Assembly (NCBI GenBank): GCA_030272155.1
Contig: CP126196.1
Location: 5,890,501 to 5,954,500, forward strand
Length of the DNA: 64,000 nt
Reading direction: 5' to 3'
DNA from: Tetradesmus obliquus
Lineage: Eukaryota > Chlorophyta > Chlorophyceae > Sphaeropleales > Scenedesmaceae
The notes beneath the pieces were generated by a model that worked only from the letters and a program-made list of their open reading frames with translations, ran no database searches and was not told where the DNA came from. The position numbers and the translations under genes are program-made. Of this stretch, positions 1 through 64,000 are shown in pieces; positions within the stretch are counted from its first letter, which is position 1, and the number at the start of each line of letters is the position of its first letter.

Positions 1-360
1 ACATACCTGATCCTGACCTCAAAGAATGGCGTGAGGCATACGCATAACTGTCACATCAAGTTGACATCCCGCAGTCTATCAGCATGTGTATGAGTGGCCT
101 GAAGTGCTGCACAGCGCGTGTGCATGCGCATGCCCATAGACAGTTGTGTGTAACTGAATACATGTGCTGTTCCAGTACAAGAACAGTTGACAAACTTCAC
201 TGCTGATTGCAGCATGGCCACTAAATGGAATGCAGTGTACCACATGTGCAAAGCATGTGCACCACATGTGCACTACACGTGCCTAGCATGATGTAGTAGC
301 AGGTTGGAGTTGCTCCCCTGCCTAGTAGAGGTGCCGCCCCGCCACCAGGCACGGCCTCGC

Positions 361-560
361 CGGCCCTAGCTGAACCTAGCAGGCTCAACCGCCCTAGCCA
401 GCTAGCTAGCCAGCAAGGCCACACCTAGCTAGCCAGCCAGGCCACACGAAGCTAGCTAGCCAGCCAGGCCTAGCTGCGGCGTAGAATGGCCTAGCTGACC
501 TAGATGAGCCCAGCTAGGCCTGGCTGGGCCGTGCCAGGCCTAGCCATGGGGCCCTCGTGC
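361..560. repeat. Imperfect CTAGCTAGCCAGCCAGG repeats (copy A intron)
   Basis: Low-complexity block built from GCTAGC, CCAGC and AGGCC words, in a GT90 intron. It is repeated at 9,371-9,570 with a few substitutions. Many GCTAGC palindromes are present. Confidence 0.75.
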
Positions 561-706
561 CAGTAGAGGCTGGGCCTGAGCAAGGAATGGTAAAGCATTT
601 TCTAAAAGCCTGCAACATGCTAGAAAACTGCTCCGAAAACCTGTCAGAAGCCAGCTTAAACACCAACCCTTGCCGCTGCAACCCCTGTCAGCCACACCCC
701 ACTCAC

Positions 707-3700
707 GAGTCTGTGTATGGTGACATGACCTTCAGCACGACACTGCTCCCCTGCAGGTACTGTAGCGGCAGCCTGTCAGGAGTGCCGTGGCCGTCAATGC
801 TTAGTTGCAGTGCGTAGGCCCCCCATGTTTCTTGAGGTGATTGAGCTTTTGTTAACATCTGGTGCAGGTCTTGAACCAGCTGCTTGTCAGTTTCTGCAAG
901 TGCAGAAAACATAGGGGTCAGCAAGAACAATTTGCAGCAGAACAAAGATCAGGTATGTTGTACAAATCATCACAGACTAGCAGCTGCAGTCCCACTTACA
1001 GTTGTGTTTATGTCCAAAAACACTTGCAATCAGTAATAGAAGCAACGCTCACCTCTTTCATGCCCCATATCTGAAATTGCAATTCGATGCAGACCAACAT
1101 CCATCCAATCTCTGTGTGAGCGCGCCAGCAGCGCCAGTGACATGCGCTTATTGGACAGCGCATGATACCAGGGGTGAAAAGCAAGTGGTGAAGACTTCAA
1201 AGGCATGGGTGCCCAACCTTTGACTCCACCTGCAAGGTCAACCGTGTCAATTTGACTGGAGGCCAGTAAACTGCAACAGCACCAATGTACATACTAACAG
1301 GACAGTCCAATTGCGTTGGGTAAGACGCTGGTGTGAGCCGGCACAGCTCCGAATCTACCAGTTACCAGTTACCAAAGCAGTTACTTTTTATGCGACCGTG
1401 TGCTCGGTGTAACCTGAATGAGAAGTAACTGGTTCTATGGCCCGTGTGCGTCGCTGGTCTGTGCCGTGAGCATTATCTGCATATTATTGTGCAATATCAT
1501 AACATATATGTTGCTGTTGCTGTGTGGAATATTTGTGTGGTTGGATGTTTATGTTCCGAAACTGTAAAATGAGTTGGTCTTTCCAGTTACGTATTTGCGT
1601 GTGCCTTGATCGCCGCAGCTTGTTGCGGATGCCCGCATTGGATTTACTGTAACTGTTTTTCTGCATTCGTGCATGCGTGCACCATGTTGAGTTCAAGTCT
1701 TTTCCGTGGACGGCGCATGATGTCAAACTTGGCTACGCCTGTCGGTACGGTGTTGGCGCTTAAGAAAGTAAGTCAAAACCGGTGCTATGAAGGCCGCTCA
1801 GGCTGCGAACGTCGGCCATGTGCGGCTGTATCCTGCTGGCGCCGGCATGGCAGCTGGCCTACCCACTAAGGAACCAAGCAAGGCTCGTGGGGTCCAAATA
1901 CACCAAGAGAAGGAATCACAGACTCTTACATTCTGAAGCCTCAGCAAGCTCCGAGTCATCATCAGCTCAGGTTCGTAGCAAAACATTAAGGGCGAAGGAT
2001 GTTATAACTGCGGGTGCTGGAAACATGATCCCTGGCATCCCACGGCGTGGCTGCTCTCGTTTCCTGATAGTTTTCGTGCACATTTGCACAATTATGGCGT
2101 CAAAGGCGAATGGTGCTGGGGGCTTGGCCCCAACAGGGCCTGCTGAAACCTGCTGAGCTCAGCAGCAAAAGGAATGGTAACGGGCTCAAAAAACTATCTT
2201 TTCCGCCGCTAGCGCTTGAAAGCAATATCCAAGATTATAAGATTATATCCACAAACCCTCAGCTCATCCTAGACGTTCCAAGCTGTTCTCTCCGATTTCT
2301 GTGCACAAACACGACTGAGCGTTCCGGAACGTCCAGGATTCGGCAGCACTTTGTCAAAGAAATCTTTCAATCTTTCAAAAAACCGTATCCTGGCCGGAGT
2401 CTGATTCAGTATTTTTTTGGCGCGGCGCGAGGCAAGCCTGCTTCCGCAGTCTCCTCCAAATGTGATGCCACTGCTCAGTGACGCATTCAGTACTTGGCAG
2501 AGCCTGCAGGCCTGGTGGCCTGCCGTCGATGGCAAGGCCTACATGAGATGCCTGGCAAGGGTAATCCTGCCAAAAAACATGCTATGTCGACTGCAGAGGC
2601 CTGCAGCACCTTGGATGAGCGTTGCTTGCATCCCTTAGTCAATTATGCACCAAGGGAATGGTTTTATGACAGCAGGCAGTGCTTGCACAGCAACATGGTG
2701 TAATGACCAAGGCATAAGGGGGAGTCTCCCGTCCAATGATATTTTGAAGTCCGCGATGGCTTGCATTCTGCACATTCAGAATGTTGGATTTCTTACTGGC
2801 ATTTGCTGACGCACCAGGTGCTTTCATGCAGGACCCGTTCTAACAAGCCAAACAGAGAAAACATGGTGGCATCCTGCAGCAAAGGCAGGCAAGTGGAGCC
2901 AGCTGTATTCTGTTGTGTTGTGTGTGCATGTTGTGTGCAACTGTGCGGCAGAACCTGCTGCATGCGCATACACAGAAACGCACGGTGACACAACGCCGTT
3001 GCTGTGGGTGTGCCGCATGTGCCCTTGCTGAGGACTTTGATTTGCGTCCATCATCATGCAGTCTGCCCTGGGCCTGTCGCGACGGAAGTCGTGCTGAAAG
3101 AGCATGCGCGTGGTGGACCCTTACCCGCTATGCTGCATGTGCTTGTGGTATCAGCTGGAGCATTCGCTTCGCACAACCCACCACAGCAATCGCGCGAACT
3201 GTGATAGCGCCCATCACCTGACCAGCTCCTTTTGCTGCTCTTTTAGGTCTACCCAGTCATGCATACTAACTTCTGCTAAATCTGCATATCCACGTTTGAA
3301 GGTCACCAAGCATGGCTTTAAGGGTGGAAGGTGGGCTGTGGAGTATGGACATGTATTTCTTGCATTAGCAGGGATTGCAAACCTCAAATGTCCAACACGC
3401 ACCTGTGTTAGTGCCTCGCCAAATCAGCATAGGCTTGCTGGGCCTGCCTCCCACTTTGTCCAGTAGGCAGCGCTGGTAACGCTGCAACACGCTTGGCAGA
3501 TAAGAAAGCGCCAACCAGGCTGTAGGGTAGTTGGATGCCCAGCCCCTGCAGCAGCCGACGTTTAAGATGAAGTGGAACGTGATGGCTGACACACAGTGAA
3601 GCAGTTGATGTGTCATGCTGTGGAAAGGTTGACGAGTGATGTGGCTGGACTGTGCAGGGGGCTGTACAAAACTTTAGTGGACAGCACTACAACATTGAGT

Positions 3701-5595
3701 AGTTTGAGAAGGACACAGACTAGACTGACACTATGTTACCACCCATATATGTACGGTGCATCCCAGGTTGATTTGCACACACAACAGCTGCAACACAACC
3801 CCCAGTGCGGTACGACTCGAGACTATGACAACCTGCTTGAAGAGCAGGCTGCATAGATGATGAAACAGCACGCATTGCCCTTGACTGTTATATCCACTAG
3901 CAACCACGACCGACAACCCCCCCAGATTCACCTGTGGAACCTTGGGGTTGGCTGATCTGGCCGCTCCAGGTCGCCGCCAATAATCAGCATTGGCACACTT
4001 GCAACGCTTCCATCTTTCAGCATCACAGCACTGCTATTCTGCGACTTTTCAGCAACATCTTTGTTGATGACTGTATACTGCAGCACTGGTACGTTCAGGT
4101 TGCATGCCCCAGGTGCATCGCCAAATAAAACCCAAAGGTCAACGTCTGGAAACGATTTGTATAACCAGATTGACATGAGAAGCTTTTCAAGAAAGGCATC
4201 TCTACTGGCGGCTGCAAGCGTGTCATTCTGATGACTGTGGTCTGCATACACCACACCTGACACGATGCGATACCTGCAAGCAGTGCCCAGGCAGCACAGC
4301 ACAATCTTGTGAGTTGAACGCTCTGCACCTCACCGGCAGGTACCAATCTTTGATAACAACGGAATCATTGTGCATGGCATTAAAGCTATCACAGCAATTT
4401 AGATGTGAATAGCAGCCGGATGTTCATACACCCAGATCATAAACGATGACATGGCAGATGCAGGCAGCAGCCAAGCATGCAATATTGCACATGTATGCTA
4501 GGATGTAACTTACCATGGCTGAGCCATGGGTGTTGGCTGCTAATCAGACAATGTGTCGGGGTGGTGTGATCATCAAACAAAAGACAGTGCAACTTGTAAA
4601 ATGATATAATTCACTAAGTATTTCCTCTATTCTACACACGGCCCAGGCTGCAAGCTTAGTACTGGATTGCCCAGCGTAACATCGCAGTGAACTTGGCTGC
4701 GCTGCCAAGCCGACCGTTGCTTGGCTGAAAGAACTGGACTTGACAGAATTGTGCGGGTGACTTTGATCGCCCCAACAACGAAACAAAGATTGGGTGCAAT
4801 TACTATCAATTTCATGAATTGAGTAACAGCTGGCCGGGGTAGTGCCTGAGTCAGGTTTCTGTCCTGAGATGTGTTGTATTGTGTTGGACGAACACCGCAG
4901 CTCGCTGCAAACCCAGACAGTGTCCACACTGTTTATGACAACACTTGGATATGCAGTTCGATAAAAAACAATCCCACTGTGGCCACCAGAACTCACAGAC
5001 ATAACATGCATCTCACACTGTTTCTGCTGCAGTTCATCCATGCTCCGAGTGCAACTGTTGCTGCTGGTCCAACATGGTGATCACCTACTACTGGTGCTTG
5101 TACACACAGCGGCAGCAACTGGGTTGCCGATGATAAGTATCCTACAGCTTGATTTGACAGTATCATTGACCAGAAGTCAGCATTGCATGGCACAATCTGT
5201 GAATATGATTGACAAAAGCACGCTTGCAGGCATACGCCAGCAACCGCGTCAGAAACGCATTACACATGTGTTGATTGGTGTCATAAGGCCCGGCAAGTAT
5301 TGTAGCAGCACATTGTTGAGCACTGCGTGGATGGCTGCACAACTTGACTCTTGTGCTGGTGCGCACCTGAACACGATGCTGCTACATGCTTCAGTGAGAC
5401 GACTTCGAGGGAGCGCTGCAGGCAGGCAGGATACCAAGCAACACCCCACGATTAAGCATTACTTTCAGAACTGGATGAGGCTACATGTGATTCAGTCACA
5501 GTAACAGCGGAGGTCTGCCAAGCAAGAAAGCTAGAGTTAAAACATGCTACTAGTAGTAGTTATTTTCCTTTGCTGGCCCAGCAATTGCTGCAGCA

Positions 5596-5626
<31 letters not shown>

Positions 5627-6290
5627 TTGCTGCTGCGTCTGCTGCTGCTGCTGCTGCTGCTGTTGCTGCTGCATCGTTACCTGCATGCTCTTCGCTTGCC
5701 AGGCCTACCCAATTGCCGGCTGCCAGAACAGGGCTGCTGCTGTCTGTTGGTGGCAGCTGTCGGACTTGATGCCCCAGCAAGGCTGCAACCTCACTTTCTG
5801 CTGGCTGATCTGATGCTGCTTGCTGGGCGCATGTGGGTGTCTGAACTGCAGGGCTGGGTGGGACTGCAAGGGTGGGTTGGACTGCAGGGCTGGTCTGGAC
5901 TGCAGGGCTGGGCTGGACTGCAGGGCTGGGTTGGACTGCAGGGCTGGGCTGGACTGCAGGGTTGGGCTGGACTGTAGGGCTGGGCTGGACTGCAGGGCTG
6001 GGCTGGACTGCAGGGCTGGGTTGGACTGCTGGGCTCGGTTGGACTGCAGGGCTGGGCTGGACTGATGTGTTGATGTGGGAAATGTTGGTGTGCTGGAAAT
6101 CGATGGATGCAGCAATGCTCTGAATTGACCTTGTTGGAAACGGAGTCAGCCTCACGCTGATTTTTCCAGCTGCTGCTGTGATGGTTTTTGAAAACGATGG
6201 CCATGACAGCAACGGAACGCAAATCACAACGGCGACAAAGAATGCGCACGCTATGCTATCTCTGTGCTTGTTTCTCTGCTCGGACGCCAT
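707..6290 (-). CDS. GT90-family glycosyltransferase, copy A (3' end outside window)
   Basis: Putative Golgi type II glycosyltransferase of family GT90 (CAP10/POGLUT-like). It probably transfers a sugar to a protein or wall glycan; donor and acceptor cannot be told. Phase-compatible exons are 5,681-6,290, 4,740-4,863 (least certain), 3,932-4,273, 3,403-3,545, 3,218-3,335, 3,125-3,198 and 707-893. The last two coding exons would lie left of the window. The start is the ATG at 6,290 (MASEQRN), conserved in copy B, whereas codons upstream are not. A membrane anchor follows (about residues 12-33), then a stem of AVQPSP repeats and an Ala/Gln-rich segment. GT90 signatures are FPDVDLWVLFGDAPG, PMLIWRGTNT, the DWVDLKEQQK segment, and LSIDGHGTPDRLPLQYLQGS. 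No stop interrupts these exons, so the copy may be functional. Transcripts could revise the small second exon and the stem boundary. Confidence 0.82.
5587..5674. repeat. CTG/CAG microsatellite at the GT90 copy A exon 1 donor
   Basis: Interrupted CTG repeat directly downstream (minus strand) of the exon 1 donor GCAG|GTAACG at 5,680. If the donor is not used, the tract would be translated as an Ala or Gln run. Copy B has an equivalent, shorter tract at 15,117-15,151. Confidence 0.85.
5838..6064 (-). repeat. 18-bp minisatellite coding AVQPSP repeats (copy A)
   Basis: Tandem 18-bp units (about 12) inside GT90 exon 1 encode six-residue Pro/Gln repeats in the stem between membrane anchor and catalytic domain. 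Units vary mainly by single C/T changes (PSP, PNP, TSP and PTL variants). Copy B has a different number of units, so the array changes length. Confidence 0.9.
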
Positions 6291-6359
6291 CATGACCTCC
6301 TCAAAAAGCAATCGAAAGTGAAAACACAAAGTATGTATGCTCTCCCGTCAGGCCCTGAT

Positions 6360-6470
6360 CCCCAAAGGAAGGAACCAAACGAAGAGCCAACGACCGGGCG
6401 GTCACGACGTCACGACGGGGCTCCGGCCCTTGCTTCACGAGAACGTAACAAGGATGCAAAGATGAACGGA
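6360..6470 (-). promoter_or_regulatory. Conserved upstream block of GT90 copy A
   Basis: Upstream of the GT90 start, both copies keep a block with GAGCCAACGACCGG, a CACGACGTCACGACG-like stretch (CRE/ACGT-core motifs) and CCCTTGCTTCACGAG, while surrounding bases diverge. Preserved motifs at this position suggest a promoter. No clear TATA box is seen. Confidence 0.45.
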
Positions 6471-7454
6471 CGCTTTGAATGTTGCAAATACCGCCCCAGC
6501 GTAAGGTGGGCAGGTCTGCTTCTGACTGGTGCTGTTCTGAGAGAAGGCATCTCTCACATCCAGTGTCAACTCCTTCTGTTGCTATCTCTTCGTAAGTGGC
6601 TTGCCGTTGATCAGATGGGTGGTAACCCAGCTGCTGTGCCAGCTGCACGGTCCAGCCTTGCAGGATTGAGTGCATCCACTGCACTAGCACCTGAGGTTGC
6701 GTGCCTGTTTGCTTGTCGGTAGGTTGTTGCAGGGCAATTACATATGATACCGGTATCGTGTCTCCATTGAAGGATGCATACACATTGAACAGTGTCCATC
6801 GCTCTTTCGTAACCGTATTTTACTTGTCAGATCGGGGCGGGAATGTTTTTGTAGAGGTCCCAGCTTGTTGCGCGCGCAGTGTGCCGGCGCTTTTTGCCCG
6901 CGATCTGTTGGCATGTCTGCACTGTAGCCTCCACACTTGGTGCTGTTCGTATTTGGGCGCAGGTTAAGGATGGGTCACAGAGCCTGCGGGGCTTTTGTGC
7001 ACCAAGTTGACTTGTAGCGCTGACTGCGGCGGTGGTGCAGTGCGCTGCAATGCAGCATGGATGGGCAGGTAGCCTGGCTTGGCAAGCAGGTGTATTCACT
7101 AACTTGACGCTGTGCTGGCAGCAGATCACTGTGTGTGACTGTGGCGAACTGCTATCTTAAAAATCAGGTTTTATGTCATCTCCCGGCGCGGCATTGCCTG
7201 TCGCATCACAGACCCCTCTCTCGTAACACTGCTCCCGAAAGAAAGACAAGCGTGCAAGCATTGCTTGGCCAGTGAATCAACAGTTGGTTTTTGCCAGGAA
7301 TCGATCACTGGCTGCTGAGCAGGAAGACTACCTGCATACCAAGTACAACAAATTAACACCTCACATGATAGACCCTTTCCGGGGTAATGTGATGCCACAA
7401 AGTAGACAATTGCTTGTCTACAAGGGGGACTTGCATCCCTCCCCGTGATTCGCT
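6471..7454. other. Spacer between GT90 copy A promoter and GT90 copy B 3' end
   Basis: I see no convincing exon, RNA gene or repeat array here. Short open frames lack splice or composition support. This spacer was not found after copy B (beyond 16,010). Confidence 0.4.
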
Positions 7455-7545
7455 CAGCGATGTCATATACGTGAACTGAAAGTAGGGCAGGTGACTCACT
7501 TTTGGGTGATAGCTTGCCTCGCCTTGTAACATACCTCTCTGCAGC
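7455..7545 (+). repeat. Degenerate LINE 3'-tail relic
   Basis: The stretch around GTGAACTGAAAGTAGGGCAG, GGGTGATAGCTTGCC and TTGTAACATACCTCTCTGC is a diverged version of the LINE 3' end seen at 35,845, 38,611 and 41,073. It is an old insertion directly downstream of the GT90 copy B stop codon. Confidence 0.65.
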
Positions 7546-7549
7546 ATTA

Positions 7550-10500
7550 TCATGTCATCCTGAAGTTCTCAGCAAGCTGTGCCACAATGCTTTGTCGAAC
7601 GTTGTGGGCCCATGGCGCTTTTAAGCTAGGGCTCCACCAATTACTGCCATCGCTTCTGCGTTCCAGCTTCAACACTTCCCACTGTCCATCTGGTGTAGCC
7701 GCCTGAACAACGGTGCCTGATGCGGATGTGTTCAAGAAGTGCAACGGAGGCTTTTGCACTTGCCAGCTGCAGCTGGATTTGACCTGCAATAGAGGATGTG
7801 CATCGGTGAATGAGTGGTTCATGGCCGAGTCTTCCGAAAGACACAACTAACATTACAGCGTGTGGTGGGCAGGCTCTGCCCCTCAAGTGCGTACAAGAAA
7901 CATACACAGGTTGGGTGAGCAGAAAAGAAGAGGATGTGTACGCCGTGTGCACACAGTCTGTTGCAGAAAAGATATTGCACGTGCATCTTGCATGTATCAC
8001 AACAGCAGCAGCTAGCGTGCACCCATGTCACTGGGTTGACCTGGTAGGCACGTGTTACTGTGCTTGCATGTGCACAGTCTGTGCTGGAGAAAGTGCAGCA
8101 GAGCAGTCAAGAATTGCGACACCCCAGACAACCGTGCACCAAAATGAGTCTTTTGTTACCTTTTGTACAGCATACGCCAGCGCGTCAAGCTGCCCAATAA
8201 GGTTGAATACTTCCAAGGCCTTTGATCCAGCGGCAGCTGCCATGCGTTGCATTTGTATCTTGCCTTCGCTATCGTTGGAAAACTTGGCTATCAGCGCTTG
8301 CCCGCGTGTCACCAGGTCGTTCAAATCGTAGCGAACTGGCTCGTAATGCACACCCGCCTGAAAAATCTCGTCAAACCTGCATGGGGTATATGATCAAGTT
8401 GAGCAAAGCACCAGAAGTTGCAGGGTAGAAGCAGGTTGGGATGGGTGGAAGCATGTTTATGGCGATAATTCTGATGTTCATTGCCAGCACCAGGACATAT
8501 TGGTGGCAGGAAGTCCCCATTGAAACCCAACAGTTGATAACACTGCTGAAAAAAGTGCTTGTTGCATGGTCTGCCCGGTTCAGTTAGCATACAAACTTGT
8601 TTGATACTCTGAAACTCAAACAGCTTGACCCGTGGTACGAGTGAGGTTCACGTTTTCTAACGACATCACATCGCGCCTCAAGTCGGACCAGCGGTGCAAG
8701 TGCTAGAATTTGGATATGGCTGAAAGTGACCTGTGTGCAATTTGTAATTCCTCGCGCTTCAAAGGCAGCTAGCTGGTACACGCTAGTGGGCTAGTTGGTA
8801 CACGCCTTCCTACACATTCAGGAAAGGCCAGCATGCATTGAAGCTCGCTCACACACACAGCACCACCACGACATTGACATCATGTGCATTGCTAGGACAG
8901 TTTTTGGGCATCAGATGATAGGTCCCGCAAGCAATGCAGCAAACATGTACCTGAGCACTGACAGCGCTGTTATCTCCACCAGCATGCACGAGAGCATGGA
9001 ACAGCTGTGGCACATACCTGATCCTGACCTCAAAGAATGGCGTGAGGCATACGCATAACTGTCACATCAAGTTGACATCCCGCAGTCTATCAGCATGTGT
9101 ATGAGTGGCCTGAAGTGCTGCACAGCGCGTGTGCATGCGCATGCCCATAGACAGTTGTGTGTAACTGAATACATGTGCTGTTCCAGTACAAGAACAGTTG
9201 ACAAACTTCACTGCTGATTGCAGCATGGCCACTAAATGGAATGCAGTGTACCACATGTGCAAAGCATGTGCACCACATGTGCACTACACGTGCCTAGCAT
9301 GATGTAGTAGCAGGTTGGAGTTGCTCCCCTGCCTAGTAGAGGTGCCGCCCCGCCACCAGGCACGGCCTGGCCGGCCCTAGCTGAACCTAGCAGGCTCAAC
9401 CGCCCTAGCCAGCTAGCTAGCCAGCAAGGCCACACCTAGCTAGCCAGCCAGGCCACACGAAGCTAGCTAGCCAGCCAGGCCTAGCTGCGGCGTAGAATGG
9501 CCTAGCTGACCTAGATGAGCCCAGCTAGGCCTGGCTGGGCCGTGCCAGGCCTAGCCATGGGCCCTCGTGCCAGTAGAGGCTGGGCCTGAGCAAGGAATGG
9601 TAAAGCATTTTCTAAAAGCCTGCAACATGCTAGAAAACTGCTCCGAAAACCTGTCAGAAGCCAGCTTAAACACCAACCCTTGCCGCTGCAACCCCTGTCA
9701 GCCACACCCCACTCACGAGTCTGTGTATGGTGACATGACCTTCAGCACGACACTGCTCCCCTGCAGGTACTGTAGCGGCAGCCTGTCAGGAGTGCCGTGG
9801 CCGTCAATGCTTAGTTGCAGTGCGTAGGCCCCCCATGTTTCTTGAGGTGATTGAGCTTTTGTTAACATCTGGTGCAGGTCTTGAACCAGCTGCTTGTCAG
9901 TTTCTGCAAGTGCAGAAAACATAGGGGTCAGCAAGAACAATTTGCAGCAGAACAAAGATCAGGTATGTTGTACAAATCATCACAGACTAGCAGCTGCAGT
10001 CCCACTTACAGTTGTGTTTATGTCCAAAAACACTTGCAATCAGTAATAGAAGCAACGCTCACCTCTTTCATGCCCCATATCTGAAATTGCAATTCGATGC
10101 AGACCAACATCCATCCAATCTCTGTGTGAGCGCGCCAGCAGCGCCAGTGACATGCGCTTATTGGACAGCGCATGATACCAGGGGTGAAAAGCAAGTGGTG
10201 AAGACTTCAAAGGCATGGGTGCCCAACCTTTGACTCCACCTGCAAGGTCAACCGTGTCAATTTGACTGGAGGCCAGTAAACTGCAACAGCACCAATGTAC
10301 ATACTAACAGGACAGTCCAATTGCGTTGGGTAAGACGCTGGTGTGAGCCGGCACAGCTCCGAATCTACCAGTCACCAGTTACCAAAGCAGTTACTTTTTA
10401 TGCGACCGTGTGCTCGGTGTAACCTGAATGAGAAGTAACTGGTTCTATGGCCCGTGTGCGTCGCTGGTCTGTGCCGTGAGCATTATCTGCATATTATTGT

Positions 10501-13500
10501 GCAATATCATAACATATATGTTGCTGTTGCTGTGTGGAATATTTGTGTGGTTGGATGTTTATGTTCCGAAACTGTAAAATGAGTTGGTCTTTCCAGTTAC
10601 GTATTTGCGTGTGCCTTGATCGCCGCAGCTTGTTGCGGATGCCCGCATTGGATTTACTGTAACTGTTTTTCTGCATTCGTGCATGCGTGCACCATGTTGA
10701 GTTCAAGTCTTTTCCGTGGACGGCGCATGATGTCAAACTTGGCTACGCCTGTCGGTACGGTGTTGGCTTCCAAGAAAGTAAGTCAAACCCGGTGCTATGA
10801 AGGCCGCTCAGGCTGCGAACGTCGGCCATGTGCGGCTGTATCCTGCTGGCGCCGGCATGGCAGCTGGCCTACCCACTAAGGAACCAAGCAAGGCTCGTGG
10901 GGTCCAAATACACCAAGAGAAGGAATCACAGACTCTTACATTCTGAAGCCTCAGCAAGCTCCGAGTCATCATCAGCTCAGGTTCGTAGCAAAACATTAAG
11001 GGCGAAGGATGTTATAACTGGGGGTGCTGGAAACATGATCCCTGGCATCCCACGGCGTGGCTGCTCTCGTTTCCTGATAGTTTTCGTGCACATTTGCACA
11101 ATTATGGCGTCAAAGGCGAATGGTGCTGGGGGCTTGGCCCCAACAGGGCCTGCTGAAACCTGCTGAGCTCAGCAGCAAAATGAATGGTAACGGGCTCAAA
11201 AAACTATCTTTTCCGCCGCTAGCGCTTGAAAGCAATATCCAAGATTATAAGATTATATCCACAAACCCTCAGCTCATCCTAGACGTTCCAAGCTGTTCTC
11301 TCCGATTTCTGTGCACAAATACGACTGAGCGTTCCGGAACGTCCAGGATTTGGCAGCACTTTGTCAAAGAAATCTTTCAATCTTTCAAAAAACCGTATCC
11401 TGGCCGGAGTCTGATTCAGTATTTCTTTGGCGCGACGCGAGGCATGTGATGACGGAGAGCCTCTTGGTGAGCATCGCAGTCGGCACATGGAAGGCTCGGA
11501 AACCATGTACGGTCAATGTTGATGATATCATGACTGATGCGACTGTTCGCTGCGGCTCTGAGGCGTCTCAAATTACTGCAGCGGGTGTCGGCATTTGACA
11601 GAAGTAATGCTGGCAACAGCAGCAAGCAGCCGACTCCAGTATGTCCCGGGTACGTTTGCAACCTTCAAGTTTCGGCTCAGCATCGAAAAGATAGTATTTC
11701 TATATTTCAAGGCATACGAAAACGCAATATCAGAGCCACCAGGGGCCTGTTGGCTCAGAAGGGTATAAAGGCAGCAACTAAATCTAATGCAACCGGGATG
11801 AAAACGGCCATGGGAGTGTCTGCAACACCCATATGTTACGCTCCAGGCCAGAGCTTGTGTCATGAAGGCATGAAGCAGCACCCGTGCCTTCATGACACAA
11901 GCTCTGGCCATACTGTCCTTCAAGCCTGCTTCCGCAGTCTCCTCCAAATGTGATGCCACTGCTCAGTGGCGCATTCAGTACTTGGCAGAGCCTGCAGGCC
12001 TGGTGGCCTGCCGTCTATGGCAAGGCCTACATGAGATGCCTGGCAAGGGTAATCCTGCCAAAAAACATGCTATGTCGACTGCAGAGGACTGCAGCACCTT
12101 GGATGAGCGTTGCTCGCATCCCTTAGTCAATTATGCACCAAGTGAATGGTTTTATGACAGCAGGCAGTGCTTGCACAGCAACATGGTGTAATGACCAAGG
12201 CATAAGGGGGAGTCTCCCGTCGAATGATATTTTGAAGTCCGCGATGGCTTGCATATTGCACATTCAAAATGTTGGATTTCTTACTGGCATTTGCTGACGC
12301 ACCAGGTGCTTTTATGCAGGACCTGTTCTAACAAGCCAAACAGAGAAAACATGGTGGCATCCTGCAGCAAAGGCAGGCAAGTGGAGCCAGCTGTATTCTG
12401 TTGTGTTGTGTGTGCATGTTGTGTGCAACTGTGCGGCAGAACCTGCTGCATGCGCATACACAGAAACGCACGGTGACACAACGCCGTTGCTGTGGGTGTG
12501 CCGCATGTGCTCTTGCTGAGGACTTTTATTTGCGTCCATCATCATGCAGTCTGCCCTGGGCCTGTCGCGACGCAAGTCGTGCTGAAAGAGCATGCGCGTG
12601 GTGGACCCTTACCCGCGATGCTGCATGTGCTTGTGCTATCAGCTGGAGCATTCGCTTCGCACAACCCACCACAGCAATCGCGCGAACTGTGATAGCGCCC
12701 ATCACCTGACCAGCTCCTTTTGCTGCTCTTTTAGGTCTGCCCAGTCATGCATACTAACCTCTGCTAAATCTGCATATCCACGTTTGAAGGCCACCAAGCA
12801 TGGCTCCAAGGGTGGAAGGTGGGCTGTGGAGTATAGACATGTATTTCTTGCATTAGCAGGGATTGCAAACCTCAAATGTCCAACACGCACCTGTGTTAGC
12901 GCCACGCCAAATCAGCATAGGCTTGCTGGGCCTGCCTCCCACTTTGTCCAGTAGGCAGCGCTGGTAACGCTGCAACACGCTTGGCAGATAAGAAAGCGCC
13001 AACCAGGCTGTAGGGTAGTTGGATGCCCAGCCCCTGCAGCAGCCGACGTTTAAGATGAAGTGGAACGTGATGGCTGACACACAGTGAAGCAGTTGATGTG
13101 TCATGCTGTGGAAAGGTTGACGAGTGTTGTGGCTGGACTGTGCAGGGGGCTGTACAAAACTTTAGTGGACAGCACTACAACATTGAGTAGTTTGAGAAGG
13201 ACACAGACTAGACTGACACTATTTTACCACCTGTATCTGTACGGTGCATCCCCAAATGTATCTGCACACACAAAAGCTGCAGCACAACTCCCTATGCGGT
13301 ATGACTATAAGCTTTGAGGACCTGCTTGAAGAGCAAGCTGCGTAGTTGACGGCTAGCACGCATTGCCGTTGACTGCTGATATGTGCTAGCAACCATGACC
13401 AACAATTCACCTTTGAAACCTTGGGGTCGGCTGATCAGGCTGCTCCAGGTCGCCGCCAATAATCAGCATTGGCACACTTGCAACGCTTCCATCTTTCAGC

Positions 13501-15114
13501 ATCACGGCACTGCTATTCTGCGCCTTTTCAGCCACTTCTTTGTTGATGACTGTATACTGCAGCACTGGTACGTTGAGGTTGCATGCCCCAGGAGCATCGC
13601 CAAAAAAAACCCAAAGGTCAACGTCTGGAAACGATTTGTATAACCAGATTGACATGAGAAGCTTTTCAAGAAAGGCATCTCTACTGGCGGCTGCAGGCGT
13701 GTCATTCTGATGACTGTGGTCTGCATACACCACACCTGACACGATGCGATACCTGCAAGCAGCGCCCAGGCAGCACAGCACAATCTTGAGAGTTGAACGC
13801 TCTGCACCTCACCGGCAGGTACCAATCTTTGATAACTACGGAATCATTGTGCAGTGAATGGAAGCTCGTTTGTCAGCTATCTAGAAGTGAATAGCAGCTG
13901 ACCGTCCAGACACCCAAATCATATACGATGATATGGGTGATGCAGGCGGCAGCCAAGCATCCACTATTGCACATTTATGGTAGTATGTAAGCAACATGTG
14001 TTGGCTGCTAGTCAGACAATGTGCAGGGGCGGGGTGGTTTGATAATCAAACAAACGGCTGTGCAAAAAAGACATAAGTTATCAAGTAAATCTGCATTCAA
14101 AATGAATAAACATGGAATGATTCCATAAACAGCCCAGGCTGAAAGCTCAGTGCGTAATTGCCTAAGGTATCGTCAGTGCCAACTTGGCTACGCTGCCAAG
14201 CAGCCCGTTGCTGGGCTAATACAACAGCTGGAATCAACATACTTATGTGGACTTGTGTGGATGAATTTGATCGCCCCGACAACAAAACAAAGACCGAGTA
14301 CATCTACTATCACCCTCGTGAATTGAGTAGCGGCTGGCGGGAGCAGTGCCTGAGTCAGTTTTATCCTGGACTTTACTGTAATGTGTTGGACGAACACCGC
14401 AGCTCACAAGCTGCAACTCCAGGCAGTGTCCACACTGTCTATGGCAACACTTGAAGTCACAATGTGATAATGCCACCCGTGGCCACCCCAGCTCGCACTC
14501 ATGCCATGCATCCAACACTGTTTCTGCTGCAGATCAGGCATGCTGTGAGTGCAGATGTGTGCTGCTGAATCAACATGGTGATCAATCACCGCTGGTGCTT
14601 GGCGATGTTGTACATACAACGGCACCAACTAGGCTGCCAATCAAATTATCCTACAGTTTTGATTTGACAGTGCCATTGAGAAGACGTTACCATTGAATGG
14701 CAATGTTTGTGAAAGTATTTGGCAAAAACACGCTTGTCACAAAAACACGCTGGTAGCGTAAGTCAGCAACTTCGTCACAAGTGCAGCTGAGCAGGTGGTG
14801 ATTGGTGTCGCAAGGCCTAGCAAGTATTGTAGTAGCACAATGTCGAGCACTGCTTAGATAGCTGCACAACTTGACTCTTGTGCCGGTGATCACCTGAACA
14901 AAAGGCCGTGACATGCTGCAATGAGCCGGCTTCGAGGGAGCGCTGCAGGCAGGCATGATACCAAACAACTCCTCAAGGTTAAGGGTTAATTTCAGCAGTT
15001 GCTGAGGTTATGACATGTGAATCAGTCATGGTAACAGCAGAGACCCTCAGCGGACAGTCTGCTCAGCAAGCAAACTAGAAAAAACGAACTGCTACTTATT
15101 GCAGTTCTTTATCT

Positions 15115-15151
<37 letters not shown>

Positions 15152-15805
15152 ATTGTCACCTGCATGATCTTCGCTCGCCAGGCCTTCCCAGTTGCCGGCT
15201 GCCAACACAGGGCTGTTGCTGTCTGTTGGAGGCAGCTGTCGGACTTGATGCCCCAGCAAGGCTGCAACCTCGCCGTCTGCTGGCTGATCTGATGCTGCTT
15301 GCTGGGCGCATGTGGGTGTCTGAACTGCAGGGCTGGGCTGGACTGTAGGGCTGGGTTGGACTGCAGGGCTGGGCTGGACTGCAGGGCTCGGTTGGACTGC
15401 AGGGCTGGGCTGGACTGCAGGGCTGGGTTGGACTGCAGGGCTGGGCTGGACTGCAGGGCTGGGCTGGACTGCAGGGCTGGGCTGGACTGCAGGGCTGGGC
15501 TGGACTGCAGGGCTGGGCTGGACTGCAGGGCTGGGTTGGACTGCAGGGCTGGGTTGAACTGCAGGGTTGGGTTCGACTGTTGCGTTGGTGTAGGAAATAT
15601 TCCTATGCTGGAAATCGATGGAGGCAACACTGATCTGATTCAATTGTGGCGGAAACGCAGCCAGCCTCAGGCGAATTCGTCCGTCTGCTGCTGTGGTATT
15701 ATTCAAAAAAGAGGGCCATGACAGCAACGGAACGCAGATCACAACGGCAACGAAGAATGCACATGCTATGCTGCCTCTGTGCGCGTTTCGCTGCTCGGGA
15801 GCCAT
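7550..15805 (-). CDS. GT90-family glycosyltransferase, copy B (complete, nine exons)
   Basis: Full gene of the tandem pair. Exons are 15,160-15,805, 14,253-14,370 (frame uncertain), 13,411-13,752, 12,891-13,033, 12,706-12,823, 12,613-12,686, 9,717-9,903, 8,160-8,376 and 7,550-7,783. All junctions are GT-AG and phases agree, giving about 692 residues and a TGA stop at 7,550. The ATG at 15,805 (MAPEQRN) opens a type II anchor at about residues 12-33, followed by about 14 AVQPSP repeats (about 80-165) that form a Pro-rich stem. The catalytic region holds LWVFFGDAPG, PMLIWRGANT, LSIDGHGTPDRLPLQYLQGS and, after the 9,717/8,376 junction, FDEIFQAGVHYEPVRYDLND, the typical GT90 C-terminal segment. 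Golgi glycosylation is inferred from the family. The ninth exon (77 residues) matches nothing I recognise. Introns reach 2.8 kb and hold most differences between copies. Confidence 0.88.
9371..9570. repeat. Imperfect CTAGCTAGCCAGCCAGG repeats (copy B intron)
   Basis: Duplicate of 361-560. In the complete gene it lies in the intron between exons 9,717-9,903 and 8,160-8,376. Confidence 0.75.
11445..11922. other. 478-bp segment present only in duplication copy B, ending in a perfect hairpin
   Basis: Copy A joins at 2,434/2,435, while copy B carries 478 extra bases here, flanked by a 2-base CA identity. It may be an insertion in copy B or a microhomology deletion in copy A. Its right part contains a perfect 25-bp inverted repeat (11,846-11,870 and 11,885-11,909) with a 14-base loop. 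It lies in a 2.7 kb GT90 intron. No coding potential was recognised. Confidence 0.85.
15117..15151. repeat. CTG/CAG microsatellite at the GT90 copy B exon 1 donor
   Basis: Pure CTG tract, much shorter than in copy A, just inside intron 1 of GT90 copy B next to donor GCAG|GTGACA. Confidence 0.85.
15325..15580 (-). repeat. 18-bp minisatellite coding AVQPSP repeats (copy B)
   Basis: Same 18-bp unit as in copy A, with about two more units and less sequence variation between them. This suggests recent homogenisation or expansion. The reading frame is kept. Confidence 0.9.
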
Positions 15806-15879
15806 CCTCTTCAAAAGCAACCAAAAACAAACAAACAAAAATTATATGTCCTTACGTGAGGTCCTCATCCTTGAAGGAG

Positions 15880-15990
15880 TGAGATATACAAAGAGCCAAC
15901 GACCGGCCCGTCACGACGTGTTACGACGCCACGACGCGGCTCGGGCCCTTGCTTCACGAGCACGTGATAATGATGCAAAGATGCATGGAA
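15880..15990 (-). promoter_or_regulatory. Conserved upstream block of GT90 copy B
   Basis: Equivalent of 6,360-6,470, with the same ACGT-core words and CCCTTGCTTCACGAG. Spacing differs because copy B has a few extra bases between the CACGACG words. Confidence 0.45.
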
Positions 15991-16010
15991 GGTTATCAGT
16001 TGGCTTGAAT

Positions 16011-16806
16011 GTTGAGTAAAATCAAATGTACCCCTCAAGGGAGACATGGCCTGTCTGCCACGAGCCCGGTTGCAGTACTGGTATTCTGAAATGTTTTGAC
16101 TGCTGCCACCAACTTTTGGCTATTCACAATGAAAACTGTTGTAAAAAGCATCCATTTCCACCAGCACAGCCACACACCATAAACATATGTGAGTGCTGCC
16201 CTCAACCCTGGAGTTGCAGCCATTGCAAGCATGCAGGGAGCAAGCCATCACCAGAAACTGCCTCCAGGTGGACTTTAAAAAAAAACTGCTCATTTTTACT
16301 GCTTTGAAGTGGGTGCAGCAGAACCCAGAAAGCACACACATTGGCCCAGCATCAGCTGCAGCCAGCCCCCAACATCACTTGCCAACACATTGAGGCACAC
16401 CCCTGAGGCTGTGCAGGCTAGACCTGACCACACCAGCACACAGGATCAGCTGCACAAGGCAGTGATGTGATGCAGACAGCAGATGTTGACCAGCAGGCAC
16501 CAGGAATGCATGCCAGAGCATGCACACAACATAATACAGCCCTGGCAGCCCAGCAGCAGCCCTGCAAAACAAGAACAGAGCCCAAAGAAGTGATTTTTAT
16601 TGCATCATGCGTCATGCGGCTAAGGCTAAGGCTATCCATGCGCGCGATATGTATCTGTGTTTGACCAGACCGCGGGTTGAACCTGCGACCTCATGGATAC
16701 CACGCTTGCACGCTACCACTCAGCCAAAACACCACATGCTCAGATGCTGCTCTGTACATGTACCCTTGATATGGACAGCATTTATAAACGGTCACTCTCT
16801 ACTACG
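16011..16806. other. Spacer with a tRNA-like sequence
   Basis: No coding exon is supported. On the minus strand at about 16,662-16,735 there is a tRNA-like stretch: an A-box-like TGGCTGAGTGGTAGCG and a B-box-like GGTTCAACCC about 30 bases apart. The T stem has a bulge and the acceptor arms do not pair, so it is more likely a tRNA relic or SINE head than a working tRNA. Confidence 0.35.
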
Positions 16807-16851
16807 CGGCGCAGCACAGTTACTGCTTTCACGACTTATGCAAGAACCTGT
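16807..16851. repeat. 45-bp direct repeat, left copy
   Basis: These 45 bases are identical, in the same orientation, to 41,186-41,230, which begins exactly at the end of a LINE tail. It may be a shared dispersed repeat or a long target-site duplication around the whole transposon nest. Confidence 0.85.
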
Positions 16852-16938
16852 GCGCCAAACTGCTGCTGTTGCTGCAAGCGCCGCTGCCAACCAGCCGCAG
16901 GCCTGACCAGCCTGACACAGCAGCAACACACACCACAC

Positions 16939-17559
16939 CTAGTGACCAATGTATCCACCGCGCAGGCGCAGCACCTTCTCCACGCGCTTGTGCATGCCGG
17001 CCATCAGGTTGCGCAGGGTTGACTGCGGCAGCGCTGCCCACGCCAGCAGCACCGCGGCCTTGAGCTCTTCCAGCTTGGTGTACTGCTGGCGGTAGACCTG
17101 CTGCTTCATGATGCCCCACACATTCTCAATGGGGTTGAGGTCTGGGCTGTTGGAAGGCCAGTTGGGCATCACCTGGACACCCTTGTCTGCCAGGAACTTC
17201 TTGGTGGCCTTGGCGGCGTGTGCAGGCGCGTTGTCCAGAAGAAAGGTTGGCTCGCCAGCGCCCGCCGCGTTGAACAGCTGCCTTGTCTCTGGCACCAGCT
17301 TCTCCCACATGAGCTCCTGGAACTCCTGTGCCCCCACGCCAACCAGCTTGACAGTCTGGCCCTGCTTGGTGATGCGGCTGTACTGCGGCTTGAGGCCGGT
17401 GGTGCCGCTGGCAAAGTGCAGCGCAGTTTTGCCATGTGCTGAAATTGCGGCATACACATGCAGCTGCTGGGACTTGTTGGGCCTGAACCTGATGGGCTTC
17501 TGACCATTGAGGTGCCAGAACTTGCCTCCAGGGGTGCTGCCATGCAGAGTGTCTGCCCC
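16939..17559 (-). pseudogene. Tc1/mariner (IS630-type) transposase, 3' part
   Basis: About 206 residues of a DDE transposase ending in TAG. It retains LLDNAPAHAAKATKKFLADK (second Asp) and NSPDLNPIENVWG (third acidic residue), with 35 residues between them (DD35E-like). The N-terminal DNA-binding part and a clear first-Asp strand are missing: the sequence switches at about 17,560 into LINE reverse transcriptase on the same strand. No terminal inverted repeat was found to the right. It is a truncated relic, not an autonomous element. Codon use is GC-rich, like the adjoining LINE. Confidence 0.85.
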
Positions 17560-19230
17560 AGCGTGCCTACTGCCGTAAACACACGTGCCAAGACGGCGCG
17601 AGCAGCTCCTTCCAGTGCTTGTACACTGCAACAGGCAGGCCATCCAGGCCTGGGGACGTGTTCGGCTTGGAGTCTGACATAGCCTGGAGCACTGCGGCTG
17701 CGGTGACCACTGCGCTGCCATCTGCTGCTGCTGGCTGCCGAGGCAAACTGGTGACGGCTGCGAGGATGGCAGCCTGGGCGGCTGGGTCCACTGTCGGCTG
17801 CACACTCACACCAGCCCACTGCGTGATGGCTACCTTGGCAGGCCCTGCTCCCTCCCACACATACGCGCCGGCTGTACTGCGTAGAGCAACCACCTTCCTG
17901 GAGGTAGGAGCTCGCTCCAGGGCACGCAGCTGCTCCGTGATGCAGGGGTTGGGCTGCTCCCCGCGGTGCAGCCACTGCTGCCGCTGCAGTCGTTCGCTGG
18001 CTGACCATGCTGCCTGCTGGGCGGCGCGGAGGGCTGCGCGAGCAGCCGTCAGCGCCGCCATCGCTGCGTTGATCTGCGGCTGACCTGCAGCTGCGCCAAG
18101 CTGCTCCAGGGCTGCCTGCACCTGATGCTGGGCAGCGGCGTACGTCGGCAGCGCTGTGTCAGCGCGCCAGGCCTTGCGAATCCCCCGGCACCTGGCCAGG
18201 AGCCGTTGCTTGAAGCCAGGCCACCAAACAAGGCGGGCAAAGTCGGACGTTGGCTCGCCCTGCAGCTCGATGAGCACCCAGGCCTTGAGCAGGGCGCGGT
18301 GGTTGGGGCTGCTCCAGAAGTCCACACGGGCGCGGGCAAGGCCAGGGCCAGTGGGGTGGGAGGGCTGCACGGGAGCCAGCTCAAGCACCAAAGGGAAGTG
18401 GTCAGAGACACTCGAGGGAGCTGTGGCACATGACACCACGCTGGCGCGCAGCGCGCTGCCAACATAAGCTCGATCCAGCCGCGCTACATGTCCAGTTTGC
18501 GGGTTGCGATGGATGAACGTGTAGGTGCGGCGCGTAGGGTGCAAGCACCGGTACGCATCAGCAGCACCTGGTGCCGCTGCTTGCCAAGCCCGCATGGATG
18601 GGGCGTCGGGCGTGGTGGGCTGGCCAGCAAGGCAGCGTCTGTCGGCCACAGGATCATCAACATAGTTCCAGTCGCCGATGAAGATGCTGCTTGTAGGGTT
18701 GGCCGCCCAAAGCGGCGCCAGCGTGCCTGTGATGTAGGCCTGGCGGTCCACAGAATCATTAGGGCAGTACACATTAACAAGATGAACAGTATGGCCACCC
18801 CACTTGAAGTGGAGCACCATCAGACGGCCGCGGGCGTCCCTGTCGGCGTCAGCCTCAGGTAGCACTTGTAGGGAGCCCTTGGATACCAGCTGTCGCTGCC
18901 ACAAGAGAGGTTGCCAGTTGAGTAGGGGTGCAAAGGATCAGAGTTGAAGCTGTACTTAAAGTCAAACCCTGCATGATGGGGCTTCTGCGTAGCAGCAGCC
19001 CGCTGAGCTGCTGCTGCATTTAGCGCCGCCACCACCTGTGCAATCTCATCATACTGCAACCTGCACTCCTGCACGGCAACGACGTGCAGATCCAGGTCCA
19101 CCCAACCTGCTGCCACCTGCGCTGCGCAGGCCAGGAGCCCCGCACAGCCCACGCCACCCACATTATGACTGGCAACGCGCATGGCGTGTTTGCGCATGCC
19201 AGCCCTTGTAGGCCCGGTTGTACCGGGCAT
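17560..19230 (-). pseudogene. LINE ORF2: AP-type endonuclease and start of reverse transcriptase
   Basis: The ORF begins with ATG at 19,230, directly after the stop of the upstream frame. The N-terminus RVASHNVGGVG and VVAVQECRLQ are the first motifs of an endonuclease/exonuclease/phosphatase domain. A frame change near 18,900 continues it (IFIGDWNYV, RLDRAYV, SVSDHFPLVLEL). It ends in the RT fingers motif SPGLDGLPVAVYKHWKELLA, where the element is cut by the Tc1-type fragment. The order endonuclease then RT, and the ORF1 upstream, fit an L1-like non-LTR retrotransposon. The palm, YADD box and 3' end are absent here. Confidence 0.88.
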
Positions 19231-19920
19231 TTAGGCGTCGTGGGAGGGGGGCGCCGCGCCGGGAGGCGCGGCGCCAGCAGTGCTGTCCTGCTGCTGCTGC
19301 GGCGGCGGCGGCTGCTGCTGCTGCGGGGTAGGGTAGAGCTGGAAGTCGTGAGGCTGCCACTGCAGCTGCTGCAGCAGCTTCCAGCGCGCTTCCTGGTGCC
19401 CTGAGGGCTTGCGGACCGGGGGCCGGCCAAGGCGCGGCGCCGCAGGCGCCGCTGAAGCCACCTCCATGTCATGCGCCACCACTGCAGCGCGCTGCCCTTG
19501 GCTGACTTGCACGGCCTTGCTCGAATACACAAAAGCCGAGGCAGAGAAGTCAGCTGGGCGCTTGGCGCGCGGCAGGCGCAGGCTCAGCGGCGGCTCCGGC
19601 AGCTGCTGCTGCGGCCGCCGCCGTGGCCGCGCCCGCTTGCGCTGGCGCTGCGGTGGGGCTGCCCCATACTCATACCAGTCCTCCGGGTCCTCGACAGCCA
19701 ACAGCGCAAGCGCGGCAGCAGGCGCGGCCTCAGCTGGAGGCGGCTCCTTCTGCTGCTTCTGCTGCTGCTGTGCAGGCTGCCCCTGCTGCTGCTGCTGCCG
19801 CTACTTGGGCTTCCCCTGCTGCTGCTGCTGCTGTCGCTGCTTGGGCGTCGCCTCAGGTGCGGCAGCAGGCTTTGCAGGAAGCGAGGAAGCAGGCACACCA
19901 TCTGCTGGAGCCGGTGTGGA

Positions 19921-19953
<33 letters not shown>

Positions 19954-20018
19954 GGGTGTCACTTCAGTGGTGGCAGCCGACGCTGCCGGAGGCACACCAT
20001 CTGCTGGAGCCGGCGCGG

Positions 20019-20053
<35 letters not shown>

Positions 20054-20125
20054 GGTGGCACTTCACTGGCTGCAGCTGACGCTGCCGGAGGCACACCATC
20101 TGCTAGAGACGGCGTGGACTGCTGT

Positions 20126-20157
<32 letters not shown>

Positions 20158-21463
20158 CTGGGGTGGCACTTCACTGGCGGCAGCTGACGCTGCCGGAGGC
20201 ACACCATCTGCTAGAGACGGCGTGGACTGCTGCTGCTACTGTTGCTGCTGCTGGGGCGTCACTGCAGTGGTGGCAGCTGAGGCTGCCGGGGGCACTCCAT
20301 CTGCTGGAGGCGGCGTGGACTGCTGCTGCTGCTGCTGCTGCTGCTGGGGCGTCACTGCACTGGTGGCACCTGGCGCCGCCGGAGGCACACCACCTGCTGG
20401 AGGAGGCGGCGGTGGCTGCTGCTGCTGTTGCTGCTGCACATGCTGCTGCTGCTGCTGGTCATCAGGACTGACAGCAGCCGTATTGCTGCTGCTGTTGCTG
20501 CTGGTGCTGCGGCTGCCGCTGTTGTTGTTGCTGCCGGGCAGCTCGGCGCCGCCTGCACCGCCAGAAACAACGCTGGCGTACGTGCCGCTTGTGGCGCTGC
20601 TGCCGCTGTCGCTGTTGCTACTACTGCTGCTGCTGCTGCCGGCGGCAGCAGCTGCTGCGGCTGCCTCGGCTGTGGCAGCAGCGCCAGCTCCTTGCTGCTG
20701 CTGTTGCTGCTGCTGTTGCTGCTTCGTGCACAGCCAGGGCGGCATGCTAGGCCCTGGCTGCGGCAGCACAGCCATGCTGGCCTGGCTGTGCTGGAAGCGC
20801 GGCAGTGGGCTGGCGCCAGAGCTGTCGGCGACCTGCAGGTCGAACAAGCCGGAGCCGGCCGTGCTCGGGGGCAGCACCGCGACAACCAGGCGGCGGTCAG
20901 CCATGTTGGCTGCGCACCCGTCGTTGGGCACTGGGAAGCAGCCTGCTGTGCGGAAGCCGGCGCCTTCCAGGCAGCGGCGGAGCACAGTGTTGCTGAGCGA
21001 GACATTGACACCTGTGACACGCGTGGCTCTGTAACTGAGCATGGGCCTGGCGCCCGTGTTTAGTCCCACTGTCAGCATGGCGGCGCCTTGAAAGCCTCGT
21101 GTAGAGTATGGCTCCGGGAGGGGCAGAGTGCCCTCAGCAGAGAGCATGTCAGCGAGGGCGCTGGCCATGGCCACTGGGCCAACCGCCTGCACCTCCACGA
21201 ACGTATCCTGCTTGTCTGCTGTGTCCCTGAAGCGAGGGGGGTTGATGTGCAGCTGCACCTCATCTGCTGAAAGCTGTGCTGCACCGCACGCAGCGCTGCA
21301 CACCGCGCTTACTGCTGGTAGCAGGTTGCTGCTGACGAGCTCGCGCTGCTCAGGCAGAAGAGCAGGATACCGCACCGTGAAAGCTGCCGTGGAGCAGTCC
21401 AGTCCTGCTATATCCTCTGTCGGCACCTTGAGCAGGAACAGAGGCTTCTTAAGCTTGTTACGT

Positions 21464-21507
<44 letters not shown>

Positions 21508-21564
21508 GCGCTGCTGCTGCTGCTGCTGCTGCTGCTTCCGCGAGGGGCTATTGCTGCGAGGCAT
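19231..21564 (-). pseudogene. LINE ORF1 (Q-rich gag-like protein) with two in-frame TAG codons
   Basis: From ATG at 21,564 (MPRSNSPSRK) the frame runs to 19,231, broken only by TAG at 20,236 (inside a CAG run) and TAG at 19,801. It ends TAA immediately before the ORF2 ATG, also in frame. The first 300 residues form a non-repetitive domain (PLFLLKVPTEDI to PPWLCTK). The rest is polyGln alternating with a repeated Ala/Pro unit (ADGVPPAASAA) five to six times, then a basic tail. It is probably the nucleic-acid-binding ORF1 of the LINE. I do not recognise a specific domain, and no CCHC knuckle is visible. Confidence 0.7.
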
Positions 21565-22696
21565 CTGCAAATAACGTAATGTGAAGCTAAAGGGTGGTTA
21601 AGGCGCCCATAGTTGGCGAGCAGGCACGGCAGGGGCGTCCAGCAGGCCCCGGGCCGGCAGGTTGTGGCCAGCCGGGCAGGAGCGCCAGCTCCCGCCTACG
21701 CTGCTCGAAACGCTATAACAAAGAGTAATGGATGGCTTAGGTTTGATTAGAGCTGGAAAGAAAAATGGGTCCAGAAGGCCGCCCAAGAAGAGCGCGTGCA
21801 GCAGGAGCTGCATCACTGCACCGACGGGTGACTTCGCAAACCCGTCGCAAAAAGATTCGCGAAAACGTTCACAAAATATACTTAATGAACGTTTTTGCGA
21901 ACCCCTTGGTGAATGGTTTTGTGGCATCACTCGGTTTTTTTGTGAACAGCGTGTGAACTTCGTGTGAACACTTTTTGTGAATGTTGCTGTGAACAGTGTT
22001 GCATTTATGTTATAAAGACCACAGACCATGCCGTATTATAGTGTATGATATAAGTATTATCACAACAAAGGTGCATGCACATTGCTTGCTGTCCCAGTAG
22101 CCCATAGTAGTGGTCCTTGGCTGTGCATGCACAGCCATAGGTGCGCACCTACTGCAGAACATGGTCTGCTGCAGGTTCACACATACAGCTGCATAGCCAA
22201 GTCAGTACATCTGCTGTCCAACACTACAAACCCAGATAAGGTCATCCACTCATAACCATGCACATGCAATGGCTGTATCATACCTTCGCGCAAGCATATG
22301 AGCAGTGGCGGTTGCTGTGCAACTTAGAACTGCAGGCTGCTGAGCTGCAGCTGCTGTGCAATATGTTGCAACATAGCACTGGAACACACATCGGTGTGTG
22401 TCAGCCTGTACTGCTCAGTGCATACCGTGCAATTGCCACTGCACATTCAAGTACCAGTTGAAGCAAAACTTATGGATCACAAGTACCTGTATCATGATGC
22501 AGTGATCACTGCACCACAAGCATTGGCAGCAGTGCCACTTGCATCAAGATGCACCAACCACTGGCATATGCAAGACCGTTCAGTGAGCAGAACAACAAGC
22601 ATACACCCTGTGGGCCGTATGCTAGTGCACTGCCAAGTGTGGTGTACATGCCTTCTCATCAACCATGTGGCCATCATGCCCAGTACATCGCACTCG
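21565..22696. other. LINE 5' flank and spacer with a 16-bp hairpin
   Basis: Contains the presumed LINE 5' region and the 3' flank of the next gene. A 16-bp inverted repeat with one G-T position (21,856-21,871 and 21,886-21,901, loop 14) lies amid repeated TTCGCAAA/GTGAAC words. No gene is recognised. Confidence 0.5.
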
Positions 22697-25600
22697 TCAT
22701 GCAAACGCGGGCTTTTTCATCACAAAAGTTGGCTGCTTGCCCACAATCTTCCCAGTGCGCGGGCTGTTGCGAACCTTCTTGCTGCCCACCTGTCCCTGCC
22801 CCTGCTGCGCAGCTGCGCCCCCTGCTGCGCAACCCTCACCGCCCTGCTCAGCACCACCCTCCTCTGCACCGCCCTCCTCTGCACCGCCCTCCTCTGCACC
22901 GCCCTGTGCAGCCCCGCCCTCCATCACAAAGCCCTCCAGTTCTACTGCCTTGCGCTTGCGACTAGAGCGCCGCTGCTTCTGCTGCTGCTGCTCCCCTTCC
23001 TCATCCTGCTGCTGTTCCTCCTCCTGATCCGAATCCCAGCCGCGAGCAGCCCTGCCCCTGCCCCTCCCGCGCCCCCTACCACGCCCCCTGCCTCGGCCCT
23101 TGCTGCTGTCCTGAGCTGCACCGCTGCGTGCACCTGCTGCTGCTGCTGCCCGTGGCGGTGGCAGCACCTTGGGACGCAAGAACTGCAAGGTCATGAGGCA
23201 AGGCAGCAGGCAATATCAACCACAGCAATGGTCAGCAGAGTATGACAAGTATCTGTGTTTGCAGCACCCTGAACATAAAACAGCAAGTTGCACACAGCTA
23301 TGCACTGCTGCTTGCTTTTGTTCATGCCAGCCCATGACTAGAGCATGTTATCCCCTGACTGTTTAGGCATGTGAAAGTGCTTACATGCAAGGAGCTGGTG
23401 ACGTCATGCATGCTGAGGCTGCTCACAAAACAGCTGCTGCACAATAGCACTTGTCACACAGGAGCCCTGCGCCGCCACCAAGCAGCCCTCAGCTGCCACC
23501 CACCTCTGGGTCCTCAATGTCATCACCACCATCTAAGTCCTCGCTCTCGTCACCCTCTACACCTTCAGCCCCTAGCCTTGCTGCTGCTACTGCTGCTGCT
23601 GCTGCTGCTTCAATGATTGCCTCATAATCGTAAGCGCCGTCTGCTGCTGCTGCTGCTGCTGCTGCAGCATCGCCTGCATCTGCAGCGGCACCAGCAGCTG
23701 CAGGAGCACGACCAGCCGCAGCACCACCAGCAGCAGCAGCAGCACCACCAGCAGCAGCTGCAGCACCACGAGCAGCAGCTGTAGTAGCACCACCACCATC
23801 ACCCCCAGTTTGCACACCCCCCAACCCTGAACCGCCAGCAGCCTGTGCAGCAGCCCCTAGAGTTGCCGCAGCTGCAGCCGCAGCAGGCACTGCAGCTGCA
23901 GCAGGCACTGCAGCTGCAGCAGGCACTGCACCAGCAGCAGGCACTGCACCAGCAGCAGGCACTGCACCAGCAGAAGGCACTGCACCAGCAGCAGGCACTG
24001 CACCAGCAGGCTGTGGTGCAGCTACCATCGCTGCCAACTGAGCAAAGAGCCCTGCAGCTGCTGCTGCATCGCCGCCGGCTGCCGCGCTGCCCTTTCCTGC
24101 GGTGTATGCTGCTACCAAGCTCCTGCCAGAGCAAAGACAGCAAATGAAGGTACCGCAAGATGACTGTCAGTACTGGTGAGTATTGCAATGCACTGGGCTG
24201 CTGACACAGAGTTTGATCCGGGTGACAAGAGTTGCTTGCAGAGACTTTAGTGTCAAAACACCTGCAAATGCATAACAAAGCAGGATATTAATACATTGGG
24301 TGCTGCCCTGAGCCTACCTGCATATGGACTGGTACCTGCGGACAGCTGCCCAGAACATACAGTATAACAACACAAGTTGTTGGCAGAAGTTGTCAGGTGT
24401 TGCAAGTGAGGGTAGCAATCTGCGGGCAAGCCCGGTGTACAGCAGTACAACAGCAGTACAACATAATACAACAAGCCCACCATACTGTGGTTGGTGGTAC
24501 GCACCTGGCCGTCAGCGCAGCAGGGTCCTGCGTGCCAGAGCCAGTTTTGGCCTGCGTCAGCATGTTCACCAGCTGGGCCTGTGCGTCCTTCTTCTTGGGC
24601 AGGCTGGCAAGCTGCAGGGGATAAACAGTGACAGATAAAGCTGTTGCTGGTGAACAGCCACAACAACACTGCAATTAATCATCACCAGCATGAATGCACA
24701 ACACTGCTGAAGGCTTCACACAATGATGCTTCCACTTGTGAAAGGCAAGACGCCAATTGACCTGCGCACACAGACGCAATCAACCCAGAGACATCAAGTG
24801 CCACCCCACCCTCTCTTCCTTGCCTTGTGCACCTCACCTGTGTCAGAAGCTCAGGCGTGTTGCCGTTGTACGCGCCTGCAGCAAGCTTCGCATACCACTC
24901 CTTCAGCTCCTTGTTCCCGCCATCCTTCTTGCCCTCGTATGCCTCAATCCATGCAGCACGCGTCTGCACCAGCAGCTCATTGCCGCTGCGCTTGCCTCCA
25001 TTGGCTGCTGACAGCCACCTAGCAACATGCAGGAACATCACCCATGCCAGTGTGACGGGTAGGGGAAGCAGCAGCAGTGGCGGCGGAGGCAGCATTGCAG
25101 CATTTGGTGAAGAAAAATCCCTTGAACTGGGCGCTGCTGGTGTTGACAGAAGGCTGGAAGCGCTGCTGTGTTTGGTGATCCCACTGCGAGTTCCTTGTAA
25201 CGCTCAACACCATGCTGAAGAATCGCCGCGCCACTTACTTGTTGATGTACTTCTTCACCATTGTGGCTGTCAGGGGCTCCTCTGCCCCTGCTGTTGATGT
25301 TGGTGTCGTGCCTGTTCAGGACCACTGCCACAATGGCCTTGAAGGCTGTATCCTTCACTGCATACTTGTTGGCGATCAGCTGCTTCACCTCATCTGCTGA
25401 CTTCCCCGCCACTGCAGGGAAAAACAACGTCTGTGAGTTTGGCATCAACAAATGCCAGCTGTGCTGCAGCGGCAACACAACTTACTCTGATCAGCATCAG
25501 CCTTCATCTTCTGTGACTTCATCAAGATTTCTGCAGTCTCGTTGCGCGGCGCAAGTAGGCAGATGACAGAGATGGTGGTATCCATCCACGGCTGCGTTGG

Positions 25601-25718
25601 GCGCTTGCCGCCACTCTTACCACCTGACTCATCCTCCTCGTCATTGTCGCCTGCTGATGCTGTTACTGTTGTTGGCGTTGCTGCAGGGACTGCAACACTG
25701 GCAGCAGCTGATGCAACC

Positions 25719-25760
<42 letters not shown>

Positions 25761-26075
25761 GATGGCAACCGCACGTACAGCTCAACGGCATCGTCCTCAT
25801 CTCTGATCGTGAACTTGTCTTTCAGTGACTGTGAGTCCCGCAGCGCGGCGAGCACATCAGACTGCAATGGACGCAAAGATCTCCTTGCCATTGGGCAGGG
25901 TCCTTTTGTTCCACAGCTGCACCTGCATGTCCCCCAGCTGGAAACAGTTTGCTACGCCGCTGTTGATGTCTTCAGCCGTTGTGGACGAGCTTACTTGAAC
26001 GTAGTGTGGCTCATCTGGCGCATCTGCTGGCTGGCCCGAAGCCAGCCGTGGCAGGAATGCTACCAGATGATCCAT
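22697..26075 (-). CDS. Unknown protein with acidic, Ala-rich and RG-rich segments (seven exons)
   Basis: Exons are 25,923-26,075, 25,486-25,861, 25,239-25,411, 24,838-25,018, 24,505-24,611, 23,504-24,122 and 22,697-23,182, with GT-AG borders. All junction phases agree except that the frame must change once inside the third exon (a tiny unseen intron or an indel). The product is about 690 residues. The second exon has a Gln run and an acidic patch. The third and fourth join as MVKKYINK|WLSAANGG. The sixth is a long Ala/Val/Pro repeat ending in acidic DESEDLDGGDD. The last holds seven or more RG dipeptides, then QRRSSRKRKA, a likely nuclear localisation signal, and Gly/Glu repeats. RG and NLS features suggest a nuclear nucleic-acid-binding role. 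No catalytic domain is recognised. Confidence 0.6.
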
Positions 26076-26633
26076 GACAAAAGCCCTCAATACAAACCAC
26101 AAAAACACCAACCTTGCGATGATGTGCGGGGCGCCCCTGGTGTTTGATCGTGTGCCCTAACACCGCGTGACAAACTGTGTGTGTGTTTGTGTGCAAGCAG
26201 GCAGCACCATGTAATATGGCTTGATCAGGCCCATCGTGTCATATAACATGTACTTTGGAGAGCCTCACGAACTGCAGTGCAGCCTATAGGCTGCAAGCAG
26301 CTAGTTGTCTGCTGCACAGGTGATCGTCAGCTGGAAGTTCCAGCTGTCTGCAATGCACCTGGAGCGGTGGAGGCTCCTTGTCAATATTTAAGCAACTGAG
26401 GTCAGTAACTTAAGGTAACACCAGGGCATTGCAACAGTACTCCTTTGGCAGAAGGCCTTCTGCCTCGGCAGGGCTGCCTGCTGCTGCCTCACCGCAGGTG
26501 CCCAGTACACGCACTGCAGACTTCGGTGTGCATTTTAAATAGATATCTGTAGTTGTCGTTATAGTATTCAACTTATACGCAAATCGCACACACTGTCGAA
26601 GATGCGTTCACAGATGTTTCACCACGGAGGGGT
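26076..26633. other. Spacer upstream of the RG-rich gene, left flank of the TIR transposon
   Basis: Presumed promoter region of the minus-strand gene. No TATA box or ORF stands out. Confidence 0.4.
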
Positions 26634-26922
26634 CAGCTAGGTATGGTACAAACGTAGCATCTGCATTTTGCAACAAATCAACACAGCTTGCAAGCAGACA
26701 GCCATGCTGGCATAGCAACCTGCTGTATGTGGCAGGCACAGTAAGGCACAGCTGCCAGTGCTGCTGCTTTGGTTTGCTTGCATCCCAGTTGCACAGCAGG
26801 GCCCTCACCTGCCAGCAGCAGCAGCTCCAAACTGCTAGTGATTTTGAGCTCCAGAATTCGCCTTGATCACACAGCATGGATGTTTGCAGGAAACTGTGTA
26901 GAATACTAGTACTCAACAAACT
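26634..26922 (+). repeat. Left terminal inverted repeat, 289 bp
   Basis: Reverse complement of 30,871-31,159. By eye I see one mismatch (in the CACAGCAT[G/A]GATG word). The repeats diverge abruptly after ACTCAACAAAC. Confidence 0.95.
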
Positions 26923-27464
26923 CTGTGCAGCCACACTAGCTGCACGCTCGCAGCAGCTGCCGGTGGGCCTGAAGCGTTGTTGAGCAGTATGTAACAGATA
27001 TGACAGTTGAAATGGCATGTGCAGCGCACAGCGCAAAGCAGCAGAGCGCAACCGCAGCGGCAGGGCACTTGGCACACCAGAACTGCAGTGCCTGATCAGC
27101 CAGCAAGGGAAGCCCAGAAGTATTACAATACACATCAAAACATGTTGCAGGCAGCAGCACCCACAGCAACACTCCACAGCGCAAGTTAACATATGTAACA
27201 GCCGAGTCGGGGCACTTCAGGGCAACGTGTTTTCAGCACTTTTCTTGCAGCACACTGTGCCACTGCTAACAGCTTAAATTGATTTAGATTCGTCGTTGAA
27301 AGCTTGACATTTATATGTAGGCCACTTGTTCGCTACGTTTGTACCATGCCCAGCTGAGACCGGTCAAACTCCATGATGCTGCATGCTGTTGTTTGACCTG
27401 ACCAGTTACTTCTGTTCACACTGCTGCTAGAAGCACATCTAACATATCCATATGTTTCGGATTC

Positions 27465-29668
27465 ATGCCTGCAGGGGGGCTGTCCATGGTGCGCAGGCAC
27501 CCTTCGGGATGGAAGAGCAACCGCAGTACCACGGCCATGAGGGTGGCGGCGGTGGTGTGTGTGATAATGGCTTTGACCACCGCTGACGAAAAGATTACCC
27601 CCGCATACTATTACAGAGAGCAGTACCCTGACTACGCCAAGGAGGTACACGGGGACCTGAACCTGTTCTGCAGACTTCATCACAAGAACTTCACAGCAAA
27701 CGGCACAGTGGCTACACCCAAGCATGGCGGCAGGCCCTCAAATGTCCCACATGCTGTCGCCTTCCATGCCAGCACAATATTCAAGGCTGGCAAGGTGGTA
27801 AAGGCCTACCCATCTGCAGATTCAAAGAGAAAGGTTGATGTGCATGTGTGGTGGACTTCAATCGAAGTCGCATGTCAGGAAAATGACACACTGCGCCAGC
27901 TGTGCACTGACTACAACATCACACCCAAGAGACTGCTGAAGTACATGAAATGGGCTGACCCCGACCTGGTGCGCAGGAGAATAGATGTGAAGCTGGACTT
28001 GACAAAGATACAGAAACAAAGGCGAAAGGCAGCAGCTGCGGCGCTGTGGCAGAAGTACCAAAGTGACCCCGACATGCTGCAGCGCATATATTTCATTGAT
28101 GAGTGCAAATTCTGGATGTCAGACCTGGCAGGCGGCTCCGTCAAGGTCTATTGTGATGCACACGATGAAAACGTGCATGCTGTGCTGCCATGCAAATGGA
28201 TGCGCAAGGGCAAGGACGCAGAGCCGGTCAAGTTGCACTTTGTTTGCGCCGTCAACGCTGTGCACGGGCCCGTCTACTGCAAGTTTGTCACCGGCACAAC
28301 AGACAACAAGGACCATGCTGGCAACCTCAATGTACCGTACATGGTGAGTGTGCGCTGCTACTGCGCAGGCGCCTGCCATTGAAAGACATGCCAGCCCTGC
28401 TGTACTATGTAGTAACAGTCCCGCAGTGCTTTTTTTAGTGCTGTAGTGAAGCTGCAGCGCTGCCCGTCCTCTGCTGTGAACATAACAGCAGAGTAACTTA
28501 ATGACAGTACAATGACACCACCTGCAGCAGCAAGCTGGAAACCAATGTGCAAGGATTGGTGCATGTCACATCCGCGCGTGCTCACGCGCAGCACACTCCC
28601 CCCTGGCTGCAGCCAGTTGTCATATGCTGCAGCGCAGAACTCAAAGTCGCGCTCCAGCACCTGCTGCCTGCTGCTGCTGTAATAACCCTTGTCATGACAT
28701 GAGCCATCAGCTTGAATCAGCATGTTGTGCTGTGCATGGATGAAATCAATCCGCCCATCCCACCAGTCCACTGCTACCTGAGCACACATACTGCTGCTGA
28801 TGCCTAACCAGTACAGCATGCGCACCAGCTGCTCCTCGCTTGTGTGCATGTAGCCCATGCATGTGCCAACTATATCAGCCAGCACACATGCACACATCTT
28901 GCACTGAAGCGCTGCTGCTGTGGCGACTGCACGCGGCGCGCAGAACTTGAAGTGCTGCACACCTGGCAAGCAGCCAGTCAAGCCCCAGAACAATCTCTGC
29001 CCCCTCATAGACTTGGTGATGTATCTGACCTTGTCTGCACTGAGCCTGATGTGGAAGCGTTCCATCGCATCCATCCACACCGCTGCGTTGCGCTCCTGCG
29101 CTGCTAACAAGGCTGCGCGCTGCCAATCCGGCAATTCTTGCACCTGCAGTTGAAGGACAAACCAACCCAGCAGGCCAAGAGCATGACTCAGCTGGAGTTT
29201 GTTCACTGCATGATGGAGATCAAAGACATAGCCAACCAACAGCAGGCGCAGCGCGGCACTACGCCGCTGTACATCTTTGACAACCCAAGTGTTCACCTGG
29301 GGAAGGATGGCCTACAGATGTTAGTTGCAGGCGGCATCAATGAAGATCAACTGCTGCACATTGCACCCTACTCCCCAGATTTCAACAAGCCCATTGAACA
29401 TGCATTTGGCAGCCTCAAAGCAGCCTTCCGCAACTACTTGTATAACAGCTGCCAGCTGGGTGGTGCTGATGTGAAGCCGCGAGACCTGCAGCACGGCCTG
29501 AACAACACCTTCATGAAGATCACAGCTGCATCTGTCATGGCTGATGTATTGAAGCTGCCAGATTTGTGGAATATGGTGCGCAGTCGCAAGAGGAGTCTTT
29601 GTGTGTGCCGAGACGGGAAGCAGCGCAGCGGCACTGCTGGTGACTACCCCAGGAAGGACCAACGCTGA
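27465..29668 (+). CDS. DDE transposase of the long-TIR element (two exons)
   Basis: Exon 1 is 27,465-28,343 and exon 2 is 29,150-29,668. The 806-base intron has GTGAGT and TGCAG borders and is phase 0, giving 465 residues. The start could instead be the ATG at 27,537. Residues about 110-190 are basic and helical, fitting the DNA-binding region. The catalytic core has IYFIDECKFWM (first Asp), LYIFDNPSVHLGKDG (second Asp) and APYSPDFNKPIEHAFGSLK (third acidic residue). The last two catalytic residues are 38 apart, against 34 in classical Tc1. IS630/Tc1/mariner cut-and-paste activity is inferred from these motifs. No disabling stop or frameshift is seen, and the TIRs flank it correctly, so it may be active. 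Confidence 0.88.
28358..29074 (-). CDS. Putative Vsr/PD-(D/E)XK-type nuclease nested antisense in the transposase intron
   Basis: A 238-codon ORF from ATG at 29,074 to a stop at 28,358, lying entirely within the transposase intron (28,344-29,149) on the opposite strand. The frame stays open upstream into exon 2 but lacks an earlier ATG. The pattern fits restriction-endonuclease-like folds of the Vsr/DUF559 type: TSEEQLVRMLYWLG (acidic helix), WWDGRIDF (catalytic Asp), MLIQADGSCHD (the usual E/Q-x-DG-x-x-H strand), then VLERDFEFCAAAY and SVLRVSTRGCD (Q/K-D helix and VlRv strand). The N-terminal half has several Cys and may bind DNA. It probably acts on DNA. It could assist transposition, be a hitch-hiking homing-type gene, or be domesticated. 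The assignment rests on motif spacing read by eye, not on a search. Confidence 0.55.
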   Translation of the reverse strand: MDAMERFHIRLSADKVRYITKSMRGQRLFWGLTGCLPGVQHFKFCAPRAVATAAALQCKMCACVLADIVGTCMGYMHTSEEQLVRMLYWLGISSSMCAQVAVDWWDGRIDFIHAQHNMLIQADGSCHDKGYYSSSRQQVLERDFEFCAAAYDNWLQPGGSVLRVSTRGCDMHQSLHIGFQLAAAGGVIVLSLSYSAVMFTAEDGQRCSFTTALKKALRDCYYIVQQGWHVFQWQAPAQ

Positions 29669-30870
29669 GTCTGCTGTTGTGCTGCTGCATGGCATGTTGT
29701 GCATGTGGCTGTCAGCTGCATGCAAGATGGCTGGCAGCAGTGCACAGGCTGACTTTCAGAGAGCCCTTGAGCTCACCTGTTTGAAGGCACCTGCGCTTGC
29801 CGCCGTCCTGCATGTTCGCACCGCCCGGGGCTTGGGAGGTGCTGGCACCATGCTGCTGTAGGGTGGTTACTTCCTGGTGTTCACCTGAGAGCGAGTGTGG
29901 GAAGGAAATGGCATGTTCAGAAGCTTATTGTATGAGTAAACTGCCAGGCAGCAAGGCACTTGGTGGCCATTTCACATACAGGCATTTGCAGTCATGCTGA
30001 AGGGCCGATTGTATTGGTAAAATGCTTGGTATAATTCAATTACGCTCGTAGCTCTGGAACATGGCTCCTGCTGCTGTCACTCGCGTTGGTTGTGACAACT
30101 GTTGGCCTGCCAAGCGATATGCACGGAGCCTGCAAGAAACATTGCGGTTGATTTTTTTTCTATATTTGACGATTGCTTTAAGCATGGCGTGAGCCGAAAT
30201 AAGCTGCGGTATGGTGAAGAACTTCAAGACGGAATGTGCCGTGAAACAAGCCTGCTCCAGGCCACACAGCTTCCACGCTGCTCACTTATCAACGTCGACA
30301 CATTATGTAACTTACCTTTGGTTAAGGTAGAAAACCAACTGCGAAGGGCCCTCGCAAGCCCACCGTGCAGGTGAGCCTGACGGGTCAACACGGATGTCCA
30401 GAGCACTGCAGCTCGATCGTGTTGCTGCAGCACCTGCAAACATTTGGTATTGAACATTATTGGACGTTAAAAACAGCGCTGTGCCGAAAGCCTTCGCCAA
30501 TAAATTTGGTGGCAGCAGTGAGGCACCTGCTGGCACATGCTGCTGCTGTCACGCCCACCAACGACTGCAGTTGAAAAACACATGCCACCGTGATTCAAAG
30601 CACACACATAGCTGTAACGTTTCCTGCTGTTTGCTGCTGCTGCTGCTGCTCCTGCCCAGGCAGATATCATGTATTGCAAACAGCACTACTGCCGCAGGAA
30701 AATCAGCTGCATACCCAGCAGCAGCAGGAGCACATCAGCCATAGCATAAAAAGGTAGGTGTGCACTTCAGGCACCAAGTCCAGGAACAGCAACAGAAGGG
30801 ATGCAGTGCAGGCTAAGAACTGCTGCAGCAAAGGCTGGCATGCATTTACAGTCTCAGAGACTGTTCTCAG

Positions 30871-31159
30871 TGTTTGTTGAGTACTAGTATTCTACACAGT
30901 TTCCTGCAAACATCTATGCTGTGTGATCAAGGCGAATTCTGGAGCTCAAAATCACTAGCAGTTTGGAGCTGCTGCTGCTGGCAGGTGAGGGCCCTGCTGT
31001 GCAACTGGGATGCAAGCAAACCAAAGCAGCAGCACTGGCAGCTGTGCCTTACTGTGCCTGCCACATACAGCAGGTTGCTATGCCAGCATGGCTGTCTGCT
31101 TGCAAGCTGTGTTGATTTGTTGCAAAATGCAGATGCTACGTTTGTACCATACCTAGCTG
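30871..31159 (-). repeat. Right terminal inverted repeat, 289 bp
   Basis: Partner of 26,634-26,922. It contains an open frame of about 95 codons that is also open in the left TIR. That is expected from the inverted copy and is not evidence of coding. Confidence 0.95.
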
Positions 31160-31507
31160 CTCGGATCCCACTGTACTTTACGAAATTTCTCGATACTACC
31201 GAACCACGTCTCCTTGTTCCAGCACACCCTGGAACAATCTAGAACAATACAACAACAGTAATCAAACGTCTAATCACCAGGAGGTCAGCCTTCTAGTCAA
31301 ACAAAGCCAACAACTGAGGATGCAAAACTACTCGCACTCCTCCGCTGCAACAGGTGAGCACACAGAGCACACACTGTCAGGATTGAGGGTACTAAAATAT
31401 TCTGGATACCGGATATTGCACGGCACCCAGGCACCACAGCACAGAGGCAACCAACGAGCTGCACTCAAAACTGTCCCAACACGCGGCTCGGCACACACTA
31501 TGGTCAC
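31160..31507. other. Unique spacer between two transposons
   Basis: No gene, RNA or repeat is recognised. Confidence 0.4.
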
Positions 31508-34130
31508 CGAGATGTCCAGCTGCATGTCCAGGCATGTCCAGTGGCACCAAATCGTGTCCAGTTGGTGGGTTTGCATGTCCAGTTGCAGGTCCACTGGACT
31601 GGCAGTCTGCCTGCAACTGGACATGTGCTGCTGCTGATGCGTTGTACGGCACGATACCCGGCTGAAACGCCGCAGGTAGGTGTTGTTGCATGTACGCCGC
31701 TTATACTGTGTCGCTGAACAGCCAGCACGTCAGCTGGCCAGCCCATGGGCTTGCTGTAGGGTTTGTCGATATCACGTCAACACCGGCTTGATATTCACGC
31801 CAAAGCGTGCGATAGAGCAAAGAATCATCATATAAAGCAGCATTTATGGTGTCTTATGGCACGACAGCGCCTCAAGGCGAAGATCAGCATGTCACTACAG
31901 CATTGCACGACTTTCCCCCGCTGCCGAAGCAGCAGCCTTTCCAAACACATCGTTGAGTTCTATTACAGTAAGTTTAGTGGCCCGTATAGCCCCATTGAGC
32001 GCTGCTGCAAGGTGTGTCACTTGTTAAAATACAAAATGGTCACATGGCATACGCTCGTGAACTGTTCGTCTACTGGTAAGCAAACAGCTGCAAACGATGA
32101 TCAATATAATTACTGCTGAAGCATTACAGCGATCGCACCTGTGTCGCGCACTGCTGCTGCGTTGCATATGGTGCACGGGGCTGAAACAGACTGCAAGCTC
32201 GTGTCCACTGGCAGAGACCATCGCTGAAAGCGTTAATGAATGACAACAGATCAATGCGGTTAATGGGAGTTTGTGAGGCTGCAGACGCCTGCTCATTGAG
32301 CAGCAGCAGTCCTTGAAGCACTATGCAGCTGCAAGGTTGATCCTGCAGGATTTCAATGCTGTAGAAAGCGCATGGAACTGCTACTGCTTATCTTGATACT
32401 TTGATGACATGGTGAGCGACTCTTATCCAGATCAGCAGCGGCTGAAACGACAGCACCCAGCCCTGCAGCTGCTAGGGCGCCCAGCTCACAGCAACAGCAG
32501 CAGCAGCTACAGTTGCAGCAGTGCAGCAGTACTGTCGCAGGAGTGATCACACCATCACGAGATCAAGATCACTTTCAGGTACAGCAGCATCAGCCGTGCT
32601 ATGTCAGCTGTAGAGGCTGGGTGCATGCAGGTTGTCCACAGGTGCAGTTGTGTGTCACCTGCGTTGCTGCTGCTGCTGTGTGCAGGCTCCTGTCAGCTGC
32701 CCGTCTCCCAGCATCACAGGTAGGTCAGAATAACGAAAACGTTAGAACCTAACAGGTAGCAGGTTACAGCTGCTGCTACTGCTGCTGCTGCTGTGAAGTG
32801 ACAGGTCTCCCAATCAAGAGCATGCCGCTTGCTGCAGGGCTTGTCGTGATCATTCTTGGCAACGCGTGCATGAACATACGCACGCAGCAGACAGCATGCC
32901 CAGCAGGCCAGCAGTTGCATAATGTGGAACGTGCTTGCGACGCACTTCACGCACACCATACTTGCTCGCAATGCCCTCCATGTGGTGTGCGCGCCACCCA
33001 TCCAGCTTTTACTTCCTGCGTGCATGGGTCCTACTTGATTGCAGTCAGCATGGCGCCACTGTATCTAATGCAGCAGCAGACAGCCTGCTTGGAGACCACC
33101 ATTGTGATATACTGACATGAGACCTCTGTTGGTGCGCAGACCTTCCCTATAGAGACACAGGGGCCGACTTTCCGGCAGCGTGGCATGGCTGATGCACTTC
33201 CTGGTGAGCTTGAGCGGTGTGGCATTGCAAGCAGGGCGTGGCGGGCGCCAATCAACGCGCAAACGCCGGTTGGCCCAGACCTTGATTGAGATAACGCCAA
33301 CCTCAGCAAGTGCCACATCCTACGCTGCAGCATGCAAATGTAAGTGCAGCTGCTCTGTTTCTGCTGCACTGCTGCAGGGGTGTTCTTTGAAACAACCGCT
33401 ACACTTGTGATCAATGCAGGCAGTGGCAGCCTGCCAACTCGCAGTTGATGCCGGCTACGCAGACACCAGTGCGCGATCAGCAGTTGCTGGAACTTGTATG
33501 TTTTCGTTGGCAGATGGTGGCATGCAGCGGTAGTGGCAGCTGGTGCATTGCTGTGCTGGCGCTGCCTGCAACAGGATGCACAGTGAATGCAGTTGGCATA
33601 GGCATCATCTGTACAAGTGGTAGAGACGCAATCTTGTCAATGCAGTTCTTGGCAGCTGTTCCGCGTGGTGTCCTCACTGCTTATGTTGTGATTGCAGCAG
33701 CTGGGTGCCTTTGCTGTCATGCAGCAGCTGCGTGCTGTTGATGTTGTTGTGATTGCAGCAGCTGCCAGATTCTGTTTGTAATGCAGCAGCTACATGCTGA
33801 TTGTGTTACAGCCCAAGGGTCACTTGCCCACTTGGCAGTTGCAGCTGCAGTGACTTGGTACCAGAGGGTCGAGGACGCCAACCCAAGCACCTCGACATTG
33901 CTGTCCTGCCCCGAACACTTGTTTACTGCATCAAATACGTTTGATATAACGGTAATAGGCAGTTTATGAAAGTCCAATTGCCGTGTCCAGTATCGTGTCC
34001 AGTCACCTACTCGATGTCCAGCAGCATGCTGGACATGGCCATGTCCAGTCTCACACTGGACATGCCACATGGCATGTCCAGTTGCACACCATGCCACTGG
34101 ACATGCCTGGACATGCAGCTGGACATCTCG
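31508..34130. mobile_element. Non-autonomous TIR element with TGTCCA subterminal repeats
   Basis: The 39 bases at 31,508-31,546 (CGAGATGTCCAGCTGCATG...) recur exactly inverted at 34,092-34,130. Around both ends the hexamer TGTCCA or TGGACA occurs six to ten times within about 150 bases, in both orientations on the right. Terminal plus subterminal repeats are typical of DNA transposon ends recognised by multi-site transposases. The 2.6 kb interior holds no recognisable transposase; ORFs are short. No target-site duplication is seen. The right end abuts a 71-bp repeat at 34,132. Confidence 0.7.
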
Positions 34131-34131
34131 A

Positions 34132-34283
34132 TGTAAAACGGCAAAGGGACCCGCGGATGTTCAGGGACATTGGCATCTGCCCTATGTACCCACATCTTTA
34201 CATTATCCTCCCCTCAAAGGGCTGACTCGTCCCGATCAGCCATCACTCCTGACCGTGCAGGACGGATACCTTTGATTGAGGAA
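34132..34283 (+). repeat. 71-bp mini-LTR-like repeat plus 81-bp following block, copy 1
   Basis: Positions 34,132-34,202 start TGTAAA and end TTTACA (inverted termini, TG...CA as in LTRs). The following 81 bases also recur after the copy at 35,228. See the TRIM-like feature at 35,228-35,539. Confidence 0.75.
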
Positions 34284-35219
34284 TCACCATGGACCTGATC
34301 ACCGATCTGCCCCCGACGGCACGTGGGCATGACGCAGTGGTAACGTTTGTGGACAGGCTGAGCTAGCTGGTGCACTTTGCGCCTACCACCAAGACGGTTG
34401 ACGCTCCAGAGTTGGCTCGCATCTTCATGCAGACCTGGTTCAACAAGAAGAAGGACCTCTCCAGGCGGCAAGCTAAGTGGATGCTATGGATGGAGTCCTA
34501 CTACAGCGGCACAGAGATTGAGTACAAGCAGGGCAAGGACAACCTGTCAGACCCCCTGTCACGCCGCCCTGACCTGGCATCATTCATTTCAAGCGTCACA
34601 GACGGCTCTTTTCTGGACTTGGTGCGCCAGGGCTATGAGGCAGACCCCCTGTATCGGGAGCCGCCACCCATGCTGACTGAGCACGGCGGGTTATGGTACA
34701 TGCATGTTGAACGCTTAGCGATTCCGCGAGACGCTGGCCTAAGGCAGCTGATTCTGCAGGAGCTACATGACTGCCCAAGTGCTGGACACCTGGGTGTGAC
34801 CAAGACGCTCCAGCGCGTGGCCAACAGGTTCTGGTGGCCGCACATGACGCGTGCGGTACGGCATTACGTGACTAGCTGCCCCTCATGTCAGTGCAACAAG
34901 CCACGCAGCGATTTACCAGCAGGACTACTGCAGCCCCTGCCCGTGCCTGAGAAGAAGTTCGAGCAGATCACCATGGACCTGATCACCGATCTGCCCCCGA
35001 CGGCACGTGGGCATGACGCAGTGGTAACGTTTGTGGACAGGCTGAGCAAGCTGGTGCACTTTGCGCCTACCACCAAGACGGTTGACGCTCCAGAGTTGGC
35101 TCGCATCTTCATGGAGACCTGGCACAAACATCATGGGACGCCCAAGGTCATCATCTCTGACCGTGACCCGCGGATGTTGAGGGACATTGGCATCTGCCCT
35201 ATGTACCCACATCTTTACA
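34284..35219 (+). pseudogene. Rearranged Ty3-type retrotransposon fragment (RNase H end, zinc finger, integrase core)
   Basis: The order is scrambled. A piece of integrase core (34,286-34,432) is joined to the C-terminal RNase H region (KWMLWMESYYSG, YKQGKDNLSDPLSRRPD), then the HHCC integrase finger (HDCPSAGH ... CPSC), then integrase core again (ITMDLITDLP with the first Asp, VIISDRDPR with the second). The two integrase pieces are nearly identical, but in the first the frame is broken by a TAG (GAGCTAGCTGG against GAGCAAGCTGG). At 35,165 the core runs into a 71-bp repeat copy at a shared GACCCGCGGATG and stops without its Glu. It is a dead fragment of a Ty3/gypsy-like element. Confidence 0.85.
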
Positions 35220-35227
35220 TTTAAAAG

Positions 35228-35539
35228 TGTAACACGGCAAAGGGACCCGCGGATGTTGAGGGACATTGGCATCTGCCCTATGTACCCACATCTTTACATT
35301 ATCCTCCCCTCAAAGGGCTGACTCGTCCCGATCAGCCATCACTCCTGACCGTGCAGGACGGATACCTTTGATTGAGGAAAATCGCTTTTGCCTGGGCTCG
35401 AACCCATGACCTCCAGGATCGCAACCTTGCGCACTAACCAAGTGCGCCATGCTGTCTCGGCTACCAAGTGTAAAACGGCAAAGGGACCCGCGGATGTTGA
35501 GGGACATTGGCATCTGCCCTATGTACCCACATCTTTACA
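35228..35539. mobile_element. TRIM-like mini element: 71-bp direct repeats around a 170-bp core
   Basis: Direct repeats 35,228-35,298 and 35,469-35,539 are 71 bp each, start TGTAA and end TTTACA, and differ by few bases. They bound 170 bases made of the 81-bp block also found after 34,202 and a tRNA-like sequence. The size matches terminal-repeat retrotransposons in miniature. A standard primer-binding site after the left repeat and a 5-bp target duplication are not seen, so an origin as TE ends amplified in tandem is also possible. Confidence 0.5.
35385..35466 (-). other. tRNA-like sequence inside the mini element
   Basis: The minus strand reads TGGCGCACTTGGTTAGTGCG (D-arm/A-box-like, GCGC stem) and GGGTTCGAGCCC (T-arm/B-box). 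The anticodon stem pairs poorly, the T loop is short and the acceptor arms do not match. It is a tRNA relic or tRNA-derived promoter rather than a functional tRNA. Confidence 0.45.
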
Positions 35540-35844
35540 CTCGGTGACCATAGTGACCCCCGATGTGCCAGCCAGCCCGCTGCATTGCATAAAGTGCAGC
35601 TTGCTGTCACTGACACTGTTTACACTAGTCCTGCCTTTGTTTAGCATCAATACTGCGTGTGCTGTGACTGACGGCTTTGCCTGCAAGGCCATATGTCAAG
35701 TTACACACACAGCGAGACTTTTTGGGGTGAGTCTCCTGGAGTGACAGCCTGTTTTGCTGAGCCATCTGCGACGTTCCAGTTTTTCGGGTGTTCGTTGCAA
35801 CGTAGTTGCCTGTGCACACCGTGTAACCCCTCTTCACCCCCGAT
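35540..35844. other. Spacer with no recognisable gene
   Basis: No supported feature. Open frames here are short and lack splice signals of note. Confidence 0.4.
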
Positions 35845-35994
35845 GTGGCTTGCTATCGGGTTCTCATGATATGTGAGCTGAAAGAGGGGCAAGTGACTCG
35901 CTCTAGGGCGATAGCTTGCCCACCCCTGTAACAGACCTCTCTCTCTCCCCCCGATAGCTTGCCCACCCCTGTAACAGACCTCTCTCTCTCTCCC
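35845..35994 (+). repeat. 5'-truncated LINE 3' ends (two tails)
   Basis: 35,845-35,947 matches the last about 100 bases of the LINE ending at 41,186 (GTGGCTTGCTATCGGG ... CCCCTGTAACAGACC followed by TC repeats). A second, shorter tail follows at 35,952-35,994. Each copy abuts the TC run of the previous one. Confidence 0.85.
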
Positions 35995-37727
35995 CTGTTT
36001 TCGGATGAACAAGCTACTGATTCTTTGATGTAGGCTTCTCCCAATTTCTGCCCGTGCCATGCCACGGACTGTTTGGCTTCGGCAGCATGGAACGCCGTTG
36101 CCCTCTGCTATGAAGGTTTTGACATTTTATTGTTTGCTTTAGGTGCCAGCGAGGCGCGTGCAGTCCTCAGTGGAGCCACGGCAGCCGCGTCAGCCCCTTC
36201 CGCAGCATTAGTGCCAGGCCTTCTACCATTCGCGCTCGAGGCCGGTGGACGGCATGACCTAATTTCTGAAACAGCGTTAAGCGCTGGAGCAGCTGGAGCA
36301 GGCCTCATGGCGATGCCTAGCGTTGGCCTCAACAGCAGTGGATGACTTGCCTCGTTTGGTGCAGCACATGTGCTGCTGCTGTACAGCAGCCGCTTCTGAC
36401 CCTTATACTTATGCTACTTATGGCAGGCACATTGAACGATGACGTCCCCATAAATGTCTGCTTCTGGAGCCAAACTGGAGGATCTGCTCCAGGACCAGCA
36501 GTCGCAGTGTGATGTAGCAGCAGCAGGAAGCTGGAGGTGCAGCCAGTTAGTCAGCTGTGCGTGGAGAAGTGATGAGTGCAGCAGTCTGGCGCTGTCTTTG
36601 CAGTTTTGTGTACCCACTGGCGGATGCTGGTTCTGAATTGCCTTTAGAAAATCCTGGGTGCCTGCTTGCTGTCAGTGCTGGAGGTTGCGCTGTTGCAGCA
36701 GTTGGTGCTTTGGGGGCCCACATTCTACATGCCAGCACCAGTAGAAGGCGGTGGGCAGGTGGCGTTGTGGAGTTGACTTTTGTCAGCTTTGATTGCAGGC
36801 GTATCCAGCCAACTCCTGTGGGCACCATAGGTTAATAGCCGTGGTCGCGGGACATTGACCTCAAAGTGGCCGGTGTCGTTGTCTGCTAGGGGGCGGTGTT
36901 GTTGTAGTGTCAAGGGACCCTTGACCCTGCACGCTGTGATGGGACGGGGGTTCTGTGTGCGGGTCGCAGCAGTCCAGGCCTTTTGGCCCCGAGTGTCGCT
37001 GGTTGTTGTCGAGTCTATTGAGTTAGGCCTCGCCAACCTTCGTGTTGCATGTGTGTTGTGTTGCCAGATGTTGTGCAGGTGAGTGTTGCAGGGGCTTCTG
37101 CAAGCCTGTCGACCAGCAGCTAACTGTGGGTTGACTCAGGAGGATCACCCTGTTTTTGCGTCAGGCGGCATAAGCACACCTGTTGTTATGTTTAGTTTGC
37201 TTATGCGGGTGATCGTAGCGTTGTATGCCGGCAGCTTCTGCATTCATGTGCTAGCCTGCTTGTATTGCATGCATGCTTGCGTTTACGGTGGCATGTTACC
37301 GCGGTGTGGGGAACTGGAGGTTGGACAAATACCCACTGGTCCTTATGATACGAGGGCTTACTTGGCGGAGTGTTGGCTTGACTGGCAGTACCTAGCCCCT
37401 GCGGGGTTGGGGAGACCGCCTCCGTGTAACAAATGCAATCAATCAAAAACCCCTGTAACAGACCTCTCTCTCTCTCCCCTGTATGCCGGCAGCTTCTGCA
37501 TTCCATGTGCTAGCCTGCTTGTATTGCATGCATGCTTGCGTTTACGGTGGCATGTTACCGCGGTGTGGGGAACTGGAGGTTGGACAAATACCCACTGGTC
37601 CTTATGATACGAGGGCTTACTTGGCGGAGTGTTGGCTTGACTGGCAGTACCTAGCCCCTGCGGGGTTGGGGAGACCGCCTCCGTGTAACAAATGCAATCA
37701 AAAAACCCCTGTAACAGACCTCTCTCT
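35995..37727 (+). repeat. LINE 3' regions ending in the same tail, with a 255-bp tandem repeat
   Basis: This stretch ends twice in CCCCTGTAACAGACC plus TC repeats (37,450-37,476 and 37,706-37,727). Bases 37,223-37,476 are repeated at 37,481-37,727, starting at different 5' points. That fits successive 5'-truncated insertions of one LINE family whose 3' UTR differs from the 41,186 copy. Small frames at 36,073-36,345 and 37,083-37,607 show no domain and are probably non-coding UTR. Confidence 0.65.
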
Positions 37728-38145
37728 AGTGACACGCTGCTGCCTTGGCACGCTGCTCTGCCAGACGCTTGACCAACTCCTGGTGGGTGTACTGCTGCTT
37801 TGCCTGGTGCTCCCGCTGACGCTGCTCTTCTGTTCGCTTCTGGATCTGCGCGAGCTCGTAAGTCAGAGGGGCGACAGGAGCAGGGAGCTTGTGGCGATAG
37901 GGCACGATAGGCTTGGGCTTGGGCTTGATGAAGATTTCCCGACGCACCTTCTCCAAGAAACGGCGCTTGCGGGCCTTGTCGATGGGCTGAAGAACGTGGG
38001 GAGCAGAACGCGGCTTACAGAAGTGTCGCACAGGTGTCACAGGCGCGTAGACACCGCCGTCCTCACTGCGCAGCACACCACCAGTAGAAGGCTGCAAAAA
38101 CTGGACCTTAGGCTTCTCCTTTGCCGGATTATACTTCCCCGGCAT
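37726..38145 (-). CDS. Basic 139-residue ORF of unknown function, probably the start of an LTR-element gag
   Basis: ATG at 38,145 opens MPGKYNPAKEKPKVQFLQPS. The protein is rich in Lys, Arg, Pro and Gln (ARKRRFLEKVRREIFIKPKP, RTEEQRQREHQAKQQ), with a coiled-coil-like C-terminus. It ends exactly where the LINE tail at 37,706-37,727 begins, so it is probably truncated. Upstream lies an LTR-like region with TATA box. A gag-like protein is inferred from position and basic character only. A truncated host gene is the alternative. Confidence 0.4.
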   Translation of the reverse strand: MPGKYNPAKEKPKVQFLQPSTGGVLRSEDGGVYAPVTPVRHFCKPRSAPHVLQPIDKARKRRFLEKVRREIFIKPKPKPIVPYRHKLPAPVAPLTYELAQIQKRTEEQRQREHQAKQQYTHQELVKRLAEQRAKAAACH

Positions 38146-38610
38146 ACGCAGTCTCAGCTACCAAAACTGCTGCGTCCACAGCTGTCCTGTTGAGAGGTCA
38201 CAGGAACGGAACCTTCTTGGAACTAGGCTGGATACTGGTCGAATCGATATGGACCGTAAACGAAGAGTATTCCAGTTAGTTGCCAAGTGAACCGAAACAA
38301 CAGGAGGTACACTTGAAGAGCACGCGATGATCAAGTACTTCGTAATAGACTCCTTCCAAGAGTAGTGAACTGGCACCCCTATTTATAGTCGTCTCCACCA
38401 TAGTATACTCACAGGAAACATCCAGAACTGTTGCTACTAGAAGCATCCTGTAAAACTACATCCTACCATCTCCGGAGAGGTCCGGAGATGTCCACAGTAC
38501 AGGATAACCCTTGTACATTCGAGAACTCTCCAAAACGACTACATCATTTCCGAGCATTCCATATACAATTCACGGAGTCCAGCAACACAATATTCTATGT
38601 GCTCCTTACA
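38146..38610 (-). promoter_or_regulatory. LTR-like promoter region with TATA box
   Basis: On the minus strand it starts TGTAAGGAGC at 38,610, next to a LINE copy. It has ACTATAAATAGGGG (38,379-38,388, about 235 bases upstream of the ATG) and ends in TTTTGGTAGCTGAGAC just before the ATG, which loosely resembles a tRNA-Met primer-binding site. This organisation (TG start, TATA in the middle, PBS-like, gag-like ORF) fits a 5' LTR. No second LTR is in the window. Confidence 0.45.
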
Positions 38611-38765
38611 TTGGTTGCATCTTGTGGCTTGCTATCGGGTTCTCATGATATGTGAGCTGAAAGAGGGGCAAGTGACTCGCTCTAGGGCGATAGCTTGCCC
38701 ACCCCTGTAACAGACCTCTCTCTCTCTCCACAGCTTGCCCACCCCTGTAACAGACCTCTCTCTCA
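38611..38765 (+). repeat. 5'-truncated LINE 3' ends (two tails)
   Basis: 38,611-38,728 repeats the last 115 bases of the LINE ending at 41,186. A second minimal tail follows (38,729-38,764, CAGCTTGCCCACCCCTGTAA...). Directly after it starts the longer LINE copy at 38,766. Confidence 0.85.
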
Positions 38766-40616
38766 CAGCACACCTGCTTCGTCTGTGCGGCGTTTCACTG
38801 GTGTGGCTGCTCGCTTTTTGGCGGGCAGGCTGGCGGAAGGTGGCTTTGGTGCTTTGCCATGGCTTGAACACATACGTGCACGGCATGCTTGGTGGGGCGC
38901 GCAGTTTGCTACTGCACCGCCTGACACTGAGCTGCCTTGGATCCGCATTGGGCGGGAGCTATTGCGTTCTAAGCATAAATGGTGGGGCCCATTGTCCTTG
39001 TTTGACAGCTTTGAAGACACGCAAACGCCGATGGAGCCGTCGCAGGCGTTCCCTCAGCAGTCCCTCCCTCCCCCGCCGCTGCGCCGCATGATTGCTGGTC
39101 TTCAAGCGCTAGGCAAAGTTTGTGATGTGAAGGCGCTGGCGCCTGCGGCGCCTGCCCCTGCACTGCCGCCGCCACATCCTCAACAGCTGTCAGACGTGCA
39201 GCAGTTACGTGCACAGCTACAGGCTGTGCAGGATGCGCCGGTGCTGCCGGGGCTTGGTGTAGTTTGGCTCCTGTCTTTGCTAACCCTTTTTTGCAAGCAA
39301 TGGTTGGGTTTGTGCCCGGTGGGCTGCAAATGCATCCCGTGCCCTCTGTGCGCGGGCCACATGCATGTTCTGGCGGCAAGTGTCGGCCGCGCATCCGCAC
39401 TGTGGCCGATCTCTGTCGCGCTTGGCATGTGATCCAGCATGCTGCACGGCATCAGCTGCCACACCCATTGCTGCCGTACGGCTCCAACTTCAGCAATGCA
39501 GACAACGAATCGGCAGATTTGACAGACTTGGTTAACTTGCTGCCCATGCCGTGGCATCGGGCTGCCTTGGCTGTTGTGCGGCATCCTGCAGCAGACCGGC
39601 CCTGGCCGCCTGCAGCTGTGCCAGACCCGCCATGTATGCCTTCTGCAGCAGAGCAGCATGTGGAGGCCATGTTGGTGGCGCGGCTAGGCTGGCGGAATCA
39701 TCGCGGCAAGACGGTGTCTGTTGCGCAATTGTCTGTTCGTGAAGCTACCTCATTGCAGCTTGGTCCCCTGCGTGCTGAGCGCCAGGAGCGGCGCACTAGG
39801 TTTATCAGTGTTGCGATCGGTGCGGGTGCCCCGCCCGCGGCGTTGACTCGTGGTTTGCAATGTGTGGCAGCCGCCCAGGGCGCACTATGGAAGATGCGCT
39901 GGGATAATGCGTACAAGGAGACGTATTGGCGGCTGATCATGGATGGCTTGCCTACGTCGCAGCGCATGCACCAGCAGCATGACACCTGCATGTGTGGCGC
40001 TGCATGCCCTGGTCTGGTGCACCATTTTTGGGAGTGCCCAGTTGCGGTGGCGGTGATTGACAGCCTGCTGTCTGCGTTGCCTGCAACATGGTGTACGCGG
40101 GCTGCAGGCCGCCCGCCGCTTGCTATGCGGCATGTCTGGTTGATGCAGCGGCCTCCCGGCCCTAAGCGGCTCCACCAGGGTGTTTGGGGGGTTATTTGTT
40201 TAGCTGCTCTGAATGCCGTGGATGTTGGCCGACGGCAGGCTAACACGCTGCACATTCCGCCGCCCGCGCCTGCTGCGCCGCGGCCGTCTGCGCCGCCGCC
40301 GCAGTGGCAGGTGCCTATTACATATGTGTTTCAGCCTGCAGCCCTCACTGCTGTGCAGCAACAGCATAACCAGCTGGTTGAGCAGCGTAGGCAGCAGCAT
40401 CAGCTGCAACAACAACAACAGCGACAGCAACTAATAGCGCAGGTGTTACAGGAGGCGAAGCAGCAGGCGGTTTTGCGGTTTTGGGAATTGCTTGCTGATT
40501 TTGTGGCAATGGAGGCTGCGACGGCTCATTGGCGTGTTGCGGTGCCTGGAGATCACCCGTTCTTGCGTTCTGATCCAGCACAGCTGCGCATTGTACTGGC
40601 GCACCGCTCTGGTTGA
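38766..40616 (+). pseudogene. LINE ORF2, C-terminal part (5'-truncated, one frameshift)
   Basis: The reading frame starts in the post-RT thumb/connector region (RFLAGRLAEGGFGALPWLEH, SKHKWWGPLSLF). It shifts frame near 39,265 and continues to a TGA at 40,614. It carries a zinc-knuckle-like motif CMCGAACPGLVHHFWECP (C-x-C, H, C) typical of the zf-RVT C-terminal domain of L1-type LINEs, followed by Gln-rich sequence. No RT palm or endonuclease is present. It is a truncated insertion whose 3' UTR and tail end at 41,186. It could be the missing 3' half of the family seen at 17,560-21,564, but there is no overlap to test this. Confidence 0.8.
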
Positions 40617-41186
40617 CCTTCCTGCTTTTACATGATGTGCTGTCAGTAGTTGTCCAATTTCCACTTTCTGGCAAGGCCATGTTGCATGTCGTGTGTCACT
40701 GTGCTTGATTTTCCAGCTCTGAGTGTCGCATTGCGTGCTTCTGTGCTTGTCAGCCATGAGGATTGCAGAAGCAGTAGCACCTTAGTTTGCATGTCACATG
40801 CAGTGTCTCCTGTCGGTCCCGCGTGCTCCTGCTTGCTGCAGTCTGGTGTGTACAGCAGTGCCTTGGTGCAATCATGCCAAACACCTATGGTAAGCAGCAC
40901 CATTGTGCATCCCGCTTGCTGTTTGGACCATGCCTGCCTTCCCTTGTGCGTTTTGTGCCCTGTGCTTTGAGCACCCTGCTGTTTTTCGTGCTGCACTTCG
41001 CACATGCTGCACTGCATGTACTTGTTGGTTTATGGGGAGGTAGGGGCTGCAAGATGCCTCTGGAGTTTTACTTTGGTTGCATCTTGTGGCTTGCTATCGG
41101 GTTCTCATGATATGTGAGCTGAAAGAGGGGCACGTGACTCGCTCTAGGGCGATAGCTTGCCCACCCCTGTAACAGACCTCTCTCTC
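40617..41186 (+). repeat. LINE 3' UTR and CT-rich tail
   Basis: Follows the ORF2 stop. The last about 115 bases (41,073-41,186) define the tail shared with all truncated copies in this nest. It ends CCCCTGTAACAGACC plus a short TC run, immediately followed by the 45-bp repeat. Confidence 0.8.
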
Positions 41187-41230
41187 GGCGCAGCACAGTT
41201 ACTGCTTTCACGACTTATGCAAGAACCTGT
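41186..41230. repeat. 45-bp direct repeat, right copy
   Basis: Identical to 16,807-16,851. It starts at the last base of the LINE tail and would be the expected place for the 3' target-site duplication. Confidence 0.85.
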
Positions 41231-41410
41231 ACGCTGGCAATTTTGCTTCCAATGTACGTGTGCAGCTGCTACGTGCATGTATCAACGTAAAGGAAAACAA
41301 AAACAACAATTAATAAAGAGCAGATGACCTGCGAAAAGCATGCTCGTCTGCTGCCAACGTACAAGCTGACCATCTGCACATCATGCCCCAAACGATGAGG
41401 CGCACCTTGT

Positions 41411-41656
41411 GGGCGCAGATTTTGAGTATGGCCGGGTAGCACTGATGGCAGCAACGCGGGCCGTGCCGGCTGATATGGAAGGGACGGCTGTAGACGCGAA
41501 CAGCACAGCCCGTTCAGGTGCGCGGGACGGCTGTGAAAGCCACACCAACGACAGCGACAGCATCGCACAGCACACGAATACAGTCCACCGCGTCGAGTTT
41601 GTGTGCTGCTGTAAGAAGGCCGTAGGCCAACCATTCACCGACTTGAACTTCCCCAT
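41411..41656 (-). CDS. Possible orphan first exon with a signal anchor
   Basis: ATG at 41,656 opens MGKFKSVNGWPTAFLQQHTN and a hydrophobic segment (TVFVCCAMLSLSLVWL) typical of a type II Golgi anchor or signal peptide, then a Ser/Ala-rich stem. A donor CCCACAAG|GTGCGCC lies near 41,411; unspliced it stops at 41,381. No following exon is found toward lower coordinates because LINE sequence starts at 41,186. The gene may be broken by the nest. Confidence 0.4.
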
Positions 41657-41659
41657 CGC

Positions 41660-42809
41660 TCTGAGATGAGCAGTGAACAGTATATATTTGTTTAACAGTC
41701 AAGCAAAATGCGCCACACTTGAATGACTAGAAGCAGATGTCCCGGCGCAGGTTGCGTAGGACGAAGAACCCTTCCGCCTGAAGTGCCACAGTCACTGTCA
41801 GCTGACCCCCCCTGTTTCAGCAGACATTAGGCATTATTAGGCAAATTTCAGCGCCTGCACCACTGAATTCTGCTGACTGCAGTGAAATTTTTCAGCTGGC
41901 CTCTGAAGTTGGGTGAAAACAAGTTATTTTTGGGTGCACACTTTCAGCATTCCTCACTGCTGAGTATCCTTGAGATTGTCATCATATTTAGGCCACTGGC
42001 CATAGTGGCACTATGGCTGTGCCATACCCCACACTGAAACATGGTTCACTGCTGGTCCAGGTTGGCTGTTACACGATGATAGGAAGAACGCTCGTTTGTT
42101 GGCATATGTTAGGCTCATTGGGCAACCACCTAATGCATCACACTCTGTTAAACCTTTCACAGCAAAGTGACTGAAGTGCAAGTGCACATGGGCCACACAC
42201 GCACATCTGCTCTGGTGCTTGCATGCCCGCTGCCCATGTGAATGCAACAGAGCCCCTCGCACAATGCACACACATGGATGAATGCCCCAAGCATTCAAAT
42301 CAAGTTGGACCATCTGTGGCAAGCCCCATGCTGAGCAGTGCCAAACATACACCAACAGTGTGGTTGCACCACCTAAGATGATGGAGGGCATGCCTTGCAC
42401 CAGCGGCCGAATGCCTGCATCACCAGCTTGCGCACGCAGATGTAACCCCCCTCCTTGTCACCTGTCCAAAAGCTGAAGCACACACGCCGCTGCATGTAGC
42501 AACACGCTGCAGCATGTGTGGTGGGGCACACTTCATATGCAATCCTCATGAGGATGCCTGATCAGGCAGCTCGTAGTGGGCAGACGCAACTCCAGCATGA
42601 CACATACCTGTATAGCTGCCAATAATAGACATAAAAGGTTGATTGGAAGCGTCGTGCAGAGGGCGCCGGCCGTTCAGTGCGTGCGTTTGATACGGTGCAC
42701 TGACGTTGACGTGAGCGCCACATGGTTTTACCAGAAAATTTCAAACACTCAAACGCCAGGTAACATCAACAACACAACTCCAGCATTGCGAGACCCCGCT
42801 ATCGCGCCC
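41660..42809. other. Intergenic stretch with no recognised gene
   Basis: AT-richer sequence with short ORFs only. It contains repeated TTCAGC/GCTGAA and ATTAGGC words near 41,820-41,900, similar to words at 50,040-50,300. Confidence 0.4.
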
Positions 42810-45800
42810 ATGATGAATATACCGGAGATTGAGAGACAGCGTGCTGAACGCATCGCCCACAACAAGGCAGTACTTCAGGCTTCGGGGTTGCCGGAGCTGG
42901 TGAGCCGATTCCAGGATCTTAGGCCCAGAGAAACCATACAAAAACGTTCGTGACTACCCATAGCATCAGAAGCAGCAGCGATCAGTCGTTCTAGCAGGCA
43001 TACAGGCAAGCCTGCTCCAAACTACCGTCAGCTGTCAGCTTCCCCACCGCCCCGGGCAGCACAGCGTCGCCGCGTGTCTGCCATCATGCCAGACGCTGCA
43101 GATGGAGCAGATCAGCCGGCGAAGACCTGGACGGGCATCTGTGGACAGGTAGGCATTGGTGGCAGCTCGAGTCAACGGCACCCGCCTTTGCTCAACAATG
43201 AGGCTGTCATCGCGCAGCTTCGCAGCGTTGTCGTGGCTTGTTCAAAAGCTTTGCTTCTGAAAACAATTGTTTGATCACGCAGGCGCGCTTAGACGCTGCA
43301 CAGGCTACCGACTTCGCAGAGCACTTGACAAGCTCGGGCCTGACTGCCCCGGAGTTTGCTTTATCACTCAGCATTTCAACACTAGAGAGCGGCAAAGACC
43401 AGCTGAGGCAGCTGCTGGAACCATGCCCTGCATGGCAGAACCTCCTCCAGCCTGCCAGGGACATCAAGCTGGGCAACATGTTCAAGGCAGTGTTGGAGGT
43501 GTTCCCTCAAGCAGCAGCAGCCACCCCGCAGAGGGGCCGAGGTGAGCAGCTTCAGAACTTGCACAGAACAAGTGCCAGTATCTACGAGCGGTCCCTCAAA
43601 TTCATGACGTCTGGATATCAAGCTTGTTGCATACATATCCGATGTACAGCTTATGGCAGTACTCCACATGCTTGGTGCACGGGAGTGTAGTTCGATTGCC
43701 TGATGGTGCTGCAGACCTGCAGATTGCTGCAGCAGCTGCAATAGCTACTCCAGCAGATCTGCTAACTCCGCATGCATCCATGGGTGCCCTGGACAGCGGA
43801 AAGTAGTTGTACTTTGTACCTCTGTGCACTCAACGCCCTGGCCATGGCTTAGGCACACCGAGCTTACCCCCCACACGTAGCAAAGTACTTGAGGGTTCAG
43901 GGGATTTTGCGATTTTGTCAACACTGAAGTACACTTAGGTACACAAAAGTACACATCAGGTGTACTTTGTACCTCAGATTGACATGCATTGGCCGCCAGG
44001 CCCGTATATAAGTACGTACTGCGCACCTCTGTAAACTAAACGCTTGAACCTACTCGTTGGGATCAAACCGGACAGATTGAAAACAGTATAATAGTGCCAG
44101 CGGACCCCTTAGGTACACATGAGTACATGCCTGCTATCACACTGGTTTCTGTACCTAAGCACAGTCATGACCCCCTTCTGCTGCTGCTGCTGCTGCCTTC
44201 GACCCCGCTGCAGATGCATTTTTTGATAACTAAAACCCAGCAACTGCTTGTCATTTTTAGTCCTTACGATAAACTCCGCACGATTTCCTCCCAGGTATTT
44301 GCGCTGTGAAGAGTGTCATGACATGACAATACATAACATTACATTACATTACATGCTCCACTCAACGAGGAGTGGGAACCCCAGTCAGGAGCCAACGAGA
44401 GGCTCATAGGGGGAGGAAACATCGAAGAACAACTCATCATCGTCCAAACCGACAGAAGAAATCGCAGAAAAAACTCATCAGCATCATCAATAACTTGAGC
44501 AATAGCCTGACAGGACAGAAGGACCTCAGGATCAGTGTCCGGGTGACACCGCATCAGATAGCAGCAGTGCACAAAAGCAGCCACCAAAGCAGGTGCCTGC
44601 TTCATAAAAGTGATCATGTCATCGCCTGCTGGGTGGCAACCAGCAATAGTAGCCCATGTTTGTGACGAGTCCCCGAAGGGTTCGAACAACATAGCAAATC
44701 GCTCGCGGACTGGTGCATAGAAAGGGCACTGAAAGACCATATGAAACTCATCCTCAAAAACCTCAGACTGGCAGCCAGGACGTAGGCACACCCTGTCACT
44801 TCGCGGCACAGGTGGTCGCTGCCACCTGCCACTGCAGACACGCAAATCATGAGCGCCCAAACGGAAACGGGTCAAGGACCCCAGATGCTCTCTGTTGATC
44901 CCAGCAGTTTGAGAGACGTAATCTGGGCACCATAAAGCTGAGCTCACAGACAGCATGTCAGCAGAAGAGCATGCCGCAAACCACCGCTCATAGGTGCTGT
45001 AGACACCATGACCACTAGCAGCATCACGCGGGTTGACAGGGCACCCCTGCCACTGCTGATACAAAACGCCATCAAAAGCACGCGCTATGGGTTTCAGATC
45101 CAGAGACTGGAAGTTTTGCAGCCGTTGCACGGCATCTCCCAGCTGCTGTGAGTGGGCATGCACATATTCAAGTACAGGGTCGCAACTGTGTGCACCACAC
45201 TGCGCCACTGCTGGAAACAGTGGACAACCGTAAGCTGTCACGCATAGCACAGGCCAAAAGGGAGGACGCATCCATATCCACAACCCTATTCCACATGCTC
45301 ACTGCCGCACGAAGCCACAAACTGACCAAAGGCTGGGCCCCAAATTCTCTTGACAGAAGCAAGCGAGCAGTGGACTTGCGGACGCGTCCTGCAAGTGTAC
45401 GCAGAAACGTGAACTGCACCCTGCTGATGACATTGTTCTGCAACTTGCTGACCAAAGCAGCACCCGAGCCCGCCTGGCTCAGCAGGGCTGGACCCCACAC
45501 TTCGGAACAGTAGCACAGAATTGGAGACACAAGAGAGTTGAACAGCTGCACCTGCATTGACAAACTGCGAATGCCATGCTCCTTGCATCTGGCCAGCATA
45601 GCCCACATCGCTCTACCACCAGCCGCAGCCAGAGCATCAGTGCAAACAGACACACCCTGAGTGGAATGGAACTGGACGCCCAAGTACCTGAACTGCTGTG
45701 ACACCGGAACCTGCTGCCCCTGGTACTGCCACACTGCTGCACCGCTGTAGCGCTTCCTGTCAAACACAACTACTTCTGTCTTGCCCACATTAACCTGCAT

Positions 45801-48800
45801 GTCATACGCACTACAAAATGATTGCAGAGCATCCCGCAGCTGCTGTACTTTTCCGGCTGTTTCTGCTAGCAACACCAGGTCATCAGCATACAGCAGCAGT
45901 CTCACCATTCTGCTGCCCAGAGCCGTGCCACAAGCACCACAGCGTTCGGCTAGCCATTGCTCCACTCGATTGATGAATATGCCAAACAGCAGAGGCGATA
46001 GTTGCCCAACTCTGCCTGACAACTTAGTGATCACAGGCGCATTCCAGTACATAGAAACGATAGATGCTAGCACATTGCCTCGCAAGCCAAGTCTTCCAGG
46101 CACCGCATAAGCAGGGCGCGTTGAACCAGGTCATACGCCTTCCTGAAATCCACAAAGCATGCAAACAAGCGACCGTGACCCAAACGGCTGCGATCCACAA
46201 GGTGCTTCAGCACAAAAACATGGTCACACGTCCTGTGCCTATCCCTAAAACCAGCCTGTCCCCACGCCCTGTAACCACGCTCTTCACAGTAGGCTGCCAA
46301 ACGCTTCTCGATCAACACACTGAACATTTTGTGACTGAGCCAACTGCTATACCACGGTAGTTATCCAGGTCACTGGGGTCACCCTTTTTGAACACTGCTG
46401 ACAGGTAAGCAGAACACCACACTCCAGGCACCTGACCACACTTCATGACTGCTGTGAAAGTTGCACTCAAGTCCTCACGCAGGACATACAGGTGTTTTTT
46501 GTAACCTCGACTCGTGACATAATCATTATATGCACCCTTAAACAGCTCACCACGCAGCCCATCTGGCCCTGGCATCCGCCCATTATGCATTCGCAGCAAC
46601 ACAGTCTCCATCTCACCCGGAGAAAAATGATCATTCGGATGCGATGCAGCAGCCACAGCTGGGCCGTCCTGGCACTGTGACAACAATTTCGCCATAAAAG
46701 AGGTAGGGCTTGCGCCCTCCTCAGGTAAACTGTGCTGCCCAGGGGACCCATAGAGGGCACGCCAATGTCTGTCAACAGCACTCATGTCCTGAAGCATGCA
46801 CGCCATCCGCCGACCCCTGTACGCCGTCCAAAAACGCCTGGGATTGTGCTTCAAATCATCTGCCAAACGCGCCTGCCACTGCTTCTCACAATGCCGCTTG
46901 GCCCTGCGTTTAGCAGCATTGAAAACCATGCGCGCTGCTGCTGCTGCATGCGAGTTCTGGCTGCGCACTGCCGCACGTAATGCCGCCCACTCCTGCTTGC
47001 AGTGGACAAACCACCGCTTTGCCACACGGCCATCCTGAGCACGCTTGCACTGACCATTGCCACTCACACCAGTGTTACGGGACTCCCGCCCTTGCCCTAT
47101 GGCAAGCTCTGCCATCCACAATCCATCAAAAACCATATGAATCACTCCTTAGAAAGCTGAGAGTTCTCTGATTTGTTTGCTTTCACCATTCATTTTTTGC
47201 AGGCTGCAGCCGATGCCACCAGCAGTGCACAGCATTGTGGTGGCCGAGCTGCTGAGCTCCCACTCCAAGTTCTACCCCAACAGAGAGACCGCAGAGGAAG
47301 ACATCAAGGGCAAGCTGAAAACTACCACCAGTACAAGGCAGGGTGAGCGTTTTAAAAGAAGGAGTTGCTGTACTGCAAACAACTTCCTTTCAGCATGTCT
47401 TGAGCCCTGATGCGTGCATGCAAAAGAGGTGCTGCCTGTACATACTGCACCAGCTGGCACCTGTCGTGTTTTACACTTGCACCTGATTAATACAGCCTCG
47501 CACCTCTTGAGTTGACGCTGTTTGCTGTTTGCTTGTGCAAACTGAGCGTAGATGTAATGTGCCCTGCTGCTGACTTACTAACAGCATTGCTTTCATGTAA
47601 ACATTTTCAGCATTGCTCAGGCATGACGCGCAGCGTAGCATGCATCTGTATGGTTTAGACATTCACAAACTAAGCTACGCCAATCTGCATGCATGCAGGC
47701 TCTGGCGCAAGAAGCACGGCATCGACCTGGACAACCCACCAGCTGCAGCTGCGGAGGCGGCCGTGCCTGCTGCTGCAGACGGTGCAGCGGCAGCCGCTGC
47801 AGTAGCTGCAGCGCTGGACGATGCAGCTGAGCCAGGTGGCAACATGCAGGGTAAGTGTCAGAGTGCATATGCTGTTGGCATCAGCTGCATTGCAGGGCTT
47901 GACGAGCAGCGCTGACAGTCGATAGTGAAAGGTTTTGATTTGAACTTGCAGTTACCCAGATGCCACTGAAACAGACCCAAGTATAACATGATACGTCCAC
48001 CACACAGCCCTGCAAGTCATCAGCAACACACACACATTACAATTAATGTCTGTTGCTGAATTTTTGGCCGCCCTGCCAGCAGGAGATGCCGTTGCAGGAC
48101 CAGCAGAATGGCGGTGCCTGGCGCTGCGTGGCAAGAGCTTCAAGCAGGCGTACCTGGAGGGCTTTGATGCGAGCCCTCCCGTGCCTGGCGGGGAGACGAC
48201 GACTCGCAAGCGGCGCAAGACTGCATCTGGTGGCACCAGCTCGCGGGCGGTGCTGCTGTGCACAGGCAACCTGATGGACAGCAGCGGCAAGTACATCGAG
48301 CCAGTGGTGCTGGTCGGGGGAGAAGTGGATCTGACAGAGCTGGTGGGTTGCAGGGTTCAAAAGAAAAAGTCTGCACTCAGCTTCTGATGCATGTGTGGCA
48401 AGTTGCATGCCATCTAATTGAAGCAGCAGCCCTAAATGCAAGCTGCAAGCATTCAGTAGTAACAAGAGATGAAGGGTGTGTGTAGAGGTCAGGAAACACA
48501 AAATGCTGTTGGTATCCGATGTCATGACAAGTTCAGTTGTCGTCATAAAGCTTTACAGTGACTTTATGCCACCTCCTGCCGCCCTGCACTGCATGTTGCT
48601 TTGCAGGAGACCCAGGGCCTGACGCCGCTGCGGCTGCAGACCAGCGAGGAGGCCTTTGACGTAGCAGCGATTGTCAAGGTCACCATCACCCACGTGTGCA
48701 TGGCAGAGTTCAGGAGCAAGGTGGACGGCAAGGACGGCTACCTGGACAAGCCGCTGCTGTTTGGTGGGCTGAGGGACCGGCCAATCGGTGTGCTCACAGA

Positions 48801-48981
48801 TAGGGGCGAGGTGCTGAACCTAGATGGAGAGGAGGTGCAGGTGGTAAGCTGGCCGCTGGCAGATGTTTTCTTTGTGGACCCGCACACAGAGGAGAGCGCA
48901 ACGGATGCGATGCTGTTCATGAAGCCACTGAACAGCAACACACTTGCTCTCATGCGCAAAGCCAATGAGACGGCTGTGTAG
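42810..48981 (+). CDS. Unknown plus-strand gene, exons on both sides of a LINE
   Basis: Likely 5' exons are 42,810-42,899 (MMNIPEIERQRAERIAHNKA ... GLPEL, an N-terminal motif I associate with many algal and plant nuclear proteins), about 43,006-43,148 (basic, PPPRAAQRRRVSAIMPDAAD) and about 43,283-43,533 (FAEHLTSSGLTAPEFALSLS). Likely 3' exons are about 47,203-47,342, 47,699-47,850, about 48,083-48,342 (RGKSFKQAYLEGFDASPPVP, KRRKTASGGTSSRAVLLCTG) and 48,607-48,981 (ending MRKANETAV, TAG). The phases of the last two exons agree; earlier joins are uncertain. Basic KRRK suggests a nuclear protein. Two genes separated by the LINE are the alternative. No enzymatic domain is recognised. Confidence 0.5.
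43806..44125. repeat. Cluster of TGTACTTTGTACCTC and GGTACACA words
   Basis: TGTACTTTGTACCTC occurs near 43,807 and 43,958, with shorter GTACAC/GTGTAC words between and after. The cluster directly precedes the LINE 3' end at 44,325. Function unknown. Confidence 0.5.
44325..47160 (-). mobile_element. 5'-truncated LINE with RT (YADD box) and zinc-knuckle domain
   Basis: Read on the minus strand: RT N-terminal fingers with KNGRMPGPDGLRGELFK-like sequence (here MHNGRMPGPDGLRGELFKGA) and VFKKGDPSDLDNYRGIAVGS. A frame change near 46,320 is followed by EKRLAAYCEERGYR, GQAGFRDRHRTCDHVF and VDFRKAYD. A second break near 46,090 is followed by LSPLLFGIFINRVEQWL and LLLYADDLVLLAET. C-terminal CLRPGCQSEV...HMVFQCPFY is the zinc knuckle. 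The 3' end is a TGTAA pentamer run (44,325-44,355). Frameshifts and a shortened QG-PLSP region mark it as inactive. No endonuclease is present, so it is 5'-truncated near 47,150. Confidence 0.88.
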
Positions 48982-49462
48982 ATGCAGGGTGTCGTCAAGA
49001 GCGTGCAGACCAGTTCATCCTGTGTGCAGATTCAGACACTGATCAACTCCCAAGAAATGAGATTGCAGTTGGATTGACTTGGCGGGCGATGTTTCTGGAA
49101 TGAAATTCCTAGAACATGCAGCTAGTCCAATGAGCTGCATAAATTGCTTGCCGCATCTTATATTTATAATCCATTATATGTATGTATGTTTACGCCAAGG
49201 CCTCGTATACAAACATGTGATGTCATTGTGGCTAATCATTTGTTACTTTCTGTGTGGTCACGAGCTCCTGGCTGTGAGCCGCACACGATGTCAGCTCGAT
49301 CTCTGAATTGTAGTCTGCTAGACTACATGTCAGCTCGATCTCTGAATTGTAGTCTGCTAGTGGCGCTGGCTGATGTCGTGGCTCTGCACTCATCACATGC
49401 AGCACGATCAGTGCATGTGCGCATGCACTGAGCAGAACCAGCACTGCTGCAAGATATGAGCT
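48982..49462. other. 3' flank with a 39-bp tandem duplication
   Basis: A direct repeat with period 39 (49,288-49,321 and 49,327-49,360, ATGTCAGCTCGATCTCTGAA...). No gene. Confidence 0.6.
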
Positions 49463-49756
<294 letters not shown>

Positions 49757-50306
49757 GGTGCACTTGGTGTGCACATGCATCATGTGTGCGTACGGCATGC
49801 ATGCCATATGGTGCGATGGGTGTTGTACAGTAGTTGGAGCAGGCCTTAGCAGCCTGAGCGGTAAAGTCGCCCAGATCCCAAGCAGCACCTGCATGGCAAG
49901 CCTCTGCTCACCACCGCTGCCACGTATATGCTGAATTATTAGCCGTCCCCAGAAATCGCCGAATTCTTGGTGAAATTGTGCGCAGCATTCGGCACGGAAA
50001 GACAGTAAACAATCCAGTCCCAGTGAAGATTTCCGCCATAATGAGCGGTCGAAAGAGGTGAATTATTGCTCATTATTCAGCGTCTTTCGCTGCTGAAACA
50101 CGCCGCTGAATCATCGCGCGCTTTTACTCGCGGTGAAATGTTCAGCAGCAGGCGGTGAATAATGTCGAAAGCACTGAAAGAGCACTGAAAAAGCTACGCT
50201 TTTACGCAAATTCAGCGTTTAAGGCAACATTAAGCAACATTAACTGCACAGATTCAGCACTAAATGTTGCCGAATTCACCAGCTGCCAGTGGCTGAAAGC
50301 TGCTGA

Positions 50307-50341
<35 letters not shown>

Positions 50342-50915
50342 CAGCTGACAGTGAGTGACGAGCCGAGTGACAGTGTTTGCAGACAGGGAGGACCGTCCAG
50401 ACAGCGCAGGTCAACTCTCTGCCACGAAGTATGCAGGAATATGAAATAATGTTGCATTTGGATGTCCATCGTATTGTGTGGTGAAGCAGCAGACTCGTTC
50501 TGTGGTTACTGCCCGCAGCTGGAACAACACATTGCCAACATTGGAGGCTACAACCGCACGAACGAAAAGCTGACCCTAGAACCTGAGATGCTGCGCTGCC
50601 GGTCACAGATAGACACTGCCACCGAAAGATTAGCAGCTCATGCCAGGACCCCGGGCACCTTGAATGAACCATATGCGTGGAGGTTGGTCGCACCAATGCG
50701 TGATTGCTCAGTTGCTGAATAGGGGGGGGGGGGGGGGGGGGGATGGTTTTGACCCCCTTTTTTGGGCTCTGGGATGCTCATTTGCGCCAGTGCCGTGACT
50801 GGCATGTCAAGCACTGTGCCACAGCAGTGCTGTCAGATCCTTTACTCTCGCCTGATCAAAGGCTGCACTAGCGCGGTCTGTGTGTTTTGCATAGTATGTA
50901 ACATGAGATACGCAT
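49757..50915. repeat. TTCAGC-rich region with G30 and G21 homopolymers
   Basis: 50,040-50,300 holds many GCTGAA/TTCAGC words in both orientations, resembling a MITE-like or subterminal-repeat element. G runs of 30 (50,311-50,340) and 21 (50,722-50,742) follow. No gene is supported. Confidence 0.6.
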
Positions 50916-51110
50916 ATGATGCAACATGAGAAATTTGGCGTTCAAGGGCGTGCATTGTGTTGTACGGTGCTCACTCTCCTTTTCTGGTCTCAAAGCCATG
51001 TGTTCAACCTGTTGTGGCTCGTACTTGCGGAGCTTATGTTCCACAACGTTTTGGCACGTTCGTCATCTAAGATGGTGCCAGGACCCACATGTAACTATCC
51101 TATCTCAATA
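50916..51110 (+). repeat. Dispersed repeat family, copy 1
   Basis: Shares GGTGCTCACTCTC, GTTCAACCTGTTGTGGCTC and GATGGTGCCAGGACC... with inverted copy 3 (63,560-63,700), and GGTGTTCACTCTC, GTGGCTCA and GGTTCCAGGACCGACC with copy 2 (56,510-56,660). Confidence 0.65.
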
Positions 51111-51640
51111 GTGCCCAATTCTCTCATCACTGATGATGGTTGTCCTGCCAGTGAGACACGTTGGCAGTTACGCCCAAGGTTCAAGCATTGCGGGATCGTC
51201 AGCCTCCCCCCCCCCCCCCCCCCCCCTCTTCTGCATCCATTCTGCCTCTTTTGGTGCCACCACGTTTGTAAGTGCATGCATTATAAAATCACATTCGCAG
51301 TGCATGGCCGTTGTCTCTGTGCTGTCGCTGTTTCCCCCCCTCATTCACGCTGTTGATGGCTTACAGTGCAGCTAGACACTGCCGTGAGGGCCTGGACCAG
51401 TACTAGTGAGAGCGGTGCATGGTCATTTGGCCGCTACAGCATCAGGCCTAGCGGGGCTTGCCGTCTACTGCAAATGTCATAATACATGTGCTGCTACTGC
51501 AACAACATACACTATCCTACCGATGTTGCTTGCATGCAATGCACCCCATGTACAACATATACGATGCACAATGCCTAATGCATTGTTACAGTCTGCAATT
51601 GTCATTCCCCTGCGAGTGTCATGACTGGAACCTATACCGC
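51111..51640. other. Spacer with a C21 homopolymer
   Basis: C run at 51,206-51,226. No gene recognised. Confidence 0.5.
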
Positions 51641-54549
51641 GGTCCACCCAGCACTATGGTCAAAGCAGATCCACAAGTCATCCACAAGTCGTCCGCAGCA
51701 GACCATCCCCACGCCATCCACAACGGGCAAGGGCCGTCCACAAGGCCGTCCACAACTGGAACGGTCCACAACGGTTGTGGATAAGCCTCGATCGCCTGTG
51801 GATCATGTTGTGGATTGTGCAAATGAGCCTCAAATCACTGCATAAACACGTTACAGATACATTATATCAGTTGTAAATACTTTTTGTCGAGCTTGTGCCC
51901 GTACGCGAGCACAACGTTCAGCAGCAGCAGCAGCTGACCAGCTGGCTGAAACAACTGCTGAAAACGCTGTGTCAGAAGCTGCTGGCAACAACTCAATGAA
52001 ATATAGGCAAACGATCCCACAATGTGCTATGTGATAGGACCTGTCACAGGCAACGTGACATGGTGATGCTCAGTCAGCTGCACACCGCCTGCAACCAACA
52101 ATGTCGCTCTTGCTGTGTAAGTTCAACCCTGCTGCTAGCTCATGCTGCTGACTGAGATGAAGTTCCTCAACGCCTGCTCGCGACACCAGCAGATAGCTTG
52201 CAAGTTGGCAGCCTGCACAATAATTGCGGTAGCGGCGAGCAGCACAGGCAAGCATCATTGTTGCTGTCAAACCAAGCAGTTACTCGCATGGCTGCTATGG
52301 AGTTCAACTCCACCGTAAAAGTTGTACGTGCCACTGCTACAGCAGAGCTGCTGCTGCCCAACATATATGTGCAAGGTGTGGTGTAGACCTCTTATGGCTA
52401 TTTGGCCTGCCGCTGCTGTTGCTGCTGTTGCTGCATCTGCTCTCGGGCTTGAAGGCACTTGCCATAATGTGACCAAGGACAACATGCGCTGAAAGGTCTG
52501 GCAGCTGCAGCTGATGATGCGGAGTGCGTTGATCAAATGAGCATGCATGTTGTCTGCTGGATAGTATCAAACCATCGACAGTGTCAGGCATGCTCCACCT
52601 GGAACGCACCTCTTGTGACAAATGCACCAAACTGGAGCACACAATCATGGCGCCGCACTTGGCTGTTTCCCAGATACTGTGAATGCACTGGAGAGATCTG
52701 CAGCATAACCACACATGTGGTGAGCGTTGTGCAACCTGCAGTGTTGCTGCTGCTTGCATGCTAGCAGAGCACCGGGTGCTGCAACCCAAGTCATCAACCT
52801 GCACAACATGCAATGTTGCTGCTTCTGGTGCTGCTGCTGCTGTCACTGCCGCTACCACGCCCCATGCATGCAGGGCATCTGCTGCACCGAGGCCACCTTG
52901 CAGCTCTGAAGCAAGCTTTCACCACACAATTCTGCAGCCACTGCCACTCGGTGCCGCTGCTGTGCATTGTCAATGGGATTACGTGGCTGTTGCCGCCCCT
53001 GTGGCGGCAAGTCCTGTCTCTGTAACCTGGCATCACGCTAGTGCATTTGCTGTGCCTGCTGTTGATGCTCGATCTTGTCGGCACAGCACTCACAATATGG
53101 CGTAGCATCACCGCAGTTGTTGGTAGGGTACCAACAGAACACTGCAAGGATCAAAGCGCAGTGCAAACTCCATGTTAACAGGTGCACTTGTGTACTGCAG
53201 ATGTCCACCGTGTCCTGAGTCCACAAGTGCAGAGGTGCACCTCGTCACAACACACATGTTTTGTAACATGCAGGCGCCCGGATGCACCTGCAGTACGCTG
53301 CACAGCACAGTGACCGATGCATTTGCGCTGCCATTCACCCCTTCACAAACAGCTGAGCCTCGTTGCTGCACTTATTTGCACTGCACATACTGCGCTGGCA
53401 TGCCAGCAGGATCAAGATGAGTGTCCCTGCACACAAGCAAGTGACAGCCTGCTACTGTTGATCCAGCCTGCCCGTCCCCTTGGCACAGCTTGCTCACCTG
53501 TCGCCTGCTGCTGTGAGTGTGGTTCGCTGGCAAATTGGCGTCCCGGCTATGTGCCTCTGCACATGTGCTCCTTGGCATCCTTTGTTGTTGTGCATGCCCG
53601 CTGCTGCTGCGCAACTGCTGTCTGCATCAGCTAGTGGTTGTGTGATCACAACGGCACCAGCCAGTACTGATGCTAGAACCTCAGCATTTGTCAGTATCTT
53701 TCATTGAATGCGTAAGGCAGTGATCTGCCCAAACGTAGCCGGATCAAGGGGCGATGTCCTTGCTTTCGCAGCAGCACTGCTGATCTAGCTGACCCCGAGC
53801 TGACACCTTGCCTTGCGCCATCAAGTTGACAAAATCAGTTCATTTTTCGTGTTTACTTCAGGTGAGCACTTTCAACACAGCGAGCAATGCAGCCCTGCAG
53901 GTGCGCTGCAGTGCCGTTCATGGCGTGCAAGCAATCGTAGCAATGCCGCAGTCATAAAGGCCTCAAACACGTTGTATGTTATGATTCTGCCTCACGACGG
54001 CTACGTGCGCCATGGGGTCCTCGACCCCCGGGTGGGCTGTTAAGTCTTAAACCTCGATGTTTGAACAAGTGACCAGAGATCGACTGATGCTTTTGCATGC
54101 ACATCATACGGTATGAAATATTTTTTGCATTGCCGTTGTCATACAGTGTTAGCAGCAAGCACTGCCAATGACACAATAAGTGCTGAGCCAGCCATGAAGG
54201 CTTCCAGTACAAGGCCAAGGAACACTGACAGTTTTCAAAGTAGCTATAAAAAACTTTTGCAAATGATTGTAATACCTGCATCGTTGGTGCATTAACCCTC
54301 AGGGCCTGCCAGTTGAGTGCAGGCCAACTTGGCTCAGGAGGGTCCTTCTGCAGGGTACTGGTGCCGCGTTTGTGCCGCGTTTGTTTATCAACTATAGCAT
54401 GCACATGACTGTTGCTTCAAGGGAACCGCTACAGGTTTTGTCGGCGGTCACTTACAGCCATCCACAACATGGTCTTGTGGATGCATGGTGGGGTGCTTGT
54501 GGATGAGTGGAGGACATTCTGTGGATGCTTTTTGCCATAGTGCAGGACC
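51641..54549. mobile_element. placeholder
   Basis: placeholder. Confidence 0.
51641..54549. mobile_element. Non-autonomous TIR element with TCCACAA subterminal repeats
   Basis: The left end GGTCCACCCAGCACTATGG (51,641) and the right end, read inverted, GGTCCTGCACTATGGCAAAA (54,549), are imperfect terminal inverted repeats. Both are followed inward by repeated TCCACAA or TTGTGGA words: about ten between 51,668 and 51,815, five between 54,460 and 54,526. The interior (51,850-54,400) has only short ORFs and no recognisable transposase. The CACTATGGTCA word also lies at 31,496 beside the other subterminal-repeat element, hinting at a common family. No clear target-site duplication. Confidence 0.6.
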
Positions 54550-55911
54550 ACTTGAAGACACGAAGCAGGCGTCACAGGTGGTCCCACCCAGGACCATCAC
54601 CCGACCCTGCTGCTTTGCGAATCTTCTTTGCGCCTACAGGTGTGTATGTCACTTGATGCCATAGTGCCGGGCAGCCGTGCCTGCATGAACAGCCCACTCG
54701 AGCACCAGGAGACTTGGGTGGGGCTCTTCAGGTTCAGCATTGCTTGAAGGTGCCTAAGTATGCATTTACCAGCGCCTAAGATCCTGGAGCCGTTTCAATC
54801 CATCCTTTTACATATTAGGTACATACAGTGCACGTGCCGCTGTTGAGTGCGTTGGTGCTGCGCTGCTTTCAAGCCCGATGCTGCCACCTCAGCTCATCCC
54901 TAAACGCTGCATCACGACCAGTGGATGTAGAACGTGGCTTTCTGTGTTGTTTCTGCTTGTTTCAAGACCGTCCTTACCGCGAGTGTGCAAGCGCTTCTTG
55001 ATCCAGGCTGTTTTGCATACACTGCAGTAATCTGCACCTCTGCACCGCCCCCGGTGGAGCCAGCCCATCCATACTGCGTACACATTGCTTCATACTATCA
55101 AATCGTCTAGGAGACACCTGGTTTTGTTGCTTTGCTGATTGTCCTGCAGGTTGCCCCGTTGTCATGTCGCTGTGGTTCTGGCTGCCAGCGTCATGAAAGT
55201 TATTTCCTGTTGCATAAGCTGGTTTGCGTGCGTCTTGGGGCAGTGGGTAGGTTGCAGGTGGCGCCCTTGGCATAATACTTGTTAACTGCGCCATTGATCA
55301 AATTCTCTATTTGAGATGATGGGGGTTACTGTGTTCTGCGATCACATCTTAATCCGTCTTCAGCAAGGTCAGAGTATCTCCTTAAAAGGACTTGCAGGCC
55401 GGCGGCAGCGGCGGTGATGCTAGCCAGTATAATTTACTGTAGCCTCGCCCGTTTGAGGAGCCAATGCCAGGCTCATTGTTGAAAGAGACAACGAAACCTG
55501 GTCACAGCAATAAACATAGGTCAATTTCAAGGACAACATGTCCTTCTCCTTGAATGACCCCTGGCCTTGCTGGATGTCCCTAAGCTGGAGGGGTTGCCAA
55601 GATGAAACTGCAACTGTTGATTTTGAAGTGCACAATTCTGCCATATTCACTGGTAAGCAAGTGGCATCTTGGAAGCCGCAGTGTTATTGGTGCTTTCCCC
55701 TTGTGAACCTCCACTGCGGGTCACTGGCCGTGGAGGGTGAAGTTGCCCCTGAACTGCACTTGCCAATGCCAGTGAGAAGGTGAACCAACCTCCTTGACAC
55801 TCCATCCATAGTGTGATTCTACATATCAAGAGGCAATCTTGTCGCCTGGTCCTTTTAAACCCAATCTGCGCTACGTGAAGTGCTGCACAAACCTGACCAG
55901 CTGGGTTAACC
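54550..55911. other. Region with weakly supported minus-strand ORFs
   Basis: A 106-codon minus-strand frame starts with ATG at 55,294 (MAQLTSIMPRAPPATYPLPQ, rich in Gln, Asn and Ser) and stops at 54,977 or beyond. No domain and no clear partner exon. It could be part of the same degenerate element as the recombinase relic at 55,947. Confidence 0.3.
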
Positions 55912-55946
55912 ATGTCAAATATCCGCCTTCACAAGCCACCACCCAC

Positions 55947-56153
55947 TCACAGGAGCAGCACGCATGTTGGTGCAGCACTCAGTGCCTGCTCTGGGCTTGT
56001 GTACATGTACAGCCTGACTGCGTCTGACGTCCACCTGCCCACCTCCTGGATCAGGCGTGTGGCCACTCCTACACGCGCTGCATGGGCGCGCGTTGCGCAG
56101 TTTTCTGCTGCCCATCTCCTGAGCGCCAACATTGTAATAGCTTTGGTGGACAT
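55947..56153 (-). pseudogene. Tyrosine-recombinase C-terminal relic
   Basis: About 68 residues include AARVGVATRLIQEVGRWTSD and AVRLYMYTSPEQ. These match the end of tyrosine recombinases: a helix after the H-x-L-R motif, the GRW box, and the nucleophile Tyr in RLYMY. The H-x-L-R motif appears only in the neighbouring frame as RKLR, so the fragment is frameshifted and inactive. In algae such recombinases occur in DIRS/PAT-like retrotransposons and Cryptons; the type cannot be told. Confidence 0.6.
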
Positions 56154-57158
56154 CCTTTAGTTTTCTACTACAGTGCAGTCATTTGAATTGCTGTATGTGT
56201 AAGGGCTCCGGCTGCAGCATGTATCTTGCTGCTTTGCAGAATGGCACAACTTCATATTAAATGCATTTGCAGCCGTGCACTGTAGGCGTGCCAATGTGCT
56301 TTGAGCAAGAACCCCCCCCCCCCCCCCCCCCCGGAGGCCCTATGCGGCCACCCCCCGGATCCGGAGTGGGCCACTTCGAGATAGTTTGCACTGGGAGCCA
56401 GCTGTGGGTGAGGTTAGGCTCCGTTGATCACCGCAGTAAGACGTTTCTGGCATCAATGGGTTAGATATAAGAGAGGTTTAAAGGTTTAAGGTTTAATATA
56501 AGAGACACAACTTGCAAGAGTGTTTACGGTGTTCACTCTCTTAGCTTCTGTGAATGAAACAGGGTGAAGTTCATACTGTCGTGGCTCACAGTGTCAGCCA
56601 CACCATCCAGAGTCTATGGTTCCAGGACCGACCTGTGCCTTTGCCCTATAAAGGAACGACTAGCTGATCATGTAAACGTGGTGCTTGCAGGCAGACAACG
56701 TACGGGGCGCTGTTCTGGCTGATTCTTCCTGTCACTGCACTCGATTCGTTCAGCTGTTTGCGCGCAATACTGTGGCAACTGATAACTTTACAAAACAAAA
56801 GTTTCGCTTGAGCAACTTGTGAAACGAGGTTTCATACGCATTGGTGGCCGCTGGTCGCGATCTCAATCTTTACCAAATGACCCACCCACCTCCCCCCTCT
56901 CTTAGAGACTATTAGTTATTGAGGGGCATGCATGCAGCTTGTGGCGACCACTCCCTTCTCGTGACAAAAAAATGTTCATCATATTCGTTCCCTTTTTTGT
57001 TCAATCATACATTCAACAAAACAGCTGCTGCCTGTTCGACTGGTGTATACTGTTGGCGTCATCCGCATCGGCTTGAGCGCTCGAATCAACTTGACTTGGC
57101 AGCATGCGTCTCATGTAATCAAATTCGTTGCTTCACAGGGAGCAACCTGTACGATGTT
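56154..57158. other. Spacer with C21 homopolymer and dispersed repeat copy 2
   Basis: Contains a C run (56,312-56,332) and a copy of the dispersed repeat at about 56,510-56,660. The rest is the presumed promoter of the gene starting at 57,159; no TATA box is obvious. Confidence 0.5.
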
Positions 57159-60100
57159 ATGAGAACGCATGCAGCTATGGCCGCAAGCAGCTGTGCAGGT
57201 CGAACGAACCTGCATCTGTGGCATCTGGCTGCAGTACTGCTCATTGCATCATGTTTAGTACAGCTGGCGATGATGGAGTGGTCGACGATCAGCTGCGTTA
57301 GAAGTAATGGCTTGCCCCTGGACCCAGCCCGTGAAGAACATCTCCATGTCAGCGCTGAAGCCGCTGCTGCTGCTGCTGCTGCTGGTGGTATTGCTGGACG
57401 CCCCACAGCAAGCCTTGCTTACGTCCCTGCCATGCAAGACTTCTGCCTGGACACACTAACTCCTGGAATGTTCAATCCATCACTTGTCATTCATGGTGAT
57501 GATGCATGGGTTGTGGTGCGGTCACAGCATCTGACCAAGGATGCCAAATGGGCGATTGGCCGCAATCACTTGGCATTACTTAACATGACTGACTGGTCGG
57601 TGTCTAGGTGAGGGTACCAGCGTTGTGTCGACCTTGCACCATTAGTTGCTTGCACGAGCTTGCAAGCATTCGCTTGTGTCACTTGCTCAAATTCTGAACT
57701 GCTGTTGTTTAAACGCTTTCAAGCTGCACTGCATTGCATTCAAGATCTTTTAAGCATTTCTGTATTCGCCTAGTCACGTGATCTCTCATCTTTCTGCTTT
57801 GTCCAACTGCCGCATGTCACAAACGCAGCCTCCACGACTTTGACCCTTGGGCTGGCAGTAGAGCGGATCTGCCCTGCACAGTTGCAGAGCACAGCACAGG
57901 AATTGATGTATGGGGTCCAGATGACACCAAACTGCTGAATATACCTGGCAACGGCATATGGGCGGTTACATACGGGTAGGCATTGACAGCAAAATCTTCT
58001 TTCTTCACTTGTTCACAACCACTATGATGTTCACCTACACCTGTGATGCACGACATGTCAGCAATCCAAAAAGAAGGGTGACCGAGCCTGTCATTGTGTC
58101 AGGTCCCTGGAACCGCAGTGGTGTGGGCTTCCTACACACAATGAGAACTTCACCCTCCATCTCTTCTTGATAGACACATCTCAAACATTTGCCTAGCACA
58201 AATCAGTAACAACTTGCCACTCTTCATATTTGCCACCTGAACTGGTACGCCGCCTGCAGGAGACCCCGCTTGAAGAGCCCGGATCAGATAGCATGCGAGT
58301 GCGGCCAGCTAATCTTTCAGCCGTACCTCGTGCAGCTGGCAAAAAACGGCGAGCCCCTCAATCCAGACCGGTTTGCTCGTGTTACAGATTACTTGCCGCC
58401 CCAGAACTATCCAGGATGGGATGGCGTTCAGGATTCTAAGCCATGCATGTCCTCAAAGTATCCAGCAGATGGTGCGAGCAGCTGGGACATGCTTTGGGGT
58501 GCGGATCCTTTGCCATTAACTATTGAAGATGCTGAGACAGTATATGGCAGGAAGCAGGCTGTGGAGGAGAAGAACTGGGTTCTGTTCAGCTACGGCCAAC
58601 AGATGTATGTCTCTTACCAACTGGCCCCTAAACACCGCGTCTACTCTTTGGGGCCAGACGGCCGCGCCAAACTGCAGCATGAGACAGATTCAGGTGCGCA
58701 CACTAGACATGAAGCGCTGTGAGGTGGTGTCTGAATCTGAAACCTCCTGCGCATGTTCAGGCAACCCAAGCTTGTACATGCAATAAGCTTGATTTGGAAA
58801 TGCATTTGTCCAGCCATGCCTCATTGCTCAGAAACAGTATAAGCTAGTTAATCTGCATTGACCAACACTTGCACCTGGACAACCCCTGATGTGTGGTTGA
58901 CTGCATTTCAGAAGTGCAGGTGACGTTTTTTATCCCCTCGGTCGCCCCCTTGACAGCTTGAATGGCGGACCAGCTTTTCTTCAAGTTAACAGTACATTTA
59001 TATGTGAGTTTTGTGGACAGGTTTTGTGCAGTGCCATATGTCTGTTGCAGAGCGTAGGCAAATATGTCAATAGAGTCGAGGAGTTTCTTGACGGGTACAC
59101 CATAGAAAGCAATCAAGCAAGATCAGCGCACGTGATGCTGAGTATTTTTTGAGTAGGTTGCCTTGCCAGTACTTTTACAGAGAAAATGCGAATTTAATAC
59201 AAAGTCAACAATGGTGTCGCAACACAAGTCCGAACTGCCTGGAGACAAAAGTCTCCGTGACTGTATGTATGTTCAGCTATGTGCGTTGTCATCAGCATTC
59301 CACAAGCAGGATCAGCAAGAAGTTGCCCATCTTGACTTGTGACATGCAGTGAAGCAAGAAGAGAAAGAAAATTTGTTACGGAGAGCTGTTGTTCCCCTTT
59401 GTGTGTGCTGTAGCGATATCTTTGTCAATAGGATTCTCCGGGAATCATCTCAACTTCTTTTGTGCTAAATGCTGTTTGTGGCTGCTCTTTTCCCCGGCAA
59501 CCTAGCTGAAATGCAAGAACCCGCGGGCCAAAATACTGGCGACCAGAATTACCTTCTGGGTGTCGTGCACTACCACACAAAAGTTGTGTATGAACAATAT
59601 CCAACATATCGCCACCACTTGATAAAGGTTGAGCCCTCTCCACCTTTCAGGATCATGCAGGTAAGCGACAAATTCTCAGCCAACTTGTATCATGGGACAC
59701 ACTCCTGCAAACACATGGATTGATCACCTAGCATTAAATCAGTCTTGCTCCATGTCCGCACACATTTAGGGCTTGTACAGCCTAGACCACTGGTCACGTG
59801 TCTGTCCTGTACTGTAAAATGACAGCTATACTGTTCAACATACACCAAGTACCTGGCCCTCTGTTTAGAGTCAGGCACCGAAGTTGATTTGGTGCAGAAT
59901 TTACCTGGAAATAACCTGAATTTCCAGCGAAGGGGCGTTGAAATCTTTCCGATGACGTCCTTGTGTCAGAGAGGCAAACAATTCTGCTCTGAATGAGGTG
60001 TCTCGCACCAGAACTCTTGTCACTGCAGCTTAGCACATATATCAATACCGTCCAAATGTAAGCTGCAAGAGTAAAATGCAGAAAATATCGTCAACCAGAA

Positions 60101-61284
60101 GACATTACATCACATACAGATGTTCTAACGTGTCATTTTGTGACATTATATCATGTTGTTGCTGCCAGGTGTCAGCAGAGCTGCCACTGCAGCCTGCTAT
60201 CGGTGTCACAAGTAAACAAACAGTAACATTTGTTTCTGGTATGCAGCTGGCTATGCTGCAACCCAACAAGGCTGCAGCAGGCACCAGAAAAAGCATGGCA
60301 AGCGCAGGTCTGGCGCGGCAGCCCTATGTTATACTATCATATGGCGCTGCAGACTCCTTCTCCAGGGTACTCACATTGTCACTGTCAGACGTGGACAATT
60401 TGTTTGGGTCTGCTCAGTGGCAGAACAACAGTACCTCAAGGAGTGCCGCAGTACCCGTCGGCATAGATGACATGGTGTTGGAGAGCGACGAATTGAACTT
60501 AGAAAAAGCCATCAAAAAGCGCAAAGCTGGAGGCGTCCTTGCATACTGGAGCGCGGCACACTGTGGTGAGCTTGGATCTTTTGATTACATATACAAGTTG
60601 TGCGATGCATCCTTGGATTTTTTTTATTCACTTACATTGCTGTTTCTAAAGAGAGTATTGCCAGCACAGCCCTCATGCACTTCAGAATTGCAAACCTACA
60701 TACATCATACAAAGACATCAGGGAAATATGATTTTTGACATATATGCGCTGTACATCTCTGCATCCCGCCTGAGGTCCTTGCTCAGCAAGTTGCTGCACT
60801 CATGGCAATGATTGCAACGGTGCCTCCTTGTATGATTGCAACGGTGATTGTATGATTGCAACGGTGCCTCCTTTTGGACACAATCCCATACAGCATCCCA
60901 GTCACCTTCTTTCACATTCACAGCGTGTGAAACTATCATACAATCACAGGTGGAGAGTCCATGTGTAAAAGCCTACATCAAGCTAACACGCGTGTGCCCA
61001 GCTGTTGGTCGATGATACCAGCGTCTGGGTCGTTGAAAGAGAAACAACACGGATGCACCTGCACTGGTAAGTTCTTACTGGCACTCATGGCACACCTTTC
61101 ATGAGTCTGTGGTGGACCAGCGTGTAGTTGAAACCATACACATGCCCGAGGCATATACTGAAGTCATGCATGTCTCAGAACCTGCCTTGACATCAGCTAT
61201 AGTAACAGCAATATCAACAGCAACGGCAGCAGCAACAGCAGCAACCTACAGCAACAGCAACAACAACATCAGCAGCTACAACAA

Positions 61285-61322
<38 letters not shown>

Positions 61323-61323
61323 G

Positions 61324-61370
<47 letters not shown>

Positions 61371-62782
61371 ACAACAACAGCAATCCATGCAATGTCAGAA
61401 GGTGTTGCTGATCACATATAACGTCTGCAAAGGAAGCCGTGATTTTCTTCAGCCACGCATCTCCATATAAGCCACAAGCTCATGTCAGCAACGTGAAGCA
61501 TGCAACACCAAAAAGTGTTCATCTATCACAGAATGTGAACATATTTTCTAATACGCCTCTTGGATTTGAAATGGTCAAAGGCAAATGCATCCTCACGTGA
61601 CTTCAAGCAATAATGAACTAGGAGACCTCTGCCCAAAGTCACAAAATGGTGTCACAACTGTCTTTATGGTGCAGGTCCAAAGCACCTGGGTGTGTCACAC
61701 TTGCACACCAACGATGTGGTCGACTTCTTCATGAGATATGGCTGGGTTGATACCATCATGGGCGACAAAGGGATGCCTGATCACCCCTACTTTGGTGACA
61801 AGATGTTACACGTTGCTGTGGTATGCAACCCAATCTCTAGGTGAGGTAGCTGGACAATCACTGTAGCTAGCCTTTTGTCAATACTACCATCCACCTCGTC
61901 GCCAACCGTGCTGCAGATCTTTGTGATTGGCTGTTTAGCAGGTTGTGCAATCCAACACTGTTATGCTGCTAATGGAAAAGGCTCAGGAAGGCAATACTTT
62001 CTGAGAACTCTGTTGTGTGACGATGTTGTTCTGTCAGTGGTGAGTAAATGCTAGCCCTGATGTATCTATCTATTGTTATTGCGGCATGTCTGAGATACAT
62101 ACTATGAAGGGATGTTGCACTAGTCATATAATATTGCAGACTACAAGCCCGCTCTAGAAGCACTTGTGACGTGAGGCATAGCTGGCTGATACCAGTTGTA
62201 GCATGGCTGGCATGCTAGCACGTGCATTGTATTTTCTCAAAGTTCTGACAATTCGATTCATGCAGGTACATGCTACATGTGCAACACGTGGGGCAGCTGT
62301 ACAACTTTCCGTACTTCAAGGACCCCAACATGACAGCAACCAGCACGAGCACCGCTGTTCTGAATCACGCGAGCAAGCTCAGCCTCGCTGTCCCTGACAA
62401 CTATCTCACGCGTTTCTTTTCTGGTCGCGCAGCTCTGGAAGATTTCAACCAACTCAGCACAACAGCTACAGAGCAAATGTACCAGTCAGCTGTGTACAAC
62501 CTGAATCGGGTAGATGTTGTGCTTGTTTTAGAAGATTCAATGAATGGAGATGTATCAGAGTTGCTGGAAATGGTTGGATTGCAACCTTTCAGTAGTGCTG
62601 CGCTGCATCCATCTTCAGCCAGTCTCGTGCCAGATTTGAAGGCTTTGCCGCCAAAGTCACACCTGCAGTTGTTGTCACTGCATAATCATGATATGAACTT
62701 GTATCGATATGCTCAATCGCGCCATGCTCGTTTGATGGCTGCCATGAGGCACTTGAAGAATCAGCGTCCAAAACACAAGTAG
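57159..62782 (+). CDS. Putative membrane-anchored beta-propeller / sulfotransferase fusion protein (seven exons)
   Basis: Exons are 57,159-57,607, 57,829-57,975, 58,260-58,693, 59,506-59,660, 60,169-60,565, 61,675-61,840 and 62,266-62,782. All have GT-AG borders, all phases match, and they sum to 2,265 bases, i.e. 754 residues. A type II anchor (WHLAAVLLIASCLVQLAM) is followed at about residues 85-490 by a five-bladed propeller like GH130/GH43-related proteins: FNPSLVIHGDDAWVVVRS, EKNWVLFSYGQQMYVSYQLA, NYLLGVVHYH, PPFRIMQ|VSAELPL, FVSGMQL and YVILSYGAADSFSRVLTLS. Then comes a sulfotransferase: KRKAGGVLAYW (PAPS 5' loop-like), VAVVCNPISR (3' PAPS motif, Cys in place of the usual Arg), NYLTRFFSG, and VDVVLVLED. 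It probably binds or acts on a glycan and sulfates it in the Golgi. If exon five is not spliced, a propeller-only protein ends at 60,738. Confidence 0.72.
61205..61385. repeat. CAG/CAA repeat in intron 5 of the fusion gene
   Basis: An interrupted (CAG/CAA)n tract lies between propeller and sulfotransferase exons. It is open in several frames (Gln, Asn/Ser, Ala/Thr), but the phase match of exon 5 to 61,675 argues that it is intronic. Confidence 0.7.
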
Positions 62783-64000
62783 AGTGTTCCCTGTTCACAC
62801 ATATGCAGCAATATTGTGTATCAGCTTCCAACAGATGAGGACGGGGCTATCTGCATCATGAGATACATTGTTGCAGTACATTGGTGCTGTTCCGCCCAAC
62901 TCTCGTGAAGCTGGTGTTCATGGAGTGCAGCTTTTGCTATGATGATCTGTAGGATTAGGAGGAGCCTACAACTGGTTGACTCTTGATTCACTCCATTTAC
63001 ACCATGATTTGAGACGTGTCTTCACTGTTTGAACCTGATTATCAGGAAGCGTACGTAAAGCTGGACTTAGGTGAGGTGCACAGTGCCGTATTGACGATCT
63101 CGACCACTGGGCCGCCATTTCAGTTTCAACACCGCTGCGGCGAAATCACCAGCTTTAGCAACCACTGCCCGCCAGGGCTTGCAGACAGCGCCAAACTGCT
63201 GGATACAAAAAAATCAACTTAGCCTCCGTTGAAAGTGCATGCAAGGCTCTTCCTGGTGTGGTCTGCAGTACGTTCAGGTGATCAGCTGCTGGTACAGGTC
63301 ATGTGTACATGGTTGCGCTTTTGAGCATGCTGACCATTCATGCTTGTGCCACAAAGGTTGTACAGTATATTTATACTAGCACGCTCAAAACCTAACCAAA
63401 AACATGTCGAGAATTGTTCAAGGTGCAGGCAAGCCGTTGTGCTACTTTGATCTGCAGTAATCAACTGTTGGCACAACATACCCGGTAGGTGCGCGGCCTG
63501 TTCCTGAAACATTAACATGAATCGGCGGCCAGTAGAAAGCAAAAGCCTATTGATTTGTTCTGAAAGAGGATAATCACATGTCGGTCCTGGCACCATCGGA
63601 TGAGCCACAACAGGTTGATCAACCTGTGTTTATGAACACATTTGTCTGAACCCAGAAAATGAGACTGAGCACCATAGAGCATGGTTGTGTCACTCAAGTA
63701 TTTTTCAGATGCGTGGCAGGCACAAATTTTCGGCGCTTGAACCACTGCAACGGAATCGATGAGCCGTGCACTTCCACATCGCAGGTCGCGATCGCTGCTG
63801 CTTGCATGACTGCTCTTTCTCCAGAATCCGGCCTGTATTACAGGCCCGCGGCCCGCCTGTTGAGGCAATGTTACGGTTTTCTTTGTCCTTCAGCGTTCCT
63901 GCTGTGTCCTCGCCGGGTCAGGGAAGTGACTCCCCAGGTTACACTGTGGCACTTCAGGCGAAAAATTGCACCGCTAAAGCAGCTTACGCTGGGAAATTGT
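62783..64000. other. 3' flank with inverted copy 3 of the dispersed repeat
   Basis: 63,560-63,700 is the reverse complement of parts of 50,916-51,110. A short plus-strand frame at 63,016-63,222 is unsupported. No further gene is recognised to the window end. Confidence 0.5.

Follow-up and report, generated by a model that had tools for sequence, protein, structure and literature searches.

The window, a 64,000-nucleotide stretch of contig CP126196.1 of Tetradesmus obliquus, carries one copy of a composite transposon that is built from two modules, B and C, and that also occurs in the same genome as monomers, solo B repeats and long arrays. Its core holds a transposase gene and, on the opposite strand, a second gene whose product is likely a nuclease. 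On the sequence comparisons made here, the composite plan, the arrays, the target duplications, the footprints and the reality of the antisense gene are much firmer than the splicing proposed for that gene, and the splicing is firmer than the role proposed for the nuclease. The chain taken whole, from composite transposon through interleaved splicing and a transposase that moves B to array growth driven by the nuclease, is in our judgment evenly balanced between right and wrong.

Element structure, arrays and target sites

The genome examined comprises 104.7 Mb in 17 contigs and has 52 matches to PF00504, light-harvesting genes that mark a photosynthetic eukaryote. The anatomy of the element was read from the window element and 20 pieces of the same genome. 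The window copy consists of B-C with a truncated inverted B at the right. Its parts are as follows.

26634..27356, + strand: left B block, a long terminal direct repeat of 723 bp with inverted tips CAGCTAGGTATGG.. and ..CCATGCCCAGCTG
26634..26658, + strand: left tip of B
27332..27356, - strand: right tip of B, an inverted copy of the left tip
27357..30854, + strand: core C, AGACCGG.. to ..CAGTCT, with both genes inside
27465..28343, + strand: transposase exon 1, 293 codons, first catalytic Asp in IYFIDEC
28344..29149, + strand: predicted transposase intron, GTGAGT..CTGCAG, phase 0, 806 bases, with nuclease exon 2 inside
29150..29668, + strand: transposase exon 2 including the stop, second Asp in DNPSVH and Glu in SPDFNKPIE
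28358..29143, - strand: nuclease exon 2, 261 codons and stop, with the Vsr/DUF559-like domain
29144..29149, no strand: palindrome CTGCAG, acceptor end for both introns
29144..29776, - strand: putative nuclease intron, GTGAGC..CTGCAG, with transposase exon 2 inside
29777..29851, - strand: putative nuclease leader exon, ATG and 24 codons, MVPAPPKPRAVRTCRTAASAGAFKQ
30868..31159, - strand: right end of the window copy, a truncated inverted B of 292 bp, with flanks GGT/CTC and no target duplication

The 292-bp inverted repeat was considered as an ordinary end structure and rejected, as the 20 pieces display two modules, B and C. Four families were compared: family 1 is that of the window, family 2 is from contig C4, family 3 from C10, and family 4 lies at C6:5540268. 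B ranges from 718 to 726 bp in the pieces and carries 25-bp tips (CAGCTGGGYATGGTACAAACGTAGC) inverted at both ends, starting with CAG and ending with CTG (CAG and GTG in family 2). C is 3557–3559 bp long wherever it was measured in the pieces; its ends read AGACC..CAGTCT in family 1, whereas those of family 2 read AAGGC..GCCTT. The monomer is B-C-B, with both B in direct repeat, and arrays take the form (B-C)n-B, in places with C joined to C without B. B is also found solo with a 3-bp target duplication.

The array on C5 has periods of 4282 bp with B and mostly 3562 bp without it, and that on C14 has periods of 4280 and 3560 bp; the difference of 720 is B less three bases. On C12, B is 721 bp and the difference between periods is 718. 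CAG or CTG was carried by six of six C-C junctions in family-1 pieces (four arrays) and by all six in family-2 pieces (one C4 array; 10 pieces, four with B there). Three-base C(A/T)G footprints are of a kind known from Tc1 relatives. The transposase would move B-C-B, or B alone, by means of the tips, and may cut about 3 bases inside them, which would leave the three bases CAG or CTG between C units that lack B.

Identical 3-mers were found on the outer flanks of 13 of 15 insertions (eight pairs of flanks compared by script, seven by eye). The duplicated triplets were GTT, ATC (twice), GGC, AAC, AGC, AGT, GTG, TAT, GCT, CAC, AAT and CGG, and they surround seven B-C-B monomers (one each on C17, C7, C8, C15 and C6, two on C16), four arrays and two solo B (C13). 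Each of the four arrays with both ends read had one (C5 ATC, C4 GCT, C14 AAT, C12 CGG), and the two insertions without a duplication were the window copy and a solo B at C6:6042294 (TCT/TGT). One outer duplication around uniform units indicates that the arrays grew after insertion or were inserted as concatemers. The C5 array, from 1158930 to 1270228, has 27 listed nuclease copies and the C12 array, from 3947518 to 4044497, has 24; a run of 51 copies on C13 covers about 213 kb (run ends not read).

Several other arrangements were observed. In the C3 array (C3:7157000-7183900), B and C both occur in both orientations, as if units were flipped through recombination at the inverted tips of B. At C16:894000-924000, B-C-B recurs together with about 5.5 kb of flank at a spacing of 10,558 bp, with three nuclease copies, and the host flank seems to have been amplified along with the element. 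At C16:260481-278112 there are five copies of transposase exon 2 with a period of 4279 bp and no nuclease among the best 150 of 273–280 candidates scored; the nuclease frame is possibly shifted or lost there, or its match falls under the listing limit. The longest contigs behind the homologues discussed below measure 4.2–4.6 kb, near the B-C unit, in six of the 25 nuclease clusters and five of the 18 transposase clusters. In three further nuclease and two further transposase clusters they measure about 3.5 kb, near the C unit. Collapsed tandem arrays would give such sizes. Elsewhere, the window holds a perfect (TGA)98 tract at 49463-49756, and the same 18-bp unit is used in two arrays, at 5841-6064 and 15320-15579.

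Transposase and probable antisense nuclease genes

The core is predicted to code for an IS630/Tc1-like DDE transposase. Pfam DDE_3 matches exon 2 at E 4.8e-5 and 23.7 bits, under the cut-off of 28.6; the catalytic motifs were identified by eye, as was the 38-residue spacing from the second Asp to the Glu in exon 2. A comparison with PDB sequences gave one match (E 0.59) and no convincing relative. The original prediction called the transposase a member of the Tc1/mariner superfamily, but the ends and duplications of the element are not of the Tc1/mariner type, the duplications being 3 bp rather than TA. It also described an 806-base, phase-0 GT-AG intron between the first and second catalytic aspartates, and this intron was borne out between the aspartate of IYFIDEC and that of DNPSVH. 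The 18 transposase homologues found (30–99% identity; proteins only) all continue from TGTTD (TGITD and SGTTD in one homologue each) into a valine codon, which is what would result if the gene caller had read a phase-0 GTN donor unspliced. Judged from these proteins, the intron is old. In family 4 the nuclease is open and transposase exon 2 stops early.

The antisense ATG-to-stop ORF of 238 codons that had been reported inside this intron is present at 28358-29074 (717 bases including the stop), but its extent was underestimated, as the conserved frame runs upstream of the ATG then seen. The protein database contains 25 homologous proteins, and these are conserved upstream of the window ATG, whose codon is an arginine in homologue P0002, back to a VQ.L..WQ start just after the CTGCAG palindrome. 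The palindrome that precedes nuclease exon 2 also terminates the transposase intron. The nuclease gene is longer than the 238-codon ORF and probably spliced.

Candidate leader exons were sought upstream on the nuclease strand as any ATG with an open frame of at least 5 codons running into a GTRAGB donor in phase 0, over up to 1160 bp (about 790 bp in families 3 and 4, where the pieces are short). Families 1, 2 and 3 each yielded exactly one phase-0 candidate, and family 4 yielded the same one plus an extended version. In all four families this candidate is one shared exon of 25 codons (MAPAHRRRRAVRTHRSPTSRGAVRK in family 2) followed by a GTGAGC donor. Phase 1 gave one candidate in family 1 and none in families 2–4, and phase 2 gave none in the four families. 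The acceptor region has 17 identical bases in all four, and families 2–4 have a long pyrimidine tract ahead of the acceptor on the nuclease strand. Identity between families 1 and 2 in and beside the leader exon is 0.58–0.70 and does not discriminate, so the count of candidates was used instead. The nucleases of families 2, 3 and 4 are 88–97% identical to each other, and the conservation of the leader therefore amounts to one distant comparison and near repeats of it. We infer that the nuclease message would join the 25-codon leader to the large exon inside the transposase intron, and that transposase exon 2 would in turn lie inside the nuclease intron. Because both introns end on the same CTGCAG palindrome, the spliced messages would share no base and could not pair.

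The antisense gene could instead be real with an unspliced message that starts at a non-ATG codon or an internal ATG, the leader exon being a coincidence. The codon signal in that exon is weak (P 0.38 between families 1 and 2, 0.06 between families 2 and 4, neither significant; a ratio of 1.43 on 4 variable sites within family 1), neutral simulation left it open in 3198 of 5000 runs and is uninformative, and an ATG in frame with exon 2 lies 54 codons upstream of it in families 2, 3 and 4. However, family 1 has no in-frame ATG upstream, the ATG in the window is not kept in P0002, and the 25-codon leader with its donor recurs in all four families, with a single rival candidate in other phases. 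An unspliced message is quite unlikely. Reciprocal nesting of the two genes, if transcripts confirm it, would be a compact way for two fully antisense genes both to be expressed; if it is true, one locus would supply a transposase and a break-making, Vsr-like nuclease from messages that do not pair.

The segments TSEEQL, RIDF, IQADGSCH and SVLRVS, on which the PD-(D/E)XK label had been based, occur in that order in the antisense ORF, and presumably correspond to the residues of Vsr and EDxHD nucleases. The model of the nuclease domain shows a helix, three strands, a helix and a strand, with E, D and QxD in helix 1 and strands 2 and 3. Conserved acidic active-site residues are present (E103, D133, Q144-x-D146, with H150), the catalytic ones being putative, and H150 falls in a low-confidence loop of the model. 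The full-length model was poor, and it was set aside with its cyclase-like matches in favor of the domain model. Vsr was the top PDB match of the domain model by VIA-align, but Foldseek against the PDB returned nothing at E <= 0.001. The DUF559 profile matched 12 of 20 nuclease members at E 1 or better (best E 0.0074), and it scored the window nuclease at 13.4 bits, below the cut-off of 20.6. Each of seven further families hits a single member, with DUF6239 the strongest (E 0.0049). At E 1, no match named HNH or His-Me was found in Pfam or NCBIfam, and none of the PHROG matches, mostly to families of unknown function, was so named. Searches of PDB sequences gave two unconvincing matches (E 0.84 and 1.3) and by profile none, and none of 20 pattern stretches in viral contigs or 40 in a prokaryote genome collection was confirmed as a relative. 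The product is likely, though not proven, to be a Vsr/DUF559-like PD-(D/E)XK nuclease, as judged by motifs and model. In its N-terminal part (28840-28985, - strand), conserved Cys and His residues (GCLPGVQHFK.C...C..C.C) could bind zinc.

Selection and the possible role of the nuclease

The genome contains at least 262 nuclease copies (a hand tally of 150 + 7 + 105 outside family 1; each search scored the best 146–150 of 273–280 candidates), and the intron placement is the same in families 1–4. Between families 1 and 2, nuclease exon 2 has 229 differences, about 29% divergence, and no stop. When the family-2 exon was evolved neutrally to the observed divergence, it stayed open in 7 of 5000 runs, with a mean of 6.8 stops. 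By NG86, omega between these families came to 0.56 in nuclease exon 2, and to 0.41 and 0.36 in the two transposase exons; with kappa 2 and without multiple-hit correction, the values were 0.76 (P 0.035) for the nuclease and 0.57 and 0.55 for the transposase exons. With kappa 2, family 1 against families 2, 3 and 4 gave 0.74–0.79 (P 0.02–0.04) for the nuclease, and the remaining pairs (2-3, 1.31; 2-4, 0.72; 3-4, 0.76) were not significant. On these ratios, the nuclease appears only mildly constrained between families.

The dN/dS comparison proposed at the outset gives a different answer within family 1. The nuclease pN/pS is 0.97 among 13 haplotypes, two of which have stops, whereas the ratios are 0.24 for transposase exon 1 (12 haplotypes, excluding five gapped rows that are C3 copies) and 0.15 for exon 2 (9 haplotypes), with no stops. 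Nuclease stops occur in 14 of the best 150 of 273–280 copies; 11 of these lie on C17, each having a single TGA (the ones read belong to one haplotype), and one C17 array has the TGA in each of its 10 listed units. No stops were found in 150 copies of transposase exon 2 or in 125 of exon 1, and all five C3 copies read share a one-base deletion in exon 1. By these measures the nuclease has been preserved in the long run, yet constraint on it seems relaxed in the family with which this genome is filled. Such a pattern is what a trans-acting or homing-like gene may show, and it speaks against the nuclease being strictly needed at present. The original prediction of a transposon with its own endonuclease, accessory or homing-type, is partly supported.

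In the mechanism proposed here, the nuclease would make breaks in B or at its ends, and repair from a misaligned neighboring B would add B-C units in place and so yield arrays; these two steps are the least certain. The anatomy echoes the elements of the proposal made for KolobokP, here with other parts, and array growth through nuclease breaks is taken as the likeliest explanation, the chain as a whole being about as likely right as wrong. Unequal crossing-over between B repeats would by itself produce arrays with no nuclease involved, and one score is common to some arrays that lie on different contigs (C1, C12, C16); both points count against arrays driven by the nuclease. On C17 an array has grown, or survives, with a stop in its nuclease, so that arrays can exist when the nuclease is broken, and the C3 array has grown or survives with a transposase frameshift. 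One genome holds arrays whose nuclease is intact, an array with a stop in it and an array with a frameshifted transposase, which makes the proposed link between nuclease and arrays testable.

The nuclease might be a homing-type passenger that settled long ago in the transposase intron and has no present role, with arrays made by unequal crossing-over of the 723-bp repeats. The neutral pattern and the stops within family 1, the C17 array with a TGA in every listed unit, and the fact that long direct repeats alone permit unequal exchange all suit such a history. It sits less well with the same intron, orientation and splice layout in four families (2, 3 and 4 being close to each other), with a frame open across about 29% divergence, with a similar pairing with long direct repeats in KolobokP (PMC9587614), or with the lack of any transposase-free nuclease copy noticed among the best 146–150 of 273–280 candidates, without a copy-by-copy test; on balance we consider it unlikely. 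It is very unlikely that the nuclease is a Vsr-like helper for end processing or mismatch nicking, which trims or nicks mismatched 3-base excision ends (CAG against CTG). Vsr is the top structural match, and C(A/T)G at the C-C junctions is as expected if CAG and CTG ends join and the middle mismatch is resolved, a line of reasoning that rests on Tc1-type excision. But family 2 ends in CAG and GTG with the same footprint, and Tc1-type transposons need no helper nuclease for footprints of this kind. That the antisense frame is open by chance, or that the arrays are artefacts of assembly, is scarcely credible given the homologues, the simulations and the identical 3-bp duplications outside all four arrays with both ends read. 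The reading preferred here is break-driven growth. In its fullest form, with reciprocal intron nesting, a shared palindromic acceptor, messages without a common base and nuclease-driven 100-kb arrays, convergent on the KolobokP way outside animals, it is tentative and falls somewhat short of an even chance.

Comparison with known systems

The DDE_3-like exon 2, SPDFNKPIE and the 38-residue spacing resemble the ITm group (IS630/Tc1/mariner, Zator), from which the element differs in its composite B-C-B structure and second gene. TA is the classical Tc1/mariner target duplication, and Zator is a separate superfamily (PMC7386202); here the duplication is 3 bp and variable. The open-access literature search gave no match for a Zator with a 3-bp target duplication, and no description of an element of this layout was found in the open-access literature searched, mainly at title level. 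The nuclease shares the helix-strand order and the modeled positions of E, D and QxD with Vsr/DUF559/EDxHD PD-(D/E)XK nucleases, and differs in having an extra N-terminal Cys/His region, in being carried by a nuclear DNA transposon, and in giving no profile match over the cut-off. Homing endonucleases of the EDxHD and PD-(D/E)XK classes occur in group I introns (PMC3943268). They too lie within an intron of another gene, whereas here the intron has ordinary GT-AG ends and the nuclease is antisense to it.

The closest parallel is KolobokP of animals (Kojima and Bao 2022, PMC9587614), described as an internal region between long terminal direct repeats with short inverted tips. It occurs as monomers, solo repeats, (LTDR-INT)n-LTDR and LTDR-(INT)n-LTDR, has variable target duplications of 3–5 bp, and encodes a DDD/E transposase and, downstream on the complementary strand, a small His-Me finger nuclease (PMC9587614). 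Excision takes away 1–5 flanking bases, and the nuclease is proposed to cut in the repeat, repair from the wrong repeat then adding units (PMC9587614). The LTDR-INT-LTDR plan, solo LTDRs, multimers, variable short target duplications, and a transposase with a small nuclease on the complementary strand all recur here (PMC9587614). The parts appear to differ: an IS630/Tc1-like transposase and a probable Vsr/DUF559-like nuclease stand in place of a Kolobok transposase and a His-Me finger nuclease, and the nuclease exon lies inside the transposase intron, apparently with the reverse also, rather than downstream (PMC9587614). Excision here would leave 3 bases instead of removing 1–5 flanking bases, arrays have 24 and 27 listed units with B and C also inverted within an array, and the termini are CAG../..CTG (CAG../..GTG in family 2) and not the 5'-RR..YY-3' of Kolobok (PMC9587614). 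As far as its sequence can tell, the element works like KolobokP without being one. A plan reported from animals (PMC9587614) recurs in a photosynthetic eukaryote. These results suggest that an unusual plan, with direct repeats bearing inverted tips, a helper nuclease and multimers formed in place, has arisen with another transposase and, it appears, another nuclease.
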